The notes beneath the pieces were generated by a model. The model had not been told where the DNA came from, made no database searches, and saw only the letters and a list, made by a program, of their open reading frames with translations. From Paenibacillus sp. FSL H8-0537 (GTDB lineage Bacteria; Bacillota; Bacilli; Paenibacillales; Paenibacillaceae), in contig NZ_CP150290.1 in assembly GCF_038051995.1 (NCBI RefSeq), positions 187,001 to 251,000 of the forward strand: a DNA stretch of 64,000 bases, in the 5' to 3' direction. The first letter of the stretch is position 1, and each line of letters starts with the position of its first letter. Of the stretch, positions 1 to 64,000 are shown in pieces. The translations under genes and the position numbers were made by a program.

Positions 1-1
1 A

Positions 2-3000
2 GATGTGCAGCCGGGCGATTGGTATGCGCCTTATGTGCAATGGGCAATTGAACGCGGCATTACAAGCGGAACCAGCAGCAATAGATTTTCGCCGGACGCC
101 GCTATTTCAAGAGAGCAGATGGCAAAGCTGACATTGAAGTATTTTGAAAGCGATGGTGTCCCTTATCAAACAAACGACAGCACATCTACGCCTAACGACA
201 TATCCGACATTTCTCCATGGGCGGTTGATGCAGCGGTAAAGCTTTGGCAGGCCGGTTTGTTTACCGGGGATGCAAACGGCAATTTTGAGCCGCATTCAAA
301 GGCGACTCGCGCTGAAGCGGCCGCGCTTTTTATGCGTACGGACAAAGTTGCGAGTGCCAGCGACGGCATAACCTATACGGTTGCTTTTAATCCGAACGGC
401 GGCTCGCCGATCGACAGCCTGAGTCTGAAGCGGGGCGAATCGCTGAATCAGCTTCCGCTCGCATTCAAGCAAGGCTCCATTTTCAATGGCTGGTATAAGG
501 ATCGTGCTTTTACGCAACCGGTCATGAATGACGATACCGTTAAGAGCGACATGACCTTGTATGCCAATTATATTGCATCGTCCGATGATGCTGTAATAAT
601 TACTCCGAATGCATACGCAATGGATCAGGCACCAAACTTTAGGGTAGCCGTGAAAGATTCTACAGGTAAAATGACGGCGGCGGCTGTTCAAGCCGGCATG
701 ACATTCAAATCTCCGTCCAATCCTGATTTTGCAGGAATTGCGGTAACCGGCTCGAATGGCAACTATACTGTAGCTGCAAAAAGCGGTGCATTTGAAGAGG
801 GCAGCACCTATCAAATCACTTTGAAGGATACAAGACTCGCATTTACAGGCAAAGACGCAACGACTAAAAATTATATTTTTAGTATTGCCAAACAAGAGGT
901 TATGCAGCTGCCTCTAAATCCTTACATGATTTATTTGAAGTTTTCCGATATCTCGCAGATGAGCCTGAATGGCGTACCCGTTGCTTCCCCTTCGATCGCT
1001 GTAATGAGCGCGAACGTTGGAGGTGGATCGGGTTCGAATTCGTCCCCTATTGCGAGCGGTACCTTTCAATATGACGGAAATACGAGCTTGAAAGTGGGCG
1101 ATACCGTCTCCGTTTATGAAGGGACTCGTACCGATCTGCGCACTTTGGATACTTCCGATGATGGCGATATCGCCTATGTAGCGATCACTGCAATCAAGGG
1201 GAATATCTATTCCTACACTAGCGCAAACCCAATGAACGTTCTGCTTAAACCGAACGTGCTGCCGGTCGACCCTGCGTCGGACACCGACGGAGACAGTACG
1301 AACCGCTCGATCACAGTCGCTCCGGCGTCGATGGATTATTCCGACGCCAAATATGCGCCTATGGGTCTTAACGGCGCTACCGTTGCCAGAGTCGGGGACT
1401 TCCTCGCGCTCGTCAATATGCGTACGGGAGCCTCTTCAGGCTACGGAAAAGTGACGTCCGTCTCGAGCTCAGGGAATCATTATGTCATTGCTTATACCGA
1501 TGCTTCGCAAGATGACATCACTCACGCTCTGGATTTTTATAAGGAGGAAACGATTGACGTAGCCGACCTGCTGTCGCAAGCCGATATCGCTTCTTTGGAG
1601 GGTCAAATCAAGCAGCAAGCGCTGACAAGCGGATTTGTTGATCAAGCTGCAAACTATTTGTCAACCGCGGCTTTGCAAACCGAGAGCGTCAAAACATTGC
1701 TCGCAGCCAGCGCCTCATCGACCTTGCCAAAAAACAAAAAGCCGCAAGTCCGTACACTATCCGGGGCACCGGGAGAAGAGAACGCGGACGTTACCCTGCA
1801 TAACTTGCAGGTTTCAGCAGACATCGGATCGAAATTATCCCATTTCCAGGGAAAGAGCGGCTTGCGTCTGAATCTTATCGTTTCAAGCGATATTCAAGTT
1901 TCGACAGGTGCGGACAACGATATCCTTATCCATATGAGCTCTGCATTTACGGAAGAAATCTCTTTGAGCGTGGGTGTAAACGGCAATACGGTTTGGGGAT
2001 ATATTGATTTGGGACTTTTTGATCTTCCGTATCCCAAAGACTATCAAGCAAGCGCTAATCTGGACGCCTTCACGTTCACGAGCATTGACGCGTCTGCGCA
2101 GATCGGCACCGTGCCAGCGAATACTCCGCTTGACGCTTACGCGAATATTTGGGCTACTGCCAAAAATAAAGTAGACATCAAGGCGCAACTGGAAGCGGTT
2201 CTGAAGCAGTCTCCTTCCGCTCCAGCCAAGGTAAACGCTGATACGTTGGTGGAAAGCTACCAAGCCATGCTGGAGAACGAGACGGATTGGGTTGACCTGG
2301 TAGAAGAAGAAATTTTCGAATACGATAAACACCTATTAATGGGTCTCCTTCATATCAACTTTAAAGGAAGCTTTGTCATCAGCATGAATCCGAATATTGC
2401 CTTGGGCATCGGCTTCAGCTATGAATCCGCGAAGAGATATACAGCCAGCTTTAAACTCAGCGAAGGCTCGCCTTCTTTCAGCACGGTGGATTTGCCGGGC
2501 GACGGCACCTATAATTTCTATTTCTATGTGATGGGAACACTGGGGCTGAAGGCAGGAATTCGTCTCGAACTGGCGGCAGGCTTGTTCCATGTCGAATTGG
2601 ACAGTGTCGGAATAACAGCAGAGGGAGGCGCCTACCTCCAGCTCTACGGGTATTTCTATTACGAAAAGTCATCTTCCGCACAGACAAAAACATTAGGAGC
2701 ACTGTTGCTGGAGATCGGTATGTATGCGGAGGCAGAGTGGGGGGCGCAGATCTTCGGCGGGTCATACTCGTATTCCGACCTCTTTTATAGCGAGTCCTGG
2801 CCGCTTTATAGAGCTGGCACGCCGAATGGTCATTTCATCGATTTCACCTATGAACAAGAAGATGCACCTTCCTTCGTCGCCATGGAGCAAACTACTTTCC
2901 CGTCAATTGATGACGCCTTTAAGCTGAGAGATTTGAATTTGGTAACGGGCGAAATCATTACAGGTAAGGATCGTCCACAGAATTACACAATTACTTTTAA

Positions 3001-4858
3001 TAACGATAAATTTAAGTACAATCCTAATACATTACGTGTAACCGTATCGCCAAATGCTGCGGATGAAATTCTCACCAGCAGGATGACCGTAACGTGGAAG
3101 GGCTCAACGACGGGTTTAAATTCCCTTCCCTACTCGCGCAATATTAATTTGACCTGGTACAAGAGCGGTTACGGCTCTATCCATTTGAATCCTAATGTTC
3201 TAGTATCAGACGAAATTCAATTGTACAATTTCGGGCGGGTTGTACTGCCGGTCAACGCGTCAGTCAAAAAAGAAAACAGATTAACAAACGTTCCCAAAGT
3301 GACTGGGTTTACATTCAAGGGTTGGGCTTTGGATTCTGCAGGAACGAAGCCTTACATTATTCCTGACACTATGCCAACAGGAAATATAACGCTTTATGCG
3401 CAATGGACACCACATACCAATATACCTTACTTGGTCGATTACATTACGGTTGATCCCAACACTGGTGACCGCAACACCTGGAAAGTGGATACCTTCTCCG
3501 GTACGGCAGGCGCTTCTGTCTCGCCAGTACCGATAAAAATCGAAGGCTATGATACACCGCCAACACGAACCATTACAATAGCCGGAACCGGTTTATCGAA
3601 ACTGAGCTACGATTACCTGCCTGCCACGCGCAAAATGACTTTCTATGCCGATCCGGGCGGAACCTCGGTCGTGTATTCGGCCAGAAGCTTTTCGAAGGTA
3701 CCGGGCAGTGCGGTGCCGAATTTCACAAAACCCGGCTATACCTTTGCTGGCTGGTCACAGGCAATTCCAGGCACAATGCCATCAAGCGACACCACTTACA
3801 CAGCGACCTGGAAGGTACGTACCGATACGCCTTACCGTGTTTCGGACAGGCTGCAAGGTCTCGGAAGCACTTCGCTTTATGTTGAAGCCGGTACGGGAAG
3901 CTTTCAAGGAACAACCGGCGCGCTTGCGGCGCCAGCGATCCAGCAGTTTACCGGTTTTACCTACGACCATAGCATAGCCTATGACAGCAGCGGTAAAGCA
4001 TTGACATCGAGTACGATTGCAGCCGATGGAAGCCTCACAATCATGCGTTACTATCAGCGCAACAGCTACAATTTGACGTTTAATGCAAACGGGGGCACAG
4101 GCGGTTCCACATCTAAAGTTCAGTACGGCGCTGCCATACAGGCACCAACCGTAACGAAATCAGGCTGTACTTTTACAGCTTGGTCGCCTGCGCTGGCAAG
4201 CACAATGCCTGCCCAAGACGTAGCTTATTCAGCACTGTGGAGTTGTTCGACATCGGCACCAGCACCGACACTGACGCCGACACCAACACCGGCGGCGACG
4301 CCAACACCGACGGCGACGCCAACACCGACGCCAACGCCAACATCGACACCGTCGCCAGTGCTTAGCGGCGCCAAGTCGGTTCTGTCCAATGTGAACGGGA
4401 ATGTGAGAGGGGGCAGCCTTTCGGTTCCGAGCACCCTGACCGTAGGTCAGTTGTTGAGCGGGTTAACGGTATCGCCGCACGCTACTGCCAACGTTTTGGA
4501 TCAAGACTTGACACCTGTAAACGATCAGACGTTCGATATCACTTCTGGTATGATCGTACGCGTTACCGCTCAAGACTCGTCCAGTGCGGATTATCTTATT
4601 TTGTACAACGACGTAACCTTGACATCGCTGTCGCCCAGCTTTCAAATTGATCCGGTAGCAGGGACGATTACTGTGCCTCTGTATACTTACTATATGACCT
4701 TTACTAATGATATCATCGGGCCTCTAAATGGAAGCTACAAAGTTTATGATCAGAACGATGCGGAGCTTGGGCACGGAAGAAATCTGCAAAGCACCGATCG
4801 GTTAGTCGTAACCGCAGAGGACGGTACGGAAAAGACGTATACCTTTGTCATACAGTAA
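2..4858 (+). CDS. S-layer-homology surface protein with InlB/Flg_new-type repeats (5' end outside window)
   Basis: A very large cell-surface protein, at least 1,618 residues. The frame is open to the left edge, and the first GTG (base 5) lies inside an SLH motif (D-V-Q-P-G-D-W-Y-A-P-Y-V), so the true start and probably a signal peptide and another SLH repeat are upstream. Counting from base 5, SLH-like repeats cover about residues 1-45 and 62-112; SLH domains bind pyruvylated wall polysaccharide. Four beta-repeats of the Listeria-Bacteroides type (GxTFxGW ... NITLYAQW) lie near residues 122-190, 1060-1135, 1215-1270 and 1350-1415. A long central region has no family I recognise. A Thr-Pro linker (about 1420-1450) precedes a C-terminal beta-sandwich-like segment. 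It is exported and wall-anchored, probably as an adhesin or stalk; the ligand cannot be inferred. Convergent with the two-component genes. Confidence 0.85.
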   Translation, partial: DVQPGDWYAPYVQWAIERGITSGTSSNRFSPDAAISREQMAKLTLKYFESDGVPYQTNDSTSTPNDISDISPWAVDAAVKLWQAGLFTGDANGNFEPHSKATRAEAAALFMRTDKVASASDGITYTVAFNPNGGSPIDSLSLKRGESLNQLPLAFKQGSIFNGWYKDRAFTQPVMNDDTVKSDMTLYANYIASSDDAVIITPNAYAMDQAPNFRVAVKDSTGKMTAAAVQAGMTFKSPSNPDFAGIAVTGSNGNYTVAAKSGAFEEGSTYQITLKDTRLAFTGKDATTKNYIFSIAKQEVMQLPLNPYMIYLKFSDISQMSLNGVPVASPSIAVMSANVGGGSGSNSSPIASGTFQYDGNTSLKVGDTVSVYEGTRTDLRTLDTSDDGDIAYVAITAIKGNIYSYTSANPMNVLLKPNVLPVDPASDTDGDSTNRSITVAPASMDYSDAKYAPMGLNGATVARVGDFLALVNMRTGASSGYGKVTSVSSSGNHYVIAYTDASQDDITHALDFYKEETIDVADLLSQADIASLEGQIKQQALTSGFVDQAANYLSTAALQTESVKTLLAASASSTLPKNKKPQVRTLSGAPGEENADVTLHNLQVSADIGSKLSHFQGKSGLRLNLIVSSDIQVSTGADNDILIHMSSAFTEEISLSVGVNGNTVWGYIDLGLFDLPYPKDYQASANLDAFTFTSIDASAQIGTVPANTPLDAYANIWATAKNKVDIKAQLEAVLKQSPSAPAKVNADTLVESYQAMLENETDWVDLVEEEIFEYDKHLLMGLLHINFKGSFVISMNPNIALGIGFSYESAKRYTASFKLSEGSPSFSTVDLPGDGTYNFYFYVMGTLGLKAGIRLELAAGLFHVELDSVGITAEGGAYLQLYGYFYYEKSSSAQTKTLGALLLEIGMYAEAEWGAQIFGGSYSYSDLFYSESWPLYRAGTPNGHFIDFTYEQEDAPSFVAMEQTTFPSIDDAFKLRDLNLVTGEIITGKDRPQNYTITFNNDKFKYNPNTLRVTVSPNAADEILTSRMTVTWKGSTTGLNSLPYSRNINLTWYKSGYGSIHLNPNVLVSDEIQLYNFGRVVLPVNASVKKENRLTNVPKVTGFTFKGWALDSAGTKPYIIPDTMPTGNITLYAQWTPHTNIPYLVDYITVDPNTGDRNTWKVDTFSGTAGASVSPVPIKIEGYDTPPTRTITIAGTGLSKLSYDYLPATRKMTFYADPGGTSVVYSARSFSKVPGSAVPNFTKPGYTFAGWSQAIPGTMPSSDTTYTATWKVRTDTPYRVSDRLQGLGSTSLYVEAGTGSFQGTTGALAAPAIQQFTGFTYDHSIAYDSSGKALTSSTIAADGSLTIMRYYQRNSYNLTFNANGGTGGSTSKVQYGAAIQAPTVTKSGCTFTAWSPALASTMPAQDVAYSALWSCSTSAPAPTLTPTPTPAATPTPTATPTPTPTPTSTPSPVLSGAKSVLSNVNGNVRGGSLSVPSTLTVGQLLSGLTVSPHATANVLDQDLTPVNDQTFDITSGMIVRVTAQDSSSADYLILYNDVTLTSLSPSFQIDPVAGTITVPLYTYYMTFTNDIIGPLNGSYKVYDQNDAELGHGRNLQSTDRLVVTAEDGTEKTYTFVIQ
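4264..4357 (+). repeat. Codon-level minisatellite encoding a Thr-Pro-rich linker
   Basis: Short direct repeats built from ACACCGACG / GCGACGCCA units encode a TPTPTP-ATPTPT linker inside the surface protein. Such linkers usually hold a terminal domain away from the wall. Because the repeats are exact at DNA level, copy number could change by slippage in multiples of three bases. Confidence 0.8.
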
Positions 4859-4884
4859 GTTCATAGAAAATCATTGCACTTAAC

Positions 4885-4929
4885 AATAAAATCGCCCGCA
4901 TCTGGTGACAGCATGCAGGCGATTTTATT
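4885..4929. terminator. Bidirectional intrinsic terminator between convergent genes
   Basis: A 16-bp stem with one mismatch (4885-4900 against 4914-4929) is A-rich on its left side and T-rich on its right, so it can end the surface-protein transcript on the plus strand. It may also stop readthrough of the response-regulator operon on the minus strand. Confidence 0.8.
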
Positions 4930-4931
4930 TT

Positions 4932-5030
4932 ACGTATAGGAAAGTATATAAGTTTGCTCATACTTTCTCTATACGTCTACGCGAAACGTGAGCATAGCCG
5001 CCAAAGGACGGCGAAAGCCGTTTTTGCTTG
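4932..5030 (+). repeat. Dispersed structured repeat, copy R1
   Basis: An AT-rich hairpin (arms about 4932-4948 and 4960-4976) is followed by a GC-richer core starting CTACGCGAAACG and ending GCCGTTTTTGCTTG. The same two-part layout recurs at 18248, 18349, 22010, 41897 (inverted) and 45540-45896. It lies between convergent genes and contains no ORF. Confidence 0.75.
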
Positions 5031-5046
5031 TCAGAATGCTATTTGT

Positions 5047-5976
5047 TCAGAGCATTTTTTTCATCTCATAGTACTGGGCTTTTGTCTCATCGCCGCGTTC
5101 CCTATGAAACTGGATCAGAATATTCAATGCATGGTCGAAACTTACATCGTAAGATTGCTGTATACTTAACGTCCATGAATAAAGCTTATTTTCAAATAAC
5201 ATGCCTTTGTACAGCTCCACCATTTGCTCGAGGATTTCCATATTACTCTTATCTTCATTATAATTTTTACTGAAGTAATCGAACTCCAACAAATCCACTT
5301 TAATGTCTTCGATGTTGAGCCAGATGTTACCGAGTTTACTCTTGATCAAATGATGGATTCCAAAAGCGTTGAATCGCTTCTTTAAGTTATATTGCGTCGT
5401 ATATAAGTTTGCATAACCTTTATTCATCTCCAAATCGGGCCACAACTCATTAATGATCCGTTCTCTGGACACGTACTTGCCGTTCATGCATAGCAAATAG
5501 GCGAGAAGCTCTTCCGTTTTTTTGGTTCGCCAATTGTCGTCGATCAAATTCCCGTCTATGAATACGGCAAAATCGCCAAAGCACTGTATCTCAATTTTGT
5601 GTCCCACGCTGCTTTTGCTTCTAATCTTTTTAATTTTTTCCAAGGTGACATAAAGCTGTTCGAACTTCACCGGCTTAACGAGAAAATCCAACGCTTTTGT
5701 TTCAAGCGTGTCTGTCACATAGGCATGGTAAGCACTTGTGAAAACAAAATCCATTTCCGGTTTTTTTTTGAACATCATCCCGAGTAAGGTTATGCCATCG
5801 ATTTCCGGCATTTCGATATCCAGAAAAGCAAGGTCGGGCTGTATGCTGCTTATTTCTTCCAAGGCTGTTGCAGGATCTTCATACACCGCAACGACTTCGA
5901 CATCCGCAATTTTCTCCAACTTGCTCTTCAAGTTCCGCAGCGCATAATATTCATCGTCTACAATAATAACTTTCAT
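5047..5976 (-). CDS. Response regulator with receiver and SARP-type (wHTH + BTAD) output domain
   Basis: A 309-residue two-component response regulator. Residues 1-115 are a receiver domain with acidic residues D7/D8, phospho-acceptor D53 (FLDIEMP), T80 and K101 (VKPV). The C-terminal part (about 128-309) starts with an OmpR/PhoB-like winged helix (RTKKTEELLAYLL...ELWPD) and continues into a helical bacterial transcriptional activation domain. This is the layout of SARP-family regulators rather than the LytTR or AraC outputs usual in Firmicutes. The start codon has AAGGAG five bases upstream, inside the kinase gene, and overlaps the kinase stop by four bases (ATGA), so the two are translationally coupled. 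Its partner is the upstream kinase; target promoters cannot be predicted. Confidence 0.88.
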   Translation of the reverse strand: MKVIIVDDEYYALRNLKSKLEKIADVEVVAVYEDPATALEEISSIQPDLAFLDIEMPEIDGITLLGMMFKKKPEMDFVFTSAYHAYVTDTLETKALDFLVKPVKFEQLYVTLEKIKKIRSKSSVGHKIEIQCFGDFAVFIDGNLIDDNWRTKKTEELLAYLLCMNGKYVSRERIINELWPDLEMNKGYANLYTTQYNLKKRFNAFGIHHLIKSKLGNIWLNIEDIKVDLLEFDYFSKNYNEDKSNMEILEQMVELYKGMLFENKLYSWTLSIQQSYDVSFDHALNILIQFHRERGDETKAQYYEMKKML

Positions 5977-7796
5977 GGCTGCTCCTTTTTGGGTAAGTCA
6001 AAACGAACCTCAGTTCCTTTACCCTTCTCACTGACGATTTGAAGCTGCGTTCCATACTCGGCCGTAAGCCGCGCGTTTATGTTGGCAAGTCCAATGCCCT
6101 TGCCCGGCGAGTATTCAAGCAGTTTATATTTGTCCGCGTCATCAATGCCGACGCCGTCGTCTTCTACTGCTATGAAGTAGCCCTGTTCAAGCTCTTTAAC
6201 CCTGATTGTGACTGTTCCTGCAATTTTCCTTTTACGTATCCCGTGTTTAATCGCATTTTCTACCAAGGGTTGAATAACGAGGCGCGGCACCTTTAACTGA
6301 ATGCCTGGATCAATTTCATAGTTGATAAATATTTTCCCTGGGAACCGAGCTTGCTCAATGCGAACATAAAACATGACTGCACCCAGCTCCTCATGGATAG
6401 AAATATATCTTTCCGAATTGCTGTAATCGAATATATTTCTGAGATAATGGGATAAATCGTTGACCAAGCTTCCTGCTTGTTCTTTATTTTCAGCAATGAC
6501 CCCTTCTATCACGTTCAAGGTGTTGTGAATAAAGTGCGGATCCATTTGTGCCCTTATAAAAGCAAGCTCAAACTGCTTGGATTGAATTTCGGAATTTTCA
6601 AAAAGAATCTGATTGCGTTGCTTCTCTTTATTTAAATCATTAATAATTTCTGCGAGAGACAAGGCAAAGGCGGTAGCGGACACACAAGAAAGAAAAAATA
6701 AGTAATAAATAATAATGTAACTTTGAGGCAGCACTCCGAAAACCATCAAATAAAACAGGATTACCGACACAAAACACAAGAGCCATGCCGTTATGAGCTG
6801 CGGTGAACGGATGATTTTGTTCCTTATTCCTTTAAACATAATTATAAAATACAATACAAACACAATAGAAGATGCGCCCGCACCAAATGCTCCCAGCTCT
6901 TTATTGATGAAAAAAAACAGCAATAAAGTGATCGGGAAGTAACCGATGAGCAGCTTTAAACAAAAATCGATCTTGGGGAACCTGGTTTGGGTCTGAAAAA
7001 TCGCTCTCATAAAAATGGCGATAGCAAGCGACATGAGAATGCCGATGCCTGTGGAATATTCCGCAAGCCAATAGGCGTACTTGAAGCCCGTGATGTTTAA
7101 AAGGCCCGTCGTTGCTGCATTCCATAATAAGGTGGTAAAAACAAAAAAGCAGTATTTTATAAAAGTTTTGTTTTTTATGGCTAAGCCCGTGACCAAATTA
7201 TAAAAAAACAAAGCCACCAAAACGCCGAATAATATACCTCCTGCCCAGACATTTATCATGCTTGTCTTCCTAAAGAGATCGTCATTTACGAGCCCGACAA
7301 TAAAGTTCTGTCCGTATAACGATTTGCTTGTCATGTATATGTACTGATTATGATCAAAAGGAGGCGGGATTTTAAATGCGGGGTAGACATAGCCGGTCTC
7401 ATCGGAATTGCACTTATACGCGTACCCGAAATGCTTTATTATGTAATCGTTATTTGTCGGGAGGTAAATCGTTACATCTTCAAAAAGAGGGTTGTTTATT
7501 GTAAGGTAATTGATTTCATCTGCGTTATACCGGTTTAATTTTATTTTGAACCATAATCGGACCGGAGAATAGCCGACCTTGGAATAATTTCCAGGCAAAG
7601 CTACGAATTGATCGCTGACTTTAACATCGGACAAGGTCATGTTTCCTGAACTGTCTTGTAGAATCTCCATACTGATATCATCTTTGGATTTGTTCGCATC
7701 CTGAAAGTAAATGACGAAAACGAATGCGGTACAAAGCGATATCGCTAAAAAAATGGTCATGATTTTCATTGAAAATGTAGTAGATTCCGATCTCAT
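5973..7796 (-). CDS. 7TMR-DISM sensor histidine kinase (LytS-like His_kinase family)
   Basis: A 607-residue membrane sensor kinase. A signal-anchor helix (about 10-30) leads into an extracytoplasmic domain (about 45-175) resembling 7TMR-DISMED2, a carbohydrate-binding-like fold. About seven membrane helices follow (180-385), then a short coiled linker (385-415). The His_kinase region carries the phospho-acceptor in QMDPHFIHNTLN (H421), and the HATPase_c domain shows N (VENAIKHG), G1 (DDGVGI) and G2 (GKGIGLANI) boxes. The start has GGGGAG seven bases upstream. It is first in an operon with the receiver-SARP regulator. DISM sensors are thought to detect extracellular ligands, often carbohydrates; the signal here is unknown. 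Confidence 0.9.
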   Translation of the reverse strand: MRSESTTFSMKIMTIFLAISLCTAFVFVIYFQDANKSKDDISMEILQDSSGNMTLSDVKVSDQFVALPGNYSKVGYSPVRLWFKIKLNRYNADEINYLTINNPLFEDVTIYLPTNNDYIIKHFGYAYKCNSDETGYVYPAFKIPPPFDHNQYIYMTSKSLYGQNFIVGLVNDDLFRKTSMINVWAGGILFGVLVALFFYNLVTGLAIKNKTFIKYCFFVFTTLLWNAATTGLLNITGFKYAYWLAEYSTGIGILMSLAIAIFMRAIFQTQTRFPKIDFCLKLLIGYFPITLLLFFFINKELGAFGAGASSIVFVLYFIIMFKGIRNKIIRSPQLITAWLLCFVSVILFYLMVFGVLPQSYIIIYYLFFLSCVSATAFALSLAEIINDLNKEKQRNQILFENSEIQSKQFELAFIRAQMDPHFIHNTLNVIEGVIAENKEQAGSLVNDLSHYLRNIFDYSNSERYISIHEELGAVMFYVRIEQARFPGKIFINYEIDPGIQLKVPRLVIQPLVENAIKHGIRKRKIAGTVTIRVKELEQGYFIAVEDDGVGIDDADKYKLLEYSPGKGIGLANINARLTAEYGTQLQIVSEKGKGTEVRFDLPKKEQP

Positions 7797-8010
7797 AAAC
7801 AGACTCCCCAGTAAACTCGGATGGTGTCGATTCTTGGAGCAATTTTACCATGGTTCCGTCGATCCTTCAATCTGTCCTGCTGGCTTTCCTGATCTAAGCT
7901 TACGATCCGAACGAGGCGCAGATCGCAGCAGCAGTTCTGACTTTTATCGTTTCGTCACTTTGCTCAAACGTAAGGGTGTAATTTAAAATCCCAAACGATT
8001 TGGAATATAA

Positions 8011-8040
8011 ATCCCCGTCAATCATCAGGTTGACGGGGAT
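8011..8040. other. Stem-loop in the 7.8-8.14 kb intergenic region
   Basis: An 11-bp perfect stem (ATCCCCGTCAA / TTGACGGGGAT) with an 8-base loop. Neither side has a strong T tract and no clear gene reads into it. The rest of 7797-8136 shows no convincing gene; a 63-codon minus-strand frame crosses the hairpin but has no good ribosome site or recognisable family. Confidence 0.5.
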
Positions 8041-8143
8041 GCTTTTCGAAGCAAATAAAGGCCAAAAAAAGAAACAAAAAAATGTTCCCAACTTGTTCCC
8101 AAGTTTCCTTTTCGGCGCAATTGTATAAAAATAGGAAAAAGAA

Positions 8144-8166
8144 AAACCCTTATGGAATAAGGGTTT
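8144..8166 (-). terminator. Intrinsic terminator downstream of tRNA-Arg
   Basis: On the minus strand a 10-bp stem (AAACCCTTAT / ATAAGGGTTT) with a 3-base loop is followed by TTCTTTTTCC. It lies 14 bases beyond the tRNA CCA end and fits as the tRNA terminator. Confidence 0.8.
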
Positions 8167-8179
8167 AAAGGCTTTTTTA

Positions 8180-8256
8180 TGGCGCGCCCGATACGATTCG
8201 AACGTACGACCTGCAGTTTAGGAAACTGTCGCTCTATCCTGCTGAGCTACGGGCGC
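8180..8256 (-). tRNA. tRNA-Arg (anticodon CCU)
   Basis: The minus strand folds as a 77-nt cloverleaf: acceptor GCGCCCG/CGGGCGC, D stem GCTC/GAGC, anticodon loop TTCCTAA (anticodon CCT), T arm with TTCGAAT, discriminator G and an encoded CCA. The base at the foot of the anticodon stem is an A-C mismatch; the other four pairs are normal. It reads the rare codon AGG. It stands alone, not in a tRNA cluster, with its own terminator. Confidence 0.93.
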
Positions 8257-8378
8257 GCAGCATTGATTATTTTACCATGGAAGGCGTGATCAAGCAACAT
8301 TTCCTATCTGCCGACCCCCTTGCTCAGCCTATCCAGCTCAGGATTCAACATACAGCTGCGCCAATAGCATCACGTTTA

Positions 8379-9578
8379 TTAAATCCGCATCTTATTGCGT
8401 ACAGTCAGCGCTGCCCCGGTCACGACGGCATCCTCTTTGAGCTGGCCTTTGGAAAACCTCGGCTCATAGGCGGGAGAATAGTAGGTGTTTTTCTTCGCAG
8501 TCTCTGTAGCGGTCTGAAAATACATCGGCTTAGAATTAATTAAAGCGCCGCCCAAGATAACAAGCTCCGGGTGAAAAATATTAATCAAATTCGCCAGGCC
8601 GACGCCGAAATAGACGGCGGACTGCTGAAATAGCTCCTGCACATACGGATCATCCGCCGACAGGGCTTGCAGCAGCACTTCATAATTCAGCTGCTCGGGT
8701 GTGACGGAATAGGCTTTGAGCAGCGAGTCCTGCCCCATCTTCGCATGGGAGCGTGCCTGATGCTCCAGTGCCTGAATCGAAGCGTACGCCTCCAGCGCGC
8801 CGTAATTCCCTGCCGGAGACAGACGTGGCCCATCAGTGTGAATAATCATCTGTCCGATCGAGCCTTCCATATCCATCGTGCCATGGACGATACGGCCGTA
8901 GGACATTATCGCGGAGCGCAGGCTGACGCCGGCATGCACGTACAGCGCATGCTCGATGTCTTCATGGCGCAGCGCCCAGCGCTCGCCGAGCAGCGCGGTG
9001 TTGGCGCCATTTTCAAGAAAAGCTGTAAATCCGGTTGCTTCCTCAAACATTTGGCAAATCGGCACCTGCGTCCAGCCCCTAGCGGCAAAATACAGCGGGT
9101 CCAAAATCATCCCGCTGCTCCGGTCAAGCGGTCCAACCGCCCCAATGCCAATGCCCAGAATTTGCTCCCGTTCGATCCGGTGATCCCGAAGCAGCGTGCG
9201 CATCAGCTGCGACGCGTAGTCGACCAGCGCCTGCGGCGTCATTGCCTCATCCATCCGCCAGCGCACAAGTGATTTCTGATTCAGCTGCATATCGAATAAG
9301 CCTAGCGTCGAGGAGAAACGAGAAATTTCCAGTCCGAAAATGTACCGGTAACCCGCATGAATCTGGTATAAAATCGGCCGTCGGCCGCCGCTGGAGGGAC
9401 CAAGACCCGTCTCCTCAATCAACCCCTCCGCCACCAGCTCCTCCAGTACACGCGTGAGCGTACTGCTCGTCAGCTTGTGCCTGTCCAGCAGCTCCGCTTT
9501 CGACACGGTGCCCTGCTCGGCGATTTGTGTATAAATAAGCTCTTTATGAGAGGGAACGTCCCGATCCGCTTTGTACAT
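8379..9578 (-). CDS. ROK-family transcriptional regulator with degenerate sugar-kinase site
   Basis: About 399 residues. The N-terminus is a winged helix (SKAELLDRHKLTSSTLTRVL...EEGLIEE), followed by a ROK (NagC/XylR-type) domain with GIGIGAVGPLD. The catalytic position of sugar-kinase ROK proteins (ENDAN) reads ENGAN, and the zinc motif CxCGxxGC is absent, its place held by DGPRLSPAGNYGALEAYAS. It is therefore probably a sugar-responsive regulator without kinase activity. I chose ATG at 9578, which has AGGGA six bases upstream; a GTG at 9626 is also in frame but its GAGGAG sits almost against the codon. Divergent from the chromate-transporter genes across about 260 bases, so it might control them, though ROK regulators normally serve sugar genes. 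Confidence 0.85.
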   Translation of the reverse strand: MYKADRDVPSHKELIYTQIAEQGTVSKAELLDRHKLTSSTLTRVLEELVAEGLIEETGLGPSSGGRRPILYQIHAGYRYIFGLEISRFSSTLGLFDMQLNQKSLVRWRMDEAMTPQALVDYASQLMRTLLRDHRIEREQILGIGIGAVGPLDRSSGMILDPLYFAARGWTQVPICQMFEEATGFTAFLENGANTALLGERWALRHEDIEHALYVHAGVSLRSAIMSYGRIVHGTMDMEGSIGQMIIHTDGPRLSPAGNYGALEAYASIQALEHQARSHAKMGQDSLLKAYSVTPEQLNYEVLLQALSADDPYVQELFQQSAVYFGVGLANLINIFHPELVILGGALINSKPMYFQTATETAKKNTYYSPAYEPRFSKGQLKEDAVVTGAALTVRNKMRI

Positions 9579-9799
9579 AACTAATCCCTGCTTACTGTAG
9601 ATAGGATGAAAAAATGATAGTACCACTCCTCATTATATCGTAATTCATGGACAGTCGCTATGTTCAAGGGTGTCTCAAACATTATTCCAAAAAGAAATTA
9701 ATTCAATTGAAATCACTCATAAATTAAGCGAATAGTATCGATAAGATGAAATAATGAGTCATTTTTTAATAAGTTAATACCAAAATGGAATAAAGATGA

Positions 9800-9805
9800 T
9801 ATAAT
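9800..9805 (+). promoter_or_regulatory. Candidate -10 box (TATAAT) for the chromate-transporter pair
   Basis: A perfect TATAAT stands 37 bases before the ATG. No good -35 hexamer is visible 16-18 bases upstream, so this promoter may need an activator. The rest of the 9579-9842 gap is AT-rich, with nothing else I can name. Confidence 0.4.
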
Positions 9806-9842
9806 AGTGAGAAAGCATCACCCCATCAATGGAGGGAACCTC

Positions 9843-10472
9843 ATGGCAAATGGACAAAATAAAAGGCTGGGCATGCTGCTGCAGCTGTTTTGGATATTTT
9901 TTCGAATTGGGCCTACAACGTTTGGCGGCGGCTACGCAATGATGCCGATGATCGAGCGGGAGACGGTACAGAAGCGGCAGTGGATGGATGAAAGGGAATG
10001 GACGCAGCTCATTTCGCTCGCAGGGTCCGCACCCGGCGGAGTAGGCGTCAATGCGGCAGCGATGGTCGGCTATCGGCAGGCGGGCGCAGCAGGGGCGGTT
10101 ATTGCCATTGTCGGCATCACGCTTCCTACGCTGCTGCTCGTTTTGCTGCTTGGTTTGTTTATGCGCGTCTTTGGCGATCATCCGAAGCTGGTTGCGGCGC
10201 TTAAGGGGATAAATGGAGCGGTCATTGCCTTAATGGTGATGGCAGCTTACCGCATGGCGCGTGCGGCGCTGTTTGATATTGCTACGACATTCGTAGCGGT
10301 TGTGACGCTGACCGTTCTGCTGTTTACTGCGATTAATCCGATATACGTTGTCATGGCGGGGCTGCTTGGAGGCATCGTATTCACGAAAGGTAAGGAGCTG
10401 CTGGGGATGAAGGTGCTGACCGAGAAAGCCACCGTCCGCAGAAGCAGCAGCGAAATTGAATATTACATTTAG
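9843..10472 (+). CDS. Chromate transporter, first half (ChrA-type, CHR domain)
   Basis: A 209-residue integral membrane protein holding one CHR domain. The conserved loop G-G-G-Y-A-M-M-P-M-I-E-R-E and the AxGGVGVNAAAMVGYR motif are near the N-terminus, followed by several hydrophobic helices. Short CHR proteins such as B. subtilis YwrA/YwrB work as pairs of half-length subunits. Family members are annotated as chromate:anion transporters, but the physiological substrate is often uncertain. GGAGGG lies six bases before this ATG, which I prefer over the upstream in-frame start at 9807. The second half follows 27 bases downstream. Confidence 0.88.
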   Translation: MANGQNKRLGMLLQLFWIFFRIGPTTFGGGYAMMPMIERETVQKRQWMDEREWTQLISLAGSAPGGVGVNAAAMVGYRQAGAAGAVIAIVGITLPTLLLVLLLGLFMRVFGDHPKLVAALKGINGAVIALMVMAAYRMARAALFDIATTFVAVVTLTVLLFTAINPIYVVMAGLLGGIVFTKGKELLGMKVLTEKATVRRSSSEIEYYI

Positions 10473-10499
10473 ATGGGAAATGGAGAGGGGGGACGGAGC

Positions 10500-11030
10500 A
10501 TGCTCGGAGAGCTGTTCATTGTTTTTTTGAAAATAGGTTGTGTCTCGTTTGGGGGGGGCTACGCGGTTATTCCGATTATTCAATACGAGGCTCTATCCCG
10601 AGGCTGGATGACGCAAGGGGAATTTCAGCAGGCCGTCTCCCTTGCCGGGATGGCGCCGGGGTCGATTGCAACAAATGCCGCGACGCTGCTCGGTTATCAG
10701 TCCGCCGGCATCACGGGCGCGATCATATCGACTGCTGGCATGGTACTGCCGTCGCTGGTGCTCATGATTGTGGTGTCAGCGTTCATCCTTCGCCTCCAAA
10801 ATAATAAATGGCTGTCAGCCTCTTTTTACGGATTAAAGCCGATGATTACCGGCCTAATGGTCTATGCGGCCATTCATTTCGGATATCCGAATGATGGTGC
10901 GATGCTGAGCTGGCCGTTCGCGGGAATGCTGCTCATCGTTGCAGGCAGCTTGTATTTACTGATGCGCTACAAGCTGCATCCGTTTATCATCATTGCTGGA
11001 GCAGGAGCGGCTGGCATTATTTTATTTTAA
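10500..11030 (+). CDS. Chromate transporter, second half (ChrA-type, CHR domain)
   Basis: A 176-residue membrane protein and the second CHR-domain half, with G-G-G-Y-A-V-I-P-I-I-Q-Y-E and APGSIATNAATLLGYQ motifs aligning to the first half. I use ATG 10500 because GAGGGG lies about nine bases upstream; an ATG at 10473 directly abuts the upstream stop but has no ribosome site. The two proteins probably form an antiparallel heterodimer, as proposed for split CHR transporters. Confidence 0.88.
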   Translation: MLGELFIVFLKIGCVSFGGGYAVIPIIQYEALSRGWMTQGEFQQAVSLAGMAPGSIATNAATLLGYQSAGITGAIISTAGMVLPSLVLMIVVSAFILRLQNNKWLSASFYGLKPMITGLMVYAAIHFGYPNDGAMLSWPFAGMLLIVAGSLYLLMRYKLHPFIIIAGAGAAGIILF

Positions 11031-11109
11031 AATATAAGCATTTATAAGGCTGTTCATTCGCTTGCCAAAAGAACATTATATTCCGGCTTAAAGCTGTATG
11101 AAGTCGATT

Positions 11110-11168
11110 AAAGCCGCTTGTTTCGGGAGCTTGCTGTAAGCAGCAATTTTCCGAAACAAGCGGCTTTT
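11110..11168 (+). terminator. Terminator after the chromate-transporter operon
   Basis: A 17-bp perfect outer stem (11110-11126 / 11151-11167) encloses a second 6-bp hairpin (TTGCTG/CAGCAA). The right arm runs into CTTTTGGTTTTCC. Confidence 0.85.
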
Positions 11169-11212
11169 GGTTTTCCTTCGGATCGTGGATTCAACAGCAT
11201 TCGAGGAGGATA

Positions 11213-11248
11213 ATGTTCCATGTGGAACATATTGTCGAACTTCTATAA
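11213..11248 (+). other. Candidate 11-codon ORF overlapping two adjacent dyads
   Basis: ATG at 11213, preceded by GAGGAGG three bases upstream, opens an 11-residue frame (MFHVEHIVELL) ending in TAA. The same bases form two dyads: ATGTTCCA/TGGAACAT and GAACTTCT/AGAAGTTC. They may be operator sites, and the tiny ORF a by-product; the close ribosome site argues against efficient translation. It lies 110 bases before the chemoreceptor gene. A TATAAT at 11319-11324 could be the -10 of that gene. Confidence 0.3.
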
Positions 11249-11358
11249 AGAAGTTCACTAAAAAATGAATAAAAAAATAATTCGAAAGACCTACAAATTT
11301 GCCTGTTTTTTACCGAAATATAATTAAACAACTTGAATAGACAGTGAGGGATAATAAA

Positions 11359-12201
11359 ATGAATACAGTTCAAGCTATGCTCCACGTGATGCCTTACATT
11401 CAGAAAATGATGAGGGAGAGTGCAAGTCTGACTCTATATGACCGCACTCATATGCTTTATTATTTGCCTATGCCGGGAGTCGATATGGGCTTCAAGACAG
11501 GCGATACGCTTAATGCGGGCTTTATGAACTTTGCCGCGCTTAAGAACGGCAGGGAGGAAAGCATCACCCATATACCCGAGGAAGCGTTTGGAATTGCGAT
11601 GGATGTTGTAAACATACCAATTAAAAATGAAAATGGCGAGGTAGAAGCTGTATTTTGCGTAGCTTATAATTTAACGAGTCAGAATGAACTGGAGCATCTT
11701 GTACGGGAAAGCCACTCCATTACGGAGCATCTGGTGCAGATGGTGCAGCAAATGGCAGCCCATTCCGAGGAGTTGCATACGGCGAGCGAGCAGATTTCGA
11801 AAAATTCAAAAACAACAGCGGAAAACTCGAAGCAAATCACCAAGGTAGCAGGCTTTATTAAAGAGGTATCCGAGCAGACAAATATGCTAGGGCTTAATGC
11901 GGCAATTGAAGCAGCGCGCGCAGGCGAAGCGGGAGCAGGCTTTGGTGTCGTGGCCACCGAGGTGCGGAAGCTGTCTGTTGACTCCAAAAAAGCGACAGTT
12001 GAAATTGAAAAGGCGCTTGGCGACATCCAAACGTCGATTAAAGGCATGGAGCGCGAAATTTCGCAAATTGTGGCTTCATCCGAGGAGCAGGCTTCCATGG
12101 TTAGCGCTTTTACGAGTGTAATCGAGCGCCTGCAGAGCTCAAGCCAATCGATGAAAGACATTGCGGATCAGATGATTTCCTACAATCTGACGGAATCCTG
12201 A
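11359..12201 (+). CDS. Soluble methyl-accepting chemotaxis signal protein (YfmS-like)
   Basis: A 280-residue cytoplasmic chemoreceptor without membrane helices or HAMP. Residues 1-115 form a small sensory domain, and the rest is the signalling coiled coil with the hairpin tip motif [31 protein letters not shown] that binds CheA/CheW. Size and architecture match B. subtilis YfmS. The ATG at 11359 has GAGGG eight bases upstream; an in-frame GTG 15 bases earlier lacks a site. Its ligand is unknown. The nearest motility genes are motAB at 18-20 kb. Confidence 0.87.
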
Positions 12202-12258
12202 GTTCAACACCAGACATTAGGTTTGAGATAAATGCGTGCAGCATCTTAAAAGCGTGAG

Positions 12259-12305
12259 AAGCCTTGCCCCATGACGATAATCGTCAGGCGGTAAGGCTTT
12301 TTTTA
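12259..12305 (+). terminator. Terminator after the chemoreceptor gene
   Basis: Stem AAGCCTTGCC/GGTAAGGCTT with an inner TGACGATAATCGTCA hairpin, followed by seven T residues. Confidence 0.88.
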
Positions 12306-12437
12306 AAAGAATATAGGCGCTGTATATAGGTGTTACCTATAGGTTGCCTTTATGCTATGCGAATCGCATAAGGAAGCCGTACCGATAGCCGCGGTCCTCC
12401 TACTAATGTCAGCTTTCATTTACAAAAAAAGATGTAA

Positions 12438-12666
12438 TACGACAAAATCGCGGTTGATAAATCGACATTGCTTGTCGGGGAAATAAAAAGGACTTTCCCA
12501 AATGAAGAAATGAACAGCAGCAACCATTCATGAATGTCAACTTTGCCAATATGTTGCTGTTTTGGTTAATCATCAAAAATCAAAAAATGGGTAATATGGA
12601 CTACTATATTGGAAGCTAATCCTGATTTTGTCGAAAGTTGCCTGAAAATTATAGGTGATTGTCGAC
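12438..12666. promoter_or_regulatory. Spo0A-box-like sites upstream of the Spo0E-like gene
   Basis: TTTGTCGAA at 12627-12635 is a perfect match to the 0A box (TTTGTCRAA). TTGTCGAC at 12659-12666 and, on the minus strand, TTTGTCGTA at 12438-12446 each differ at one position. A TATAAT at 12699-12704 could be the -10 of the downstream gene. The remainder of the 12306-12759 gap contains a possible decayed inverted copy of the dispersed repeat (about 12366-12400) and nothing else recognised. Binding is inferred from motif only. Confidence 0.35.
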
Positions 12667-12759
12667 ACGTTTTTACAAACAGCCCACCGGAATAAGCGTA
12701 TAATAAAATAAAATTGCCACACGAGCGCTATATTTAAGGAGTGGGCCACGAAGCGAGCT

Positions 12760-12954
12760 ATGGACAAAATAATTCTACTCGATCAATTGCAATCGCTAAG
12801 GCTAAAGCTCCATGAGATAGCCGAAGCACGAGGTAGTCTGACAGACCCTGACGTTCTTGCGATTAGCGAGGAGGCAGATCAATTAATCGTTGCCCTTCAA
12901 CAGATGCAGCGTGATGAGATGATTGGTTCTTCCATGCGCCGTAAAAACGACTAG
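12760..12954 (+). CDS. Spo0E-family aspartyl-phosphate phosphatase
   Basis: A 64-residue protein of the Spo0E-like family: two short helices with the family signature region I-S-E-E-A-D-Q-L-I (consensus S-x-x-L-D). Such proteins dephosphorylate Spo0A~P and delay sporulation. The ribosome site is odd: AAGGAG lies 18 bases before the ATG and no nearer in-frame start exists, so translation may be weak or the leader folded. The 3' end is four bases from the convergent tadA stop. Confidence 0.78.
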   Translation: MDKIILLDQLQSLRLKLHEIAEARGSLTDPDVLAISEEADQLIVALQQMQRDEMIGSSMRRKND

Positions 12955-12958
12955 TCAA

Positions 12959-13456
<498 letters not shown>

Positions 13457-13501
13457 TCAATAGCATTTATTCAGCGAACAAATATTCTGTTGTTAACATG
13501 T

Positions 13502-13607
13502 GGTGGATAACTTTGGGGATAACTTTTTAGTTATACACCTTTTTATGCACAAAATATTCGACCTATATGTGCATAAGTAGGGCTTATTGTTTATAGAATG
13601 TGGATAA
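13502..13607. promoter_or_regulatory. DnaA-box cluster between tadA and the sensor kinase gene
   Basis: Three perfect TTATNCACA boxes: 13543-13551 (+), 13568-13576 (-) and 13599-13607 (-). Three one-mismatch boxes: 13502-13510 (-), 13514-13522 (-) and 13531-13539 (+). All fall within 106 bases of AT-rich DNA between divergent genes. It could titrate DnaA, couple kinase expression to replication, or mark a secondary replication-control locus like the DnaA-box clusters of B. subtilis. Confidence 0.7.
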
Positions 13608-13644
13608 GTCGTTCGAATTTACGACGATAAAGGTGGTCTTCGTA

Positions 13645-15531
13645 GTGCCATTCAAACTCAAGCTCTGCTTACTTATTGCGATAGCATTCTTCTCCATGTT
13701 TGTCACCCTACTCATTGTGGACCAATATTCAATGTTTCGCAATATGCACAAAAATCTTGGCAGCATGCTGAGCAAAGCATCTATACAGCTCTCCGAAACG
13801 CTATTTTTATCAAATAGCCAGGTGGCCGAGGGCACACCTCTTGACGCAGGGACGGAGGAGCAATTTCACAGTATGATTGAAAACTGGAAGCGGTGGGACG
13901 CCTGCATTTTGGATATCACGATATTAAGGCCGCGGGATCATGAGGAGCAGGTTACGAGCGTAGCTAGCTATGATCTTATTTATGGCGAGCAGGGCCATTA
14001 TGAGGCCGAGCTTGAACAAGAGCTGATTAATCAGACAGCCAGGGATCACCTTTTTCGGGTCAATGAATTTGAAATGGACGGGGTAGCTTATTTAAAGAGC
14101 TACTACACCAATGAAAATATGCAGCCTGCCGTTATTCGTATCGTCTATAGCTACGAATACTTTCATGATCGGGCTGCATACAAGGTGAGGGATTGGCTGA
14201 AGTATGCCGGCATTTTTATGTTATTTATCCTTTTGGGCAGTTATTTGCTGTCGGGCATGCTGCTTCGTCCGCTTAAATCGATTTTGTGGAAGGTCAATGA
14301 AGTATCTCACGGCCGTTTTGATTCATTCATTAAAGTGAGAAGCAGGGATGAATTTGGTCTGCTTGCAGTGAAAATAAACGCGATGTCGCAAAATCTCAGC
14401 ATTTATATGGACAAGCTGCGCAAGGCTTTTGAAGAAAACCGCCGGATGAAAAATTATTTGCAATCCTTCATTAATCATACGAGTGATGCGATCCATGTGG
14501 TCGATTTGCAGGGAATCATTATTCAAGTAAATCAAGCCTTCGAGCAGCTGTATGGGTATACAGCGGAAGAGGCGCTTGGTTGTTCGCTCGTGCTCACGCC
14601 GGAAAGCCACCGGGGAGAAATGAAGCTGATCATTGCCTCGCTCCTTGCGGGCAAGGTGCTTCCTGCGCAGGAGACGAAGCGTTTAACGAAACTGGGTGAA
14701 GTCATCCCTGTCAGCGTTACGATATCCCCGATTCGAGACAGTGCAGGCGAGGTGAAGGCCTTCGCGAGCATTACCCGCGACATGAGGAGCCGCAACAAGA
14801 TGGAGGAGCTGCTGCGCCGCTCCGAGAAGCTGACGACGGTAGGGCAGCTTGCGGCTGGCGTTGCCCATGAAATTCGCAATCCGCTGACGACGCTGCGGGG
14901 ATTTCTCCAGCTTCAACTGAAAAATCAAACGGGCAATGCTCAGCATACAAGCTTGATGCTGTCGGAGCTGGATCGTATTAACCTGATCGTCAGCGAATTT
15001 TTGATTTTGGCAAAGCCTCAGGCAACACAGTTTACCGTAAAGGATGTTAAGCAGGTGCTGCGCGATGTGCTGCTGTTTCTGGACAGCGAGGCACATCTGC
15101 ATAATGCGGAGTTTCTAACCGTTTTCACCGAAGAGTCCTGCGAGATTTCCTGTGAGGAAAATCAGCTCAAGCAAGTATTCATTAATGTGTTGAAAAATGC
15201 AATCGAAGCGATGCCGAGCGGCGGTCCGATATACATACGCTTGAAACGCAATGTAAGCCACATTACCATAGAAATAGCTGATGAAGGTATCGGCATTCCG
15301 GAGGAAATGATCCCACAAATCGGAAGTCCATTCCTCACGGGCAAAGAGAGCGGCACTGGACTTGGCATGATGGTCAGCCAACGCATTATCCAGAGCCATC
15401 AAGGCATGATTGATATTCAAAGCCAAGTGAATGCCGGAACAACGGTGACCATTACGCTTCCCACTTTGAAAGAAGGGGGCGACGGAGGTATACTAGTAGA
15501 AAAAGCAGGCGCTGCAGGTTTATATGGATAG
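13645..15531 (+). CDS. Membrane sensor histidine kinase (HAMP-PAS-HisKA-HATPase), sporulation-kinase-like
   Basis: About 628 residues. TM1 (about 3-27), an extracytoplasmic sensor domain of about 165 residues, TM2 (about 195-215), HAMP (216-268), PAS (about 280-400), HisKA with VAHEIRNPLTTLRGF (phospho-acceptor His) and HATPase_c with NVLKNAIEAMP, DEGIGIP and GTGLGMMV. This resembles the sporulation kinases KinB-KinE, which have no cognate regulator beside them; none is adjacent here. I chose GTG 13645 because AAAGGTGG lies eight bases upstream; the GTG at 13600 sits inside a DnaA box with no ribosome site. Followed 36 bases later by rluF. Confidence 0.85.
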   Translation: MPFKLKLCLLIAIAFFSMFVTLLIVDQYSMFRNMHKNLGSMLSKASIQLSETLFLSNSQVAEGTPLDAGTEEQFHSMIENWKRWDACILDITILRPRDHEEQVTSVASYDLIYGEQGHYEAELEQELINQTARDHLFRVNEFEMDGVAYLKSYYTNENMQPAVIRIVYSYEYFHDRAAYKVRDWLKYAGIFMLFILLGSYLLSGMLLRPLKSILWKVNEVSHGRFDSFIKVRSRDEFGLLAVKINAMSQNLSIYMDKLRKAFEENRRMKNYLQSFINHTSDAIHVVDLQGIIIQVNQAFEQLYGYTAEEALGCSLVLTPESHRGEMKLIIASLLAGKVLPAQETKRLTKLGEVIPVSVTISPIRDSAGEVKAFASITRDMRSRNKMEELLRRSEKLTTVGQLAAGVAHEIRNPLTTLRGFLQLQLKNQTGNAQHTSLMLSELDRINLIVSEFLILAKPQATQFTVKDVKQVLRDVLLFLDSEAHLHNAEFLTVFTEESCEISCEENQLKQVFINVLKNAIEAMPSGGPIYIRLKRNVSHITIEIADEGIGIPEEMIPQIGSPFLTGKESGTGLGMMVSQRIIQSHQGMIDIQSQVNAGTTVTITLPTLKEGGDGGILVEKAGAAGLYG

Positions 15532-15567
15532 CAGATTGAGCGGCATACTTGGATGAGGTGAGTGCAG

Positions 15568-16281
15568 TTGAGGATTAATAAATTTATTAGTGAAACTGGT
15601 TATTGCTCGCGTCGGGAAGCAGACAAGCTGGTAGAAGGCGGACGGGTAACGATTAATGGCAGCCCAGCGCTTCTGGGCAGTCAAGCAGAGCACGGCGATG
15701 ATGTGCGTATTGATGGCAACCGAATTGGAGAGCATAAGGGCCATGTGTATATTGCTCTAAACAAGCCCGCAGGCATCACTTGTACGACCGAGCTGCATAT
15801 TGAGGGCAACATTGTTGATTATGTGCGCCATCAGGAGCGGATTTTTCCGATTGGCAGACTCGATAAAGATTCTGAAGGGCTTATTCTCATGACGAATGAC
15901 GGAGATGTTGTGAATCCGATTTTGCGTTCGGAGGGCAAGCATGAGAAGGAATATATTGTGACGGTAGATCGTCCGATCAGCGAATCGTTTGTCATTGGCA
16001 TGTCCGAGGGCGTCAAAATTTTGGGCAGCATGACGCTGCCCTGTAAAGTGACGCGCAGTTCGGAGCGCGTGTTCCGCATCGTATTAACTGAGGGGCGCAA
16101 TCGCCAAATTCGCAGAATGTGCGAAGCCTTTGGCTACCATGTGCGGAAGCTTCAGCGTGTCCGCATTATGAACATTCAATTAGGCGAGCTGCCTATTGGC
16201 AAGTGGAGAGACTTGACGGAGCTGGAGAAAGCGCAGCTGTTTGATCTGCTGGATTATACGCCATCAGCACCGACAAGCTAA
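15568..16281 (+). CDS. rluF: 23S rRNA pseudouridine synthase RluF/RsuA family
   Basis: About 237 residues. An N-terminal S4 RNA-binding domain (MRINKFISETG, CSRREADKLVEGGRV) is followed by the RsuA/RluB/E/F catalytic domain with GRLDKDSEGLILMTNDG, which contains the catalytic Asp, and the EGRNRQIRRM motif. RluF modifies U2604 (and in part U2605) of 23S rRNA. The start is TTG at 15568, giving the family-typical MRINK N-terminus, with GAGGTG seven bases upstream; a GTG six bases earlier overlaps that site. Probably cotranscribed with the kinase. Confidence 0.9.
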   Translation: MRINKFISETGYCSRREADKLVEGGRVTINGSPALLGSQAEHGDDVRIDGNRIGEHKGHVYIALNKPAGITCTTELHIEGNIVDYVRHQERIFPIGRLDKDSEGLILMTNDGDVVNPILRSEGKHEKEYIVTVDRPISESFVIGMSEGVKILGSMTLPCKVTRSSERVFRIVLTEGRNRQIRRMCEAFGYHVRKLQRVRIMNIQLGELPIGKWRDLTELEKAQLFDLLDYTPSAPTS

Positions 16282-16302
16282 GCAGGAGCTGAAATAAGGG
16301 GA

Positions 16303-16334
16303 GGGGCAGTCGATAAAGCGACTGCCCCTTTTAT
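16303..16334 (+). terminator. Terminator after rluF
   Basis: A 10-bp GC-rich stem GGGGCAGTCG/CGACTGCCCC with loop ATAAAG, followed by TTTTATTT. Confidence 0.92.
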
Positions 16335-16569
16335 TTGAAGAAACGGGCAGAATATTTTGAATGGAATTTGCTCGAGTTTCTAATTTGAAATAGATATCCT
16401 AAGCCAAATGCAGATTGGCAAGGATTTCACTGCTACTGGTTTAGCTATAGAAAAAACGTTATAATACTTGATATATCAGATTGAAAGCTTAAGCTCGCAT
16501 CTCTCATGCTTAATAGATTATGAATATGCGAATGACTATATTCTATGGAATAGAACAGGTGAAACTTGT

Positions 16570-17001
16570 ATGAATGACAACACCAATAACGAACTTCTAG
16601 ATAATTGGCTCGCTCTTACCAGCTTACAGGCGAACATAAATAATGAATTAGAAAATGTTTTACAGGAGAAATACAGCTTAACCTTAAAGGAGTTTTATGT
16701 TCTCTATTTCTTATCTCAAACCAGCGAGAAAAAATTAAGATTACTGCAATTGCAAGAAATGGTCGGCTTAAGTCAAAGTGCGATATCAAGGCTGGTTGGT
16801 CGAATGGAAGCCAAAAATTGTGGTGCCCTGCAACGACATGTTTGCGAAGATGATCGCAGAGGGGTTTACACCTGTTTAACTGAGCTTGGTGAAGACAAAT
16901 TTAAAAGAGCGCTGGCTACTTTTAATGAATTTTTTGCTCAATCTACTTCTCTAAGGGATGCCCTCCAGCAAGAACTGCAGTCTTTAAACAAAAAATGGTG
17001 A
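16570..17001 (+). CDS. MarR-family transcriptional regulator
   Basis: A 143-residue winged-helix regulator. The DNA-binding part shows LRLLQLQEMVGLSQSAISRL-VGRMEAKN and the wing DDRRGVYTCLTELG; flanking helices form the dimer interface. The ATG at 16570 has an AGGTGA site seven bases upstream; a longer frame from 16468 includes non-coding-like sequence. TATAAT at 16460-16465 is a possible -10. It precedes and probably represses the old-yellow-enzyme gene, a common pairing for electrophile-responsive regulators. A weak hairpin (17010-17029) separates the two genes. Confidence 0.85.
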   Translation: MNDNTNNELLDNWLALTSLQANINNELENVLQEKYSLTLKEFYVLYFLSQTSEKKLRLLQLQEMVGLSQSAISRLVGRMEAKNCGALQRHVCEDDRRGVYTCLTELGEDKFKRALATFNEFFAQSTSLRDALQQELQSLNKKW

Positions 17002-17051
17002 TCGCCTTGCCCAGAAAGGTTATTCTGGGTATTTTCATATAGCCCTCTGAG

Positions 17052-17099
17052 TTGACAAAGAAAAAATAATCATGCTAATATAAATGCACGCGCATGCAT
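17052..17099 (+). promoter_or_regulatory. SigA promoter with near-perfect palindromic operator for namA
   Basis: TTGACA at 17052-17057 and TAATAT at 17076-17081 are 18 bases apart. At 17084-17099, where transcription should begin, lies ATGCACGCGCATGCAT, a 16-bp dyad with one mismatched pair. Size and position suit a MarR-family operator, with the upstream regulator as the obvious candidate binder. Confidence 0.6.
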
Positions 17100-17158
17100 T
17101 AATTTGTTATTAGAAAAACACAGTCTAACTGATTAAATATCCAAAAGGAGTCTTTTTG

Positions 17159-18181
17159 ATGAAGGATCTATTTAGCACGTATGAGTTTAAAGGAATGTCC
17201 TTGAAAAATCGTATTGTGATGCCTCCAATGTGTCAGTATTCGGTTGATAAAAAGGATGGGGCAGCTACCGATTGGCATTATCTGCACTATGTAAGTCGAG
17301 CTGTTGGCGGAGCAGGCTTTATTATGATTGAAATGACCGATGTAGAACCGGACGGACGCATTTCAGACTTTGATTTGGGCTTGTGGTCGGATGAGCAAAT
17401 ACCGGCTTTGAAAAGAATTGTAGATGCCTGCCATAGCTATGGTGCAAAAGTGGGTATTCAGATCGCTCATGCCGGACGGAAAGCGGAAGATGCTGAAGTG
17501 CCAGTTGCTCCATCCGCTATTCCATTTGATGAGAATTCAAAAAAACCGAGAGCTCTTTCAACACAGGAAGTCAAAGAAATGGTAGAAAAATTTCGAGGTG
17601 CAGTACAACGTGCTGTAAAAGCTGGCATGGATGCCATTGAGCTTCATGGGGCCCACGGCTATTTAATCCACCAGTTTCATTCGCCGCTTACAAATAGAAG
17701 AGAAGATGAATATGGGAAGGACCTAACCCAGTTTGGCCGAGAAATTATTCAGGCTGCTAAGGCCGAGATGCCGGAGGACATGCCGTTAATTATGCGCATA
17801 TCTGCTAAAGAGTATGTAGAAGGCGGATACGGAATGGCTGAAAGCATTGCATTTGCCAAGGAATATCAAGCGGCGGGAGTAGATATGTTTGACATCTCCT
17901 CGGGTGGAGAAGGACCTATTACTGCTTGGGGCAGACCGGGTACTCATGCTGCTTATCAAGTGCCATTGGCAAGAGAAATCAGACAGGCGCTGGATGTTCC
18001 AGTTATTGCAGTAGGCAGACTGGAGGATCCTGTTCTAGCTAATGCTGTGATCGGGAATGAAGATGCAGATCTAGTAGCTGTAGGCAGGGGAATGCTCAGA
18101 AATCCTTATTGGGCTCTGGAAGCTGCAGCTATGCTGAAAAAAGAAACAACCGTACCAACGCAATATACAACAGGCTTCTAA
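17159..18181 (+). CDS. namA: NADPH dehydrogenase, old yellow enzyme (YqjM/NamA type)
   Basis: A 340-residue FMN-dependent TIM-barrel ene-reductase. The YqjM-type active site is visible: the Cys/Tyr pair in MPPMCQYS near residues 24-27 and HGAHGYLIHQFHSP for substrate binding, with RPGT...YQVPLA and VGRGMLRNPYW for FMN phosphate and the dimer arginine. These enzymes reduce activated C=C bonds and nitro compounds and respond to electrophile stress. ATG 17159 has AAAGGAG eight bases upstream. Expressed from the promoter at 17052, probably under the adjacent MarR regulator. Confidence 0.92.
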   Translation: MKDLFSTYEFKGMSLKNRIVMPPMCQYSVDKKDGAATDWHYLHYVSRAVGGAGFIMIEMTDVEPDGRISDFDLGLWSDEQIPALKRIVDACHSYGAKVGIQIAHAGRKAEDAEVPVAPSAIPFDENSKKPRALSTQEVKEMVEKFRGAVQRAVKAGMDAIELHGAHGYLIHQFHSPLTNRREDEYGKDLTQFGREIIQAAKAEMPEDMPLIMRISAKEYVEGGYGMAESIAFAKEYQAAGVDMFDISSGGEGPITAWGRPGTHAAYQVPLAREIRQALDVPVIAVGRLEDPVLANAVIGNEDADLVAVGRGMLRNPYWALEAAAMLKKETTVPTQYTTGF

Positions 18182-18196
18182 TCGTATAGCAGCAAG

Positions 18197-18241
18197 AAAA
18201 GCCGTCACTTCCGATGCATTCGCATGGAAGTGACGGCTTTT
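18197..18241 (+). terminator. Terminator after namA
   Basis: A 16-bp perfect stem (AAAAGCCGTCACTTCC at 18197-18212 with 18226-18241) and an inner ATGC/GCAT hairpin. Its A and T flanks allow function on both strands. Confidence 0.9.
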
Positions 18242-18247
18242 CTGTTA

Positions 18248-18446
18248 AAATATAGGCTGATTATAAGTTTTACCCTCATAATCAGCCTATATTTCATCGC
18301 GAAACGGCAGCTTTGCTGCCAGAGGACGGCTATCGCCGTTTACGCTTGAAATATAGGAAAGGATATGATTTTTCCATCCTTTCTCTATATTTCTCTGAAT
18401 GAAACGCGCTGCGCCGCCAAAGGACAGCGACAGCCGTTTCACCTTG
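18248..18446 (+). repeat. Dispersed structured repeat, tandem copies R2 and R3
   Basis: Two copies in direct tandem, about 101 bases apart. R2: a perfect 17-bp hairpin (18248-18264 / 18278-18294), then core 18297-18347 containing GGCAGC-TTT-GCTGCC and ACGGC-TATC-GCCGT inside an outer GCGAAACGG...CCGTTTACGC pairing. R3: hairpin 18349-18392 with one bulge, then core 18399-18446. They fill the space between namA and motB, which converge here. Confidence 0.8.
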
Positions 18447-18455
18447 CCAACTCGG

Positions 18456-19295
18456 TTATTCTTTCGGTTTGACCTTGAGCTCCTGCGCTTTCTCCAAATC
18501 TACATAGTTGCGGATAATGGATACTTCAACGCGGCGATTTTTCGCTCGGCCTTCCTCGGTGTCGTTGCTGGCAAGCGGGCGATTTTCTCCGTAGCCGCTT
18601 GCGGTAAATCTGGTCGGTGAGAGCTGTTTATTTTCAAGCAAAATGTCCATAAAACGTACAGCACGGGAGGTGCTTAAATCCCAGTTCGATCTGAAGAGAT
18701 AGGTGTTAATCGGTTTGTTGTCCGTGTGTCCCGATACGATAATTTCGTAGTCCGGATACTGCTGGAGCATCGTGGCGATGGATGTGGCCAGCTCGCGTGA
18801 GTCTTCCTTCACTTCGGAGCTGCCGGATGCGAACAGCGCCTCATCGCTAATGGTAATCATGAGCTGAGACTGATTGAGCTTCGTCTCCAGGTCGGAGGTG
18901 AGACCATTTTTCTTAATATAGTCATCAATTTGCTTCTTAAGCTTCTCCAGATCCTCTTGCTCCTGCTTGATCAGCTCTTCACGGCGTTTTTGCGCATCGT
19001 CCTTCTCTTCATCACCGGCAGCCGGCTTTTGCGTTGAATCGCTAGGCGACGGTTTCTGCGTCTCTCTTTGATCTCCCGTAGTGATCGCTGCCGGATCAGT
19101 AAGCAAGCCGGTACCGCCAGTAAAGGCGATATTGAAGGCATTGCTCATTTCCTGGAATTTTTTTACGTCGACCGAGTTCATTGAATACAATACGATAAAC
19201 AGTGCCAGCAGCAGAGTGAGCAAGTCGGCATAAGGAATGAGCCAGGATTCGTCAACATGCTCCTCATGTTCTTCGTGCCTATGCTTTTTGCTCAA
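18456..19295 (-). CDS. motB: Flagellar motor stator protein MotB
   Basis: A 279-residue stator subunit. A short His/Glu-rich N-terminal tail is followed by one membrane helix with the proton-binding D24 (PYADLLTLLLALFIVLYSMN), a long charged linker (about 75-140) and an OmpA-like peptidoglycan-binding domain (GHTDNKPI...SGYGENRPLASN...NRRVEVSII). It forms the A4B2-type stator with MotA. Start is TTG at 19295, with GGAGG nine bases upstream inside motA; the genes overlap by 17 bases, so translation is coupled. The linker Ser/Pro segment is longer than in B. subtilis. Confidence 0.93.
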   Translation of the reverse strand: MSKKHRHEEHEEHVDESWLIPYADLLTLLLALFIVLYSMNSVDVKKFQEMSNAFNIAFTGGTGLLTDPAAITTGDQRETQKPSPSDSTQKPAAGDEEKDDAQKRREELIKQEQEDLEKLKKQIDDYIKKNGLTSDLETKLNQSQLMITISDEALFASGSSEVKEDSRELATSIATMLQQYPDYEIIVSGHTDNKPINTYLFRSNWDLSTSRAVRFMDILLENKQLSPTRFTASGYGENRPLASNDTEEGRAKNRRVEVSIIRNYVDLEKAQELKVKPKE

Positions 19296-20079
19296 CGGCC
19301 CCTTCCTCCTTCTCCCTCATCTTCTCACGCTCGGTCGGAGTTAGGAATACCGACAGCTTTTGGTTGATTGCAATGGTGGATACGCCGGATTGGATAGAGA
19401 GCAAGCCTTCTACCATCATCAGACGGATTTGAACTTCAGCCTTCGACAGTCGTTTCAGCTTGTTGGCAAATGGATGCCATAATACATAACCTGTGAAAAT
19501 ACCAAGCAGCGTTGCGATAAAAGCACCAGCGATGGCGTGGGACAGCTTCTCAATGTCACTCATATCTGACAAGGCGGCAATCAGACCAACAACGGCACCG
19601 AGTACGCCGAGTGTAGGCGCATATGTACCCGCTTGGGTGAAAATAAGAGCGCCGACTTTATGGCGGTCTTCCGTAGCGGCAATATCCTCAAGCAGAACGT
19701 CGCGAACGAATTCCTGATCGTTGCCGTCAATAATCATCCGCATGCCGTTACGCAGGAAGTTATCTTCGATTTCATCTACTTTAGCTTCAAGAGCGAGCAG
19801 GCCTTCGCGGCGTGTAATGCCGGCCCATTCCATAAATTGAGTAATAAGTTTTTCACGTGAGGTCAAGTTCTGTGTGCCAAATACCATTTTAAACAGCTTG
19901 CCGGTTTTTTGCAGCTCTGACATGGGGAAAGCGATCATGACGGCTGCGACAGTACCCAAGATGATAATCATGTAGGCAGCAGGATTCAAGAGACTGGAAA
20001 TCGGAGCTCCCTTAACCACCATCCCGCCAAAGATACCTATAATAGCTAGAATAATACCGATAATAGTTGAATTTTTCAT
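19279..20079 (-). CDS. motA: Flagellar motor stator protein MotA
   Basis: A 266-residue, four-helix stator protein with helices near residues 3-23, 32-50, 148-168 and 178-198 and the large cytoplasmic loop carrying charged residues that contact FliG. The PTLGVLGAVVGLIAAL segment in the third helix holds the conserved proline and glycines of the ion path. ATG 20079 has GGGGTG upstream; a longer frame to 20142 has no support. First gene of motAB; the divergent neighbour starts at 20243. Confidence 0.93.
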   Translation of the reverse strand: MKNSTIIGIILAIIGIFGGMVVKGAPISSLLNPAAYMIIILGTVAAVMIAFPMSELQKTGKLFKMVFGTQNLTSREKLITQFMEWAGITRREGLLALEAKVDEIEDNFLRNGMRMIIDGNDQEFVRDVLLEDIAATEDRHKVGALIFTQAGTYAPTLGVLGAVVGLIAALSDMSDIEKLSHAIAGAFIATLLGIFTGYVLWHPFANKLKRLSKAEVQIRLMMVEGLLSIQSGVSTIAINQKLSVFLTPTEREKMREKEEGAVEQKA

Positions 20080-20242
20080 TATGCACCCCGTCCAATACAA
20101 TTTCGAAAGTTCTCTATCTTTATTATCGACAGAAGGGGGCAAGGAGATTAGACCTGAAAAGGATTTAAACAGAAAGGCATTAAAAATTGTGAAAATGAGG
20201 TAAAATGAATCATATAAATCAGTGAAAAGGTGGAACCTTATT

Positions 20243-20536
20243 ATGGGCGTAAAGCATGCAAGGGAATATGCGGATATATTGAAGGAACTTACAACGGCAG
20301 TCAGCGCGATTGAGGACAGCTACTCCTTTTTTGAAATGGAGAAGGAGGAGTGGGAGGTGCTAGGGGAAGACGAAAAGCACGAGGTGATGGAGGCGTTGGC
20401 CGACGATGTGTTTTTCGGGCTGGGCGAGCAAGAGATGATCGAGGTGGGCGCAGGCAAAGTTTCCTACCACGCGAAGCATCATGTCATTGAGGTCGCGCAG
20501 GGCGATAATGTCACGCATATGGTACGGTTGATTTAG
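20243..20536 (+). CDS. Small conserved-looking protein of unknown function
   Basis: A 97-residue acidic protein I do not recognise. It is mostly helical at the N-terminus (VKHAREYADILKELTTAVSAIEDSY) with many Glu, then a beta-rich tail (IEVGAGKVSYHAKHHVIEVA). No signal peptide or membrane segment. ATG 20243 has AAAGGTGG nine bases upstream, a good site, and codon use matches its neighbours. It is divergent from motAB and precedes the EAL gene by 160 bases with an independent promoter. No function can be assigned. Confidence 0.7.
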   Translation: MGVKHAREYADILKELTTAVSAIEDSYSFFEMEKEEWEVLGEDEKHEVMEALADDVFFGLGEQEMIEVGAGKVSYHAKHHVIEVAQGDNVTHMVRLI

Positions 20537-20609
20537 AGCATAAGGCCAGCAAGACATTTGGGGCCAGGTCTTATGGGGAAAAATCGGACTTTGCGAACGC
20601 TGTCGCTTC

Positions 20610-20638
20610 TTTACAACGAATGTCGATTCCGCTACAAT
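20610..20638 (+). promoter_or_regulatory. SigA promoter for the EAL-domain gene
   Basis: TTTACA (20610-20615) and TACAAT (20633-20638) are separated by exactly 17 bases, about 60 bases before the ATG at 20699. Confidence 0.65.
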
Positions 20639-20698
20639 AGGGTCTAACTTTAACAATGGAAGAATATATGACATCGTTTTTATGTAGAGGAGCACGCG

Positions 20699-21982
20699 AT
20701 GAAGGACCGACAACCGATGCGAAAGATACCGGAATCGCTGGGCCTTAAGGGTGAGCGGCTGGCTGCCTTCTATCAGCCTATCTTGGCGATGGACACCAGA
20801 ACCATAATGGGATATGAGGTGCTGGGCAGGGCTTGTGCAGGCGAGCGCGTACGCAGCTTGGGTCCGTTTTTTGGAGACGCCGCCATTTCGGTAGAGGATC
20901 ATATTGTGGTCGATCGGATTTTGCGAGAGCAGGCGATGCGCAAGCTGGGTGCAGAAAATAAAGAGTCGCTGCTGTTTATTAATTTAAAGCCGAACTGGAT
21001 TCATCGCTATCGGCAATCTGGCGAGCTGTTTACGCTGCAGTTGATTGATAAATACGGGATTGATCCACGCCGCATCGTCATCGAGATTACCGAGGAAAGC
21101 TTTAATGGCCCGATGGATGAGCTGCGCTCCATTGTAGATCTGTACCGTTCGAGAGGCTGCCTCATTGCGATTGATGATGTGGGGAGCGGATTCAGCAGTA
21201 CAGATCGTATTGCCCATATCCAGCCTAATATACTGAAGATCGACATTCATATGATCAAAAAGAGCGCGACGCACAATGGTTATCTAGGCGCCCTTCGCTC
21301 CTTCTCCGCGCTAGCCGAGCAGATCGGAGCGTCACTGCTGGCTGAAGGTGTAGAGACGCGTCAGGATTTGGTGCGTGCGATTGAAGCGGGAGCCCGCTAT
21401 GTGCAGGGCTTCTTCTTCTCCAAGGCGGAGCCGGAATTTCAGCGGGCGGATCGTTTCGCCGGAGCGCTTGAAGCCGAGCTTGCGGAATATGTCCAGCAGC
21501 GCTTGCGCTCCGAGACGACTTGGCAGAAGGAAGCGGCACAGCTTGCGGCCCTCATCGATAAGGATTGTATTTTCGGGCAAGAGAGCGATTTAGGCAAACC
21601 AGGGGAAGTCAATGGATGGATCACCGGTTTGCTGGAGCAGCTGCCGCCGGGCTGCGTTCGTATTTATTTGTGCCGGGAGGATGGCATTCAGCTATCTGCG
21701 AACTATTGCAGGGTGGGGGCTGGCGAGTGGGAGCGGCAGGATGAATATTACGGGGCGAACTGGAGCTGGCGTCCTTACTTCATTCCTACCATTGCGCAGC
21801 TGAGCGAGACTCAGCGTACCCTTGTGTCGCGTGCCTACGTCGATCTGGATACATGCGAATGGATTCGGACTGTATCCATTCTTGCTGGTCCCGGACTTAT
21901 TTTATTTGCAGATATGAAGGATTATGAACAGCAGACGGACCGGCAACGAGAGGACGCTGCTTGCAGAACCACGACAGGATGA
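20699..21982 (+). CDS. EAL-domain protein with YkuI-type C-terminal domain (c-di-GMP phosphodiesterase family)
   Basis: A 427-residue cytoplasmic protein. The EAL domain (about 18-255) retains most catalytic residues: E40 (here E-V-L rather than E-A-L), N95, E129, D159-D160, K180, E216 and Q236. Loop 6 reads DDVGSG instead of DDFGTG. The C-terminal region (about 290-415) resembles the YkuI_C PAS-like domain, as in B. subtilis YkuI, which binds c-di-GMP but has little reported hydrolysis. It may be an active phosphodiesterase or a c-di-GMP sensor; its position next to motAB suits motility control. GAGGAG lies upstream of the ATG. Confidence 0.87.
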   Translation: MKDRQPMRKIPESLGLKGERLAAFYQPILAMDTRTIMGYEVLGRACAGERVRSLGPFFGDAAISVEDHIVVDRILREQAMRKLGAENKESLLFINLKPNWIHRYRQSGELFTLQLIDKYGIDPRRIVIEITEESFNGPMDELRSIVDLYRSRGCLIAIDDVGSGFSSTDRIAHIQPNILKIDIHMIKKSATHNGYLGALRSFSALAEQIGASLLAEGVETRQDLVRAIEAGARYVQGFFFSKAEPEFQRADRFAGALEAELAEYVQQRLRSETTWQKEAAQLAALIDKDCIFGQESDLGKPGEVNGWITGLLEQLPPGCVRIYLCREDGIQLSANYCRVGAGEWERQDEYYGANWSWRPYFIPTIAQLSETQRTLVSRAYVDLDTCEWIRTVSILAGPGLILFADMKDYEQQTDRQREDAACRTTTG

Positions 21983-22005
21983 AAAATCCGGAGTCGTGGT
22001 TCTTT
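21966..22005 (+). terminator. Terminator overlapping the 3' end of the EAL gene
   Basis: GAACCACGAC (21966-21975, inside the coding end) pairs with GTCGTGGTTC (21993-22002), followed by TTTTGTT. Confidence 0.85.
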
Positions 22006-22009
22006 TGTT

Positions 22010-22109
22010 AATATATAGGAAAGGATATGATGGCTTCATCCCTTCTCTATATTTCTTCGCGAAACGATAGCTTTGCCGCCAAAGGACGGCTTCAGCCGTT
22101 TACGCTTGA
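22010..22109 (+). repeat. Dispersed structured repeat, copy R4
   Basis: An AT-rich hairpin (about 22010-22053) is followed by core 22056-22109 (CGCGAAACG...CAAAGGACGGC...GCCGTTTACGCTTG). Its hairpin sequence is closest to R3. It lies between the EAL terminator and the MocR gene, 40 bases before the MocR start, so it occupies the expected promoter region. Confidence 0.78.
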
Positions 22110-22148
22110 CTGGGAGCATATGCCATGATAAAGGTGGGGCGATGAGAA

Positions 22149-23612
22149 ATGTATCATGATTTCAAGCTCATAGAAGGACGTCCAGTATCGATTCAAGTGA
22201 AAGATTATATGAAGCGTTTAATGATAAAAGGCGCGCTGCAGCCGCATCAGAAGCTGCCGTCGACACGTGAGCTGGGCATATTGCTCGGTGTAAGCCGCAA
22301 TACGGTCATCGCCGCTTATGCGGAGCTGGCCGATGAGGGCCGTGTATATGCCCTGCAAGGCAAAGGTAATTATGTGTCAGAGGATTCGGCGGGAAGCGTC
22401 GCCCCGCCATCCTTGTCCTGGAAATTGCCGTGGAAGGAGCGGCTAAGCAAGCAGGCTTTGCTTGCAGAGGAGCTGGATCTCATGAAGCGCGGCATTCGCG
22501 CAGGCAAGAGTACGATTTCTTTTACGAGCATTGCCCCGGATCAGAAGCTGTTTGATCTGGATCATGTGAAGCAGGCGTTTCTGGGCCGTATGTCAGTGGA
22601 GGGCCATGTGCTGCTGAACTACGGCTATGCCAAAGGCTATAAGCCGCTGATAGAGTATCTGATGACATATATGGAGAACAAGGGCGTGGATGTGCAAGGC
22701 AAGGATATGCTCATTACGGCCGGCTTTACGGAAGGATTTGACCTTGTGCTGGCAGCGCTCCGGCCCAAGCACGGCGCAGTTATCTGCGAAAATCCGACCC
22801 ATCATACCGCGATTAAAAATCTCAAGCTGCACGGCTTTGACATTAAAGGCGTTACGATGGAGCCAGATGGCATTCATTTGGGAGAGCTTGAACGGGCTTT
22901 GGAGGAGCGGGCGTTCGACTGTGCTTATTTCGTACCCTCCTACCATAATCCGACAGGCATTGTGATGTCGATGGAGAAACGGCTGGCGCTGATGCAGCTC
23001 ATGAGCCGTTATAAAATTCCCGTCATTGAAGACGGATTTAATGAGGAGCTGCGCTACTCCGGAGCGCATGTGCCGCCGCTCATCGCTTCGGCGGGCAGCG
23101 GCAACAGCGTTATTTATATTGGAAGCTTCTCGAAGGTGCTGTTTCCCGGCCTGCGGGTCGGGTGGGTGCTTGCGGACCGCGAGCTGATTGATTATTTGGA
23201 GAGCATGAAGCGGGCCCGCAGCATTCATACGTCGACACTTGACCAATCGCTGCTCTATCAATATTTGCATAATGGCAATCTGCATAAATATTTGAAGCGT
23301 GCGCGGTCGGAATACAAGCGGAAATACGAGCTGACGCTGCAAACTTGCAAAGCTTTTGTTCCCTATCAGACGCTGTCGGGGGATGGCGGGCTGCATTTGT
23401 TTGTGACATTTCCGGAAGCCTGCAGCGTGCGTGAGCTTCTGGAGGCGTGCGCGCAGCAAGGCGTTATTTTTACCTTAGGCCATCCTTTCTTTACGGATGG
23501 ACGGGGCAGCAATACGCTGCGACTAGGGTTTTCCCGCGTGGCGGATGAGGATATTGTGCGCGGTATTCGGATTATTGGCGATACGGCAAAGCAGCTGTGG
23601 GGCCTTGCATAA
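22149..23612 (+). CDS. MocR/GabR-type regulator (GntR winged helix fused to aminotransferase domain)
   Basis: A 487-residue chimeric regulator. Residues 10-75 form a GntR-type winged helix (PSTRELGILLGVSRNTVIAAY), then a fold-type I aminotransferase-like domain with PSYHNPTG and the PLP lysine K329 in GSFSKVLFPGLRVGW. MocR proteins use PLP or a PLP-amine adduct as effector and often control adjacent aminotransferase or PLP-synthesis genes. Here the next gene, 61 bases on, is an aminotransferase, probably the target. AAAGGTGGGG lies nine bases before the ATG. Confidence 0.88.
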   Translation: MYHDFKLIEGRPVSIQVKDYMKRLMIKGALQPHQKLPSTRELGILLGVSRNTVIAAYAELADEGRVYALQGKGNYVSEDSAGSVAPPSLSWKLPWKERLSKQALLAEELDLMKRGIRAGKSTISFTSIAPDQKLFDLDHVKQAFLGRMSVEGHVLLNYGYAKGYKPLIEYLMTYMENKGVDVQGKDMLITAGFTEGFDLVLAALRPKHGAVICENPTHHTAIKNLKLHGFDIKGVTMEPDGIHLGELERALEERAFDCAYFVPSYHNPTGIVMSMEKRLALMQLMSRYKIPVIEDGFNEELRYSGAHVPPLIASAGSGNSVIYIGSFSKVLFPGLRVGWVLADRELIDYLESMKRARSIHTSTLDQSLLYQYLHNGNLHKYLKRARSEYKRKYELTLQTCKAFVPYQTLSGDGGLHLFVTFPEACSVRELLEACAQQGVIFTLGHPFFTDGRGSNTLRLGFSRVADEDIVRGIRIIGDTAKQLWGLA

Positions 23613-23673
23613 GAAGGAAGAGTTAGAGCGAAGCTGATACATTTTATTATTTTGAAAAGGGGATGCAGGCATT

Positions 23674-24885
23674 ATGGTGCAGTATAACGTTTCACCGCTT
23701 GTAAAGAGCTTGCCCGCTTCGGGCATTCGCAAGTTTTTCGATATGGCCGGGCAGGATGAAAATATGATTTCGCTGGGCGTAGGCGAACCGGATTTTGCAA
23801 CACCGGAGCGTGTGCGCGCCGCGTGCATACGAGCGCTGGAAAGCGGTCAGACGATGTACACGCCAAATGCCGGTCTAATGGAGCTGCGCGAGGAAATCAC
23901 CGCATATTTGGAGAGCAGCTTTCGATTGAATTACGAGCCGAAGGACGAGATTTTGGTGACGGTGGGCAGCAGCGAGGCGCTTGATCTGGCCATGCGCACA
24001 CTGATTTGTCCGGGCGACGAGGTGCTGATTCCGGTTCCCAGCTATATTGCTTATTCGCCCATTGTAGCGCTGCAAGGTGGCAGTATCGTAAACGTTGAGA
24101 CGCATGAGCATGAGCAATTTAAGCTAACGGCACAATCGCTGCGGGCAAAAATTACCCCGCGCTCCAAAGTGCTGCTGATTAACTATCCGAACAACCCGAC
24201 GGGGGCGGTCATGTCCTACGAGGATTGGCTCCCCATTGCTGAGCTTGTGAAGGCGTATAATCTGATCGTCGTTTCCGATGAGGTTTATGCGGAGCTGACT
24301 TATGAGAGCCAGCATGTAAGCATCGCATCGCTGCCTGGCATGCAGGAGCGGACGATCGTCATCAGCGGCTTCTCTAAAGCTTTTGCCATGACAGGCTGGC
24401 GCATTGGCTATGCCTGCGGCCCTGTAGAAATTATTTCGCAAATGCTGAAAATCCATCAATATACGGCAATGTGCGCACCTATAATGGGACAGATTGCTGC
24501 TCTGGAATCGCTGCGCAGCGGATTGGCCGACAAGGACCTAATGAAGGAGGCCTATAAGCAGCGCAGGGCGATGTTCGTGGGCGGCTTGCAGAAGCTGGGG
24601 CTTTCCTGCCATATGCCGCAAGGGGCATTTTATGCTTTTCCATCCATTGCCCATACGGGATTGAGCTCGGAGCAGTTTGCCTTTCGGCTCATGCAGGAAG
24701 CAGGCGTTGCTGTCGTGCCAGGGCATGTATTTGGCCCGGGCGGTGAAGGACGCATTCGCTGCTCCTATTCGGTATCGCCAGCGAAGCTGTCTGAAGCTTT
24801 GGAGCGAATAGGCTGTTATATGAGCCAGGTGGGGCAGGATGAATCCTTGCAGCAGATGCAGCAGTTGGAGCGGATTGGCGGTTGA
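23674..24885 (+). CDS. Class I/II aminotransferase, PatA-like
   Basis: A 403-residue PLP-dependent aminotransferase of the AspC/PatA group. Visible motifs: GVGEPDFATP (substrate arm), NYPNNPTGA, SDEVYAELTY with the pyridine-contacting Asp, the PLP lysine K235 (SGFSKAFAMTGWRIGY) and the C-terminal Arg region GRIRCSYS. It starts like B. subtilis PatA (SGIRKFFDMAGQ). The amino donor cannot be fixed from sequence. Cotranscribed with the MocR regulator; an AAAAGGGG site precedes the ATG. Confidence 0.88.
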   Translation: MVQYNVSPLVKSLPASGIRKFFDMAGQDENMISLGVGEPDFATPERVRAACIRALESGQTMYTPNAGLMELREEITAYLESSFRLNYEPKDEILVTVGSSEALDLAMRTLICPGDEVLIPVPSYIAYSPIVALQGGSIVNVETHEHEQFKLTAQSLRAKITPRSKVLLINYPNNPTGAVMSYEDWLPIAELVKAYNLIVVSDEVYAELTYESQHVSIASLPGMQERTIVISGFSKAFAMTGWRIGYACGPVEIISQMLKIHQYTAMCAPIMGQIAALESLRSGLADKDLMKEAYKQRRAMFVGGLQKLGLSCHMPQGAFYAFPSIAHTGLSSEQFAFRLMQEAGVAVVPGHVFGPGGEGRIRCSYSVSPAKLSEALERIGCYMSQVGQDESLQQMQQLERIGG

Positions 24886-24937
24886 AGGGAGCGGTGAGGA
24901 AGGGGTTAGGAAAGAAAGAAGAGGGGTAAAAGAGGCG

Positions 24938-25465
24938 CTAAGCTTCTTCCCCTCCTCCGTAGACCATGCAATGGAATTCCGCCGCGCCTTGCGGTGTTGG
25001 GCGGATATACGTATCGGTAATGCGGAAGCCTGCCTTCTTGTACACGCGAATAGCGCGTGCATTCCAGGTCAGCACCTCTAAATCCAGCTCGCTGTGTGGA
25101 GCACGTCGGCGAGCTTCCTCTATCAGCAGTTCAACAAAGTCGGTGCCCGAGCCCCTGCTGCAAAGCTGTGGATGCAGGCCGAGGCCAAGCCGCAGCACTT
25201 CATCCCCCAGCGGGAAAAACTGTGCAAAACCAACGAGCTCCCCATGGTCATCTAAAATAGCGGCGTATTGCTTCTGGCGAAGCTCGGGATCACCGAACTC
25301 CATTTCTGCTTTCTCCATAGCCTCCCATGCGGGCCATTGGTAGATGCCGTAAGGCGGTTCGTACCGCCAATCGCACAGCTGGCGGGCATGGGAGGCGTCC
25401 ATTGCGGCAATCTTCCACCCGAATGGCGGCTGGGCGCCGTCAGGAGCAGCACTCGCATTTGTCAT
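24938..25465 (-). CDS. GNAT-family N-acetyltransferase
   Basis: A 175-residue acetyltransferase of the GNAT fold. The acetyl-CoA binding stretch is seen as LRLGLGLHPQLCSRGSGTDFV (motif A, with R/Q-x-x-G-x-G/A) and the motif-B helix NARAIRVYKKAGF near the C-terminus. The acceptor substrate is unknown. Its start lies two bases beyond the photolyase stop, so the two are an operon; the function need not be related. The tail converges on the aminotransferase gene. Confidence 0.85.
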   Translation of the reverse strand: MTNASAAPDGAQPPFGWKIAAMDASHARQLCDWRYEPPYGIYQWPAWEAMEKAEMEFGDPELRQKQYAAILDDHGELVGFAQFFPLGDEVLRLGLGLHPQLCSRGSGTDFVELLIEEARRRAPHSELDLEVLTWNARAIRVYKKAGFRITDTYIRPTPQGAAEFHCMVYGGGEEA

Positions 25466-25467
25466 GA

Positions 25468-26832
25468 TTACACAATCTCCTTATAGACCTCAATCGCGCG
25501 GGCACGTGAAGCCTTCAAATCTACAATGGCATGCGGCTGCGGCAGGTGGATTTGCTTATCGGACAGATGGGCAAGCTCAGGCAGCCAGCGTCTAATGTAA
25601 GTACCGCTCGGATCATGAGTTGCGGACTGCGTAGCCGGATTCATAATGCGAAAATACGGCGCGGCGTCGTAGCCGAGCGACGAGCTCCACAGCCAGCCGC
25701 CCCGGTTCAGCGTATTATCATAATCGGCCAGCTGGCGGCGGAAATGCTGCTCGCCCAGCGTAAACGGGCACAGCAGGTTTTTCGTCAAAAACATGGCGGT
25801 AACCATCCGCAGCCGATTCGGCATTTCGCCGGTTTCATTAAGCTGCTTCATAGCGGCATCAATAACAGGAATGCCCGTTTTTCCTTGGCTCCATGCCTCG
25901 AAATGCTGATCGTTCAGCCCAGATAAATCAAACTTCTGCTCATAGCGATAGAAGTCCTCATTGTATTTCCCTTGGTACAGAAAAAAATCCCGCCATGCCA
26001 GCTGCCTAATCCAAGATTCGGCTCCATACTGCTGCTGCGCTGCTTCATAGGCTTGCCTTGCTGACAGCGCTCCTGTATTCAAATAACGCGCCAAATGGCT
26101 TGTCTGGTTTTCCGCAAACTGGTCGCGGCTGCCTTCATAGCCAGCTAGGCGGCGGTTTAGAAATTGCTCCAGCGCATCGGCTGCACTCAGCGTTCCCGCG
26201 TCCGCCGTGCCAGATGCTCCCGCTACCCGCATAAAGGCTGCCGCAGCGGGATGCTCCCGAGGAAGACTGAAGCGCTCTGCTATGCTGGCATCTATATTTT
26301 TCAGCGTATCCAGCTGTTTCAGCGTTGTTTCGCCCGCAGGGGAATAATGGCTTTGCATAAAGGACTGCCACATGCGGTAAAAGGGCGTAAATACCTTGTA
26401 AGGCTCACTGCGCCTGGAAAACGTATGAAGCTCCTCCAAATCGGCGAGTGGCGCATCGTCGAGCGGCAGCCAGCGACGTCCCGTTGCGCGCACAACCTGC
26501 GCAGTCGCTTTGTCGCGAATACGGGCATAAGGCGTATAGTCCATGTGGACGAGCACCTCTTCAATGGGATGGGCCAGCAGCAGCGCTTCGGTAATGGCAG
26601 CGGGATCGCCGTAAAGCACATGCAGCTGCTCGCCCGCCGCCTTGTACTGTTCCAATAGGGAGGTGGCCTGGGACAGGAAGGTTCTGCCGCTGTGGCAAGA
26701 GAGCCGGTCACCGTCCGCCAGTGACGGGTCTATTATAAGCAGATGAAAGCCGCGCTGCCCAGAGCGGCGCACATAATCAAAACTGCGCAAATCGTTTGAA
26801 CGCAGGTCTTTGCGGTGAATATATACATACAT
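25468..26832 (-). CDS. phrB: Deoxyribodipyrimidine photolyase
   Basis: A 454-residue DNA photolyase that repairs cyclobutane pyrimidine dimers with blue light. The N-terminal Rossmann domain (MYVYIHRKDLRSNDLRSF) would bind the antenna chromophore. The C-terminal helical domain carries FAD-binding motifs: YEGSRDQFA (YxxxR), ESWIRQLAWRDFF, and GIPVIDAAMKQLNETG-EMPNRLRM, NRGGWLWSSSLGYDAAPYFRIMNP. ATG 26832 has AAGGGGG upstream; the longer frame to 26871 overlaps the preceding gene's terminator. Operon with the GNAT gene. Confidence 0.93.
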   Translation of the reverse strand: MYVYIHRKDLRSNDLRSFDYVRRSGQRGFHLLIIDPSLADGDRLSCHSGRTFLSQATSLLEQYKAAGEQLHVLYGDPAAITEALLLAHPIEEVLVHMDYTPYARIRDKATAQVVRATGRRWLPLDDAPLADLEELHTFSRRSEPYKVFTPFYRMWQSFMQSHYSPAGETTLKQLDTLKNIDASIAERFSLPREHPAAAAFMRVAGASGTADAGTLSAADALEQFLNRRLAGYEGSRDQFAENQTSHLARYLNTGALSARQAYEAAQQQYGAESWIRQLAWRDFFLYQGKYNEDFYRYEQKFDLSGLNDQHFEAWSQGKTGIPVIDAAMKQLNETGEMPNRLRMVTAMFLTKNLLCPFTLGEQHFRRQLADYDNTLNRGGWLWSSSLGYDAAPYFRIMNPATQSATHDPSGTYIRRWLPELAHLSDKQIHLPQPHAIVDLKASRARAIEVYKEIV

Positions 26833-26865
26833 GGAAACGAGCCCCCTTGTGTCCGTGCTAGAAAA

Positions 26866-26916
26866 CAGCAAAGCCGCAAGCTATTTGTCCGAAGACAAAC
26901 AACTGCGGCTTTGCTG
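26866..26916 (-). terminator. Terminator after the NlpC/P60 gene
   Basis: CAGCAAAGCCGCA pairs with the complementary CTGCGGCTTTGCTG (26903-26916), with an inner TTGTC/GACAA hairpin. On the minus strand it runs into TTTTC, just upstream of phrB. Confidence 0.85.
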
Positions 26917-26966
26917 ATTGAGACAGCAGCTTTTCGTTATGTAAGCGAAAAAAGCATGGCCTGGCT

Positions 26967-27434
26967 CTATTGCTCGCTTGCGTACTTGTCGTAAGCGTCT
27001 TGACTCATAATGCGTGTAGCTGACACGTAACGATCAGCATAATAAGACTCGCTAAGTTTGCTAATAATAACGCCTCTGCTCGAGGAAGCATGTGCAAACT
27101 TTCCATCTCCAACATAAATACCAACGTGGGAGATGCCTTTGCCGCTCGTGTTGAAGAATACAAGATCGCCAGCGATCAGGTCACTCTTCTTCACTTCACT
27201 GCCATCGTTCGATTGCGCTTGGGAAGTACGGGAAAGATCGATGCCCATTTTATCGAAAACATATTTCGTAAAACCGGAGCAGTCGAAGCCTTTCGTAGTT
27301 GTTCCGCCGCTTTGGTATGGTGTGCCGATCAGATCAGCGATAACACCGTCCATCTTCGAACCTGCGAACACGCTGCCTGCTTGGAAAGCAAGCATTAATA
27401 CAAGACCAACGAGTAGTGCAGTTACCTTCTTCAA
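26967..27434 (-). CDS. Secreted NlpC/P60 peptidoglycan endopeptidase
   Basis: A 155-residue cell-wall hydrolase. A signal peptide (MKKVTALLVGLVLMLAFQAG, cleavage near VFA-GS) is followed directly by a minimal NlpC/P60 domain with catalytic Cys in GFDCSGFTKYVF, His in GISHVGIYVGDG and a second polar residue in FAHASS. No SH3b or LysM domain is present, so it is a stand-alone gamma-D-Glu-diamino-acid endopeptidase. Start is TTG 27434 with GGAAGGAG about ten bases upstream. Expression is probably controlled by the c-di-AMP riboswitch in its leader, a common arrangement for these hydrolases. Confidence 0.9.
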   Translation of the reverse strand: MKKVTALLVGLVLMLAFQAGSVFAGSKMDGVIADLIGTPYQSGGTTTKGFDCSGFTKYVFDKMGIDLSRTSQAQSNDGSEVKKSDLIAGDLVFFNTSGKGISHVGIYVGDGKFAHASSSRGVIISKLSESYYADRYVSATRIMSQDAYDKYASEQ

Positions 27435-27447
27435 AATTTGAAACTCC

Positions 27448-27590
27448 TTCCGGTGCCGACGAGGTTAGCTGTGGGGTTCGGTTGTGAAGGTTCCCTATGA
27501 TTTCCAAGACACTTGAATCAAGCCGTCCAAGCATCGAAATCAATTCACCCAAAGTGGTTCCCCCGTATTTCTATACCTTTGCGGTATAAA
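27448..27590 (-). promoter_or_regulatory. c-di-AMP riboswitch (ydaO/yuaA class) in the NlpC/P60 leader
   Basis: On the minus strand the leader contains the conserved ydaO blocks in order: GGGGGAACCACTTTGGGTGA, then AGGGAACCTTCACAACCGA, then ACCCCACAGCTAACCTCGTCGG, ending just before the ribosome site. A small TATACC-GCAAA-GGTATA hairpin is at the 5' boundary. The class binds cyclic di-AMP and turns off wall-hydrolase and potassium or osmolyte transport genes. Limits are approximate. The off-switch hairpin is not obvious, so control could be translational. Confidence 0.9.
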
Positions 27591-27619
27591 AAATTAGGCT
27601 GGTTTAATTTTGCTCTGCG

Positions 27620-27640
27620 CTAATAATTCGGTTTTTTCAT
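27620..27640 (-). other. Candidate six-codon ORF with ideal ribosome site, 30 bases before the riboswitch
   Basis: On the minus strand AGGAGG is followed seven bases later by ATG-AAA-AAA-CCG-AAT-TAT-TAG (peptide MKKPNY). The site is stronger than that of the NlpC/P60 gene itself. It could be a leader peptide, a small toxin-like peptide or chance. The rest of 27660-27920 is AT-rich with no convincing gene. Confidence 0.35.
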
Positions 27641-27921
27641 GTGATTTCCTCCTATATGAAAGAATTTCTAATAATTCTCATGTAACCTTTTGGCTCAATT
27701 TTGCGTTAAAACAAGTTTCTTGCCTAATAAATGTTCGTTCCATCACCGTTCGCAAGCAAAAAAACATTTTGTCAGTTTATATGAGAAATAGGCAGCCAAT
27801 ATGCTAAGAATCGTACATATAGGCTAGAATTATAGCGTAAAATGAAGAATTAGAGAGTTTAGTCAGCATCAGTCTAAGGGTTGGTAAATGAATAGAAGCG
27901 TTGCCTGCAGAAGCTTTATAA

Positions 27922-27969
27922 CATAAAAACCCCGATTGCGGCCTCTTGTCCGCAATCGGGGTTTTTATG
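27922..27969. terminator. 20-bp perfect-stem bidirectional terminator
   Basis: CATAAAAACCCCGATTGCGG (27922-27941) pairs perfectly with 27950-27969 around an 8-base loop. T runs on both strands allow termination either way; on the minus strand it would end the metallopeptidase/membrane-protein operon. Confidence 0.88.
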
Positions 27970-27978
27970 AGAAGGACT

Positions 27979-28034
27979 TTAGAAAAATGAGAATACTAAA
28001 TGAGAATTAGGGAGGGACGCCCTCATTTTTCTAA
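27979..28034. repeat. 13-bp inverted repeat between terminator and membrane-protein gene
   Basis: TTAGAAAAATGAG (27979-27991) and its complement (28022-28034) flank about 30 bases that include AGGGAGGGACG. Possibly part of a 3'-UTR structure; no function recognised. Confidence 0.45.
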
Positions 28035-28112
28035 ACCTAATTTCCTATTTATGGAAGTCAAAAGTCGTATAAAAGGGTCCTAAAAGGAGCCTGAAACGGT
28101 CTTAAAACGGTC

Positions 28113-28928
28113 TCAGCTTTGCTTCGATTGCAGGCAATCGTATTGTGCAGCGAGCGTCCATACCTTTAACAAGGTACGGAGCAGATGATAGGCTTGATGC
28201 ATGATGAGCGCCAGTATTCCCGCCCAAGCATAGGAAAGGCCGGATACCAAGAGCGAAGCGGCGACAGCCAGCAGCCACATCAGTAGAGAGAGGCCGGCAT
28301 AAGGAAAAAGATTTCGGAGCGCAATGCTGAGCGAGCGCATCGAGCCCGTGCTGGAGGCGGCGCCAAACTGCATGGCGAGCAGCAGCAGGTGAACGAGGAA
28401 GCTCCACAGCAGCCAACCGCCAAAGCCTGGCAGCGTGCTTTGCAGCAGCTCGCTCAGCGAATGGCCCTCCATTAGCAGCTTGAAGGCGCGAGGAAGAAGG
28501 AACCAGCCAGGCGCGAAAATAAGCAGAGTGCGCAGCCAATAGAGCAGCGTCACAGGCTTCCAAGCTTTGCGAATGCCTTGAAGGAACTGCGTTCCACCTT
28601 TTTCGTCCATATGATGCAGCGAGTAGAGCAGCCCTGCATGGAACAGCGGGCTCAGCAGCATGCGGGCGGCGAACAAGCCGCCCAGCAGCCATAGATAGGG
28701 GCTAATCAGATCTGTTTTTGTCAATTGAAACTGGGCTTCGCTGAGGAACAGCGAAACGGCCGAGTCCGACGGATGCTGGAGGGGAAAGCGCCGCAGCAGC
28801 GGCAGTACAGTCATATCAATAAAGCGGTAAAGGAAAAGTCCCCATAATAGCTGATACAGGAACAAAAGAATGACGATGTAGAAATGGCGGATGGCGAGCC
28901 GCCAGCCTTGCTTCATATGCTGCTTCAT
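28113..28928 (-). CDS. Multi-pass membrane protein of unknown function
   Basis: A 271-residue polytopic protein I do not recognise. Hydrophobic segments near residues 14-36, 75-100, 123-145, 165-190 and 215-245 predict five to seven helices, with few charged residues in between. GAGGAGG lies six bases before the ATG. It starts 14 bases after the M1 metallopeptidase gene, so the two form an operon; it may help localise or regulate that enzyme, but no evidence shows this. Confidence 0.7.
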   Translation of the reverse strand: MKQHMKQGWRLAIRHFYIVILLFLYQLLWGLFLYRFIDMTVLPLLRRFPLQHPSDSAVSLFLSEAQFQLTKTDLISPYLWLLGGLFAARMLLSPLFHAGLLYSLHHMDEKGGTQFLQGIRKAWKPVTLLYWLRTLLIFAPGWFLLPRAFKLLMEGHSLSELLQSTLPGFGGWLLWSFLVHLLLLAMQFGAASSTGSMRSLSIALRNLFPYAGLSLLMWLLAVAASLLVSGLSYAWAGILALIMHQAYHLLRTLLKVWTLAAQYDCLQSKQS

Positions 28929-28942
28929 TTTTTACCTCCTCT

Positions 28943-31036
28943 CTACCAGCCTACGGATGCGAGCAAGCCTTCAATAAGCTTCGTCAGACCGAGGCTCCAT
29001 CGAATGCGAGACTGCTCTGGCACTTCTGCGCGCATAAAATTGTTAATATGCCTATTGTCCAGAACATTGCTGTTTTTCGGATCAACCGCTACCCATGCGA
29101 GCGGAGCAGCGTGCATTACCTTGTACTCTATATGCAACTCGGAGGCATCCCATAGTTTAGTAGTTGTTTCGCCGTCGGTAAAGGAGAAGACGAGCGGTAT
29201 GGACCCGTTATGCCCGCCATTACGCTTGATCAGCACGGTAGACTCATATTGGGTCTGGCCATCCTGCTCCACTTTATTCACTCGAATATCCTCTACTGAA
29301 AAATCCGCCATCAGGCTGCCATATACATACTGGTGAAAATAATCCTGCCATTTTTCCTTCGTAACCTGCTCGACGACACGCTGGAAATCGGAAGTAGTTG
29401 GATGCTTGAATTTGTATTTTTGAAAATAGGTGCGCATAATTTTTTGCATCGTCTTTGCTCCGACCTGTTTCTCAATGCCGACCAGCACAAGCTTGGCGCG
29501 CATGTAAACATTTTCCGCATACTCATCGCTATTGTGATAGGCCCATGAAGGCTGCTTAAGCGGGGCAGGAGCTGTAATATAGCTGGCTTCCATAGCTAAA
29601 TTGGGTTCGACGCCATAGGCGTTCTCCATCACTTTATCCTCGGCATACGATGTAAAGCCTTCGTCGAGCCAAGCTTCTTCGAACTCGTTCGATGCGACCA
29701 TCCCGTACCAATACTGATGACCGATCTCATGTACAACGGTTCGCTCCAAGCTGTAGCCAGGGTTATCGGATTCAGCAGCTAAAGCGGTTACGAGAGTTGG
29801 ATATTCCATGCCGCCTGCGCCATTCGCCCCCTTTGGCGGAACGATGATGGACAGCGTTGAATACGGATATTCACCGTACCACTCCGCGTATTTGGACAGC
29901 GACGATTTCGCTGCATGCATATACCGGTCCTTCAGCCCCTCGTGGGTAGGGTCCAAATAAAGCTTAATGCGCACGCCCGGAATGCCCGTTCCTGACAAGG
30001 TGTCCTCCGCGTATATGAAGTCTGGCGAGGCGGACCAAGCAAAGTCATGCACATCCTCGGCATAAAAATGATAGACGCTTGTGCCATTTTGCGTCACAGC
30101 TTCCTTCGTCTGAATGCCGGTTGCGGCTACCGTAAAATTTTCTGGCACAGTAATCTGGGCGCTGTACAAGCCGAAGTCGCTGTAAAATTCTGAATCGCCA
30201 TGATACTGATGGACGTTCCAGCCTTCATTAGTACGGCCGCGTGTGCCATCTGTTTCATAAACGGCAAGCTTCGGAAACCACTGGCCCGCCATGACGAAGC
30301 TGCCGGAATAGCCCATGCGTGCGAATACCTCGGGCAGTTTAACCTCGTAGGTCATGGCAAGCGTTATTGATTTGCCCGGTGCGACTGGAACGGGAAGGTT
30401 AAGCTTGGTCAGCGTATAATCGTCTGTATTTCCGTCATCGGGCTGGACATAATGCAGGCGGGGAAGCAGGCTCTCGCCCTCCAGCGTTTGCAAGGTGAGC
30501 AGCTTCAAATAACCTTGGCTGTCGACCGTAGCCTTGTCGCCGCGCAGTTGGCCGCCAGACTCGCGCATGAACGTCGATTTTTCGGATTGAAAGGCATTGG
30601 GATACAGATGAAAATACAGCTCGGACACCGTTTTTTTGCCTGGGTTCGTCCAAGTCACGGTCTGGGAGCCGTCCAAATATCGGATGTCCTCTCGAAGCGC
30701 AACGTGCATGTTGTATTGGACGACTCTTTTGCTGAGCGTCTGCACGGCATCAGGCTGGACAGAGTCGGGCTGCACCGGTGCTGCCGGGGCAGGCGGCTTG
30801 GCCGTTTGCGGTTCAGCCTGTGTGTCAGCTGGTATACCGGCCGCACGGCTTGGTGGAGCAGTGGTGGTGTGGGCTGCAGCGCTATTTGCCGAACCAGCAA
30901 GTGACGGATCTGAGGTGCCGGAGGCGTACGTATACTGGGATAGCCAAGCGTTGCCGAAGCCATGATGCAGCGACAGTCCGAGCAGGACAGCCGAGAGCAT
31001 AATGAGCGCGATTCGTTTGAAAGGTCCTGGAGTCAT
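28943..31036 (-). CDS. Membrane-anchored M1-family zinc metallopeptidase
   Basis: About 697 residues. An N-terminal signal anchor (about 8-28) is followed by an Ala/Pro/Thr-rich linker (to about residue 100), a beta N-domain and a gluzincin catalytic domain. Zinc and catalytic residues lie in HEIGH (436-440) and E459 (WLDEGFTSYAED); GGMEYPT corresponds to the exopeptidase GAMEN loop but is altered. The C-terminal part is shorter than in aminopeptidase N. Probably an extracytoplasmic peptidase. ATG 31036 has GGGAGGG about nine bases upstream; the longer frame to TTG 31060 contains that site, so I reject it. Confidence 0.88.
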   Translation of the reverse strand: MTPGPFKRIALIMLSAVLLGLSLHHGFGNAWLSQYTYASGTSDPSLAGSANSAAAHTTTAPPSRAAGIPADTQAEPQTAKPPAPAAPVQPDSVQPDAVQTLSKRVVQYNMHVALREDIRYLDGSQTVTWTNPGKKTVSELYFHLYPNAFQSEKSTFMRESGGQLRGDKATVDSQGYLKLLTLQTLEGESLLPRLHYVQPDDGNTDDYTLTKLNLPVPVAPGKSITLAMTYEVKLPEVFARMGYSGSFVMAGQWFPKLAVYETDGTRGRTNEGWNVHQYHGDSEFYSDFGLYSAQITVPENFTVAATGIQTKEAVTQNGTSVYHFYAEDVHDFAWSASPDFIYAEDTLSGTGIPGVRIKLYLDPTHEGLKDRYMHAAKSSLSKYAEWYGEYPYSTLSIIVPPKGANGAGGMEYPTLVTALAAESDNPGYSLERTVVHEIGHQYWYGMVASNEFEEAWLDEGFTSYAEDKVMENAYGVEPNLAMEASYITAPAPLKQPSWAYHNSDEYAENVYMRAKLVLVGIEKQVGAKTMQKIMRTYFQKYKFKHPTTSDFQRVVEQVTKEKWQDYFHQYVYGSLMADFSVEDIRVNKVEQDGQTQYESTVLIKRNGGHNGSIPLVFSFTDGETTTKLWDASELHIEYKVMHAAPLAWVAVDPKNSNVLDNRHINNFMRAEVPEQSRIRWSLGLTKLIEGLLASVGW

Positions 31037-31289
31037 TGAACGTTTCCCTCCCGTTGACAAGCATCTACAGCATGTATATGTCGGCTTGTACAGGAATAGT
31101 CTTGTGGATTTTTGCAGCGGCGCTGCTGAAGGCGTGTAAAGCGGAAGCCGCTTGCGGATACAGCAGGAAATTGTGCCGTGTGCGCTTGTGTTATTGCGGA
31201 AAAACGGTCAAAATGGAAAGGAGAGATTGGCTGCAAGCTGCTGCGGCATTACAATAGATGAAATGTGAAGAGAGGACGTGTACGAACGG

Positions 31290-31802
31290 ATGGAACAGCA
31301 AGGACAACCGGAGAAAAAAGAAAAGAAATCACTCGCGCTTAACGTCGTGAGCAATAAACAGCATAAAGGCTTTGGTGCAGGCACCATTGATCTGAGCCAA
31401 GTATCCTGCGTTATTATTGATGCGGGCGTCGCTTATATCGACGACGGCGCAATGCATGCGAAAAGCAAAGTGGAGCGCGGCATCAAGTTTTCGCCTAATA
31501 AAGAGGATACACCGAATGGCCGCCAATGCTGGATTGTATGGGTTGCGGTAGAACGTGGAGAGAATGGCACGAACTACGCTGGCGCAACGGCTTGCGAAAT
31601 GTGGATCGACACGGAAGCGCGCCGCGGCTGGAAAATTCTCGCCGACCATGTCAACAAGCTCGATCATGCGATTAAGCGCCGCTACAACTTGGGCGAGCTG
31701 GGCGCGGAAGAAAAGGCTGCGTTCCGCAAGCTGTTAATTGAGCATAATGAAGAATGGTGGACCAATTCTTCCGATGAGCTGAAGCAGGCTTTGGAGGCGT
31801 AG
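31290..31802 (+). CDS. ywhD: YwhD family protein
   Basis: A 170-residue cytoplasmic protein of the YwhD family, conserved in Bacillales and without known function. Recognised from length and the conserved stretches NVVSNKQHKGFGAGTIDLSQ, IIDAGVAYIDDGAMHAKSKV and the tryptophan-rich middle. A Lys/Glu-rich N-terminal tail precedes the fold. The start is uncertain: ATG 31290 has GAGAGG 14 bases upstream, while GTG 31278 has it two bases upstream. In B. subtilis ywhD sits next to the metalloprotease gene ywhC; here its divergent neighbour is also a metallopeptidase, though of another family. Confidence 0.8.
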   Translation: MEQQGQPEKKEKKSLALNVVSNKQHKGFGAGTIDLSQVSCVIIDAGVAYIDDGAMHAKSKVERGIKFSPNKEDTPNGRQCWIVWVAVERGENGTNYAGATACEMWIDTEARRGWKILADHVNKLDHAIKRRYNLGELGAEEKAAFRKLLIEHNEEWWTNSSDELKQALEA

Positions 31803-31863
31803 GCTTGCGTCTGCTTAATTAGCTGAACAGTTACTGAAGTAATGTTATAAGTCATTAGGGCAG

Positions 31864-31892
31864 AGGCGTTCTTAACTTGAACGCCTTCTTTG
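31864..31892 (+). terminator. Terminator after ywhD
   Basis: AGGCGTTC (31864-31871) pairs with GAACGCCT (31879-31886), followed by TCTTTG. From about 31900 base composition becomes AT-rich, marking the edge of a likely acquired segment. Confidence 0.7.
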
Positions 31893-32106
31893 TCATGGTT
31901 GTGAGTAAATACAAAATATTATTATCGTATATTCTAATAAGGACGCTGACTTGTGTGTTCTTATTATAGATGCTTATCAAGGTTCTTATAGCACGTCTTT
32001 TAACCAATTATTGCGCAAGTTAAGGGAGTGTTCTAAAAAGCTTCTTTCTGATTGTTATTGGAGCTGTGTACCAAGTTATCAAGGAGATATAACTAAGGAA
32101 ATTATC

Positions 32107-32157
32107 TTGACTAATCTGATTTTTATGTCTATAATCAGGTGTATACACCTGATTATA
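32107..32157 (+). promoter_or_regulatory. Promoter-operator module 1 with 28-bp perfect palindrome
   Basis: TTGACT (32107-32112), 17 bases, TATAAT (32130-32135). A perfect 28-bp palindrome (half TATAATCAGGTGTA) begins at the first base of the -10 and covers the start point (32130-32157). A bound dimer would block initiation. Same design as module 2, 85 bases downstream. Confidence 0.75.
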
Positions 32158-32191
32158 TAAATGCCATGCACATTTAATTAGCTTGCGGATG

Positions 32192-32242
32192 TTGACTTAT
32201 CCCTATACTTGTGGTATCATCTAGTGTATACACTAGATGATA
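32192..32242 (+). promoter_or_regulatory. Promoter-operator module 2 with 28-bp perfect palindrome
   Basis: TTGACT (32192-32197), 17 bases, TATCAT (32215-32220). A perfect 28-bp palindrome (half TATCATCTAGTGTA) begins at the -10 (32215-32242) and shares the core GTGTATACAC with module 1. It lies 28 bases before the antitoxin gene, as expected for autoregulation by an AbiEi-type antitoxin. Confidence 0.78.
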
Positions 32243-32270
32243 TTTAATATGTAATGGAATGAGGTCTAAA

Positions 32271-33155
32271 ATGGCACGCCCTAATCGGTATCAGATTATG
32301 GATCTCTACAAGTCAGAAATTGAATTTGTACTTCAAGAATTGAAAAAAAATATTCTTAGCGTTTCTGATATGAATTCTGTTCTTTTTTCCAATCAATATA
32401 AATGGAAATTACCTGCATCAACAACAACTGAAGAATTTTTAGAGTTTCTTGTTGAGCGAAGAAAAATCTTGCGCCAAGTCGTAATTATTTTAGGTGGTAG
32501 AGAAATAATTAGATATGTATTTACTAACAGCCAACTGGATCACACCGAGTTTGCTGTTTCTTTATTTTCCAATCTGTATTTAAGCCATTATTCCGCAGTT
32601 ACTTTACATGATTTGACTAATGAAATTGTAAAATCTATTTATGTAAACCGAGAACAGTCGGAAAAAAAAGGGGCACCTTCCGCGGTGTTGCTACAGCAGA
32701 ATATAGATCAGGCATTTTTAAAGCCTATGCGACAAACAAATAATTTTTTTGATTTTGAGAGTCGCCGTATATATGTCTTGAATGGACGCTATACAAATCA
32801 GTTAGGAATTATAGAGAAAAATGGGCTGCGAGTGACAGATTTAGAGAGAACTTTGATTGACATTGCAGTACGACCGGATTATTCCGGTGGCGTTAATGAA
32901 GTATTGAACATTTATAGGAGTGCTAAGGGCTTAATTTCTGTAAACAAAATGCGGATGTACATTCAGAAATTAAAATATATTTACCCATATCATCAGGCAA
33001 TTGGATTTTATCTAGAGTTAGCAGGATACAATGATACTGCGCTTAAATTAATGTCAAATATACCAGTGGAACATGATTTTTATTTAACCTACAATATTAT
33101 TGAAAAAGCATATTCTAATCGTTGGAAGCTATACTACCCTCGAAATTTATCTTGA
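32271..33155 (+). CDS. AbiEi-like type IV antitoxin / transcriptional repressor
   Basis: About 294 residues. An N-terminal winged-helix-like region (about 10-90) is followed by an AbiEi-type domain with YLSHYSAVTLHDLTNEIV and VTDLERTLIDIAVRPDYSGG, both characteristic of the family. In AbiE systems this protein represses the operon and neutralises the AbiEii nucleotidyltransferase. ATG 32271 has GAGG six bases upstream; an in-frame ATG at 32259 overlaps that site. Unusually, the toxin homologue is not downstream but convergent. AT-rich composition unlike its neighbours points to transfer. A shared terminator separates it from the toxin gene. Confidence 0.82.
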   Translation: MARPNRYQIMDLYKSEIEFVLQELKKNILSVSDMNSVLFSNQYKWKLPASTTTEEFLEFLVERRKILRQVVIILGGREIIRYVFTNSQLDHTEFAVSLFSNLYLSHYSAVTLHDLTNEIVKSIYVNREQSEKKGAPSAVLLQQNIDQAFLKPMRQTNNFFDFESRRIYVLNGRYTNQLGIIEKNGLRVTDLERTLIDIAVRPDYSGGVNEVLNIYRSAKGLISVNKMRMYIQKLKYIYPYHQAIGFYLELAGYNDTALKLMSNIPVEHDFYLTYNIIEKAYSNRWKLYYPRNLS

Positions 33156-33161
33156 TCATTT

Positions 33162-33196
33162 TTAAGAACCGCTTGAATTGTTCAAGCGGTTCTTAA
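33162..33196. terminator. 16-bp perfect bidirectional terminator between AbiEi- and AbiEii-like genes
   Basis: TTAAGAACCGCTTGAA (33162-33177) pairs perfectly with 33181-33196 around TTG. A and T flanks on both sides suit termination of both convergent genes. Confidence 0.9.
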
Positions 33197-33197
33197 T

Positions 33198-34135
33198 TTA
33201 TGCAGCAAGTATATGCAATTTGTTTTTATACAACAGATCTACTACATAGTTGAAGTAAAAATCAAACCCTTTGAATTCTGAGCCTACAACACTATCTCTT
33301 AGTTTGTTTTCATCTTGCTTATGAAACTCAAGTGTATCTGGAATTTTGGCTATTAGTGCAATGGGGACGTTTTTAGCTTGGAAGCATGCTTTTAAATGGC
33401 GTATAGTATCTGGATGGTTAAAATCGATATGTACTAATGAACTTTCTAATACCGTGTAGATATCAAAAAAATCTCTAGGTCGTGCTTTTCCGAAATTCTC
33501 TTCTTTTCCAATACTAACATTATATTCGGCCATCTGTTGGCACACTGCTCTTATTTTTCTAAAACAATAAGGGTTGGCGTATAAATAGGGACGATATATC
33601 CGTCAAGCTCTGCCATTGTAATATCCCCTAGATATTCATGCATTCCAAAATCTATTGTTATATTTTTCTTTGTATCACTCACTGAAATTGATTTATTTGT
33701 CAACCAAATAGGCTCATTCTTATGCGCTTCAAATTTATCATTTTCAATGACCTTGAAATTGGCTTCATATCCTGCCCAGAAATAGGGGGTTTTTGGAGTT
33801 CTCGTTTTAGGCTTGGATATCATTTTAACGTCGAATACTTTATAACCATTATCAAAAAAGGTTCTGGAAAGTACAAATTCAAGGCGTTGGCGTACTTCTT
33901 CTAGGTTGGTAAGGCCAATGCTTTCAAAATCCTGAGACATAGAAAAATCTAAATCAATTGAAGCGCGGGAGTTCATGCCATATCCAATATCTAAGGCATT
34001 TCCACCCTTTAAGACTAGAGTATCAAGGAGATCATCATCTGAGAAAAGAGCGATAATAGTCAAAGTTCTAAAACGTCGTAATTCTTCCAAAGATAAGGCC
34101 ACTAGCAAATCCCTCAACTTCCTGATATTAGACAT
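33198..34135 (-). pseudogene. AbiEii-like nucleotidyltransferase toxin gene, split by a one-base frameshift
   Basis: Two minus-strand frames form one AbiEii-type protein. The first (34135 to 33551) has LKGGNALDIGYGMNSRASID-LDFSMS, the nucleotidyltransferase core with its acidic pair. It ends TPTLIVLEK-stop right after five A residues (minus strand, 33558-33554). The second (from about 33553 to 33198) continues IRAVCQQMAEY and the conserved K-ARPRDFFDIY motif. One more A in the run would restore a protein of about 311 residues. Either the gene is inactivated, the run is miscalled, or a -1 slip on AAA-TAA restores it. The start is uncertain: ATG 34135 lacks a strong ribosome site. Normally this toxin is co-operonic with AbiEi. 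Confidence 0.75.
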
Positions 34136-34306
34136 ATATCTACATTTTCTCACATATAATAGCACTTTGTGAAGACTCTTCTAGCGGTTTCTTCTAATGA
34201 AAATTACATTGTTAATTACACTAGTAGCACAACAATCTTTTTTTAATAAGGTGCAGGGGATAGCCGAGGTTCCGGCGTCTATTATAACGGGAAGGGGGAG
34301 AGCAAG

Positions 34307-34864
34307 ATTCAAGATGAAGCATGGTTAATAGCGCTCCGCGACGGCGGGCCTGCGGAATTCCAGTCATTCGTGCAGGAATATGGCGCTCATATATATAAAA
34401 CGGTTTATGCTGTGCTTCATTCGCCGCATGATGCGGAGGATGTTACCCAGGAAGTGCTGCTGCAAATTCACCGCTCTCTCCCCGAGTGCAGGCTGGAAGG
34501 CTTTAAAACCTGGGTGACCCGCATTGCTGTAAACCGTGCGATTGATTGGAAGCGGAGCAAGGCACGCAAGCCGGAAGAACTGAGCGAATATGTGGACAAT
34601 CTGGGACCGGACACCGATGGGCAAGGAACTGCGATGCCCGCGGAGCGCGCTGCGATCGAGCGCGAGGAAAAACGCTACATACGAGAACAGGTCGAGCAGC
34701 TCCCGGACAATTATCGCGAAGTCGTAAACGCCTATTATATAGAACAGAAATCATATGAGGAAATTTCGTCCTCAACCGGACTGGAGCGCAAAAGCGTAGA
34801 ATCGCGCCTGTACCGGGCAAGAAACTGGATCAAGCGGCACTGGAGAAGGGAGGACTTTGAATGA
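34307..34864 (+). CDS. ECF-type RNA polymerase sigma factor (probable AUU start)
   Basis: About 185 residues. Region 2 runs through WLIALRDGGPAEFQSFVQEY...DAEDVTQEVLLQIHRSL...FKTWVTRIAVNRAIDWKR, and region 4 through LPDNYREVVNAYYIEQKSYEEISSSTGLERKSVESRLYRAR. The first ATG/GTG in frame (GTG 34370) would delete the start of region 2. Upstream in frame the only plausible initiator is ATT at 34307, with AAGGGGGAG six bases before it, giving (M)IQDEAWLIALRDG, the usual ECF N-terminus. No ATG, GTG or TTG occurs in that frame further up. AUU starts are rare (infC, pcnB) and often regulated. Overlaps the anti-sigma gene by ATGA. Confidence 0.82.
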   Translation: MQDEAWLIALRDGGPAEFQSFVQEYGAHIYKTVYAVLHSPHDAEDVTQEVLLQIHRSLPECRLEGFKTWVTRIAVNRAIDWKRSKARKPEELSEYVDNLGPDTDGQGTAMPAERAAIEREEKRYIREQVEQLPDNYREVVNAYYIEQKSYEEISSSTGLERKSVESRLYRARNWIKRHWRREDFE

Positions 34865-35496
34865 GTCAACATGAGGAGCACAAGCATGGCGAGAGTTCGA
34901 GGACGAAACAGCAGGGCAAGCATGTGAATCATGTGGAGGCCTCCCTTCTGGAGCAATATGTGGCGAATTTGCTATCCGAGCCGGAACGCGAGCAGATCGA
35001 GCGGCAGCTTGCTGGCTGTGACGAATGCTTAGAGCGATTTATGCTCGTATTGGAGGCGGACATGGCGGGGAGCGCCCGTATGTCTGAGCCACATATAGCT
35101 GGAGCCAGTCCGTTAAAGCAGGCGATTGAGCTCCCGGATTTTGAACAGATGGGCAGTAGGCTCAGCAGGCAACTGTTCGGACCATCTGAATCAGAAAAAC
35201 AGCAGCTGTCCATGCCGGGTCCGTTCCTTCAGGAGAAATCATACCGCCGCAAATCCTGGCTCCAGCATCCGGCAACCCATTATACCGCTGCGGCGGTCAT
35301 TACCCTGCTGCTGCTCGGTACAGGCGTACTGAACAACATTTCACAGGAGCTTGAAAAAATAGACCATAGCAGACTGCAGCATAAAGAGGAGCAGCTCATC
35401 CGAGACAAGGAGCAGCGCGAGCCCTCCTGGTCGCAGCAAATGATGAATCGCACTTCCCACTGGCTGGACGGCATCGCCTCCAAACGGTTTAAATAA
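34861..35496 (+). CDS. Putative anti-sigma factor with degenerate zinc-finger motif
   Basis: A 211-residue single-pass membrane protein. A charged N-terminal tail leads into an anti-sigma zinc-finger-like region, LLEQYVANLLSEPEREQIER-QLAGCDEC, where the Cys pair is kept but the usual His of the HCC motif is Gln. One membrane helix follows (about residues 140-160, TAAAVITLLLLGTGVL), then a short extracytoplasmic tail with basic and acidic residues. Position directly after the sigma gene with a four-base overlap supports the assignment. It would hold the sigma factor at the membrane until a signal, perhaps via the two membrane proteins encoded next. Confidence 0.8.
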   Translation: MSQHEEHKHGESSRTKQQGKHVNHVEASLLEQYVANLLSEPEREQIERQLAGCDECLERFMLVLEADMAGSARMSEPHIAGASPLKQAIELPDFEQMGSRLSRQLFGPSESEKQQLSMPGPFLQEKSYRRKSWLQHPATHYTAAAVITLLLLGTGVLNNISQELEKIDHSRLQHKEEQLIRDKEQREPSWSQQMMNRTSHWLDGIASKRFK

Positions 35497-35521
35497 CGAA
35501 TGATGAAGGAGAGATTAAGGA

Positions 35522-36724
35522 ATGAATAGGGAGAAAAAGCCCATCGTTGCGCTGCTGCTGTCCATGCTGCCGGGCTTCGGCCATGCTTATATGGGGCGTC
35601 CGATAAGATTTGTACTTTATGCAGCAGGAGGGTTTGGTCCGCTCGCGATTTTGATTATGATTTCAATCGTAAACTATATTGAAGATGACACGGGCTTTAT
35701 TCTGTGCTTGATTTCGTTTCTATTCTGGGGCATCAATATGCTTGATATGATTGTAACGCTCATTGGCAGGCGGCAGCCGTATCCGAATGAAGCTGCTTAT
35801 GGTGCAGGAGCGCCTCCAAGTCCAGATCAGATGTACAACAGCATGCCGCCGGGAGCGATGCACGCACAAGCAGACCTCTTAACCTACAGCGAGCAGAAAG
35901 AGCGCACGAATACGCTGCTCCTGTCCATCATTCCTGGCTTGGGCCATATGGCGCTAGGGCTGATGCAGCGGGGCATTGCGTTCCTCATTGCATCTATCGG
36001 CTTGTTCGCAGTTGTTATTTTTATATCGATGGTGACGGGGACGGAAGAGTTTCTTATTTTCCTGCTAGGCGTGCCAGTCATCTGGATTTACAGTATTTTT
36101 GATGCTTCACAGCAGCTGCAGCGCAAAAAACGGGGCGAGCCCTTGGAAGATCGACCGTTTTTCGAAGAGCTGGAGGAGTACATGAACAAGGGGCGCAAAA
36201 ATAAAGCGCTCGCTGCAACGCTGTCGCTCTTTCCTGGCGCAGGGCATCTATATCTCGGGCTTCAAACACGCGGCCTGCAAATTATGGCTGGCTTTCTCGC
36301 CTCCGTCTACTTAATGGATGCGCTGCGGCTGTCGATGTTTCTATTCTTGATGCCGTTATTCTGGTTTTTCGCTTTCTTCGATGTCATGCGGCAGCTGTCG
36401 AGTGAACCACAGGAAGGCTTAAAGGATCAAGCGATTATTACGCAGTTTGCTCCTTATCAGCGCTGGATCGGCATCGCTCTGCTGCTGATCGGGCTGTATT
36501 TTATGGGTGATCGTGTTCTGGCCGAATACGCTGCGAATTATATTCCAAGATGGTATGCCCAGTATCAAAATATAAAATATAATTTGCCGACCGCGCTGGT
36601 AGCCTTTGTCATGATTGCTGCTGGCCTGCGCATGGCATTTGGCAGAGGGTTTCAACGAAACAAAGGGCTTCCCCCTAAGGATTGGAAACAGGCGGAATCG
36701 CTGCGGAAGGGGAAGAGCGAATGA
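35522..36724 (+). CDS. Polytopic membrane protein with three internal PGxGHxYLG repeats
   Basis: A 400-residue multi-span protein I cannot name. Three internal repeats are visible: PGFGHAYMGRPIRFVLY (about residue 15), PGLGHMALGLMQRGIAFL (about 140) and PGAGHLYLGLQTRGLQIM (about 238). Each begins with a helix ending in small residues and is followed by one or two hydrophobic helices, as if a two-to-three-helix unit was triplicated. This recalls TM2/DUF-type small membrane modules. It lies in the sigma/anti-sigma operon, 25 bases after the anti-sigma gene, and overlaps the next gene by four bases. A sensory or assembly role in envelope stress is inference. Confidence 0.75.
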   Translation: MNREKKPIVALLLSMLPGFGHAYMGRPIRFVLYAAGGFGPLAILIMISIVNYIEDDTGFILCLISFLFWGINMLDMIVTLIGRRQPYPNEAAYGAGAPPSPDQMYNSMPPGAMHAQADLLTYSEQKERTNTLLLSIIPGLGHMALGLMQRGIAFLIASIGLFAVVIFISMVTGTEEFLIFLLGVPVIWIYSIFDASQQLQRKKRGEPLEDRPFFEELEEYMNKGRKNKALAATLSLFPGAGHLYLGLQTRGLQIMAGFLASVYLMDALRLSMFLFLMPLFWFFAFFDVMRQLSSEPQEGLKDQAIITQFAPYQRWIGIALLLIGLYFMGDRVLAEYAANYIPRWYAQYQNIKYNLPTALVAFVMIAAGLRMAFGRGFQRNKGLPPKDWKQAESLRKGKSE

Positions 36725-37353
36725 AGCAGTGGCGTGTAGGCACGCTTTCGATGGGCGTTACCTTATTATTGATGGGGGTCGCTGTAGCGGTCTCCATCTG
36801 GAGCGGGACAGGGGCATACAATATGCTGCTATGGGTGGCGCCGCTTGTTTTTATTTTGCTCGGTGCGGAAGTTTTATTGTACATTTGGTTTGCGGGAAGC
36901 GAGCGGACGACGCTGCGTTACGATTGGATCAGCCTATTTATCGTTGGAATGATCGGGAGCTTCAGCCTTGCGATGGCGGGGCTGATCTCTACGGGGATAT
37001 TGGACGAGCTTAGAGGGACGATGCGCCAAATGGAGCGGACGGCACTTATTGAGTCGGCGCCGATCTCGGTGCCGGAGAAGATCGATAAAATCGTCGTACA
37101 AGCGCTCCGTCCAGTAAGTGTGGATCAGGTGGATGGAGGAAAGGTGCAATTGCTGGGGCAGGTGCAGTACTGGGCTGCTGAGCCGATTGACACTTCGGAG
37201 CAGCTGGTTAGCACAAGCGTAATAGGAACGGTCATGTATGTCATGGTCGGCGAATTTGAGCGGCATAATGGTCCGCTTCAGTCGAATATGTATAACGCTC
37301 AAATGACGCTGGTATTGCCAAAGTCGATTAAAATAGAGCAACGCGGGTTTTAA
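36721..37353 (+). CDS. Membrane protein with extracytoplasmic C-terminal domain, sigma-operon member
   Basis: A 210-residue protein of unknown family. Three hydrophobic helices (about 8-30, 37-58 and 71-95) are followed by a soluble domain of about 115 residues, beta-rich at its end. ATG 36721 overlaps the preceding stop (ATGA) and has AAGGGGA upstream; a longer frame starting at 36682 lies wholly inside the previous gene. The last gene of the operon, ending in a strong terminator. It may present a sensing domain outside the membrane. Confidence 0.72.
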   Translation: MKQWRVGTLSMGVTLLLMGVAVAVSIWSGTGAYNMLLWVAPLVFILLGAEVLLYIWFAGSERTTLRYDWISLFIVGMIGSFSLAMAGLISTGILDELRGTMRQMERTALIESAPISVPEKIDKIVVQALRPVSVDQVDGGKVQLLGQVQYWAAEPIDTSEQLVSTSVIGTVMYVMVGEFERHNGPLQSNMYNAQMTLVLPKSIKIEQRGF

Positions 37354-37375
37354 GAACTCATCTGACTATATAAAA

Positions 37376-37430
37376 GAACCTTAAAAGCGCCTGCCCCGAT
37401 TGTTGTCGGGAGCAGGCGCTTTTAAGGTTC
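37376..37430. terminator. 19-bp perfect bidirectional terminator
   Basis: GAACCTTAAAAGCGCCTGC (37376-37394) pairs perfectly with 37412-37430, enclosing CCCGA/TCGGG. It separates the sigma operon from the convergent esterase gene, whose stop codon touches its right edge. Confidence 0.92.
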
Positions 37431-38221
37431 TAGCGGGAAAGCGGCAGCCAGTCAAGGACGCGCTGGATATTGCGATCCCAGTAGCCCCACTCATGCATGC
37501 CCGGCTCCTCGTCATAGGTGAGAGTCAGCCCGTAGTCCTCCATCGCTGCCTTGAAGCGAAGATTATCCTCATACAGAAAATCTTCTGTCCCGCAGCATTG
37601 ATAAAACTTCGGCTGTTGTTCAGGGGCAAGCGCAGCTGCAGAGGCTAAAAGGTTAAATAGATTGCTAGGCCCGGCTTCGAGCTTCTCCATACTGCCGTAC
37701 AATCGTCCAAACTCGCCTTCATCCGTATAAGAGAAGTCCGGGTGCTGGAGACGGCTCGCAACATCAAGCGCGCCAGAAAGGCTTGCCGCAGCGGCAAAGC
37801 GCTCAGGATGATGCAGTCCCAGCTTGAACGCGCCGTAGCCGCCCATCGAGAGGCCGGCGACAAAGTTGTCTTCCCTGCGGGCTGACAGCGGGAAGAAGGA
37901 GCGGGCCACCAGCGGCAGCTCCTCGCTTACAAAGCTCCAGTAGCGTCCGCCCTGCTCCATATCGGCATAGAAGCTGCGATGCACGCCAGGCATGACGACA
38001 GCGATTCCTTTGCTGGAAGCATAACGTTCAATACAGGTATAGCGCGTCCAAGCGGTATGGTCATCGGATAGCCCATGCAGCAAATACAGCACCGGATATT
38101 TGTAATCCGTTTCTGCCTGGCGGGTAGAAAGGTCAGCTAAGGACGGCTGTGGCAAAATAACCGACATGCCGGTCGAGAAGCCAAGCTTTTCCGAGAAAAA
38201 ATCACATTGAAACAAGGCCAT
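37430..38221 (-). CDS. Alpha/beta-hydrolase esterase (tributyrin esterase / EstA-like)
   Basis: A 263-residue serine esterase of the esterase-D / S-formylglutathione-hydrolase-like group. The nucleophile elbow is G-L-S-M-G-G, the oxyanion region [14 protein letters not shown], and a catalytic His lies in the C-terminal GMHEWGYWD. No signal peptide. AAGGAGG precedes the ATG. It starts 27 bases after the sugar-permease gene on the same strand and is probably cotranscribed; a role in deacylating incoming oligosaccharides is possible but unproven. Confidence 0.85.
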
Positions 38222-38248
38222 TGCGATGGAACCTCCTTGACCCAGCGT

Positions 38249-39079
38249 TTATTTAATGCCGGAAATCGAATAATTCTCAATAATTTGCTTCTGGAAGAAA
38301 ATAAAGACGATGACAACCGGCAGCACCATGAACGTGGAGCCTGCCATTTGCAAAGCATAGTTGCTGCCATGCTCGCCCTTGAGCAAAGCGAGTCCGACGG
38401 ACAGCGTGTACAGCTTCTCGTCATTGGCAATAATAAGCGGCCACAGGAAGCTGTTCCAGCCGCCGATAAACGTCAGAATGCCTTGAATGGCCAGAATAGC
38501 TTTAGAGATCGGAAGCACGATTTGGAAGAAGGTGCGAATTTCGCTTGCTCCGTCCAAGCGAGTTGCTTCCAGCAGCTCGTCGGGAATCGTGGACATAAAT
38601 TGGCGGAATAGAAAAATGCCGAATGCGCCAACAAAGCCTGGAAGCACGATACCTACCATCGTATTCGTTAGATGCATTTCATTAAGCAGCAGGTAGACAG
38701 GAATCATCGTTACCTGGCCGGGAATCATCATCGTTGCGAGTACGAGATAGAACAGCTTATCTTTGCCTTTGAACTTGAACTTGGCGAAAGCATAACCAGC
38801 CATCGCATTTAGGAACAAGCCGATAAAGGAGAAAAAGACAATCAGCAGCGTGTTGCTCAAATACGTGCCAAAATGCATATTGACGAACAAATTGCTGAAG
38901 TTTTCGAACGTAATATTTTTCGGCCATAGGGTTGGAGGCAGCTGCTTGACCTCGCTCTCTGTCTTGAATGCCGACATAATCATCCATGCGAACGGAAGCA
39001 TCATTACTATCCCGCCGCCAGTCAGCAAAATGCCGAGCAGCCATTGAAGGGCTGTGCCTTTTTTTGTTTTCAGTGCCAT
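38249..39079 (-). CDS. Sugar ABC transporter permease, MalG-type
   Basis: A 276-residue inner-membrane permease of the carbohydrate-uptake CUT1 group with six helices. The EAA loop that contacts the ATPase is EATRLDGASEIRTFFQIVLP. The N-terminus starts with a short basic segment and TM1 (LQWLLGILLTGGGIVMMLPF). It pairs with the MalF-type permease 21 bases upstream. The operon lacks an ATP-binding subunit, usual for CUT1 systems that share an MsmX-type ATPase encoded elsewhere. Confidence 0.93.
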   Translation of the reverse strand: MALKTKKGTALQWLLGILLTGGGIVMMLPFAWMIMSAFKTESEVKQLPPTLWPKNITFENFSNLFVNMHFGTYLSNTLLIVFFSFIGLFLNAMAGYAFAKFKFKGKDKLFYLVLATMMIPGQVTMIPVYLLLNEMHLTNTMVGIVLPGFVGAFGIFLFRQFMSTIPDELLEATRLDGASEIRTFFQIVLPISKAILAIQGILTFIGGWNSFLWPLIIANDEKLYTLSVGLALLKGEHGSNYALQMAGSTFMVLPVVIVFIFFQKQIIENYSISGIK

Positions 39080-39100
39080 CTGTATTCCCCTCTCCTTTCT

Positions 39101-39988
39101 TTAAACGTCTGTTTCCTTGTTCTGGAACTTGAATTGAATAAGCGTAATGATAATGATCGAAATAAATAGTATAAAGGATCCTGCCGCAGCATATCCGAAT
39201 TTGCTGTATTGGAAGCCGTTGTTGTAAATGAACAAGGCTACGGACATCGTGCCGTTAAGCGGTCCGCCTTTAGTCATAATGAGCGGCTCTTCGAAAAATT
39301 GAATCCAGCCAATCATCGTGGTAATGGATACGAAGAAAATAGCATAACGCAACAGCGGAAGCGTAATCGTCCGCATTTGCTGCCAGCTGCTGGCTCCGTC
39401 AATTTGTGCAGCCTCGTAATAAGAGCGTGGTATGCCCTTGATAGCGGCAATAAAAATAAGCATATTCAGTCCGATCGCCCGCCATAAGGCAAGAATGATC
39501 AGCGAGATTTTAGCTATAATCGGGTGCTGGAGCCACTGGACATCGGGAAGATGCACAAGGTTCAGCAAATAGTTGAACAAGCCAAGCGATGGGTTGTACA
39601 AATAAGTCCATACGACCGCAACGGCAACGACGTTGGTCACGGACGGCAAATAATAAATGACGCGGAAAGTCGTAAATATTTTTGATCTGCCGAAGTTAAT
39701 CAGCAGTGCAATCGCAAGCGACAAGGCGATAACCGAAGGAACGCCAATAATGACATAATAAAGCGTATTGGTAATCGCTTGTACAAATAACGGATCAGTC
39801 AATACGTCCAAGTAGTTTTGCATGCCTACAAATGAAATGTTGGAAAAATCGGCAAGGCCGGCGAGATCCATATCGGTGAAGCTGATGACGAGTGCAATAA
39901 CGATAGGCAGCAGGGAGAACATAGCGAGCAAAATCAACGTTGGCGCTATAAAGAAATAAGGTGTTTTATTATTCAATATGCCTTTCAT
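39101..39988 (-). CDS. Sugar ABC transporter permease, MalF/UgpA-type
   Basis: A 295-residue CUT1 permease with six predicted helices and the EAA loop EAAQIDGASSWQQMRTITLP. It is shorter than E. coli MalF, lacking its large periplasmic insertion, as is usual in Firmicutes. AAGGATG precedes the ATG. It lies between the binding-protein gene and the MalG-type permease, in the standard gene order. Confidence 0.93.
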   Translation of the reverse strand: MKGILNNKTPYFFIAPTLILLAMFSLLPIVIALVISFTDMDLAGLADFSNISFVGMQNYLDVLTDPLFVQAITNTLYYVIIGVPSVIALSLAIALLINFGRSKIFTTFRVIYYLPSVTNVVAVAVVWTYLYNPSLGLFNYLLNLVHLPDVQWLQHPIIAKISLIILALWRAIGLNMLIFIAAIKGIPRSYYEAAQIDGASSWQQMRTITLPLLRYAIFFVSITTMIGWIQFFEEPLIMTKGGPLNGTMSVALFIYNNGFQYSKFGYAAAGSFILFISIIIITLIQFKFQNKETDV

Positions 39989-40085
39989 CGGCTAAGTCAC
40001 ATCCTTTAAATTTACGCTTTTGCGCAAATGGACAATAATAGGGATAACCGACAGCCCTATACAAAAGCAGCTGCCGGCTAAAAGA

Positions 40086-41351
40086 TTATTTAATTAATTT
40101 CTCAGCTTCAACGTTCAAAGCATCCATTTGCGTCTGCACGTCAGCGTTAGCGCGATAAATTTGCTCAAAGCTGGCTACATATTTTTGTGAAATTTGATCA
40201 TAAGCAGTAAGAGCTGGTGTTGCTTCAGCATGCTTAAGCTGCTCCCCAATGACTTGAAGGTTAGGATCAGCAGTCATAGAAGCATCTTGCCATACGCTTT
40301 GTACAGCTGGAAGCGCATCGGACAGCTCTTTCCATTTCAACTGAACTTCTGGCTTGCTCATGTAGGCAATAAACTTCACTGCCGCTTCTTGATTTTTGCT
40401 GTATTTGAATACAGTCAGATCTGAGCCGCCGAGAATCGAGTTGTTGTTCACCGAACCGGATGGAAGAACAGCGGTTGCCCATTTACCCTCGATATCCGGC
40501 GCTTGCTCTTTAATCGGCTTGATCATCCAAGGTCCGCTGATGAACATCGGGATAACACCGTCGCCAGCAAAGCCTTGAACAGCATCAATGCCGAGATCTA
40601 CAGGAGAAAGCTTCTCTTGATAGAAGCTGCCTACATATTTTACAGCGTCAACAAATTCCGGCTGATTGAACAAAGGTTTATTTTGCTCATCAAAAATCTT
40701 GGAACCGTTCTGGCGGGCAAACATAATGCCCAGAGTCGGCTCTCCTGGAACGAGGTCAATGCCGTATTTGCCTTCGCCGCGCGCAGTCAATTTCGTTGCC
40801 GCATCCTTCAGCTCATCCCAAGTAGCAGGCGCTTTGTCATAGCCTACTTCTTTCAGCAGGTCGGTGCGATAGAACAGGACGCGAGTTTCAGCATACCAAG
40901 GAATACCGTACGTTTTGCCGTCAAATTGCGTTGTTTTTACGATACCCTCGAAAAAGTTCTCAGGTTTAAATTCAGGATATTGGTCGATGTAAGGCGTCAA
41001 ATCAAGCAAAGCGCCAGCATTTGCGAATTCCGGCATCCAGGAAGTACCCATTTGCAGCACGTCAGGACCGGATTTGGAAGCAACAGCTGTCAGCAGCTTG
41101 TCATGCGCCGAGCCCCAAGGGATAACCTGTACATCGACTTTAATGTTCGGATTGTCTGATTCGAATTGCTCGGAAATAGTTTTGAGCGTCTGTTCTTGGT
41201 CACCCATGCCCCAAACTTTAATGGTAACGGGCTGATCGCCAGTAGCAGCCTCGCCTGTTGTATTTGTATTATTGGATGTAGAGCACGCTGTCAAAATACC
41301 TGAAAGCAGCATTGTACTAATAAGTGCAGTTTTAACGGATTTATTAAACAT
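40086..41351 (-). CDS. Sugar ABC transporter substrate-binding lipoprotein
   Basis: A 421-residue cluster B (MalE-like) binding protein. A lipoprotein signal peptide ends at LLSGILTAC, with lipidated Cys at residue 23. The mature part begins with the type-typical VTIKVWGMGDQEQTLKTISEQF. Aromatic residues that could stack on sugar rings are frequent (GIPWYAETRVLFYR, SGPWMIKP). Given the adjacent GH94 phosphorylase, the ligand is probably a beta-glucan oligosaccharide such as a sophoro-oligosaccharide. Expression is probably governed by the LacI-type operators in the 668-base upstream region. Confidence 0.92.
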   Translation of the reverse strand: MFNKSVKTALISTMLLSGILTACSTSNNTNTTGEAATGDQPVTIKVWGMGDQEQTLKTISEQFESDNPNIKVDVQVIPWGSAHDKLLTAVASKSGPDVLQMGTSWMPEFANAGALLDLTPYIDQYPEFKPENFFEGIVKTTQFDGKTYGIPWYAETRVLFYRTDLLKEVGYDKAPATWDELKDAATKLTARGEGKYGIDLVPGEPTLGIMFARQNGSKIFDEQNKPLFNQPEFVDAVKYVGSFYQEKLSPVDLGIDAVQGFAGDGVIPMFISGPWMIKPIKEQAPDIEGKWATAVLPSGSVNNNSILGGSDLTVFKYSKNQEAAVKFIAYMSKPEVQLKWKELSDALPAVQSVWQDASMTADPNLQVIGEQLKHAEATPALTAYDQISQKYVASFEQIYRANADVQTQMDALNVEAEKLIK

Positions 41352-41550
41352 GTCAATCTTCCTCTCTTTAAGAAGCTGTGATTTTAAGGTGCATTAGCTT
41401 AAGTAAATGATGACTCTATTGTTGCCGATTTATGCAATGGCGCTGGCAGTTAAGCAGCTGGCTTCCCTCTGAACATATGCCTTAAGCGACATGCCTCCTC
41501 TCCCATATTCCTGAAAAGCTCCCCTTAGTATATAAGCCTGATGAAACATA

Positions 41551-41800
41551 GAAACGTTTCGATTTTAGATTATACGCGAATGCATCAGGAGATGCTAGTA
41601 ACCGTAGAAACGTTTCGATGTCATTATAAAACAGAATGTAATCGTATTCAACACATTTTTTTCAGCTATTGAAATTTGCTTCTGAAGCGTTAAAATGATA
41701 ATAGAAACGTTTCACCTACTTGGAATTCGGGTAATGGAGGCAATTGACGGAAAGATGAAAACGTTCTATAATCCTTTTAGTTGTAAAATAGAAACGTTTC
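41551..41800. promoter_or_regulatory. Four LacI-type operators (GAAACGTTTC) between the divergent sugar genes
   Basis: The palindrome GAAACGTTTC occurs at 41551-41560, 41607-41616, 41704-41713 and 41791-41800, each preceded by TA. A relaxed version, GAAAACGTTC, lies at 41757-41766. Site 1 is about nine bases downstream of a minus-strand TATAAT (41569-41574) serving the binding-protein operon; site 4 is just after the plus-strand -10 serving the GH94 gene. They do not fully match the CcpA cre consensus, so the LacI regulator at 45920 is the likely ligand. The first 200 bases of the gap (41352-41550) show nothing else. Confidence 0.8.
41744..41772 (+). promoter_or_regulatory. SigA promoter for the GH94 gene
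   Basis: TTGACG (41744-41749), 17 bases, TATAAT (41767-41772). The start point would fall about ten bases before operator 4, so repressor bound there should block it. The 5' leader would be about 240 bases and include repeat R5. Confidence 0.75.
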
Positions 41801-41896
41801 GATTGATTTCGGCAAATGCCGCCAATCTGCATCAACTTCGCGGGTATTAGCTGTTTATTATGCGTTTATTGATGAAAGCCTATGTATACAAATAAG

Positions 41897-41998
41897 CAAG
41901 CGTAAACGACTGAAGCCGTCCTCTGGCGGCAATGCTACCGTTTCGCGGTGAAATATAAGCTGATTATAAGGGTGAAACTTATAAATTCTTATATTTTA
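41897..41998 (-). repeat. Dispersed structured repeat, copy R5 (inverted, in the GH94 leader)
   Basis: The core (41897-41948) reads CAAGCGTAAACG...CGTTTCGCG, the reverse complement of the plus-oriented copies. It is followed by the AT-rich hairpin (about 41951-41997, AAATATAAG...CTTATATTT). It lies between the GH94 promoter and ribosome site, so it would be transcribed as part of the mRNA leader. Confidence 0.78.
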
Positions 41999-42019
41999 AA
42001 AAAGTCAGGAAAGTGAGTG

Positions 42020-45000
42020 ATGACCATGACAGCAGCAAGCAGAAGCAGCTTTCAAGTAGAGGCCGGACAACTATCGTTCACCTTTCTCAGCAGCGGCGAT
42101 CTTTATCAAATTACCCATAACGACACCATGATTAATCAACTTCTATCCAATGCGGTAGACGGTTCACTAAATAATATATATTTGCGTTTGCACCGTGAAT
42201 CTGGCATTGTAGCCGTTCCTTTGCTTGGCGTGCGCTCGAATAGCCGTGTCTCCTATAGTGCAAGTCAAGTTGTGTGGGCGGGAGAAGCAGAAGGTGTTCG
42301 TTACCAGGTGCGTTTTCTACTATCGGAAGCAGGCGTATGGTTTTGGGATGTGTTGGTAGCCGGCAATGGCGAGATGGTCGATGTCATCTATGGTCAAGAC
42401 ATCGGTCTTGCTGACCAAGCCGCCGTTCGCAGCAATGAAGCTTATCAATCGCAATATATTGACCATTCCGTATTTGAGGATGAGCGGCGCGGTTATGTCG
42501 TTTGTTCCCGCCAAAATATGCCGCAGCGCGGAAGCTTCCCTTATTTGCAGCAAGGAGCATGGACAGGCGCAGCTGGCTATTCGACAGACGGCTTCCAATT
42601 CTATGGCCTAAGCTATAAGGAAACGGATATAGCTGAAGCATTAATGAAGCCATCGCTGGCCAATGAGGTTTACCAATATGAATTTGCCTACACGGCTCTG
42701 CAAGCGCCACTTGCCAAGCTGGACGGCGAGCTGAATGTTGTTTTTTACGGCTTATTTAAGGAAAATCATGCGGAGGCGGTAACCTCGCTAGCCTTTACGG
42801 CTGAAGTACAGCGAGCGTGGGAGCAGGTATCTGCTGCGCCTGCTTTACAATCGCAAGAGGCGAATCCGGTGCGCAAAGCGGCGGCTATTGGCTCTCCTTT
42901 GCAAACCGTATCGATGACGGCGGAAGAGATTAACGGCTTGTTCCCTGAGCGCTCGCAGGAGGAGTATGCGGGAGAGTCTCTGCTTTCTTTTTTCACTGCG
43001 GCCCATGAGCATGTTGTATTAAAGGAAAAAGAGCTGCTGGTCGAGCGTCCGCATGGCCATATTCTGATGACGGGCGGCAATGACCGCTTGAACACGCATG
43101 TTCTGACAACAACCTCTTATATGTACGGTCTGTTCAACTCGCAGCTGGTTGTAGGCAACACAACGTTCCACAAATGGGTGACGAATGCCCGCAATGCGCT
43201 GAATGTGCCGAAAACGTCGGGACAACGCATTTATGTAGAGCTGGATGGCGTATATCGTCTGCTTACGATGCCGTCGATGTTTGAAATGGGCTTTAACTTT
43301 GCAAAATGGTATTACAAAACGTCAGATGATCTCATCATCATTACGAATTATACAACTGTAGATACGCCAGAAGTTCGGATGCATGTCCGTTCGACAAGCG
43401 GAAGGAAGCACCGTTATCTGGTCACGAACCAAGTGTCCATGAATGATAATGAATATATTTTGCCGTATCATATGAGCGAGCATCAGGATGGTCTAGAATT
43501 TACGGCCGATTCGGCGGCACTAAGCTCAGCTGTATATTCGAAGCTTCGCTATCGGCTGCGTGTGGATGGAGCGGAAATGACCGTTGCGGATGAGCAAAAG
43601 CTCGTAACGGGAATGGAGTCAGGCGGCGCATCGCTGGTCGTTCTGGAGCTCGGGGCTAGCAGCGAGTGGTCATTAACCGTGCAAGGATTGCTGCAAGGTG
43701 AAGAGCTTCCAGCGAAATCCGCTAGCGTAGAGGATGCGGAAGCGCAGGCGCGGGCCTATCGTGCTTTTTACAAGCAGGTTATGAATGGGTTCCAGCTAAC
43801 GCAAAAAGGCGGCAATACCGCTGAAGTGGACAAGTTTAATACGCTGGCATGGTGGTACACGCACAATATGCTCGTCCATTATTCGGTACCGCACGGCTTG
43901 GAGCAATATGGCGGCGCTGCTTGGGGAACGCGGGATGTTTGCCAAGGGCCGACTGAATATTTTATGGCGATGCAAAATTACGGTGCGGTTCGTGAAATAT
44001 TGCTGACGGTCTTTTCCCATCAGTATGAGGAAGACGGCAATTGGCCGCAATGGTTTATGTTCGACAACTACGTGAACGTGCAGCAGGAAGAAAGCCATGG
44101 CGATATTATCGTATGGCCGCTCAAGGTGCTCAGCGACTATTTGACAGCGACGCAGGATTATTCTGTGCTGGAGGAGCAGATTCCTTATACGACGAAAAAA
44201 GGCTTTGCTTTCACGTCGCATACGGCATCGCTGCTTGAGCATGCGCAGAAGGAAATCGCCTATATTAAGGGGCATTTCCTGCATGACACCCATTTGTCCT
44301 CCTATGGCGATGGCGATTGGGATGACACACTTCAGCCTGCCAACGCCCAGCTTAAGCAGTATATGGTGAGCAGCTGGACAGTAGCGCTTACGTACCAGGT
44401 GTTTACGCATTTGTCAGCGGCGATGCAAGCGCACAATAGCGATTGGGCGGCAGAGCTTGGCACACTGAGCGAGGGCATTAAAGCAGACTTCAATCGTTAC
44501 ATGCTGCAAACCGATGTCATTCCTGGCTTCTTGTATATGGAGCAGCCAGAGCAAGCGGAGCTGATGCTGCATCCATCGGATGCGGTGACAGGCATACAAT
44601 ACCGCCTGCTTCCAATGACCCGCAGCATGATTGCCGAGCTGCTTACGGCTGAGCAGGCCGAGGCGCATTATGACCTCATTAAGCGAGAGTTATATTGTCC
44701 GGATGGCGTGCGGCTGATGAACCGTCCAGCGAAATATACCGGCGGTGTAAGCACGCATTTCAAGCGTGCTGAGCAGGCGGCGAACTTTGGGCGCGAGGTA
44801 GGGCTGCAATATGTACATGCCCATATCCGCTATGTAGAAGCGATGGCTAAGCTCGGTAAGGTAGATGAAGCATGGAATGGACTTGCGATCATTAACCCGG
44901 TCGGCTTGAAGGACGCTGTCCCTAATGCGGAGCTTCGCCAAAGCAATTCCTATTTCAGCAGCTCGGACGGCAAGTTTAATACGCGTTACGAGGCGCAGGA

Positions 45001-45388
45001 GCGTTTTGCCCAGCTGCGTGACGGCTCTGCTCCGGTTAAAGGCGGCTGGAGAATTTATTCCAGCGGGCCGGGAATTTATATGAACCAGCTCGTAGCCAAT
45101 GTGCTTGGTATTCGCCAAGTGCAAGGCAAGCTGATTGTTGATCCGGTGCTGCCGCAGTCGCTCAATGGCCTGCGATTCGATTTCGAATATCAGGGCATTC
45201 CAGTTACCTTCGTCTACCATTTGCAGGGCGATGGCAATGCGACCGTGAAAAGCGTGAAAATAAATGGAAATGAAATGGAAGCTGAATTCGGCTCCAATCG
45301 TTATCGTACAGGCGGAATCGAAATTTCTCCGCAGCTGTTGAAGCAGGATCAGTCTGGCGAAAAAACGATTATCGACATTTTCATGTAA
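42020..45388 (+). CDS. GH94 glycoside phosphorylase, probable 1,2-beta-oligoglucan phosphorylase
   Basis: A 1,122-residue GH94 enzyme. The N-terminal beta-sandwich domain (about 1-480) leads into the (alpha/alpha)6 barrel with WGTRDVCQGPTEYF and the catalytic motif YGDGDWDD, where D766 is the likely general acid. A C-terminal beta domain follows. GH94 enzymes cleave beta-glucosides with phosphate to give glucose 1-phosphate. The length and this motif set resemble Listeria innocua 1,2-beta-oligoglucan phosphorylase, whose locus also has an ABC importer; cellobiose and cellodextrin enzymes are shorter (about 800). No signal peptide, so it acts in the cytosol after import. ATG 42020 has AGGAAAG about seven bases upstream. 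Confidence 0.85.
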   Translation: MTMTAASRSSFQVEAGQLSFTFLSSGDLYQITHNDTMINQLLSNAVDGSLNNIYLRLHRESGIVAVPLLGVRSNSRVSYSASQVVWAGEAEGVRYQVRFLLSEAGVWFWDVLVAGNGEMVDVIYGQDIGLADQAAVRSNEAYQSQYIDHSVFEDERRGYVVCSRQNMPQRGSFPYLQQGAWTGAAGYSTDGFQFYGLSYKETDIAEALMKPSLANEVYQYEFAYTALQAPLAKLDGELNVVFYGLFKENHAEAVTSLAFTAEVQRAWEQVSAAPALQSQEANPVRKAAAIGSPLQTVSMTAEEINGLFPERSQEEYAGESLLSFFTAAHEHVVLKEKELLVERPHGHILMTGGNDRLNTHVLTTTSYMYGLFNSQLVVGNTTFHKWVTNARNALNVPKTSGQRIYVELDGVYRLLTMPSMFEMGFNFAKWYYKTSDDLIIITNYTTVDTPEVRMHVRSTSGRKHRYLVTNQVSMNDNEYILPYHMSEHQDGLEFTADSAALSSAVYSKLRYRLRVDGAEMTVADEQKLVTGMESGGASLVVLELGASSEWSLTVQGLLQGEELPAKSASVEDAEAQARAYRAFYKQVMNGFQLTQKGGNTAEVDKFNTLAWWYTHNMLVHYSVPHGLEQYGGAAWGTRDVCQGPTEYFMAMQNYGAVREILLTVFSHQYEEDGNWPQWFMFDNYVNVQQEESHGDIIVWPLKVLSDYLTATQDYSVLEEQIPYTTKKGFAFTSHTASLLEHAQKEIAYIKGHFLHDTHLSSYGDGDWDDTLQPANAQLKQYMVSSWTVALTYQVFTHLSAAMQAHNSDWAAELGTLSEGIKADFNRYMLQTDVIPGFLYMEQPEQAELMLHPSDAVTGIQYRLLPMTRSMIAELLTAEQAEAHYDLIKRELYCPDGVRLMNRPAKYTGGVSTHFKRAEQAANFGREVGLQYVHAHIRYVEAMAKLGKVDEAWNGLAIINPVGLKDAVPNAELRQSNSYFSSSDGKFNTRYEAQERFAQLRDGSAPVKGGWRIYSSGPGIYMNQLVANVLGIRQVQGKLIVDPVLPQSLNGLRFDFEYQGIPVTFVYHLQGDGNATVKSVKINGNEMEAEFGSNRYRTGGIEISPQLLKQDQSGEKTIIDIFM

Positions 45389-45485
45389 GGAATGGTGTAC
45401 GGCGATTCGTTTTGGATCGCCGTATGCACATAAGGCGATCCAACTTTAGTCTGTTATGATATAGTTAATTAATCAGGAATAATTT

Positions 45486-45896
45486 AAAATATAAGTGTTT
45501 ATAAGTTTATATGCCTTTAATAGGCTTTTATATGTTTTAGGCTTACATTTCTCCGCGAAACGAGCTTTGCTACCATAGGTAGCTGCATCCGTTTACGCTT
45601 GAAATCTAAGAATAATAAGGGATAACTCTTATTATCAGGCTTACATTTCTACGCGAAACGAGCTTTGCTACCATAGGTAGCTACAGCCGTTTACGCTTGA
45701 AATCTAAGAATAATAAGGTGTAACTCTTATTATCAGGCTTACATTTCTACGCGAAACGAGCTTTGCTACCATAGGTAGCTACAGCCGTTTACGCTTGAAA
45801 TCTAAGAATAATAAGGGGTAACTCTTATTATCAGGCTTACATTTCTACGCGAAACGAGCTTTGCTACTATAGGTAGCTACAGCCGTTTACGCTTGA
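45486..45896 (+). repeat. Tandem array of the structured repeat: four cores, exact 98-bp period
   Basis: Cores begin (GGCTTACATTTCT) at 45540, 45638, 45736 and 45834, each 98 bases apart, ending near 45896. Each holds ACGCGAAACGAGCTTTGCTA, CCATAGGTAGCTACAGCC and GTTTACGCTTGAAAT; adjacent cores are joined by CTAAGAATAATAAGG...CTTATTATCA. The first copy has its own different left hairpin (from 45486). Copies differ at only a few bases, so the array is recent or homogenised. It fills the region before the LacI gene. A short imperfect hairpin (45398-45424) after GH94 may be its terminator. Confidence 0.9.
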
Positions 45897-45919
45897 AGTA
45901 ACAGATTGGAGAGAGTGCA

Positions 45920-46906
45920 GTGGTCAGTATTAAAGATATCGCTAAGAGGGCTGGTGTCTCGATATCGACGGTTTCCTACGCGCTGAATGGCAGCCCAAAG
46001 GTGACATCGGAGACATGCGCCAAAATTTTAGCTATAGCCAAAGAGTTGAACTACGTGCCGAACGCAGCTGCCCGAACGCTTAAGACGCGTGAGACTAAAA
46101 TTATTGGCGTATATTTGACCGACTTCAGTGGGGCCTTTTACGGGGATTTGCTGCAAGGGGTGAATGAAATGCTGCACCGCAAAGGCTATGATACGATCGT
46201 ATGCAGCGGCAAACGTTCGCATCGCATGCTTCCTGAGCGGATGATTGATGGGGCAATTGTGCTCGATGCCACGTTCGATAGCGATGAGCTGCTGCGCTAT
46301 GCGGCGCTGGGACATAAAGTAGTCGTGCTCGACCGCGAGCTGAACCACCCGAACATCAATCAGGTGCTGCTTGATAACAAGGCAGGAGCTACTCTTGCGA
46401 TGGAGCATTTGCTGGATCGGGGCTTTCGCAAAATCTATGCCATTATGGGTCCGGATGAGTCCTATGATGCAGGTCAGCGGCTGCAGGCGGTCAAGCAGGC
46501 GGTGGAGCGCTGCGATGACTTAACGTTTAAAGCGATTGAAGGCAGCTTCCGCAAGGAATCCGGCGAGGAAGCGGCAAAAAAAATATTAGCTGAGTATACG
46601 GAGCCAGCTGCTGTTTTTTGTATGAACGATGAGATGGCGATTGGCGTACACAACTATGTATCCCAGACAGACTATGTCGTGGGGGAGCATATTCATATTA
46701 TCGGTTTTGACAATGTGGAGCTGGCGTCGTATATGCAGCCAAAGCTGGCTACGATTGATTATTCCAAACATAAATGGGGAGCGCTTGCATCTGAGCAGCT
46801 GCTGAAAATCATAGCTGGAGAGCCGGTCGAGAACGAGCGAATTTATGTGACGCTGGTTGAAGGCGACTCTGTTGGGATAAATAAAGAGGCTAGCGCTGGG
46901 CGCTAG
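45920..46906 (+). CDS. LacI-family transcriptional regulator of the sugar locus
   Basis: A 328-residue LacI/GalR regulator. The N-terminal HTH (VSIKDIAKRAGVSISTVSYALNG) and hinge helix (NAAARTLK) are clear, followed by a periplasmic-binding-protein-like effector domain with VVLDRELNHPNINQVLLDN and FCMNDEMAIG. Start is GTG 45920 with GGAGAG upstream. It probably binds the GAAACGTTTC sites at 41551-41800 and responds to the imported oligosaccharide or its product. Its stop codon lies inside its own terminator, and its upstream region is the 98-bp repeat array. Confidence 0.9.
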   Translation: MVSIKDIAKRAGVSISTVSYALNGSPKVTSETCAKILAIAKELNYVPNAAARTLKTRETKIIGVYLTDFSGAFYGDLLQGVNEMLHRKGYDTIVCSGKRSHRMLPERMIDGAIVLDATFDSDELLRYAALGHKVVVLDRELNHPNINQVLLDNKAGATLAMEHLLDRGFRKIYAIMGPDESYDAGQRLQAVKQAVERCDDLTFKAIEGSFRKESGEEAAKKILAEYTEPAAVFCMNDEMAIGVHNYVSQTDYVVGEHIHIIGFDNVELASYMQPKLATIDYSKHKWGALASEQLLKIIAGEPVENERIYVTLVEGDSVGINKEASAGR

Positions 46907-46918
46907 CCTCTTTCCTTG
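46883..46918. terminator. Terminator overlapping the LacI gene stop
   Basis: AAAGAGGCTAGCG (46883-46895) pairs with CGCTAGCCTCTTT (46901-46913). The left arm is coding and the stop codon sits in the right arm. Both flanks permit bidirectional use with the convergent cyclophilin gene. Confidence 0.88.
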
Positions 46919-46950
46919 TTGCCATGCAGATCAAATGCAACTATCATATC

Positions 46951-47688
46951 CTACTTTGTTTGCTCCGGCTCCTCGAACGTCATGCCCTTCAAGTCGACGG
47001 TCACTTTCGTCATCGAAAGCGGCTCATTCGGGCGATCTTGGCTGTTCGTTGGTTGGTTGACGATTTCATCAACGGCATCCATGCCTTCAATGACGGCTCC
47101 GAAGGAAGCGTATTGGTTATCAAGCGTTGGCGCATCTGCTACCATAATGAAAAACTGTGAGCCGGCGGAATTTGGTTCACCCGTTCTCGCCATGGAGATT
47201 ACGCCGCGCGTGTGCTTTAAATCATTTTGAAAGCCGTTTGATGTGAATTCCCCAGGAATGGAGTAGCCAGGACCGCCAGCTCCTGTTCCGTCCGGGTCGC
47301 CGCCTTGAATCATGAACCCTTGCATGACACGGTGAAAAATCAACCCGTCATAATAGCCCTTTTGGACAAGTGATATAAAATTGTTAACTGTATTCGGTGC
47401 AATCTCCGGGTACAGCTCAACTTTAATAGTGGTGTCATTGCTCATTTGAATCGTTACGAGCGGATGCTTGTCCGAATCAAGAAGATTGGCCGCCTGGTCT
47501 GGTGATGGCTCGGCCGATGCAGCGGGCGTGGAAGACGCGCTGGACGCGCTTGCTGCCGTTCCAGCGGCTCCTGAGCTGGAATTGCTGCCTGCATTGCTTC
47601 CTGCACCACAAGCGGATATAACAAGCATCATAGCTGCCATAAGCAGTAGCAGCGAAAAAGCTTTTTTAGTGCTTTTCTTTTTCAACAT
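46951..47688 (-). CDS. Lipoprotein cyclophilin-type peptidyl-prolyl isomerase
   Basis: A 245-residue extracytoplasmic PPIase. A lipoprotein signal ends at LVISAC (Cys 27), then a Ser/Ala/Gly-rich linker to about residue 70, then a cyclophilin domain with FHRVMQGFMIQGGDP, GVISMARTGEPNSAGSQFFI and ASFGAVIEGM. Catalytic-site residues (R in FHRV, F/M in GFMIQ, Q in GSQFF) are present; the usual active-site Trp is Tyr. It probably assists folding of secreted proteins on the outer face of the membrane. Monocistronic. Confidence 0.92.
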   Translation of the reverse strand: MLKKKSTKKAFSLLLLMAAMMLVISACGAGSNAGSNSSSGAAGTAASASSASSTPAASAEPSPDQAANLLDSDKHPLVTIQMSNDTTIKVELYPEIAPNTVNNFISLVQKGYYDGLIFHRVMQGFMIQGGDPDGTGAGGPGYSIPGEFTSNGFQNDLKHTRGVISMARTGEPNSAGSQFFIMVADAPTLDNQYASFGAVIEGMDAVDEIVNQPTNSQDRPNEPLSMTKVTVDLKGMTFEEPEQTK

Positions 47689-47791
47689 GTAAATGGTTCC
47701 TCCTAAAAATAATGTGGAGACGCAGCATTAGCTGCAGTCTGATCGGGTTAAAAGCTATTCCAAGTGTACTATAGCTGAATTGGAAAATAAA

Positions 47792-47854
47792 GCATAACAG
47801 CAAGAACCTCCGCCAGCGTCCAAGGAGCGCCAGCGGAGGTTCTTGCTGTTATGC
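47792..47854 (-). terminator. 22-bp perfect-stem terminator of the qox operon
   Basis: GCATAACAGCAAGAACCTCCGC (22 bp, 47792-47813) is the complement of 47833-47854, around a 19-base loop that itself has CCAGCG/CGCCAG pairing. On the minus strand it runs into TTTATTTTCC. Confidence 0.88.
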
Positions 47855-47859
47855 GTAAG

Positions 47860-48183
47860 TTAACCTACTACGTTGTAGGCCATGATCCAGATGGAGCCTG
47901 CAACGATGGTGAGCAGGATGACGAGCCCGAATATGAGTGCCATCGTATTGTAACGCGGCTTTTCCTCGTCTCTTAAATGCATGAAGAATAACAATTGAAC
48001 GACGAACTGCAAAGCGGCCATAATCAGAATGACGATTACCGTCAGCTGCTTGCTTAGCATACCGTTCATGACAATGACAATCGGGATAATGGTCAAAATA
48101 ATCGACAATACAAACCCGATGACATAGGATTTCATGGAACCATGTGTTTCATGAGACGGGGAATGCGAGTTGTGGTTATCCAT
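47860..48183 (-). CDS. qoxD: Cytochrome aa3 quinol oxidase subunit IV
   Basis: A 107-residue membrane protein with three helices (about 18-40, 46-68 and 80-103) and a His-rich N-terminal tail. The motif LLFFMHLRDEEKP between helices 2 and 3 is diagnostic of oxidase subunit IV (CyoD/QoxD/CtaF). It aids assembly or stability of the CuB site. Last gene of qoxABCD; one base separates it from qoxC. Confidence 0.92.
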   Translation of the reverse strand: MDNHNSHSPSHETHGSMKSYVIGFVLSIILTIIPIVIVMNGMLSKQLTVIVILIMAALQFVVQLLFFMHLRDEEKPRYNTMALIFGLVILLTIVAGSIWIMAYNVVG

Positions 48184-48184
48184 G

Positions 48185-48817
48185 CTACATCACCCCCATC
48201 AGATAGACGACCGTAAGGACGAAAATCCATACGACGTCCAAAAAGTGCCAGTACAAGCTAATAATATTAACCTTGCGCTGTGTAACTGGCGTAATGCCGC
48301 GACGGTACAGCTGAATCATCAGCGCCGTCATCCATACAATACCGACCGATACGTGAAGTCCGTGTGTACCGACGAGTGTGAAGAAGGCTGACCAGTAAGC
48401 GCTAGTGCCAATTGTTACGCCTTCGTGTACCAGCTCGATAAACTCGCTAACCTCCAAATAGATGAAGGCAAGACCGAGAACCGCAGTAACAGCGAGCCAA
48501 CCAATGAGGCCCTTCTTATTGCCTTTGTGCATTTGAAGCACAGCGATACCGCTTGTGAAGCTACTTGTGAGCAAGATGAATGTCTCGGCGATAACGCCAG
48601 GCATCTTGAACATCTCGGCGGCCGTAGGACCGCCATCCGTGCTGAATCGAAGAACGACAAATGTTGCAAATAGCGTACCGAATAAAATAACGTCGGTAAT
48701 CAGAAACATCCAGAAGCCGAATGTTTTGAGTGATTCATGTTCATGCTCATGGTGCTCGTCATGATGACCGTGGCCGCCATGGCCGTGCTTGTCATGACCG
48801 GTTACTGCTTGTGCCAT
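48185..48817 (-). CDS. qoxC: Cytochrome aa3 quinol oxidase subunit III
   Basis: A 210-residue, five-helix subunit III of the heme-copper oxidase. The N-terminal tail has a long run of His, Gly and Glu, longer than usual. Family motifs include FWMFLITDVILFGTLFATF, FVLLTSS-like stretches near helix 2, and LVGTHGLHVSVGI with YWHFLDVVWIFVLTVVYL. It overlaps qoxB by one base (TAATG). Confidence 0.93.
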   Translation of the reverse strand: MAQAVTGHDKHGHGGHGHHDEHHEHEHESLKTFGFWMFLITDVILFGTLFATFVVLRFSTDGGPTAAEMFKMPGVIAETFILLTSSFTSGIAVLQMHKGNKKGLIGWLAVTAVLGLAFIYLEVSEFIELVHEGVTIGTSAYWSAFFTLVGTHGLHVSVGIVWMTALMIQLYRRGITPVTQRKVNIISLYWHFLDVVWIFVLTVVYLMGVM

Positions 48818-50790
48818 TATTTTGTCCCTCCTAATGCGGCTTCCGTCCGCTCGATCTCATCTACAGGAATGTAGTAGTCGGTATCGTAGCTGAAGGAACG
48901 TGCCAGCATGCAAATGGCAATGCCGATTGCGCCAGGTATAATCATCCATTTCCAATCCCAGACGAACCCGAAGCCCATAACGAAGAAGGAAACGGATATC
49001 AAAAATGGAATGGCAGAGTTTTTCGGCATATGAATCGGTTCAAGTGGAGCAAGCGGCTTAGGCTTTCCGCCATTTGCCAGACGCTGCTTCTCTTCCCACC
49101 AAGCATCCTCGCTCTCTACAACCGGAACTCTTGCAAAGTTATAAAGCGGTGCAGGAGATGGAATCGACCATTCCAGCGTACGGCCATCCCATGAATCGCC
49201 GTTTGGCTCTTTTTTGTAAAACTTGATGCTGTGCGCGATTTGCCATACTTGGAACAGGAACGCCAGACCCATAATAAACGCGCCGACAGTGGAAACGACG
49301 TTAAGCGGCTGCCAGCCCATATCAAAGTTGTATTCGTTGAAACGACGGGTCATGCCCATCAGGCCAAGCGCGTACTGCGGCATGAAACAAACGTAGAAAC
49401 CGATGTTCCACAGCCAGAATGCCCATTTTCCAAGGCCTTCATGCAGCTTGAATCCGAACATCTTCGGCCACCAGTAGTAAAGTCCGGCGAAGTAACCGAA
49501 TACGACGCCCCCGATCAGCACTTGGTGGAAGTGGGCAATCAGGAAGTAACTGTTGTGGAACTGGAAGTCAGCAGGGGCGACGGAAAGCATAACCCCAGTC
49601 ATACCGCCGACGACAAAGCAAGGAATAAACGCGATCGTCCAAAGCATTGGCGTTGGGAACGTCAGCTTGCCTCGGAACATCGTAAACAGCCAGTTAAATA
49701 CTTTAACGCCTGTAGGAATCGCAATAAGCATCGTCGTTATGGCAAAAAAGGCATTGACGTTCGCGCCGGAGCCCATGGTGAAGAAGTGATGCGCCCATGT
49801 AAAGAACGAGAAGAAGCTGATCGACATGAGGGCGAATACCATGGATTTGTAGCCAAACAGCTTTTTCTTCGAGAAAGCCGAAACGATTTCAGAGAAAATA
49901 CCGAATGCTGGCAAAATAACGATATAAACTTCGGGATGTCCCCACATCCAGATGAGGTTGATGTACATCATCGGATTACCGCCGCCATCGAGCGTAAAGA
50001 AGTGAGCGCCGAAGTAACGGTCAATGAACAGCAGGAACAGTGTAACGGTCAAGATTGGGAAAGCGAACATAATCGTAATACATGATGAAAGGACGGACCA
50101 GACAAACATCGGCATTTTCATCAGCTTCATGCCTGGTGCGCGCATTTTCAAAATCGTTACGACAAAGTTAATGCCGGTGGCCAAGGAGCCGATACCGGAA
50201 ATCTGAATGCCCCAAATATAGAAATCCTGTCCTAGACCTGGGCTTCCTGACAGCTCAGAGAGCGGTGGATAGGCCAGCCAGCCTGCATCCGGCGAACCGC
50301 CGATAACGAAGGAAACGTTAAACAGCATGGCGCCAAAGAAAAACATCCAAAAGCTGAGCGAGTTCAGGAATGGATAGGCGACGTCGCGCGCGCCGATTTG
50401 CAGCGGCACAACGATATTGAATAAGCCGAACATAAGCGGCATCGCCATAAATAAAATCATAATGACGCCGTGCGTTGTAAAGATCGCATTATAGTGATCG
50501 GCGTGGAGGAACTCTACCTGCGGTACTGCGAGCTGCACCCGCATCAGCAGGGCATCGACACCACCACGGAAAAGCATGAGAATCGACGCGATAATATACA
50601 TAATCCCGATCCGTTTATGATCGACGGTGGTCAGCCATTCCGTCCATAGCCAGCGCCATTTTTTGAAATACGACAAGGCGAATACGACAGCAACCATGGA
50701 CAAGCCGATGGATACCTGTGCTCCAAGAATGAGCGGGTCGCCAGTGATGAAAAAATCATTGAGCAAGAAATCGATTAGATTCTGAAACAT
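48817..50790 (-). CDS. qoxB: Cytochrome aa3 quinol oxidase subunit I
   Basis: A 657-residue catalytic subunit with the low-spin heme ligand in FTTHGVIMILFMAMP, the CuB/Tyr motif WMWGHPEVYIVILP, the CuB His pair in WAHHFFTMG and the heme a3/a ligand pair near FLIAHFHQVLIGG. It reduces oxygen to water and pumps protons using menaquinol. Length matches QoxB/CyoB, longer than CtaD by extra terminal helices. Central gene of the operon, 24 bases after qoxA. Confidence 0.95.
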   Translation of the reverse strand: MFQNLIDFLLNDFFITGDPLILGAQVSIGLSMVAVVFALSYFKKWRWLWTEWLTTVDHKRIGIMYIIASILMLFRGGVDALLMRVQLAVPQVEFLHADHYNAIFTTHGVIMILFMAMPLMFGLFNIVVPLQIGARDVAYPFLNSLSFWMFFFGAMLFNVSFVIGGSPDAGWLAYPPLSELSGSPGLGQDFYIWGIQISGIGSLATGINFVVTILKMRAPGMKLMKMPMFVWSVLSSCITIMFAFPILTVTLFLLFIDRYFGAHFFTLDGGGNPMMYINLIWMWGHPEVYIVILPAFGIFSEIVSAFSKKKLFGYKSMVFALMSISFFSFFTWAHHFFTMGSGANVNAFFAITTMLIAIPTGVKVFNWLFTMFRGKLTFPTPMLWTIAFIPCFVVGGMTGVMLSVAPADFQFHNSYFLIAHFHQVLIGGVVFGYFAGLYYWWPKMFGFKLHEGLGKWAFWLWNIGFYVCFMPQYALGLMGMTRRFNEYNFDMGWQPLNVVSTVGAFIMGLAFLFQVWQIAHSIKFYKKEPNGDSWDGRTLEWSIPSPAPLYNFARVPVVESEDAWWEEKQRLANGGKPKPLAPLEPIHMPKNSAIPFLISVSFFVMGFGFVWDWKWMIIPGAIGIAICMLARSFSYDTDYYIPVDEIERTEAALGGTK

Positions 50791-50814
50791 GCGGCGTCTC
50801 CTTTCGTCTTGTGT

Positions 50815-51819
50815 TTAATGTGAATGCTCGTTCGTTGAAGATTCTTGGTCATGATTCATATCCATACCGTCCATATCTTTCATGTCCATATCACTCATAT
50901 CCATATCCTCGTGACCCTTGCTTGAGTCTTCTTCTGTAGCTGCGGAGCCGCCATGATGATGGGCAGAGCCGCCTTCGCCAATATATTGCATCACGACTTT
51001 CTGGAACAGTCCCTCAGGGAAGGAGGAGAACGATTGTACAGTCTCGACGCTTGGCTCAGTAAGCTTCTCGAAGCCTTCTTGCGTCAGAGCGGGAGCAGTT
51101 GTTTTCACCTCTTGAACCCATGCCTTATAATCATCCTCGGAAGTTGCCTTCACATTAAAGGTCATTTGCGCAAAATGCTCCCCAGTGAAGTTGGCGCCCG
51201 AGCCATAATAATTGCCGATTTCATCTGCCTGCAGATAAAGGGTCATGGCCATGCCGGACATCGTATAAATTTGGCCGCCCAGCTGTGGAATCCAGAACGA
51301 ATTCATCGCCGTATCAGAAGTCAGTCTGAATTGAATCGGAGTGCCCTCTGGTATTTGAAGATAGTTGACTGTAGATATGCCCTCTTCGGGGTAAGTGAAC
51401 AGCCATTTCCAATCCAATGAGGTTACTTCAATCGTTACCGGTGCTTTAGCAGAAACAATTGGTTTGGATGGCTCCAGCTCGTACGTATACTTCACCGTCA
51501 CGATCGCCAGAATAGCAATAATTACGATTGGAATGCTCCACCAAATAATCTCCAGCTTCGTGCTGTGATTCCAGTTAGGCTGGTAAGGAGCGTTGTTGCC
51601 CTTTTTGTCGCGATAGCGCCATACGATGAAGCCGGTCAAAATCAGAACAGGCACGACAATAACTAGACAGAGGATCGTCGAAAAATAAATCAAATCCTTC
51701 TGGCTTTCGCCGATCGGTCCTTTTGGATCGAGCACCAGATACTGCTCGCCGCAGCCAGAGAGAAGAACGGCCATCAGCATGATGAGCAGGGGTGTCAATA
51801 CACGAATATAACGTCTCAA
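50815..51819 (-). CDS. qoxA: Quinol oxidase subunit II lipoprotein with Met/His/Asp-rich tail
   Basis: About 334 residues. A TTG start at 51819 with AAGGAG nine bases upstream gives MRRYIRVLTPLL and a lipobox ending LSGC (Cys 23). Two helices follow, then a cupredoxin-like domain. The CuA ligands of cytochrome c oxidases are missing (NFTGEHFAQM in place of the CxxxC region), which marks a quinol oxidase. The C-terminal 45 residues are repetitive: HHHGG, then D-M-D-M-S-D-M-D-M-K-D-M and NEHSH, a possible copper-binding tail. The longer frame from 51894 has no ribosome site. First gene of qoxABCD. Confidence 0.93.
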   Translation of the reverse strand: MRRYIRVLTPLLIMLMAVLLSGCGEQYLVLDPKGPIGESQKDLIYFSTILCLVIVVPVLILTGFIVWRYRDKKGNNAPYQPNWNHSTKLEIIWWSIPIVIIAILAIVTVKYTYELEPSKPIVSAKAPVTIEVTSLDWKWLFTYPEEGISTVNYLQIPEGTPIQFRLTSDTAMNSFWIPQLGGQIYTMSGMAMTLYLQADEIGNYYGSGANFTGEHFAQMTFNVKATSEDDYKAWVQEVKTTAPALTQEGFEKLTEPSVETVQSFSSFPEGLFQKVVMQYIGEGGSAHHHGGSAATEEDSSKGHEDMDMSDMDMKDMDGMDMNHDQESSTNEHSH

Positions 51820-51983
51820 ATGGTTCAACTCCTTGGATATACTCTTAGCCTTAACATTAGCAGAAGTTACGGAGAATAACTGCTGACTTAACAATTACGT
51901 CAACAATTCGTCTTTTTTTCGTAATAGAAAGTTCACTAGTTCGACAATTGTCATTCACTGGCTCTCAAAAAAACGTGACTTTA

Positions 51984-52012
51984 TCTAAGATGAAGCGGCT
52001 GTCACCGTCCTT
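51984..52012 (-). repeat. Decayed inverted copy of the dispersed repeat core
   Basis: CGGCTGTCACCGTCCTTTGGTGG resembles the reverse complement of the R3 core (CGGCTGTCGCTGTCCTTTGGCGG). The hairpin part is not recognisable. Other contents of 51820-52098: probable qox promoter elements that I cannot place with confidence. Confidence 0.5.
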
Positions 52013-52098
52013 TGGTGGTTTGTGCGGGCTAAGGCTTGTCCTTTCACATGAATCCTATCGTCATAATTGTAGCTACATTAAATAGGTTGAAAAAAATA

Positions 52099-52132
52099 AA
52101 AAGCCCCACTGTCAATTCGACGGTGAGACTTT
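52099..52132 (-). terminator. Terminator of the small membrane-protein gene
   Basis: On the minus strand AAAGTCTCACCGTC pairs (11 of 14, one G-U) with GACAGTGGGGCTTT and is followed by TTATTTTTTTC. Confidence 0.75.
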
Positions 52133-52171
52133 AAATTGTGTCTTCTCCATTGTGGTGCTGCTTCAATACGG

Positions 52172-52441
52172 TTACTTGTGCTCTTCAGCCTGCGCCCGTC
52201 TTGCATGAACAAGGCCAATTGCAGTGCCGATTGTGTAAATAAATACACTGCCGACCATAAATCCGAGCCCGACCATAAGCCATACGTTCTTGTCGCTGAA
52301 GTGGCTGAGATTTATTAAGCAAAGGACTACGCCTATAGAGAGAACGGTCCAAGCGATGATGGTCATTGCGGTTACCAAACGTTTCACACTAGCTGTAGTT
52401 GCTGATTTAACGTCGCTGATTGTTGCTGTTTTCGTTGTCAT
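52172..52441 (-). CDS. Small two-helix membrane protein, unknown function
   Basis: An 89-residue protein with an N-terminal Ser/Thr/Lys segment, two hydrophobic helices (about 22-44 and 52-75) and a charged tail (ARRAQAEEHK). ATG 52441 has GGGGTG six bases upstream and a good SigA promoter 41 bases further, so it is a real gene. I recognise no family. It lies between qoxA and the PBP gene on the same strand, with its own promoter and terminator. Confidence 0.72.
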   Translation of the reverse strand: MTTKTATISDVKSATTASVKRLVTAMTIIAWTVLSIGVVLCLINLSHFSDKNVWLMVGLGFMVGSVFIYTIGTAIGLVHARRAQAEEHK

Positions 52442-52481
52442 TATAAACACCCCGTTTACTTGTAAGTGCTTTCTTGCACTC

Positions 52482-52511
52482 ATTATAACACACTTTATGC
52501 AATTTGTTCAA
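52482..52511 (-). promoter_or_regulatory. SigA promoter for the small membrane-protein gene
   Basis: Minus strand: TTGAAC (52511-52506), 18 bases, TATAAT (52487-52482). Confidence 0.7.
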
Positions 52512-52580
52512 AGAAAATTCACGATTTGATCAAATTTTCGACAAAATTAGGTGAAGTAGCTTTACTTTTAGGTTTTTGTC

Positions 52581-54809
52581 TTAGTCGTGCTGCCACCAGC
52601 GCTTCAAATCATTCCACCATGGTTTTCGTTCTTTGGCTGTTTTGCTCTCATCTGTTCCTTGGACGGAGGAGTTGCTGGGATCTTCTGAAGCTTCACCACA
52701 TACTTCAACAGGCTCAGTGCCTTTGACGAAATATTCGAGCTGTTTCCCCGAACAGGTGGCTTCTGCGACTTTGCCGCTAGCTGGATCGACGTAGACGCTG
52801 ACGACATCTGCGGGTATTGGGAAAATTTTTGGCGGAACCGCTGATAGCGCCTGCTCCGTATAGGCTGCGAAAATCGGCGCTGCGTGGTGAGCTTCGGCCA
52901 CGGTCAGCTTGCGGCCTTTATCAAAGCCTGTCCACACCGCTGTAGCAAGCTCTGGCGTATAGCCAACCAGCCAAGCATCATTAGCAGTCGTGCCCGTTTT
53001 GCCGGCAACGGGCCGTTTGATCATGGCTGCCACGCGATTTCCGGTGCCTCCGCTCTCGAAGACGCTTTCCATCAGGCTGGTCAATACGAACGCATTTGCA
53101 GGATCAACAATCTGCTGGGCCTGCTGCTTCGCTTCATATAAAACATGTCCGCTTCGATCCTCGATTCGCATGATGGCGATCGGCTCTACCCGCTTGCCTC
53201 CGTTCGCCAGCACGGCGAAAGCGGAAGCCATCTGGTAAGGGCTGACCGGGAAAGTGCCCAGAGCGAGTGAAGGCAGCGGGCTCATAGGGCTCGTAATGCC
53301 CAGCTTGCGCGCCGTCTCAATTACTTTGTCCGCACCAACCGTCATAATGGTATCTACAGCGTAAATGTTATCGGAGCTGGCAATCGCTTGCCGCATCGTA
53401 ATAAAGTCATTGGTGTACTTGTCATTGTAATTGCTGGGCTTATATACTTTACGTCCCTCATCGTAGATGAAGGAAGTGGGCTCGCTCTTGAATCGTGAAG
53501 CAGGCGTTAAGAGGCCGCTTTGGAGCGCGGTCAAATAAACAATCGGCTTGAACGAAGAGCCGGGCTGGCGTGTATCGGCAAATACACGGTTAAATTGATT
53601 ATTTTTGTAATCGCGCCCGCCAACCATCGCTTTAATGTAGCCATTGCGCGGATCGAGCGAGATGAGCGCTGCCTGCTGCCCTTCGCTGCCCGACAATTCC
53701 TTGTCGATGGCGGTTTCGGCAGCATTTTGCGCCACAGGATCAAGGGTTGTATAAATCGTAATGCCGCCCTCGTTCAGCAGCTGTTCGTTGATGCCAAGCT
53801 TGTCCACGGCCAAATACTTTACATAGTCGCGAAAATACGGCGCGAATCCGCTCTGGTTGCCGGCTCCAAGAGGCTGAAATTGCAGCAGCTCTTCATAAGC
53901 CTTACCCGCGTCCGACCTCGAAATCACGCCATCCTCCGCCATAATGGACAAAATGGTAAGCTGCCTGTCCTTGGCGTTTTTCATATCCATGTACGGGGAA
54001 TAATATTTGGGTCCCTTCGGAATGCCCGCCAGCATGGCGCTTTCGGCGAGCGTCAATTCCGATGCTTTCTTATTAAAATAGAGCGAAGCTGCCGCCTCAA
54101 TGCCATAAGCGCCATGGCCGTAATAAATTTGGTTCAAATAAAGGCTCAAAATTTCATCCTTGGAATAATGCATCTCCAGCTGCATGGTGTAGATCGCTTC
54201 CTTGAATTTGCGCTGCCACGTTTTCTCATGCGTCAAATACAAATTGCGGGCGAGCTGCTGCGTCAGGGTGCTGGCCCCTTGCTTGGCTGATAACGAAACG
54301 GTATTTGCTACAATGGCGCGCCCCAGTCCTTTAAGGTCGAAGCCAGGGTGGTCATAGAAGCGCCTGTCTTCAATAGCGATGGTCGCCTTCACTAGATTGG
54401 GGGAAATTTGATCAAGCGGAACCGAACGGCGATTTTCGCCAGTATGGAATGTATCGATAACCTGACCATGCAGGTCGAGCATTTGAGAGGTTTGGCTAAT
54501 GGATGCTGCGGGCAGCGACTGCATGCTTAAATACAGTAGAGCGCCGACAAGGCAGGCGGTCAGCAGCAGAAACAGCGCGGCGATTCGCCCCGCCCATTTT
54601 TTAAATCGATGAAAGGCCGTAAGCTGCTGGACCATGCCAGAGGTTTGCTGCCGGGATGATGCGAGCTGTGCGGATGCTTGGGCCGCTTGTGGACGCCTAA
54701 TTCGGTTCTTGCTTGGCCGCTGATGGAGTCTAGGGAAAAACCGCTCAGAAAACGCGGAAAGCTTTCGTCTTAAGGACGGCTTGACGGGCTTGATTTTGTG
54801 CTTGTTCAT
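52581..54809 (-). CDS. Class A penicillin-binding protein (PBP1A family)
   Basis: A 742-residue bifunctional peptidoglycan synthase. A long basic cytoplasmic tail (1-72) precedes one membrane helix (about 73-96). The GT51 glycosyltransferase domain has catalytic E147 in AIEDRRFYDHPG plus QGASTLTQQLARNL and KEAIYTMQLEMHYSK. The transpeptidase domain has S418-x-x-K (PGSSFKP), SxN in ASSDN and KTGTT. A Glu/Ser-rich tail ends in WWNDLKRWWQ. It is similar in layout to B. subtilis PbpG/PbpF-type proteins. ATG 54809 has AAGGGAG eight bases upstream; I reject the start at 54839. Confidence 0.92.
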   Translation of the reverse strand: MNKHKIKPVKPSLRRKLSAFSERFFPRLHQRPSKNRIRRPQAAQASAQLASSRQQTSGMVQQLTAFHRFKKWAGRIAALFLLLTACLVGALLYLSMQSLPAASISQTSQMLDLHGQVIDTFHTGENRRSVPLDQISPNLVKATIAIEDRRFYDHPGFDLKGLGRAIVANTVSLSAKQGASTLTQQLARNLYLTHEKTWQRKFKEAIYTMQLEMHYSKDEILSLYLNQIYYGHGAYGIEAAASLYFNKKASELTLAESAMLAGIPKGPKYYSPYMDMKNAKDRQLTILSIMAEDGVISRSDAGKAYEELLQFQPLGAGNQSGFAPYFRDYVKYLAVDKLGINEQLLNEGGITIYTTLDPVAQNAAETAIDKELSGSEGQQAALISLDPRNGYIKAMVGGRDYKNNQFNRVFADTRQPGSSFKPIVYLTALQSGLLTPASRFKSEPTSFIYDEGRKVYKPSNYNDKYTNDFITMRQAIASSDNIYAVDTIMTVGADKVIETARKLGITSPMSPLPSLALGTFPVSPYQMASAFAVLANGGKRVEPIAIMRIEDRSGHVLYEAKQQAQQIVDPANAFVLTSLMESVFESGGTGNRVAAMIKRPVAGKTGTTANDAWLVGYTPELATAVWTGFDKGRKLTVAEAHHAAPIFAAYTEQALSAVPPKIFPIPADVVSVYVDPASGKVAEATCSGKQLEYFVKGTEPVEVCGEASEDPSNSSVQGTDESKTAKERKPWWNDLKRWWQHD

Positions 54810-54926
54810 GGAGCGTGCTCCCTTCGGATGAACGATCATTCCTCTTTAGTATGGAAAAAGCAGGGAGGCTATATTCATCTTATGTTAGCGGAGTGTTAAT
54901 TTTTTGGGCAGATATGGTGTAAAAGG

Positions 54927-54954
54927 TTGCTTTTTGACCTCGTTCTACTATAAT
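54927..54954 (+). promoter_or_regulatory. Candidate SigA promoter for speE-speB
   Basis: TTGCTT (54927-54932), 16 bases, TATAAT (54949-54954), 40 bases before the speE start. It also lies between divergent PBP and speE genes. Confidence 0.5.
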
Positions 54955-54993
54955 ACAGATTGAACCATTGACGGAAAGAAGGGATATCACGCT

Positions 54994-55821
54994 ATGGAAT
55001 TGTGGTACACGGAAAAACAAACGGACAGCTTCGGCATTACGGCGAAGATTACAGAAACTTATGTTACGGAACAAACGGACTTTCAAAAGCTCGATATGAT
55101 TGAGACGGAAGAATTCGGAACGATGCTCGTATTGGATGGCATGGTTATGACGACCGTTAAGGATGAGTTCGTTTACCACGAGATGGTGGCGCACCCGATC
55201 CTGTTCACGCACCCGAACCCTGAGCATGTGCTCGTTGTGGGCGGCGGCGACGGCGGTGTTATTCGCGAAATCATGAAACACCCTAAGGTGAAAAAAGCGG
55301 TCCTCGTTGACATCGACGGCAAAGTTATCGAATATTCGAAAAAATATTTGCCGACCATTGCTGGCGAGCTGGACAACCCGCGCGTAGAAGTTATCGTGAA
55401 TGACGGCTTCATGCATATCCACGATCACAAAAACACGTATGATGTCATTATGGTTGACTCCACTGAGCCAGTTGGCCCTGCAGCCAACCTGTTCACACGC
55501 GGCTTCTATCAAGGTATTTACGAAGCGCTGAAGGAAGATGGCATTTTCGTTGCACAGACAGACAACCCGTGGTTTAAAGCTGACCTGATCCAAAGCGTCA
55601 ATAAAGATGTGAAAGAAGTGTTCCCAATCGTGCGTGTATACGGTGCGAACATTCCTACGTATCCAAGCGGCCTGTGGACATTTACGCTGGGCAGCAAAAA
55701 ATACGATCCGCTTGAGGTTGACGAAGCATCGATCGCCGAGATCGATACGAAATATTACACTCCGCGCCTTCACAAAGCGGCATTCGTGCTGCCTAAATTT
55801 GTGGAAGACCTGATTAAATAA
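54994..55821 (+). CDS. speE: Spermidine synthase
   Basis: A 275-residue aminopropyltransferase that makes spermidine from putrescine and decarboxylated SAM. Motifs: an N-terminal beta-domain ([19 protein letters not shown]), [15 protein letters not shown] for nucleotide binding, [16 protein letters not shown], and [13 protein letters not shown] with the catalytic Asp. Length and motifs match Bacillus SpeE. Followed 31 bases later by speB, the conserved Bacillales pair. Confidence 0.95.
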
Positions 55822-55852
55822 GCAAACGTACAGAAAGCGAGGACAAGCCCTC

Positions 55853-56722
55853 ATGAAACTCGATCAAAAATATTCCGGCAACGTCTTCATCCTGAGCTCT
55901 GAGGATTATGCGGCTTCCAAAGCGGTAATCTACGGCATGCCGATGGATTTTACCGTCAGCTTCCGTCCAGGCTCGCGCTTCGGCCCTCCGCGTATTCGCG
56001 AGGTATCGATTGGCCTGGAAGAATACAGCCCGTATCTCGACCGCAGCCTGGAAGAGATTGAATACTTCGACGCAGGCGACCTGCTGCTGCCATTCGGCAA
56101 CGCGGCACGCAGCCTCGAAATTATCGGCGAATTTGTTCGCGGCGTTCTGAATGATGGCAAAATGCCAGTTGGAATGGGCGGCGAGCATCTCGTATCGTGG
56201 CCGATTTTCCAAGAGGTATATGCGAAATATCCGGATCTTGCGATCATTCATTTTGATGCGCATGCGGATTTGCGTGAAAGCTATGAAGGCGAGCCTTTGT
56301 CGCACTCCACGCCGCTGCGCAAAGCAGCAGGACTGCTTGGCGGCAAAAACATTTACCAATTCGGTATTCGTTCGGGCTCCCGCGAGGAGTTCCAATATGC
56401 CCGCGAGAACATTAATTTCCACCCGTTCGAGGTGCTGGAGCCTTTGAAAAAAGTGCTTCCGGAGCTGGCAGGACGTCCGGTTTACTTGACGATCGACATC
56501 GATGTGCTTGATCCTTCGGCAGCGCCGGGCACAGGTACGGCAGAAGCAGGCGGCATTACATCGAAAGAGCTGATCGAGGCGGTTCACGCTATCGCAGCTT
56601 CCGGTGTAAACGTTGTTGGCTGCGACCTTGTAGAAGTAGCGCCTGCTTATGACCCAACGGAGCAAACGCAAATCGTTGCTGCGAAGGTCATTCGCGAAAT
56701 GCTGCTTGGTTTTATTAAGTAG
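55853..56722 (+). CDS. speB: Agmatinase (arginase/agmatinase family)
   Basis: A 289-residue Mn-dependent ureohydrolase that converts agmatine to putrescine and urea. Metal ligands are seen in MGGEHLVSWP, HFDAHADLRESY and TIDIDVLDPSAAPGTGT. It supplies putrescine for SpeE in the same operon. Ribosome site GAGG lies about ten bases upstream. Terminates at 56761-56804. Confidence 0.94.
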   Translation: MKLDQKYSGNVFILSSEDYAASKAVIYGMPMDFTVSFRPGSRFGPPRIREVSIGLEEYSPYLDRSLEEIEYFDAGDLLLPFGNAARSLEIIGEFVRGVLNDGKMPVGMGGEHLVSWPIFQEVYAKYPDLAIIHFDAHADLRESYEGEPLSHSTPLRKAAGLLGGKNIYQFGIRSGSREEFQYARENINFHPFEVLEPLKKVLPELAGRPVYLTIDIDVLDPSAAPGTGTAEAGGITSKELIEAVHAIAASGVNVVGCDLVEVAPAYDPTEQTQIVAAKVIREMLLGFIK

Positions 56723-56760
56723 CCGATCGCAAGCGACAGGCTCAGAAGAAAGTTGTGAAT

Positions 56761-56804
56761 GCCTGCCTAGACGAGCGTTATTGCATCGTCAGGCGGGCTT
56801 TTTT
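56761..56804 (+). terminator. Terminator after speB
   Basis: GCCTGCCTAGACGA pairs with TCGTCAGGCGGGC with one bulge and is followed by seven T residues. Confidence 0.85.
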
Positions 56805-56813
56805 TATGCATGC

Positions 56814-56851
56814 AAAAGGAGCCGCTCTGCTGTTGCAAAGCGGCTCCTTTT
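56814..56851. terminator. Terminator for the guanylate-kinase-like gene (bidirectional)
   Basis: AAAAGGAGCCGCT (56814-56826) pairs with AGCGGCTCCTTTT (56839-56851). A and T flanks suit both directions. Confidence 0.85.
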
Positions 56852-56869
56852 GTATGCAATTAACTCTGA

Positions 56870-57421
56870 TTATAAATGCGATTGTATCGCCTCGCGAATT
56901 TTCATCATCGTGCGATTCAGGTCGAGATTTTCCAGCACATGCTCGCATTGCTTGCGGTAGACGACCTCTTCGGTGTAAATCGAGATGTAGTTGTTGATCA
57001 CCTCCGCAGGAAGCCCCTTCGCCTCCAGCCGCTCAATGACCGTGCGTTTTTCTACGTACAAGAAGATGCGGACGACTTGCTCGCCGTACAGCTTCTTGAT
57101 TAGCGAAGCGCCATCGCTGTTGAGAATCATGTACACATGCTTGCCCTCGCTCAGTAAATCAGTGAGCTCATGAGTGCGGATACCATAATGATGCTTATGG
57201 ATAGCGGCGATTTCAATAAAATCGCCGCTTGCGTTCATGCGGTCAAAGCGTTCTTGCTCAATATAATGATAGTCGCGGTCAGGCGGCTCAGAATCTCTTG
57301 GAGGGCGTGTTGTGTAAGAGCTGACATGCTTGATGCCAAGTTCCTTGCCAATCCGGTGAGCCATCGTTTTTCTTCCAGATCCGCTAGTACCGGTGAAAAT
57401 GAAGATATAAGGTCCAGCCAT
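56870..57421 (-). CDS. Guanylate-kinase-like P-loop protein
   Basis: A 183-residue protein of the guanylate-kinase fold: SSYTTRPPRDSEPPDRDYHYI matches the GMP-binding region and IFLYVEKRTVIERLEAKGLP the lid. The Walker A loop reads GTSGSGRKT, with Arg where the invariant Lys is expected and Lys one place later. That, and moderate divergence elsewhere, suggests it may not be the essential Gmk. It could bind nucleotides with altered activity or serve as a regulator. A perfect 0A-box sequence (57507-57515, minus) lies 86 bases upstream. The 57422-57579 gap also holds a hairpin-only remnant of the dispersed repeat (about 57447-57492). Confidence 0.82.
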   Translation of the reverse strand: MAGPYIFIFTGTSGSGRKTMAHRIGKELGIKHVSSYTTRPPRDSEPPDRDYHYIEQERFDRMNASGDFIEIAAIHKHHYGIRTHELTDLLSEGKHVYMILNSDGASLIKKLYGEQVVRIFLYVEKRTVIERLEAKGLPAEVINNYISIYTEEVVYRKQCEHVLENLDLNRTMMKIREAIQSHL

Positions 57422-57579
57422 AGCCTGTCGCCTCCTTCTCCGTATGAAAATATAAGGCTTCCATAAGCCTATCGCTTATAAAGTCTTACATTTATGAAGG
57501 ATAACATTCGACAAAAATCGTGCGAATCCTTCTTTATAGAAGTAGTCGTCATGTTAATATTCAATAAATTGGTAAAAAA

Positions 57580-59268
57580 TTACGATCCCGGCGGCTCTAA
57601 AATTTGGCCGATGAGATAAGCAATACGGAAGCGCAAATTGTCGTTGTCATTTCGCAGCTTGCGGCCTGTAAGCTGCTCGCATTTTTCCAAGCGGTAAATG
57701 ACGGTATTGCGGTGTACGAACAGCTGCTTTGCCGTTTCGGCGATCTGGCAGTTGTTGCTGTGGTAAACGACGAGCGTTCGCATCAGCTCGCTGCGCTCTT
57801 TGTCCTCCAGCCGGTTCAGCTCCTTGAACATGTCGTTGTGAAATTTTCTCAGCTCCTGGGCTGGCAGCAAGCGAAGCAAATCCGTCAGCTCCTTGGCATG
57901 GTAAAACTGCACGAATCGGCGCTTGCGGCTGGTGAATGCTGTCTCCCAGGCGTCAACCGCTTCCTTGTAGGTCGCAGGAATGTCGGTCAGCTTCTTGACC
58001 GGGTTGCCAATGCCGAAGGAGACGGGGATGCCTGAGCTTTCGAATACCTGATCACTGATTCGAGCCAGCAGTTCTGGTGCCACTGTCTGAGCTTCCTCGG
58101 GCTGGAAGGTGAGCAGGAGCACAAGCCAGCTTTTCTTGCTGAAAATGATAAAGGACAGCCCCTGCTCCTTGAAAGCGGCCTTTAAGCTGTCATACAGCTC
58201 CTCATAGTCGGCTAGCTGCTGTTCTTCAAACGGCTTTGCTTTGAATGATGCTTGGAAAACGGCTTTGAATGCTGCAGTGTTGGCGGGTTCATCAGCGCTG
58301 CTATCTGGCTTTGCCACAATACACAAGGAGGAAGTGGTGCCAGCGTTCAGGCCATACCGTTGGCCGCGGCGCAGCATTTCCTGCTCGGAGGTGACGAGGC
58401 CGTCTACAAAATCCGAAAACAGATCATTTTTGTAGCGCCGCGACCGCTCCTTGACCGCCTGCGTCTTCAGCAGCTCAAAGCTAATGACGTTGGCAGCTTG
58501 TTCCATAGCGAGCGCCGGAAGCTGCTGGAGCTGGTACGAATGCTGGAGTGAGACGAGAAAGCCTTGCGGCTGATACGTCTTGATCGGATGCACGGCAACA
58601 TGGTTGAAGACGCTGGGCTCAGGGGCAGTCAGGCAGAAGACGGATTCCTTGTCCTGTGCGCTCAGCGAGCCTACTGCCAAGGAGATTTGAGGGAGCATGC
58701 GGGAATACGGCTCTTTCTGAAAATGGGACGAAGCCGCAACTAGCGTAAGCTTCGAATCAAACAGCAGCGTAGGGCTGCTCAGCAGCGCCGCGAGCTCCTG
58801 AACAATTTCGTGAATCCCCTGTCCCTTGAGCACAATATTGGAAAAGTGGCGATGGCTCTCCAGCGCATATCGCAGCTCATCGGTCTGCTTCTCCAAAATA
58901 AAGCCCAGCGATTGATTGAGTATATCGCCAAGCGACACATCAAGCGACAATTCAATAAGCGGGAATTGCAGCTCATTCGCTCGGGCGATAGCGGCTTCCG
59001 GCATTTCGGCAAGGAAACGCTTCGTCTTGATGCCGAGGCCTGCACAGCCGACGGCGGCCATTGAGGTGATTAGCGCGACGAGATCCTGCGGCGTATCTTT
59101 AAGTGCATAAGCAGTCGTGACGAGCAGCTCCTGCGGCTTAATATAATGAATGATATCCGGGGCATCCATTAAATTGACGGTGCTGACCTTGCGGTTTAGT
59201 CCGGCGTGCCCGGCAGCAACCGTCGAGCCGGAGAGGGAAGGTATTTTCAATAGATCGGCTAAAATCAT
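57580..59268 (-). CDS. pucR: PucR-family transcriptional regulator of purine/ureide catabolism
   Basis: A 562-residue PucR-type regulator. An N-terminal PucR domain (MILADLLKIPSLSGSTVAAG...VNLMDAPDIIHYIKPQELLV) is followed by a GGDEF-like/CdaR linker domain and a C-terminal helix-turn-helix (NNCQIAETAKQLFVHRNTVIYRLEKCEQLTG). PucR in B. subtilis induces purine degradation genes in response to allantoin, allantoate or ureidoglycolate. ATG 59268 has GAGGAAG eight bases upstream and gives the family N-terminus; the longer frame to 59364 is rejected. Divergent from allC-pucG, which it probably controls. Confidence 0.88.
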   Translation of the reverse strand: MILADLLKIPSLSGSTVAAGHAGLNRKVSTVNLMDAPDIIHYIKPQELLVTTAYALKDTPQDLVALITSMAAVGCAGLGIKTKRFLAEMPEAAIARANELQFPLIELSLDVSLGDILNQSLGFILEKQTDELRYALESHRHFSNIVLKGQGIHEIVQELAALLSSPTLLFDSKLTLVAASSHFQKEPYSRMLPQISLAVGSLSAQDKESVFCLTAPEPSVFNHVAVHPIKTYQPQGFLVSLQHSYQLQQLPALAMEQAANVISFELLKTQAVKERSRRYKNDLFSDFVDGLVTSEQEMLRRGQRYGLNAGTTSSLCIVAKPDSSADEPANTAAFKAVFQASFKAKPFEEQQLADYEELYDSLKAAFKEQGLSFIIFSKKSWLVLLLTFQPEEAQTVAPELLARISDQVFESSGIPVSFGIGNPVKKLTDIPATYKEAVDAWETAFTSRKRRFVQFYHAKELTDLLRLLPAQELRKFHNDMFKELNRLEDKERSELMRTLVVYHSNNCQIAETAKQLFVHRNTVIYRLEKCEQLTGRKLRNDNDNLRFRIAYLIGQILEPPGS

Positions 59269-59395
59269 CGGTTCCGCTTCCTCGCTCTCTTCATGTGAGA
59301 ATAGATAACGCGAATATATCATTTTTATAGCTGAAAAACAATGAAAATAAGTTAATGTAACCAATGAACAGTTATATCATTAGTTAAGTTGAACA

Positions 59396-59425
59396 ATGAC
59401 TTGCTCGTGTGCCGGTGATTATAAT
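59396..59425 (+). promoter_or_regulatory. Candidate promoter for allC-pucG
   Basis: ATGACT (59396-59401), 18 bases, TATAAT (59420-59425), about 70 bases before the allC ATG. The -35 matches at five of six positions, suiting an activated promoter. No PucR box could be assigned with confidence. Confidence 0.45.
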
Positions 59426-59497
59426 GAAGGTATGTTAGATAAACTGTGCGATTGGAAGAGGATAGGAAGCGGACTAGCGTCAGAAGGAGGTGGCACC

Positions 59498-60811
59498 ATG
59501 AGTGGCAGCGCACTGGGAACGGTAAAAGAGCGGGAAGCGCTTATTTCGTCGCTTGCTGAAGATTTGGAACAGCTGCTGGTATGGTTGTCTGGTTATGGAA
59601 GGCAGGAAGGCGGCGGAGTGACGCGGCTGTTGTATTCTGAAGCATGGAAGGAAGCGCAGCTGGCGCTTGCTGAACGAATGCGTATGAGCGGGCTTATGCC
59701 TTCCTTCGATCGGGTGGGCAACTTGTATGGCAGGCTGGAGGGGGCGGAAGTCGCCCTTCCCTCTATCCTGACTGGCTCTCATGTCGATACAGTCAAAAAC
59801 GGCGGCCTATACGATGGCGCGTTTGGCATAGCGGCAGGGATTATAGCGCTGGATTATTTGAAAAAGCATTATGGAGCGCCTAGGCGCAGCCTGGAGGTTG
59901 TATCCTTTTGTGAAGAGGAAGGCAGCCGTTTTCCCATCGCTTATTGGGGCTCTGGCAGTGTGACGGGCCGCTTTAAGCTGGAGGATGCGGAAAGCGTAGC
60001 CGATACGGATGGTGTGCGGCTGGAGGATGCCATGCGGCAGGCGGGCTTCGGTGCTGAGGGAAGTGCTGCGGGCAAAGGCGTGGATGGGCCGAGCGAAGCT
60101 GAACGGCGCGACATTGCGGCTTTCGTGGAAATTCACGTGGAGCAGGGAATTGTGCTGGAGCGCGAGCAATTGCAAATCGGAGTGGTTGAGGCGATTGTAG
60201 GCCAGCAGCGCTATACGGTAACGGTGACGGGCGAAGCCAACCATGCGGGAACGACGCCAATGGTTTGGCGCAAGGATGCCATGCGCGGAGCTAGCAAAAT
60301 GATTGATTGGCTGCTGGATGCCGCTGCTCAGCAAGGGGCTCCGCTCGTGGCGACAACAGGCTATATGGAGGTTCGGCCAAATGTAACGAATGTCATACCG
60401 CGGGAAGTATCCTTTACCGTTGATGTACGGCATACGGATGAACGGGCTCTGGCGTTATTTTGCGGCCAATTTCATGAGCGCTTTGGCGAAATCGCTGCCT
60501 CCCTGGGGCTTGAGCTGCATATTAAGCATTGGATGAATACGGCTCCGGTCGGTATGGATGAACAGCTGACTAGGCAGGTGGAGCAAATTTGCGAGCGAAA
60601 TGGCATTGCTCACCGCCGCATGGTCAGCGGAGCGGGGCATGATGTGCAGGAGCTGCAAAGCATTTGCCCTTCAGCAATGATTTTTGTTCCAAGCCGTGAT
60701 GGAGTTAGCCATTCGCCGCTTGAGCATACCGATTCGCTGCAGCTTGCAGAAGGGACGGCCGTGCTGATAGAGCTTTTATACCAACTTGCCTATGGAGAGG
60801 GTTCCCTATGA
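59498..60811 (+). CDS. allC: Allantoate amidohydrolase/deiminase (M20 family)
   Basis: A 437-residue M20-type binuclear metallohydrolase of the AllC/N-carbamoyl-amino-acid amidohydrolase group. Metal ligands lie in GSHVDTVKNGGLYDGAFG, CEEEGSRFP and VEIHVEQG, and a substrate His in NHAGTTPM. The dimerisation domain is inserted in the middle. It likely converts allantoate to ureidoglycine plus ammonia and carbon dioxide. The adjacent PucR regulator and PucG transaminase favour AllC over hydantoinase-type relatives. ATG 59498 has AAGGAGG seven bases upstream. Overlaps pucG by four bases. Confidence 0.88.
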   Translation: MSGSALGTVKEREALISSLAEDLEQLLVWLSGYGRQEGGGVTRLLYSEAWKEAQLALAERMRMSGLMPSFDRVGNLYGRLEGAEVALPSILTGSHVDTVKNGGLYDGAFGIAAGIIALDYLKKHYGAPRRSLEVVSFCEEEGSRFPIAYWGSGSVTGRFKLEDAESVADTDGVRLEDAMRQAGFGAEGSAAGKGVDGPSEAERRDIAAFVEIHVEQGIVLEREQLQIGVVEAIVGQQRYTVTVTGEANHAGTTPMVWRKDAMRGASKMIDWLLDAAAQQGAPLVATTGYMEVRPNVTNVIPREVSFTVDVRHTDERALALFCGQFHERFGEIAASLGLELHIKHWMNTAPVGMDEQLTRQVEQICERNGIAHRRMVSGAGHDVQELQSICPSAMIFVPSRDGVSHSPLEHTDSLQLAEGTAVLIELLYQLAYGEGSL

Positions 60812-62058
60812 AAAAATATAAAGATTTATCCCCTACGCCGCGTACGATTATGACTCCGGGTCCGGTAGAGGTTGACCCGCGTGTGCTTCGCGCGATGTCT
60901 TATCCGATTTTGGGGCAGTTTGACCCCGAATTTACAGGTCTGATGAATGAAACGATGGGCATGCTTCGCGAGCTGTTCCAGACGGAAAATGAGTGGGCGT
61001 TCCCGATCGATGGCACATCGCGCTCCGGGCTGGAAGCGGTGCTGACGAGCGTCATTGAGCCGGGCATGAAGGTGCTGATTCCGATCTATGGCCGCTTCGG
61101 TCATCTGCTTGCGGAAATTTCCGAGCGCTGTGGGGCAAATCTAGTGATCTTGGAGCAGGAGTGGGGTCAGGTGTTTGACCCTGATGAGGTCATTAGAGCG
61201 ATTAAACGCGAGCAGCCTGCTGTCGTGGCGTTGGTGCATGGCGAAACGTCGACGGGGCGCATACAGCCGCTGGCAGAAATCGGCCGAGCGTGCCGGGAGC
61301 TGGATGTGCTGTTCATTGTAGATGCGGTTGCGACGATTGGCGGTGTTCCGGTCGAGACGGACAACTGGTGTATCGACGCTGTCATTGGCGGAACGCAGAA
61401 ATGCTTGTCCGTCCCTTCGGGCATGGCGCCAATTACGTATAACAGCCGAATGGAGCGGCATATCATGCAGCGCAAGCGTATTGAACGCGGGCTGCGTGAT
61501 CCGGGCGAACCGCTGCCCCAGCTGGGCCGGACGATTCGGAGCAACTATTTTGACCTCAGCCAGCTTCAGGATTATTGGAGTGCAGCGCGGCTGAATCATC
61601 ACACGGAAGCGACATCGATGCTGTATGCGCTGCGCGAAGGGCTGCGGATTTTGCTGGAGGAGGGGCTGGAGGCGCGTTTTGCCCGCCATCTGCTTAATGA
61701 GCGTGCGCTCGTCTCCGGCATTGAGGGGATGGGACTGGAGCTTTATGGCAATCCGGCATGCAAGCTGCCTGTTGTCACCTGCGTCGTTATTCCGGACGGC
61801 GTGGATGGTGAAGCAGTCCGAGCGATGCTGCTGGAGCAGTTCAGTATTGAAATTGCCAGCTCATTCGGTGTATTGAAGGGGAAAATATGGCGGATTGGCA
61901 CGATGGGCTATAGCTGCCGCAAGCAAAATGTGCTGCAGGTTCTCGGCGCGCTAGAAGCTGTCTTGACCTATTATGGTGTGGACGTTGCTAAAGGTGCTGC
62001 TGTGCAGAAGGCACTCGCTGTCTATCGGGAAGCGGAAGCTGGCAGCAGCTTGCATTAA
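60808..62058 (+). CDS. pucG: (S)-ureidoglycine-glyoxylate aminotransferase
   Basis: A 416-residue class V aminotransferase matching B. subtilis PucG in length and start (TPRTIMTPGPVEVDPRVLRAM). The PLP lysine is in GGTQKCLSVPSG, and the aspartate contacting the cofactor in FIVDAVATIGGVP. It transfers the amino group of ureidoglycine to glyoxylate, forming oxalurate and glycine. AUGA overlap with allC couples translation; the two enzymes act in sequence. Confidence 0.92.
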   Translation: MKKYKDLSPTPRTIMTPGPVEVDPRVLRAMSYPILGQFDPEFTGLMNETMGMLRELFQTENEWAFPIDGTSRSGLEAVLTSVIEPGMKVLIPIYGRFGHLLAEISERCGANLVILEQEWGQVFDPDEVIRAIKREQPAVVALVHGETSTGRIQPLAEIGRACRELDVLFIVDAVATIGGVPVETDNWCIDAVIGGTQKCLSVPSGMAPITYNSRMERHIMQRKRIERGLRDPGEPLPQLGRTIRSNYFDLSQLQDYWSAARLNHHTEATSMLYALREGLRILLEEGLEARFARHLLNERALVSGIEGMGLELYGNPACKLPVVTCVVIPDGVDGEAVRAMLLEQFSIEIASSFGVLKGKIWRIGTMGYSCRKQNVLQVLGALEAVLTYYGVDVAKGAAVQKALAVYREAEAGSSLH

Positions 62059-62171
62059 GTCGTCCAGTGGGTGCCTGCTGAGCTGGGAGAGCATTTGTCC
62101 CGTTGGGGGCAGGGGCTCCTGCCCTCCTGCCCGTGTAATAGCAATCGCTTGGCATAGTGAATAGAGTAGGA

Positions 62172-62198
62172 GTCCGCCCATTGTGGCGGGCTTTTTTC
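62172..62198 (+). terminator. Terminator after allC-pucG
   Basis: A 7-bp stem GTCCGCC/GGCGGGC (one G-U), loop CATTGT, then TTTTTT. The remaining 62199-62452 gap is AT-rich toward its end; a TATAAT near 62391 may be the -10 of the symporter gene. Confidence 0.75.
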
Positions 62199-62452
62199 TA
62201 TTTGATCGTGTTAGCGAGTTTTTACTGCCTGGACAGTATGAATCTGGTTGCGTTTGTGCTGAGGCTAATGGGCAAGTGGGGGAGGTTTGTTGAAGGTTTG
62301 TTATAAAATGTGGTGTTATCTAACATGACTAAAAACGAGGCATTCTTTTTGGTTACTATAGACAATGTAAAAAATCTGCATTCCCCTTATAATGATGTTA
62401 GTAAATAGTACTTAATAAGTTATGAAACATAACATAATAGGGGGATTAAAGG

Positions 62453-63778
62453 ATGGAACAAACTAAAAAATCGCGTCAGCCATTTTACAAAGGACTATTT
62501 TTTCAAATTATGCTGTCAATTGTGGCAGGTATTGCGGTTGGATACTTGTGGCCTACGTTCGGCGTAGCCCTGAAGCCTGTCGGGGACGGCTTTATCCGCC
62601 TTATTAAAATGGTCATTGCGCCGCTCGTTTTCGTCGTTGTTGTGCTGGGCATTGCCAAGGTGGGCAACATTAAGACGGTAGGGCGGATCGGCGGGAAGAC
62701 GCTGCTTTATTTTGAAGTGATCACGACGCTTGCACTCATTATCGGGATGGTCATTGCGAATCTAATGAATCCCGGCGCTGGCATGAACATTGATCCGGCA
62801 ACGCTATCGACGGACGGGGTTGAGCAGGCGACGAAAAACGGTCATTTGCCTAGCGGCTCGGAGTTTTTCCTCAACATTATCCCAGAGAGTGCTGTAGCGG
62901 CATTTTCAACGAATACAATGCTGCAGGTATTGCTGGTTTCCTGCTTCGTGGGTTTTGCCATTGTTCATATCGGCGGCCGTACGTCTGAGGTTCTAGTCGA
63001 TTTTCTGGATCATGTAAGCAAAGTTATCTTTCAAATTATGGGCTATATTATGAAGCTTACGGCAATAGCTACATTTGGTGCGATGGCCTTTATGGTCAGC
63101 CAATATGGCGTTCAGACGCTGATGGCATTCGGCAAGCTTTTCCTTGCCATGACGGTCGCGTGTGTGCTGTTCCTGCTCCTGCTGGCTGTTGTCATGCGAG
63201 TGTTCGTGGGCATTAGCCTATGGAAGCTGATCATGCTGGTGCGGGAGGAAATCGTATTTGCCTTTGCCACAGGCTCGACGGAGGCGGTTATGCCGCAGCT
63301 CATGAACAAATTTGAAAAAGCGGGCTGTGACCGCGCTGTAGTCGGACTAGTTGTGCCGACAGGCTATTCGTTTAATTTGGATGGCGCCTCCATCTATCTT
63401 TCGCTTGCTGTAGTGTTTTTGGCGCAGGCGACAGGTGTAGATCTCGGTTTGAAGGAGCAACTGGTGCTGCTTGGCGTGTTATTGCTTACCTCGAAAGGGA
63501 TGGCGGGCATTCCGGGCTCGGCATTTGTCGCCTTATCCGCTACTGCGGCAAGCACAGGCTCTATATCGATGGCTGCGGTTGCGCTCATGCTGGCGCCTGA
63601 CCGCATTATGGGCAACTTCCGGACGACGGTCAACATTATTGGCTATTCGGTCGCGACGTTTGTAATTGCCCGCTGGGAGGGGCTGCTCGATAAGGGGCTT
63701 GCGCAGCAGGCCATGCAGCGCAAGGCGGTGGCTGAGGCTCCGGGTGTGGTTGAGAAAGCGCCGGTTGTCAGCAAATAA
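62453..63778 (+). CDS. dctA: Dicarboxylate/amino acid:cation symporter (DctA/GltP family)
   Basis: A 441-residue transporter of the DAACS family with eight helices and two hairpins. Motifs: FIRLIKMVIAPLVFVVVVLG, FAFATGSTEAVMPQL (hairpin 1, replacing the Ser-rich motif), TGYSFNLDGASIYLSLAVVFLAQA (helix 7, cation and substrate site) and GIPGSAFVALSA (hairpin 2). Substrates of the group are succinate, fumarate, malate or glutamate/aspartate; the exact one is uncertain. AGGGGG precedes the ATG. It may supply C4 acids, but no link to the ureide genes is shown. Confidence 0.9.
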   Translation: MEQTKKSRQPFYKGLFFQIMLSIVAGIAVGYLWPTFGVALKPVGDGFIRLIKMVIAPLVFVVVVLGIAKVGNIKTVGRIGGKTLLYFEVITTLALIIGMVIANLMNPGAGMNIDPATLSTDGVEQATKNGHLPSGSEFFLNIIPESAVAAFSTNTMLQVLLVSCFVGFAIVHIGGRTSEVLVDFLDHVSKVIFQIMGYIMKLTAIATFGAMAFMVSQYGVQTLMAFGKLFLAMTVACVLFLLLLAVVMRVFVGISLWKLIMLVREEIVFAFATGSTEAVMPQLMNKFEKAGCDRAVVGLVVPTGYSFNLDGASIYLSLAVVFLAQATGVDLGLKEQLVLLGVLLLTSKGMAGIPGSAFVALSATAASTGSISMAAVALMLAPDRIMGNFRTTVNIIGYSVATFVIARWEGLLDKGLAQQAMQRKAVAEAPGVVEKAPVVSK

Positions 63779-63869
63779 ACGATTGAGGCTGCGGGGCTGT
63801 TTATGCATGGATAAGTGAGGCCTGGGTGGCAATTGGAGGGGGAAGCGGAGAAGCTATGCTTGCCCCAGC

Positions 63870-64000
63870 TCAGGGTCCGAAAAAAAGCACGGCGAGCGGT
63901 GAAAACATAAAAATATACCAGCTGAGCAGCAGAAAGTTGACCGTTGCGATAGCTGCGCACCAACTAGATTGTTTCCTAGCCTGGAATGGGCCGAATAAGC
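63870..64000 (-). CDS. C-terminal fragment of a membrane protein (continues beyond window)
   Basis: A minus-strand frame enters from the right edge and ends at TGA 63872-63870. Its 43 codons read like a membrane-protein C-terminus: basic residues, then one hydrophobic helix (AIATVNFLLLSWYIFMFSPL) and a short tail. No upstream sequence is available to name it. Convergent with the symporter. Confidence 0.4.
   Translation of the reverse strand, partial: LFGPFQARKQSSWCAAIATVNFLLLSWYIFMFSPLAVLFFGP

What the first reader, a model, noticed from the sequence alone, without database searches (positions are those of the whole stretch)
32107..34226. AbiE-like toxin-antitoxin pair in convergent instead of operonic orientation, on an AT-rich island
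The AbiEi-like repressor (32271-33155, +) and AbiEii-like nucleotidyltransferase (34135-33198, -) face each other across a perfect 16-bp terminator. Known AbiE systems are bicistronic abiEi-abiEii operons in which antitoxin autoregulation also controls the toxin. Here the toxin homologue has its own upstream region, which contains one 8-base half-site (TACACTAG, 34218-34225) identical to the half-site of the antitoxin's palindrome 2. The antitoxin might therefore control the toxin in trans. Base composition contrasts with the flanks (ywhD and the sigma operon), indicating acquisition.
Basis: partly seen in the sequence, partly recalled or inferred. Interest (0 to 1): 0.72.

Follow-up and report, generated by a model that had tools for sequence, protein, structure and literature searches.

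The report
Opposite-strand AbiE toxin-antitoxin pair
Two bacterial genes that look like a known toxin and its antidote face each other instead of sharing one transcript; the same layout recurs in distant bacteria together with unusually perfect mirror-image DNA at the antidote's start, so it looks like a distinct branch of a known system and not a local accident.

Summary
An AbiEi-like antitoxin (32271-33155, +) and an AbiEii-like nucleotidyltransferase, frame-broken here (34135-33551 and 33545-33198, -), converge on an AT-rich island that a near relative lacks. This is not a local rearrangement: of 43 distinct relatives examined, 30 are convergent with AbiEii, 11 divergent from AbiEii, 2 divergent from a HipA-type toxin, 0 operonic. 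Operonic cousins (21 loci) form a separate clade.

A second hallmark: 41 of 43 loci have palindromes with arms of 9 or more at the antitoxin promoter, against 1 of 21 operonic cousins. Here two 28-bp perfect palindromes each start at a -10 box. Palindromes of one promoter differ in arm sequence yet stay self-complementary.

Best reading: a new variant of the AbiE (type IV) family in which the antitoxin represses itself and the toxin is transcribed separately. Toxicity, neutralisation and DNA binding are inferred, not shown.

The parts
32271..33155 (+). AbiEi-like antitoxin / putative autorepressor, 294 aa
33551..34135 (-). AbiEii-like toxin, N-terminal piece (frame ends at 33551)
   Evidence: PF08843 9.6e-10, 39.2 bits, cut-off 22.5
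33198..33545 (-). AbiEii-like toxin, C-terminal piece in another frame
   Evidence: PF08843 0.01, 16.2 bits, below cut-off; 94% identical to the G048 toxin
32107..32135 (+). promoter-like P1, TTGACT-17-TATAAT
   Evidence: 11 of 12 matches
32130..32157 (.). palindrome 1, 28 bp perfect, starts at the P1 -10 hexamer
32192..32220 (+). promoter-like P2, TTGACT-17-TATCAT
   Evidence: 10 of 12 matches
32215..32242 (.). palindrome 2, 28 bp perfect, starts at the P2 -10 hexamer
33162..33196 (.). 16-bp inverted repeat between the two stops, possible two-way terminator
   Evidence: not scored as a terminator
   Evidence: not conserved in G035 or G048
31809..34248 (.). island that holds the pair, replaced by 121 bp in G002
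   Evidence: GC

Best explanation
This is a pair of the AbiE (type IV) toxin-antitoxin superfamily, of a distinct and widespread branch in which antitoxin and toxin genes lie on opposite strands. Shown by computation: family and fold of both proteins, layout, clade structure, palindromes, promoter-like sites. Inferred: the AbiEi-like protein binds the palindromes that overlap the -10 boxes and expected start sites of its own promoters and so represses itself; the convergent toxin is outside that operator, is transcribed separately and probably weakly, and is held in check by the antitoxin protein in trans. In 18 of 30 convergent relatives the genes overlap at the 3' ends, so antitoxin transcription might also dampen the toxin. 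In divergent members the same palindromes lie in the shared intergenic region and could control both genes. In this genome the toxin is frame-broken, by recent decay or by an assembly error.
For: Profiles and folds. Layout: 30 convergent, 11 divergent with AbiEii, 2 divergent with HipA, 0 operonic of 43 loci. Clade: operonic 21 rows against opposite-strand 40 rows, 100/100. Palindromes: 41 of 43 against 1 of 21 operonic cousins and 0 of 9 other operonic AbiE. Promoters: best antitoxin-side score 10 or more of 12 in 12 of 18 Bacillota convergent loci with upstream sequence, toxin side 10 or more in 0 of 19, shuffles mean about 8-9. In the whole genome the 10-bp core GTGTATACAC occurs three times, two of them these palindromes; the third lacks the arms. 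Purifying selection: dN/dS 0.13-0.18 antitoxin, 0.04-0.28 toxin pieces.
Against: No binding, transcription or toxicity data. Over the whole region the promoter scan finds 8 sites, no more than shuffles (mean 10.3). In 6 of 18 Bacillota loci the antitoxin promoter scores no better than 9. Two loci pair the antitoxin with HipA. The toxin is broken in the window, and genes are broken in four plasmid relatives. Loci are not independent (some antitoxins are near-identical), and the query was itself a convergent antitoxin.
Confidence: 0.8

Rival explanations
1. An ordinary AbiE operon turned round by a local inversion or an assembly fault.
For: Canonical AbiE is described as bicistronic (PMC3985639).
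Against: 0 of 43 relatives operonic; same place and layout in G035 and G048.
Confidence: 0.02
2. The antitoxin controls the convergent toxin promoter in trans through the half-site at 34218-34225.
For: The 8 bases are identical to a half of palindrome 2.
Against: Altered in G035 and G048; no antitoxin-type palindrome upstream of the 29 convergent toxins scanned.
Confidence: 0.05
3. The AbiEi-like gene is a self-contained regulator or mobile-element gene, and the neighbouring toxin is an incidental partner.
For: Two Campylobacterota plasmids carry it beside HipA, not AbiEii.
Against: AbiEii is the neighbour in 41 of 43 loci across several phyla, many of them on plasmids.
Confidence: 0.08
4. On the palindromes (compatible with the best explanation): they stay perfect because template-switch repair copies a change in one arm to the other, not because symmetry is selected.
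For: Both arms changed at 24 positions and one arm at 3, of 336 compared; halves agree more within than between palindromes of one promoter (0.966 against 0.561 in 21 convergent loci; 0.962 against 0.542 in 17 representatives).
Against: Palindromes are fixed while the spacer changes (0-2 of 56 against 11-20 of 57) and the core is shared widely, so something selects at least the core. Part of the symmetry signal comes from how sites were picked (palindromic core; best of overlapping cores; also at least 6 of 10 arm pairs), and 13 of the 24 double changes are from one distant pair.
Confidence: 0.25

Closest known systems
AbiE of Streptococcus agalactiae, type IV TA (PMC3985639; abstract, passages and section 20 seen)
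   Different: There a bicistronic operon with 4-nt overlap and one pair of inverted repeats (23 bp, 4 mismatches, 3-nt spacer); here opposite strands and separate zero-spacer perfect palindromes, one per promoter-like site
Rv2827c-Rv2826c of Mycobacterium tuberculosis (PMC7319586; passages seen)
   Different: Operon there; two pairs of 23-bp repeats with 13-bp gaps, not perfect palindromes
MenT3/TglT and MenT1 toxins (passages of PMC10435456 seen)
   Same: Fold of the intact toxin relative L016 (Foldseek E 1.9e-8, TM about 0.55, to TglT)
   Different: About 15% identity; catalytic activity here untested; menAT1 is called an operon in that paper
AbiE of ICESsuHN105, Streptococcus suis (PMC11062541; passages seen)
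   Same: AbiEi binds two promoter palindromes, IR1 and IR2, and represses
   Different: There AbiEi also binds oriT; here the core occurs three times in the genome, two at the own promoter and one without the arms

Membership tests
AbiE type IV TA | AbiEii (DUF1814) nucleotidyltransferase toxin | tested here: met
   PF08843 above cut-off on the N piece; fold of the intact relative L016
AbiE type IV TA | AbiEi antitoxin with N-terminal winged helix and C-terminal domain | tested here: met
   [not shown]
AbiE type IV TA | bicistronic operon, antitoxin gene first (as stated in PMC3985639) | tested here: not met
   0 of 43 loci; hence filed as an opposite-strand variant of the superfamily, not as a canonical AbiE
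AbiE type IV TA | negative autoregulation through inverted repeats in the promoter | tested here: inconclusive
   palindromes over the promoter-like sites are present; binding and repression not testable here
AbiE type IV TA | toxin blocks growth and antitoxin neutralises it without contact | not testable with these tools
   no experiment; the window toxin is frame-broken
AbiE type IV TA | phage resistance | not testable with these tools
   no experiment
HipBA type II TA (for L053 and L054 only) | HipA kinase-like toxin | tested here: met
   PF07804 9.6e-34 and 8e-32, PF13657 above cut-off in both
HipBA type II TA (for L053 and L054 only) | HipB-type (Xre) partner | not tested
   the divergent neighbour is AbiEi-like; a HipB elsewhere was not searched for

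The most novel reading that the evidence does not exclude
The antitoxin's operator is defined by self-complementarity more than by sequence: the AbiEi-like protein, or the promoter itself, responds to an extruded cruciform or to a hairpin on single-stranded plasmid DNA. Outside the core the arms are then free to drift as long as both change together, and the opposite-strand layout frees the toxin gene from this switch.
Probability: 0.18. Interest if true: 0.85.

Novelty: new variant of a known kind. Interest (0 to 1): 0.62.

Why it matters
Control of AbiE systems is described as antitoxin autorepression of a shared operon (PMC3985639). A branch found in several phyla in which the two genes were never seen to share a strand makes a question testable: how is toxin dose matched to antitoxin without co-transcription? 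The promoter palindromes are a natural series of operators whose two arms changed together; they can separate base reading, structure reading and templated repair. The HipA-linked members suggest that the antitoxin can change its toxin partner.

Tried and rejected
Local inversion or artefact: rejected on relatives. Half-site trans control: not conserved. Phage origin: no relative confirmed among 50 pattern matches in viral contigs and no match in the phage records. Known RNA family in 31500-34600: none at gathering score. Solved relatives by sequence: antitoxin alignment none at E up to 1; toxin AbiGII 9hlo at 0.0016 with no stretch passing on its own. Other AbiEii in the genome: only this one by PF08843. 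Genome-contig scan with the single antitoxin: 57 pattern matches, none confirmed; with the alignment 7 of 230. A tblastn with the HipA-linked antitoxin matched 36 plasmid records, 30 listed; no further locus was fetched from it. NCBIfam gave nothing for the two proteins.

Rows dropped: L026 (G543, E 6e-4, partial match, no AbiEii found). Of 38 plasmid records I fetched 28; H4, H12, H15-H17, H26, H31-H33 and H38 were left out as likely duplicates, judged from organism and coordinates without viewing. G1191 and G1243 (L112, L115) show the gene gaps of L015 and L018 and were taken as the same genomes without a sequence check. Rows S.suis2, Lysinibacillus and Brochothrix (broken genes) were left out of the tree. 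The toxin upstream of G941 was not scanned for palindromes, so that count is out of 29, not 30. In one search the toxin end that I entered for G035 was wrong, so its printed gap (59) should be ignored; no count rests on it.

Full report

The frame break. G035 and G048, same genus, hold the pair at the same place with one open toxin frame. Pairwise dN/dS is 0.13-0.18 for the antitoxin, 0.07-0.12 for the toxin N piece and 0.04-0.28 for the C piece. The pair was under purifying selection, so the break is recent or an assembly error.

Acquisition. In G002, whose ywhD stretch is 95.7% identical, window 31809-34248 is replaced by 121 bp, and no antitoxin was found in that genome. ywhD and the sigma gene lie close together in 25 of 27 fetched loci from genomes of the genus without the pair (51 of 51 genomes have ywhD, 30 loci were fetched).

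Orientation. Antitoxin matches: 3 of 51 genomes of the genus, 6 of 398 sampled from the class, one of them weak and dropped, 7 of 392 from the order, 22 of 398 from the phylum, most of them distant, 38 plasmid records, 7 genome contigs. Toxin matches: 6 of 394 genomes of the family. After removing repeats there are 43 distinct loci, 15 from genomes and 28 from plasmids. Thirty are convergent with AbiEii (all 15 genomes, 15 plasmids), 11 divergent from AbiEii, 2 divergent from a HipA-family toxin, 0 operonic. Hosts are Bacillota (Bacilli, Negativicutes), Bacteroidota, Pseudomonadota, Planctomycetota and Campylobacterota. Eighteen of the 30 convergent pairs overlap at the 3' ends, by 4-49 bp.

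Controls for orientation. The other 20 genomes of the phylum search gave 21 distant antitoxin cousins (mostly about 255 aa; genome E 2e-9 to 6e-4). AbiEii lies directly downstream on the same strand in 19 of 21 and was not detected in 2. In the PF08843 control (22 of 151 genomes, 25 places), nine loci with a short upstream AbiEi-type ORF (L055, L057-L064) are all same-strand; their AbiEi-type ORFs gave no match to the A1 profile. In the antitoxin tree (61 rows) operonic and opposite-strand rows split at 100/100; the nine divergent rows form a clade (98/93) within a group that also holds three convergent rows (100/99); the two HipA-linked rows form a clade. The tool flags long branches, so root and deep order are unsure.

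Palindromes. Within -220..+40 of the antitoxin start, 41 of 43 opposite-strand loci hold a palindrome with arms of 9 or more and a loop of up to 4 (mostly 0), against 1 of 21 operonic cousins (arm 9, loop 4) and 0 of 9 other operonic AbiE (-250..+60). The misses are Phycisphaera (8 of 10 arm pairs complementary) and a decayed S. suis locus. With sites defined by an 8-bp alternating purine-pyrimidine palindromic core (42 loci, before G941 was found), 72 of 78 antitoxin-side sites have the next six arm pairs complementary; so do 20 of 23 upstream of divergent toxins, which share the region, 0 of 2 upstream of convergent toxins, and 0 of 36 in gene bodies. One of 29 convergent toxin upstreams has an unlike GC-rich repeat (Phycisphaera). 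In the window both palindromes begin at the -10 hexamer of a promoter-like site with a 17-nt spacer, so the dyad falls near the expected start; in several Bacteroidota loci the palindrome follows a TTTG-type box (that this is the Bacteroidota -7 element is recalled).

Symmetry. Across the three sister species the palindromes differ at 0-2 of 56 bases while the 57-base spacer differs at 11-20; the only change is a matched pair on both arms. Over 28 site pairs from 15 locus pairs (336 positions) both arms changed at 24, one arm at 3; 13 of the 24 come from one distant pair and one lies inside the core, where symmetry is imposed. Halves agree more within a palindrome than between palindromes of one promoter: 0.966 against 0.561 in 21 convergent loci, larger in 19, smaller in 0 (Wilcoxon 1.2e-4); 0.962 against 0.542 in 17 representatives, larger in 15. 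If half-sites were read independently by two monomers, within and between should be alike. In divergent loci the sites share their arms (0.967 against 0.869, larger in 2 of 10), as base reading would predict. The picking of sites favours symmetry somewhat. The 28-mers fold as strong hairpins (z about -6), which any perfect palindrome would.

Regulation. The antitoxin side scores 10-12 of 12 for a sigma-70 promoter in 12 of 18 Bacillota convergent loci; toxin upstreams reach 7-9 in 19 of 19, like mononucleotide shuffles. In the whole island region promoter-like sites are no more frequent than in shuffles (8 against 10.3). With the known role of AbiEi (PMC3985639, PMC7319586, PMC11062541), self-repression is the natural reading. 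Toxin control by the same operator is unlikely in convergent members and possible in divergent ones.

Literature. Searches (123 papers, 30 listed; 4; 1; 0; 13; 39, 15 listed) showed no opposite-strand AbiE in the listings, nor in the passages that I saw of PMC3985639, PMC7319586, PMC10435456, PMC7725324, PMC8790059, PMC9642023, PMC11062541 and PMC11514479. No paper was read whole, and subscription papers are not held, so I do not claim that it is absent from print. PMC3985639 states that in each case the regulator gene precedes the nucleotidyltransferase gene.

Noticed in passing
L053 1313-3660; L054 1324-3657: In two Campylobacterota plasmids (Sulfurimonas, Aliarcobacter) an AbiEi-like gene is divergent from a HipA-family toxin, with palindromes between them: a possible toxin partner swap.
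   Followed up: partly
[not shown]
   Followed up: no
L041, L044, L048, L052: Four plasmid relatives carry broken toxin genes, three of them a broken antitoxin as well: decay seems common in this family.
   Followed up: no
L012, L013, L032, L036, L037, L039, L040, L051: A recombinase-family gene lies within about 3 kb of the pair in these loci, by annotation or, for L012 and L013, by look of the translated ORF.
   Followed up: no
window 31983-32075: About 93 bases between ywhD and palindrome 1 have no match in G048.
   Followed up: no
window 46883-46913: A 14-bp perfect inverted repeat with a 3-nt loop, outside the island; not examined.
   Followed up: no
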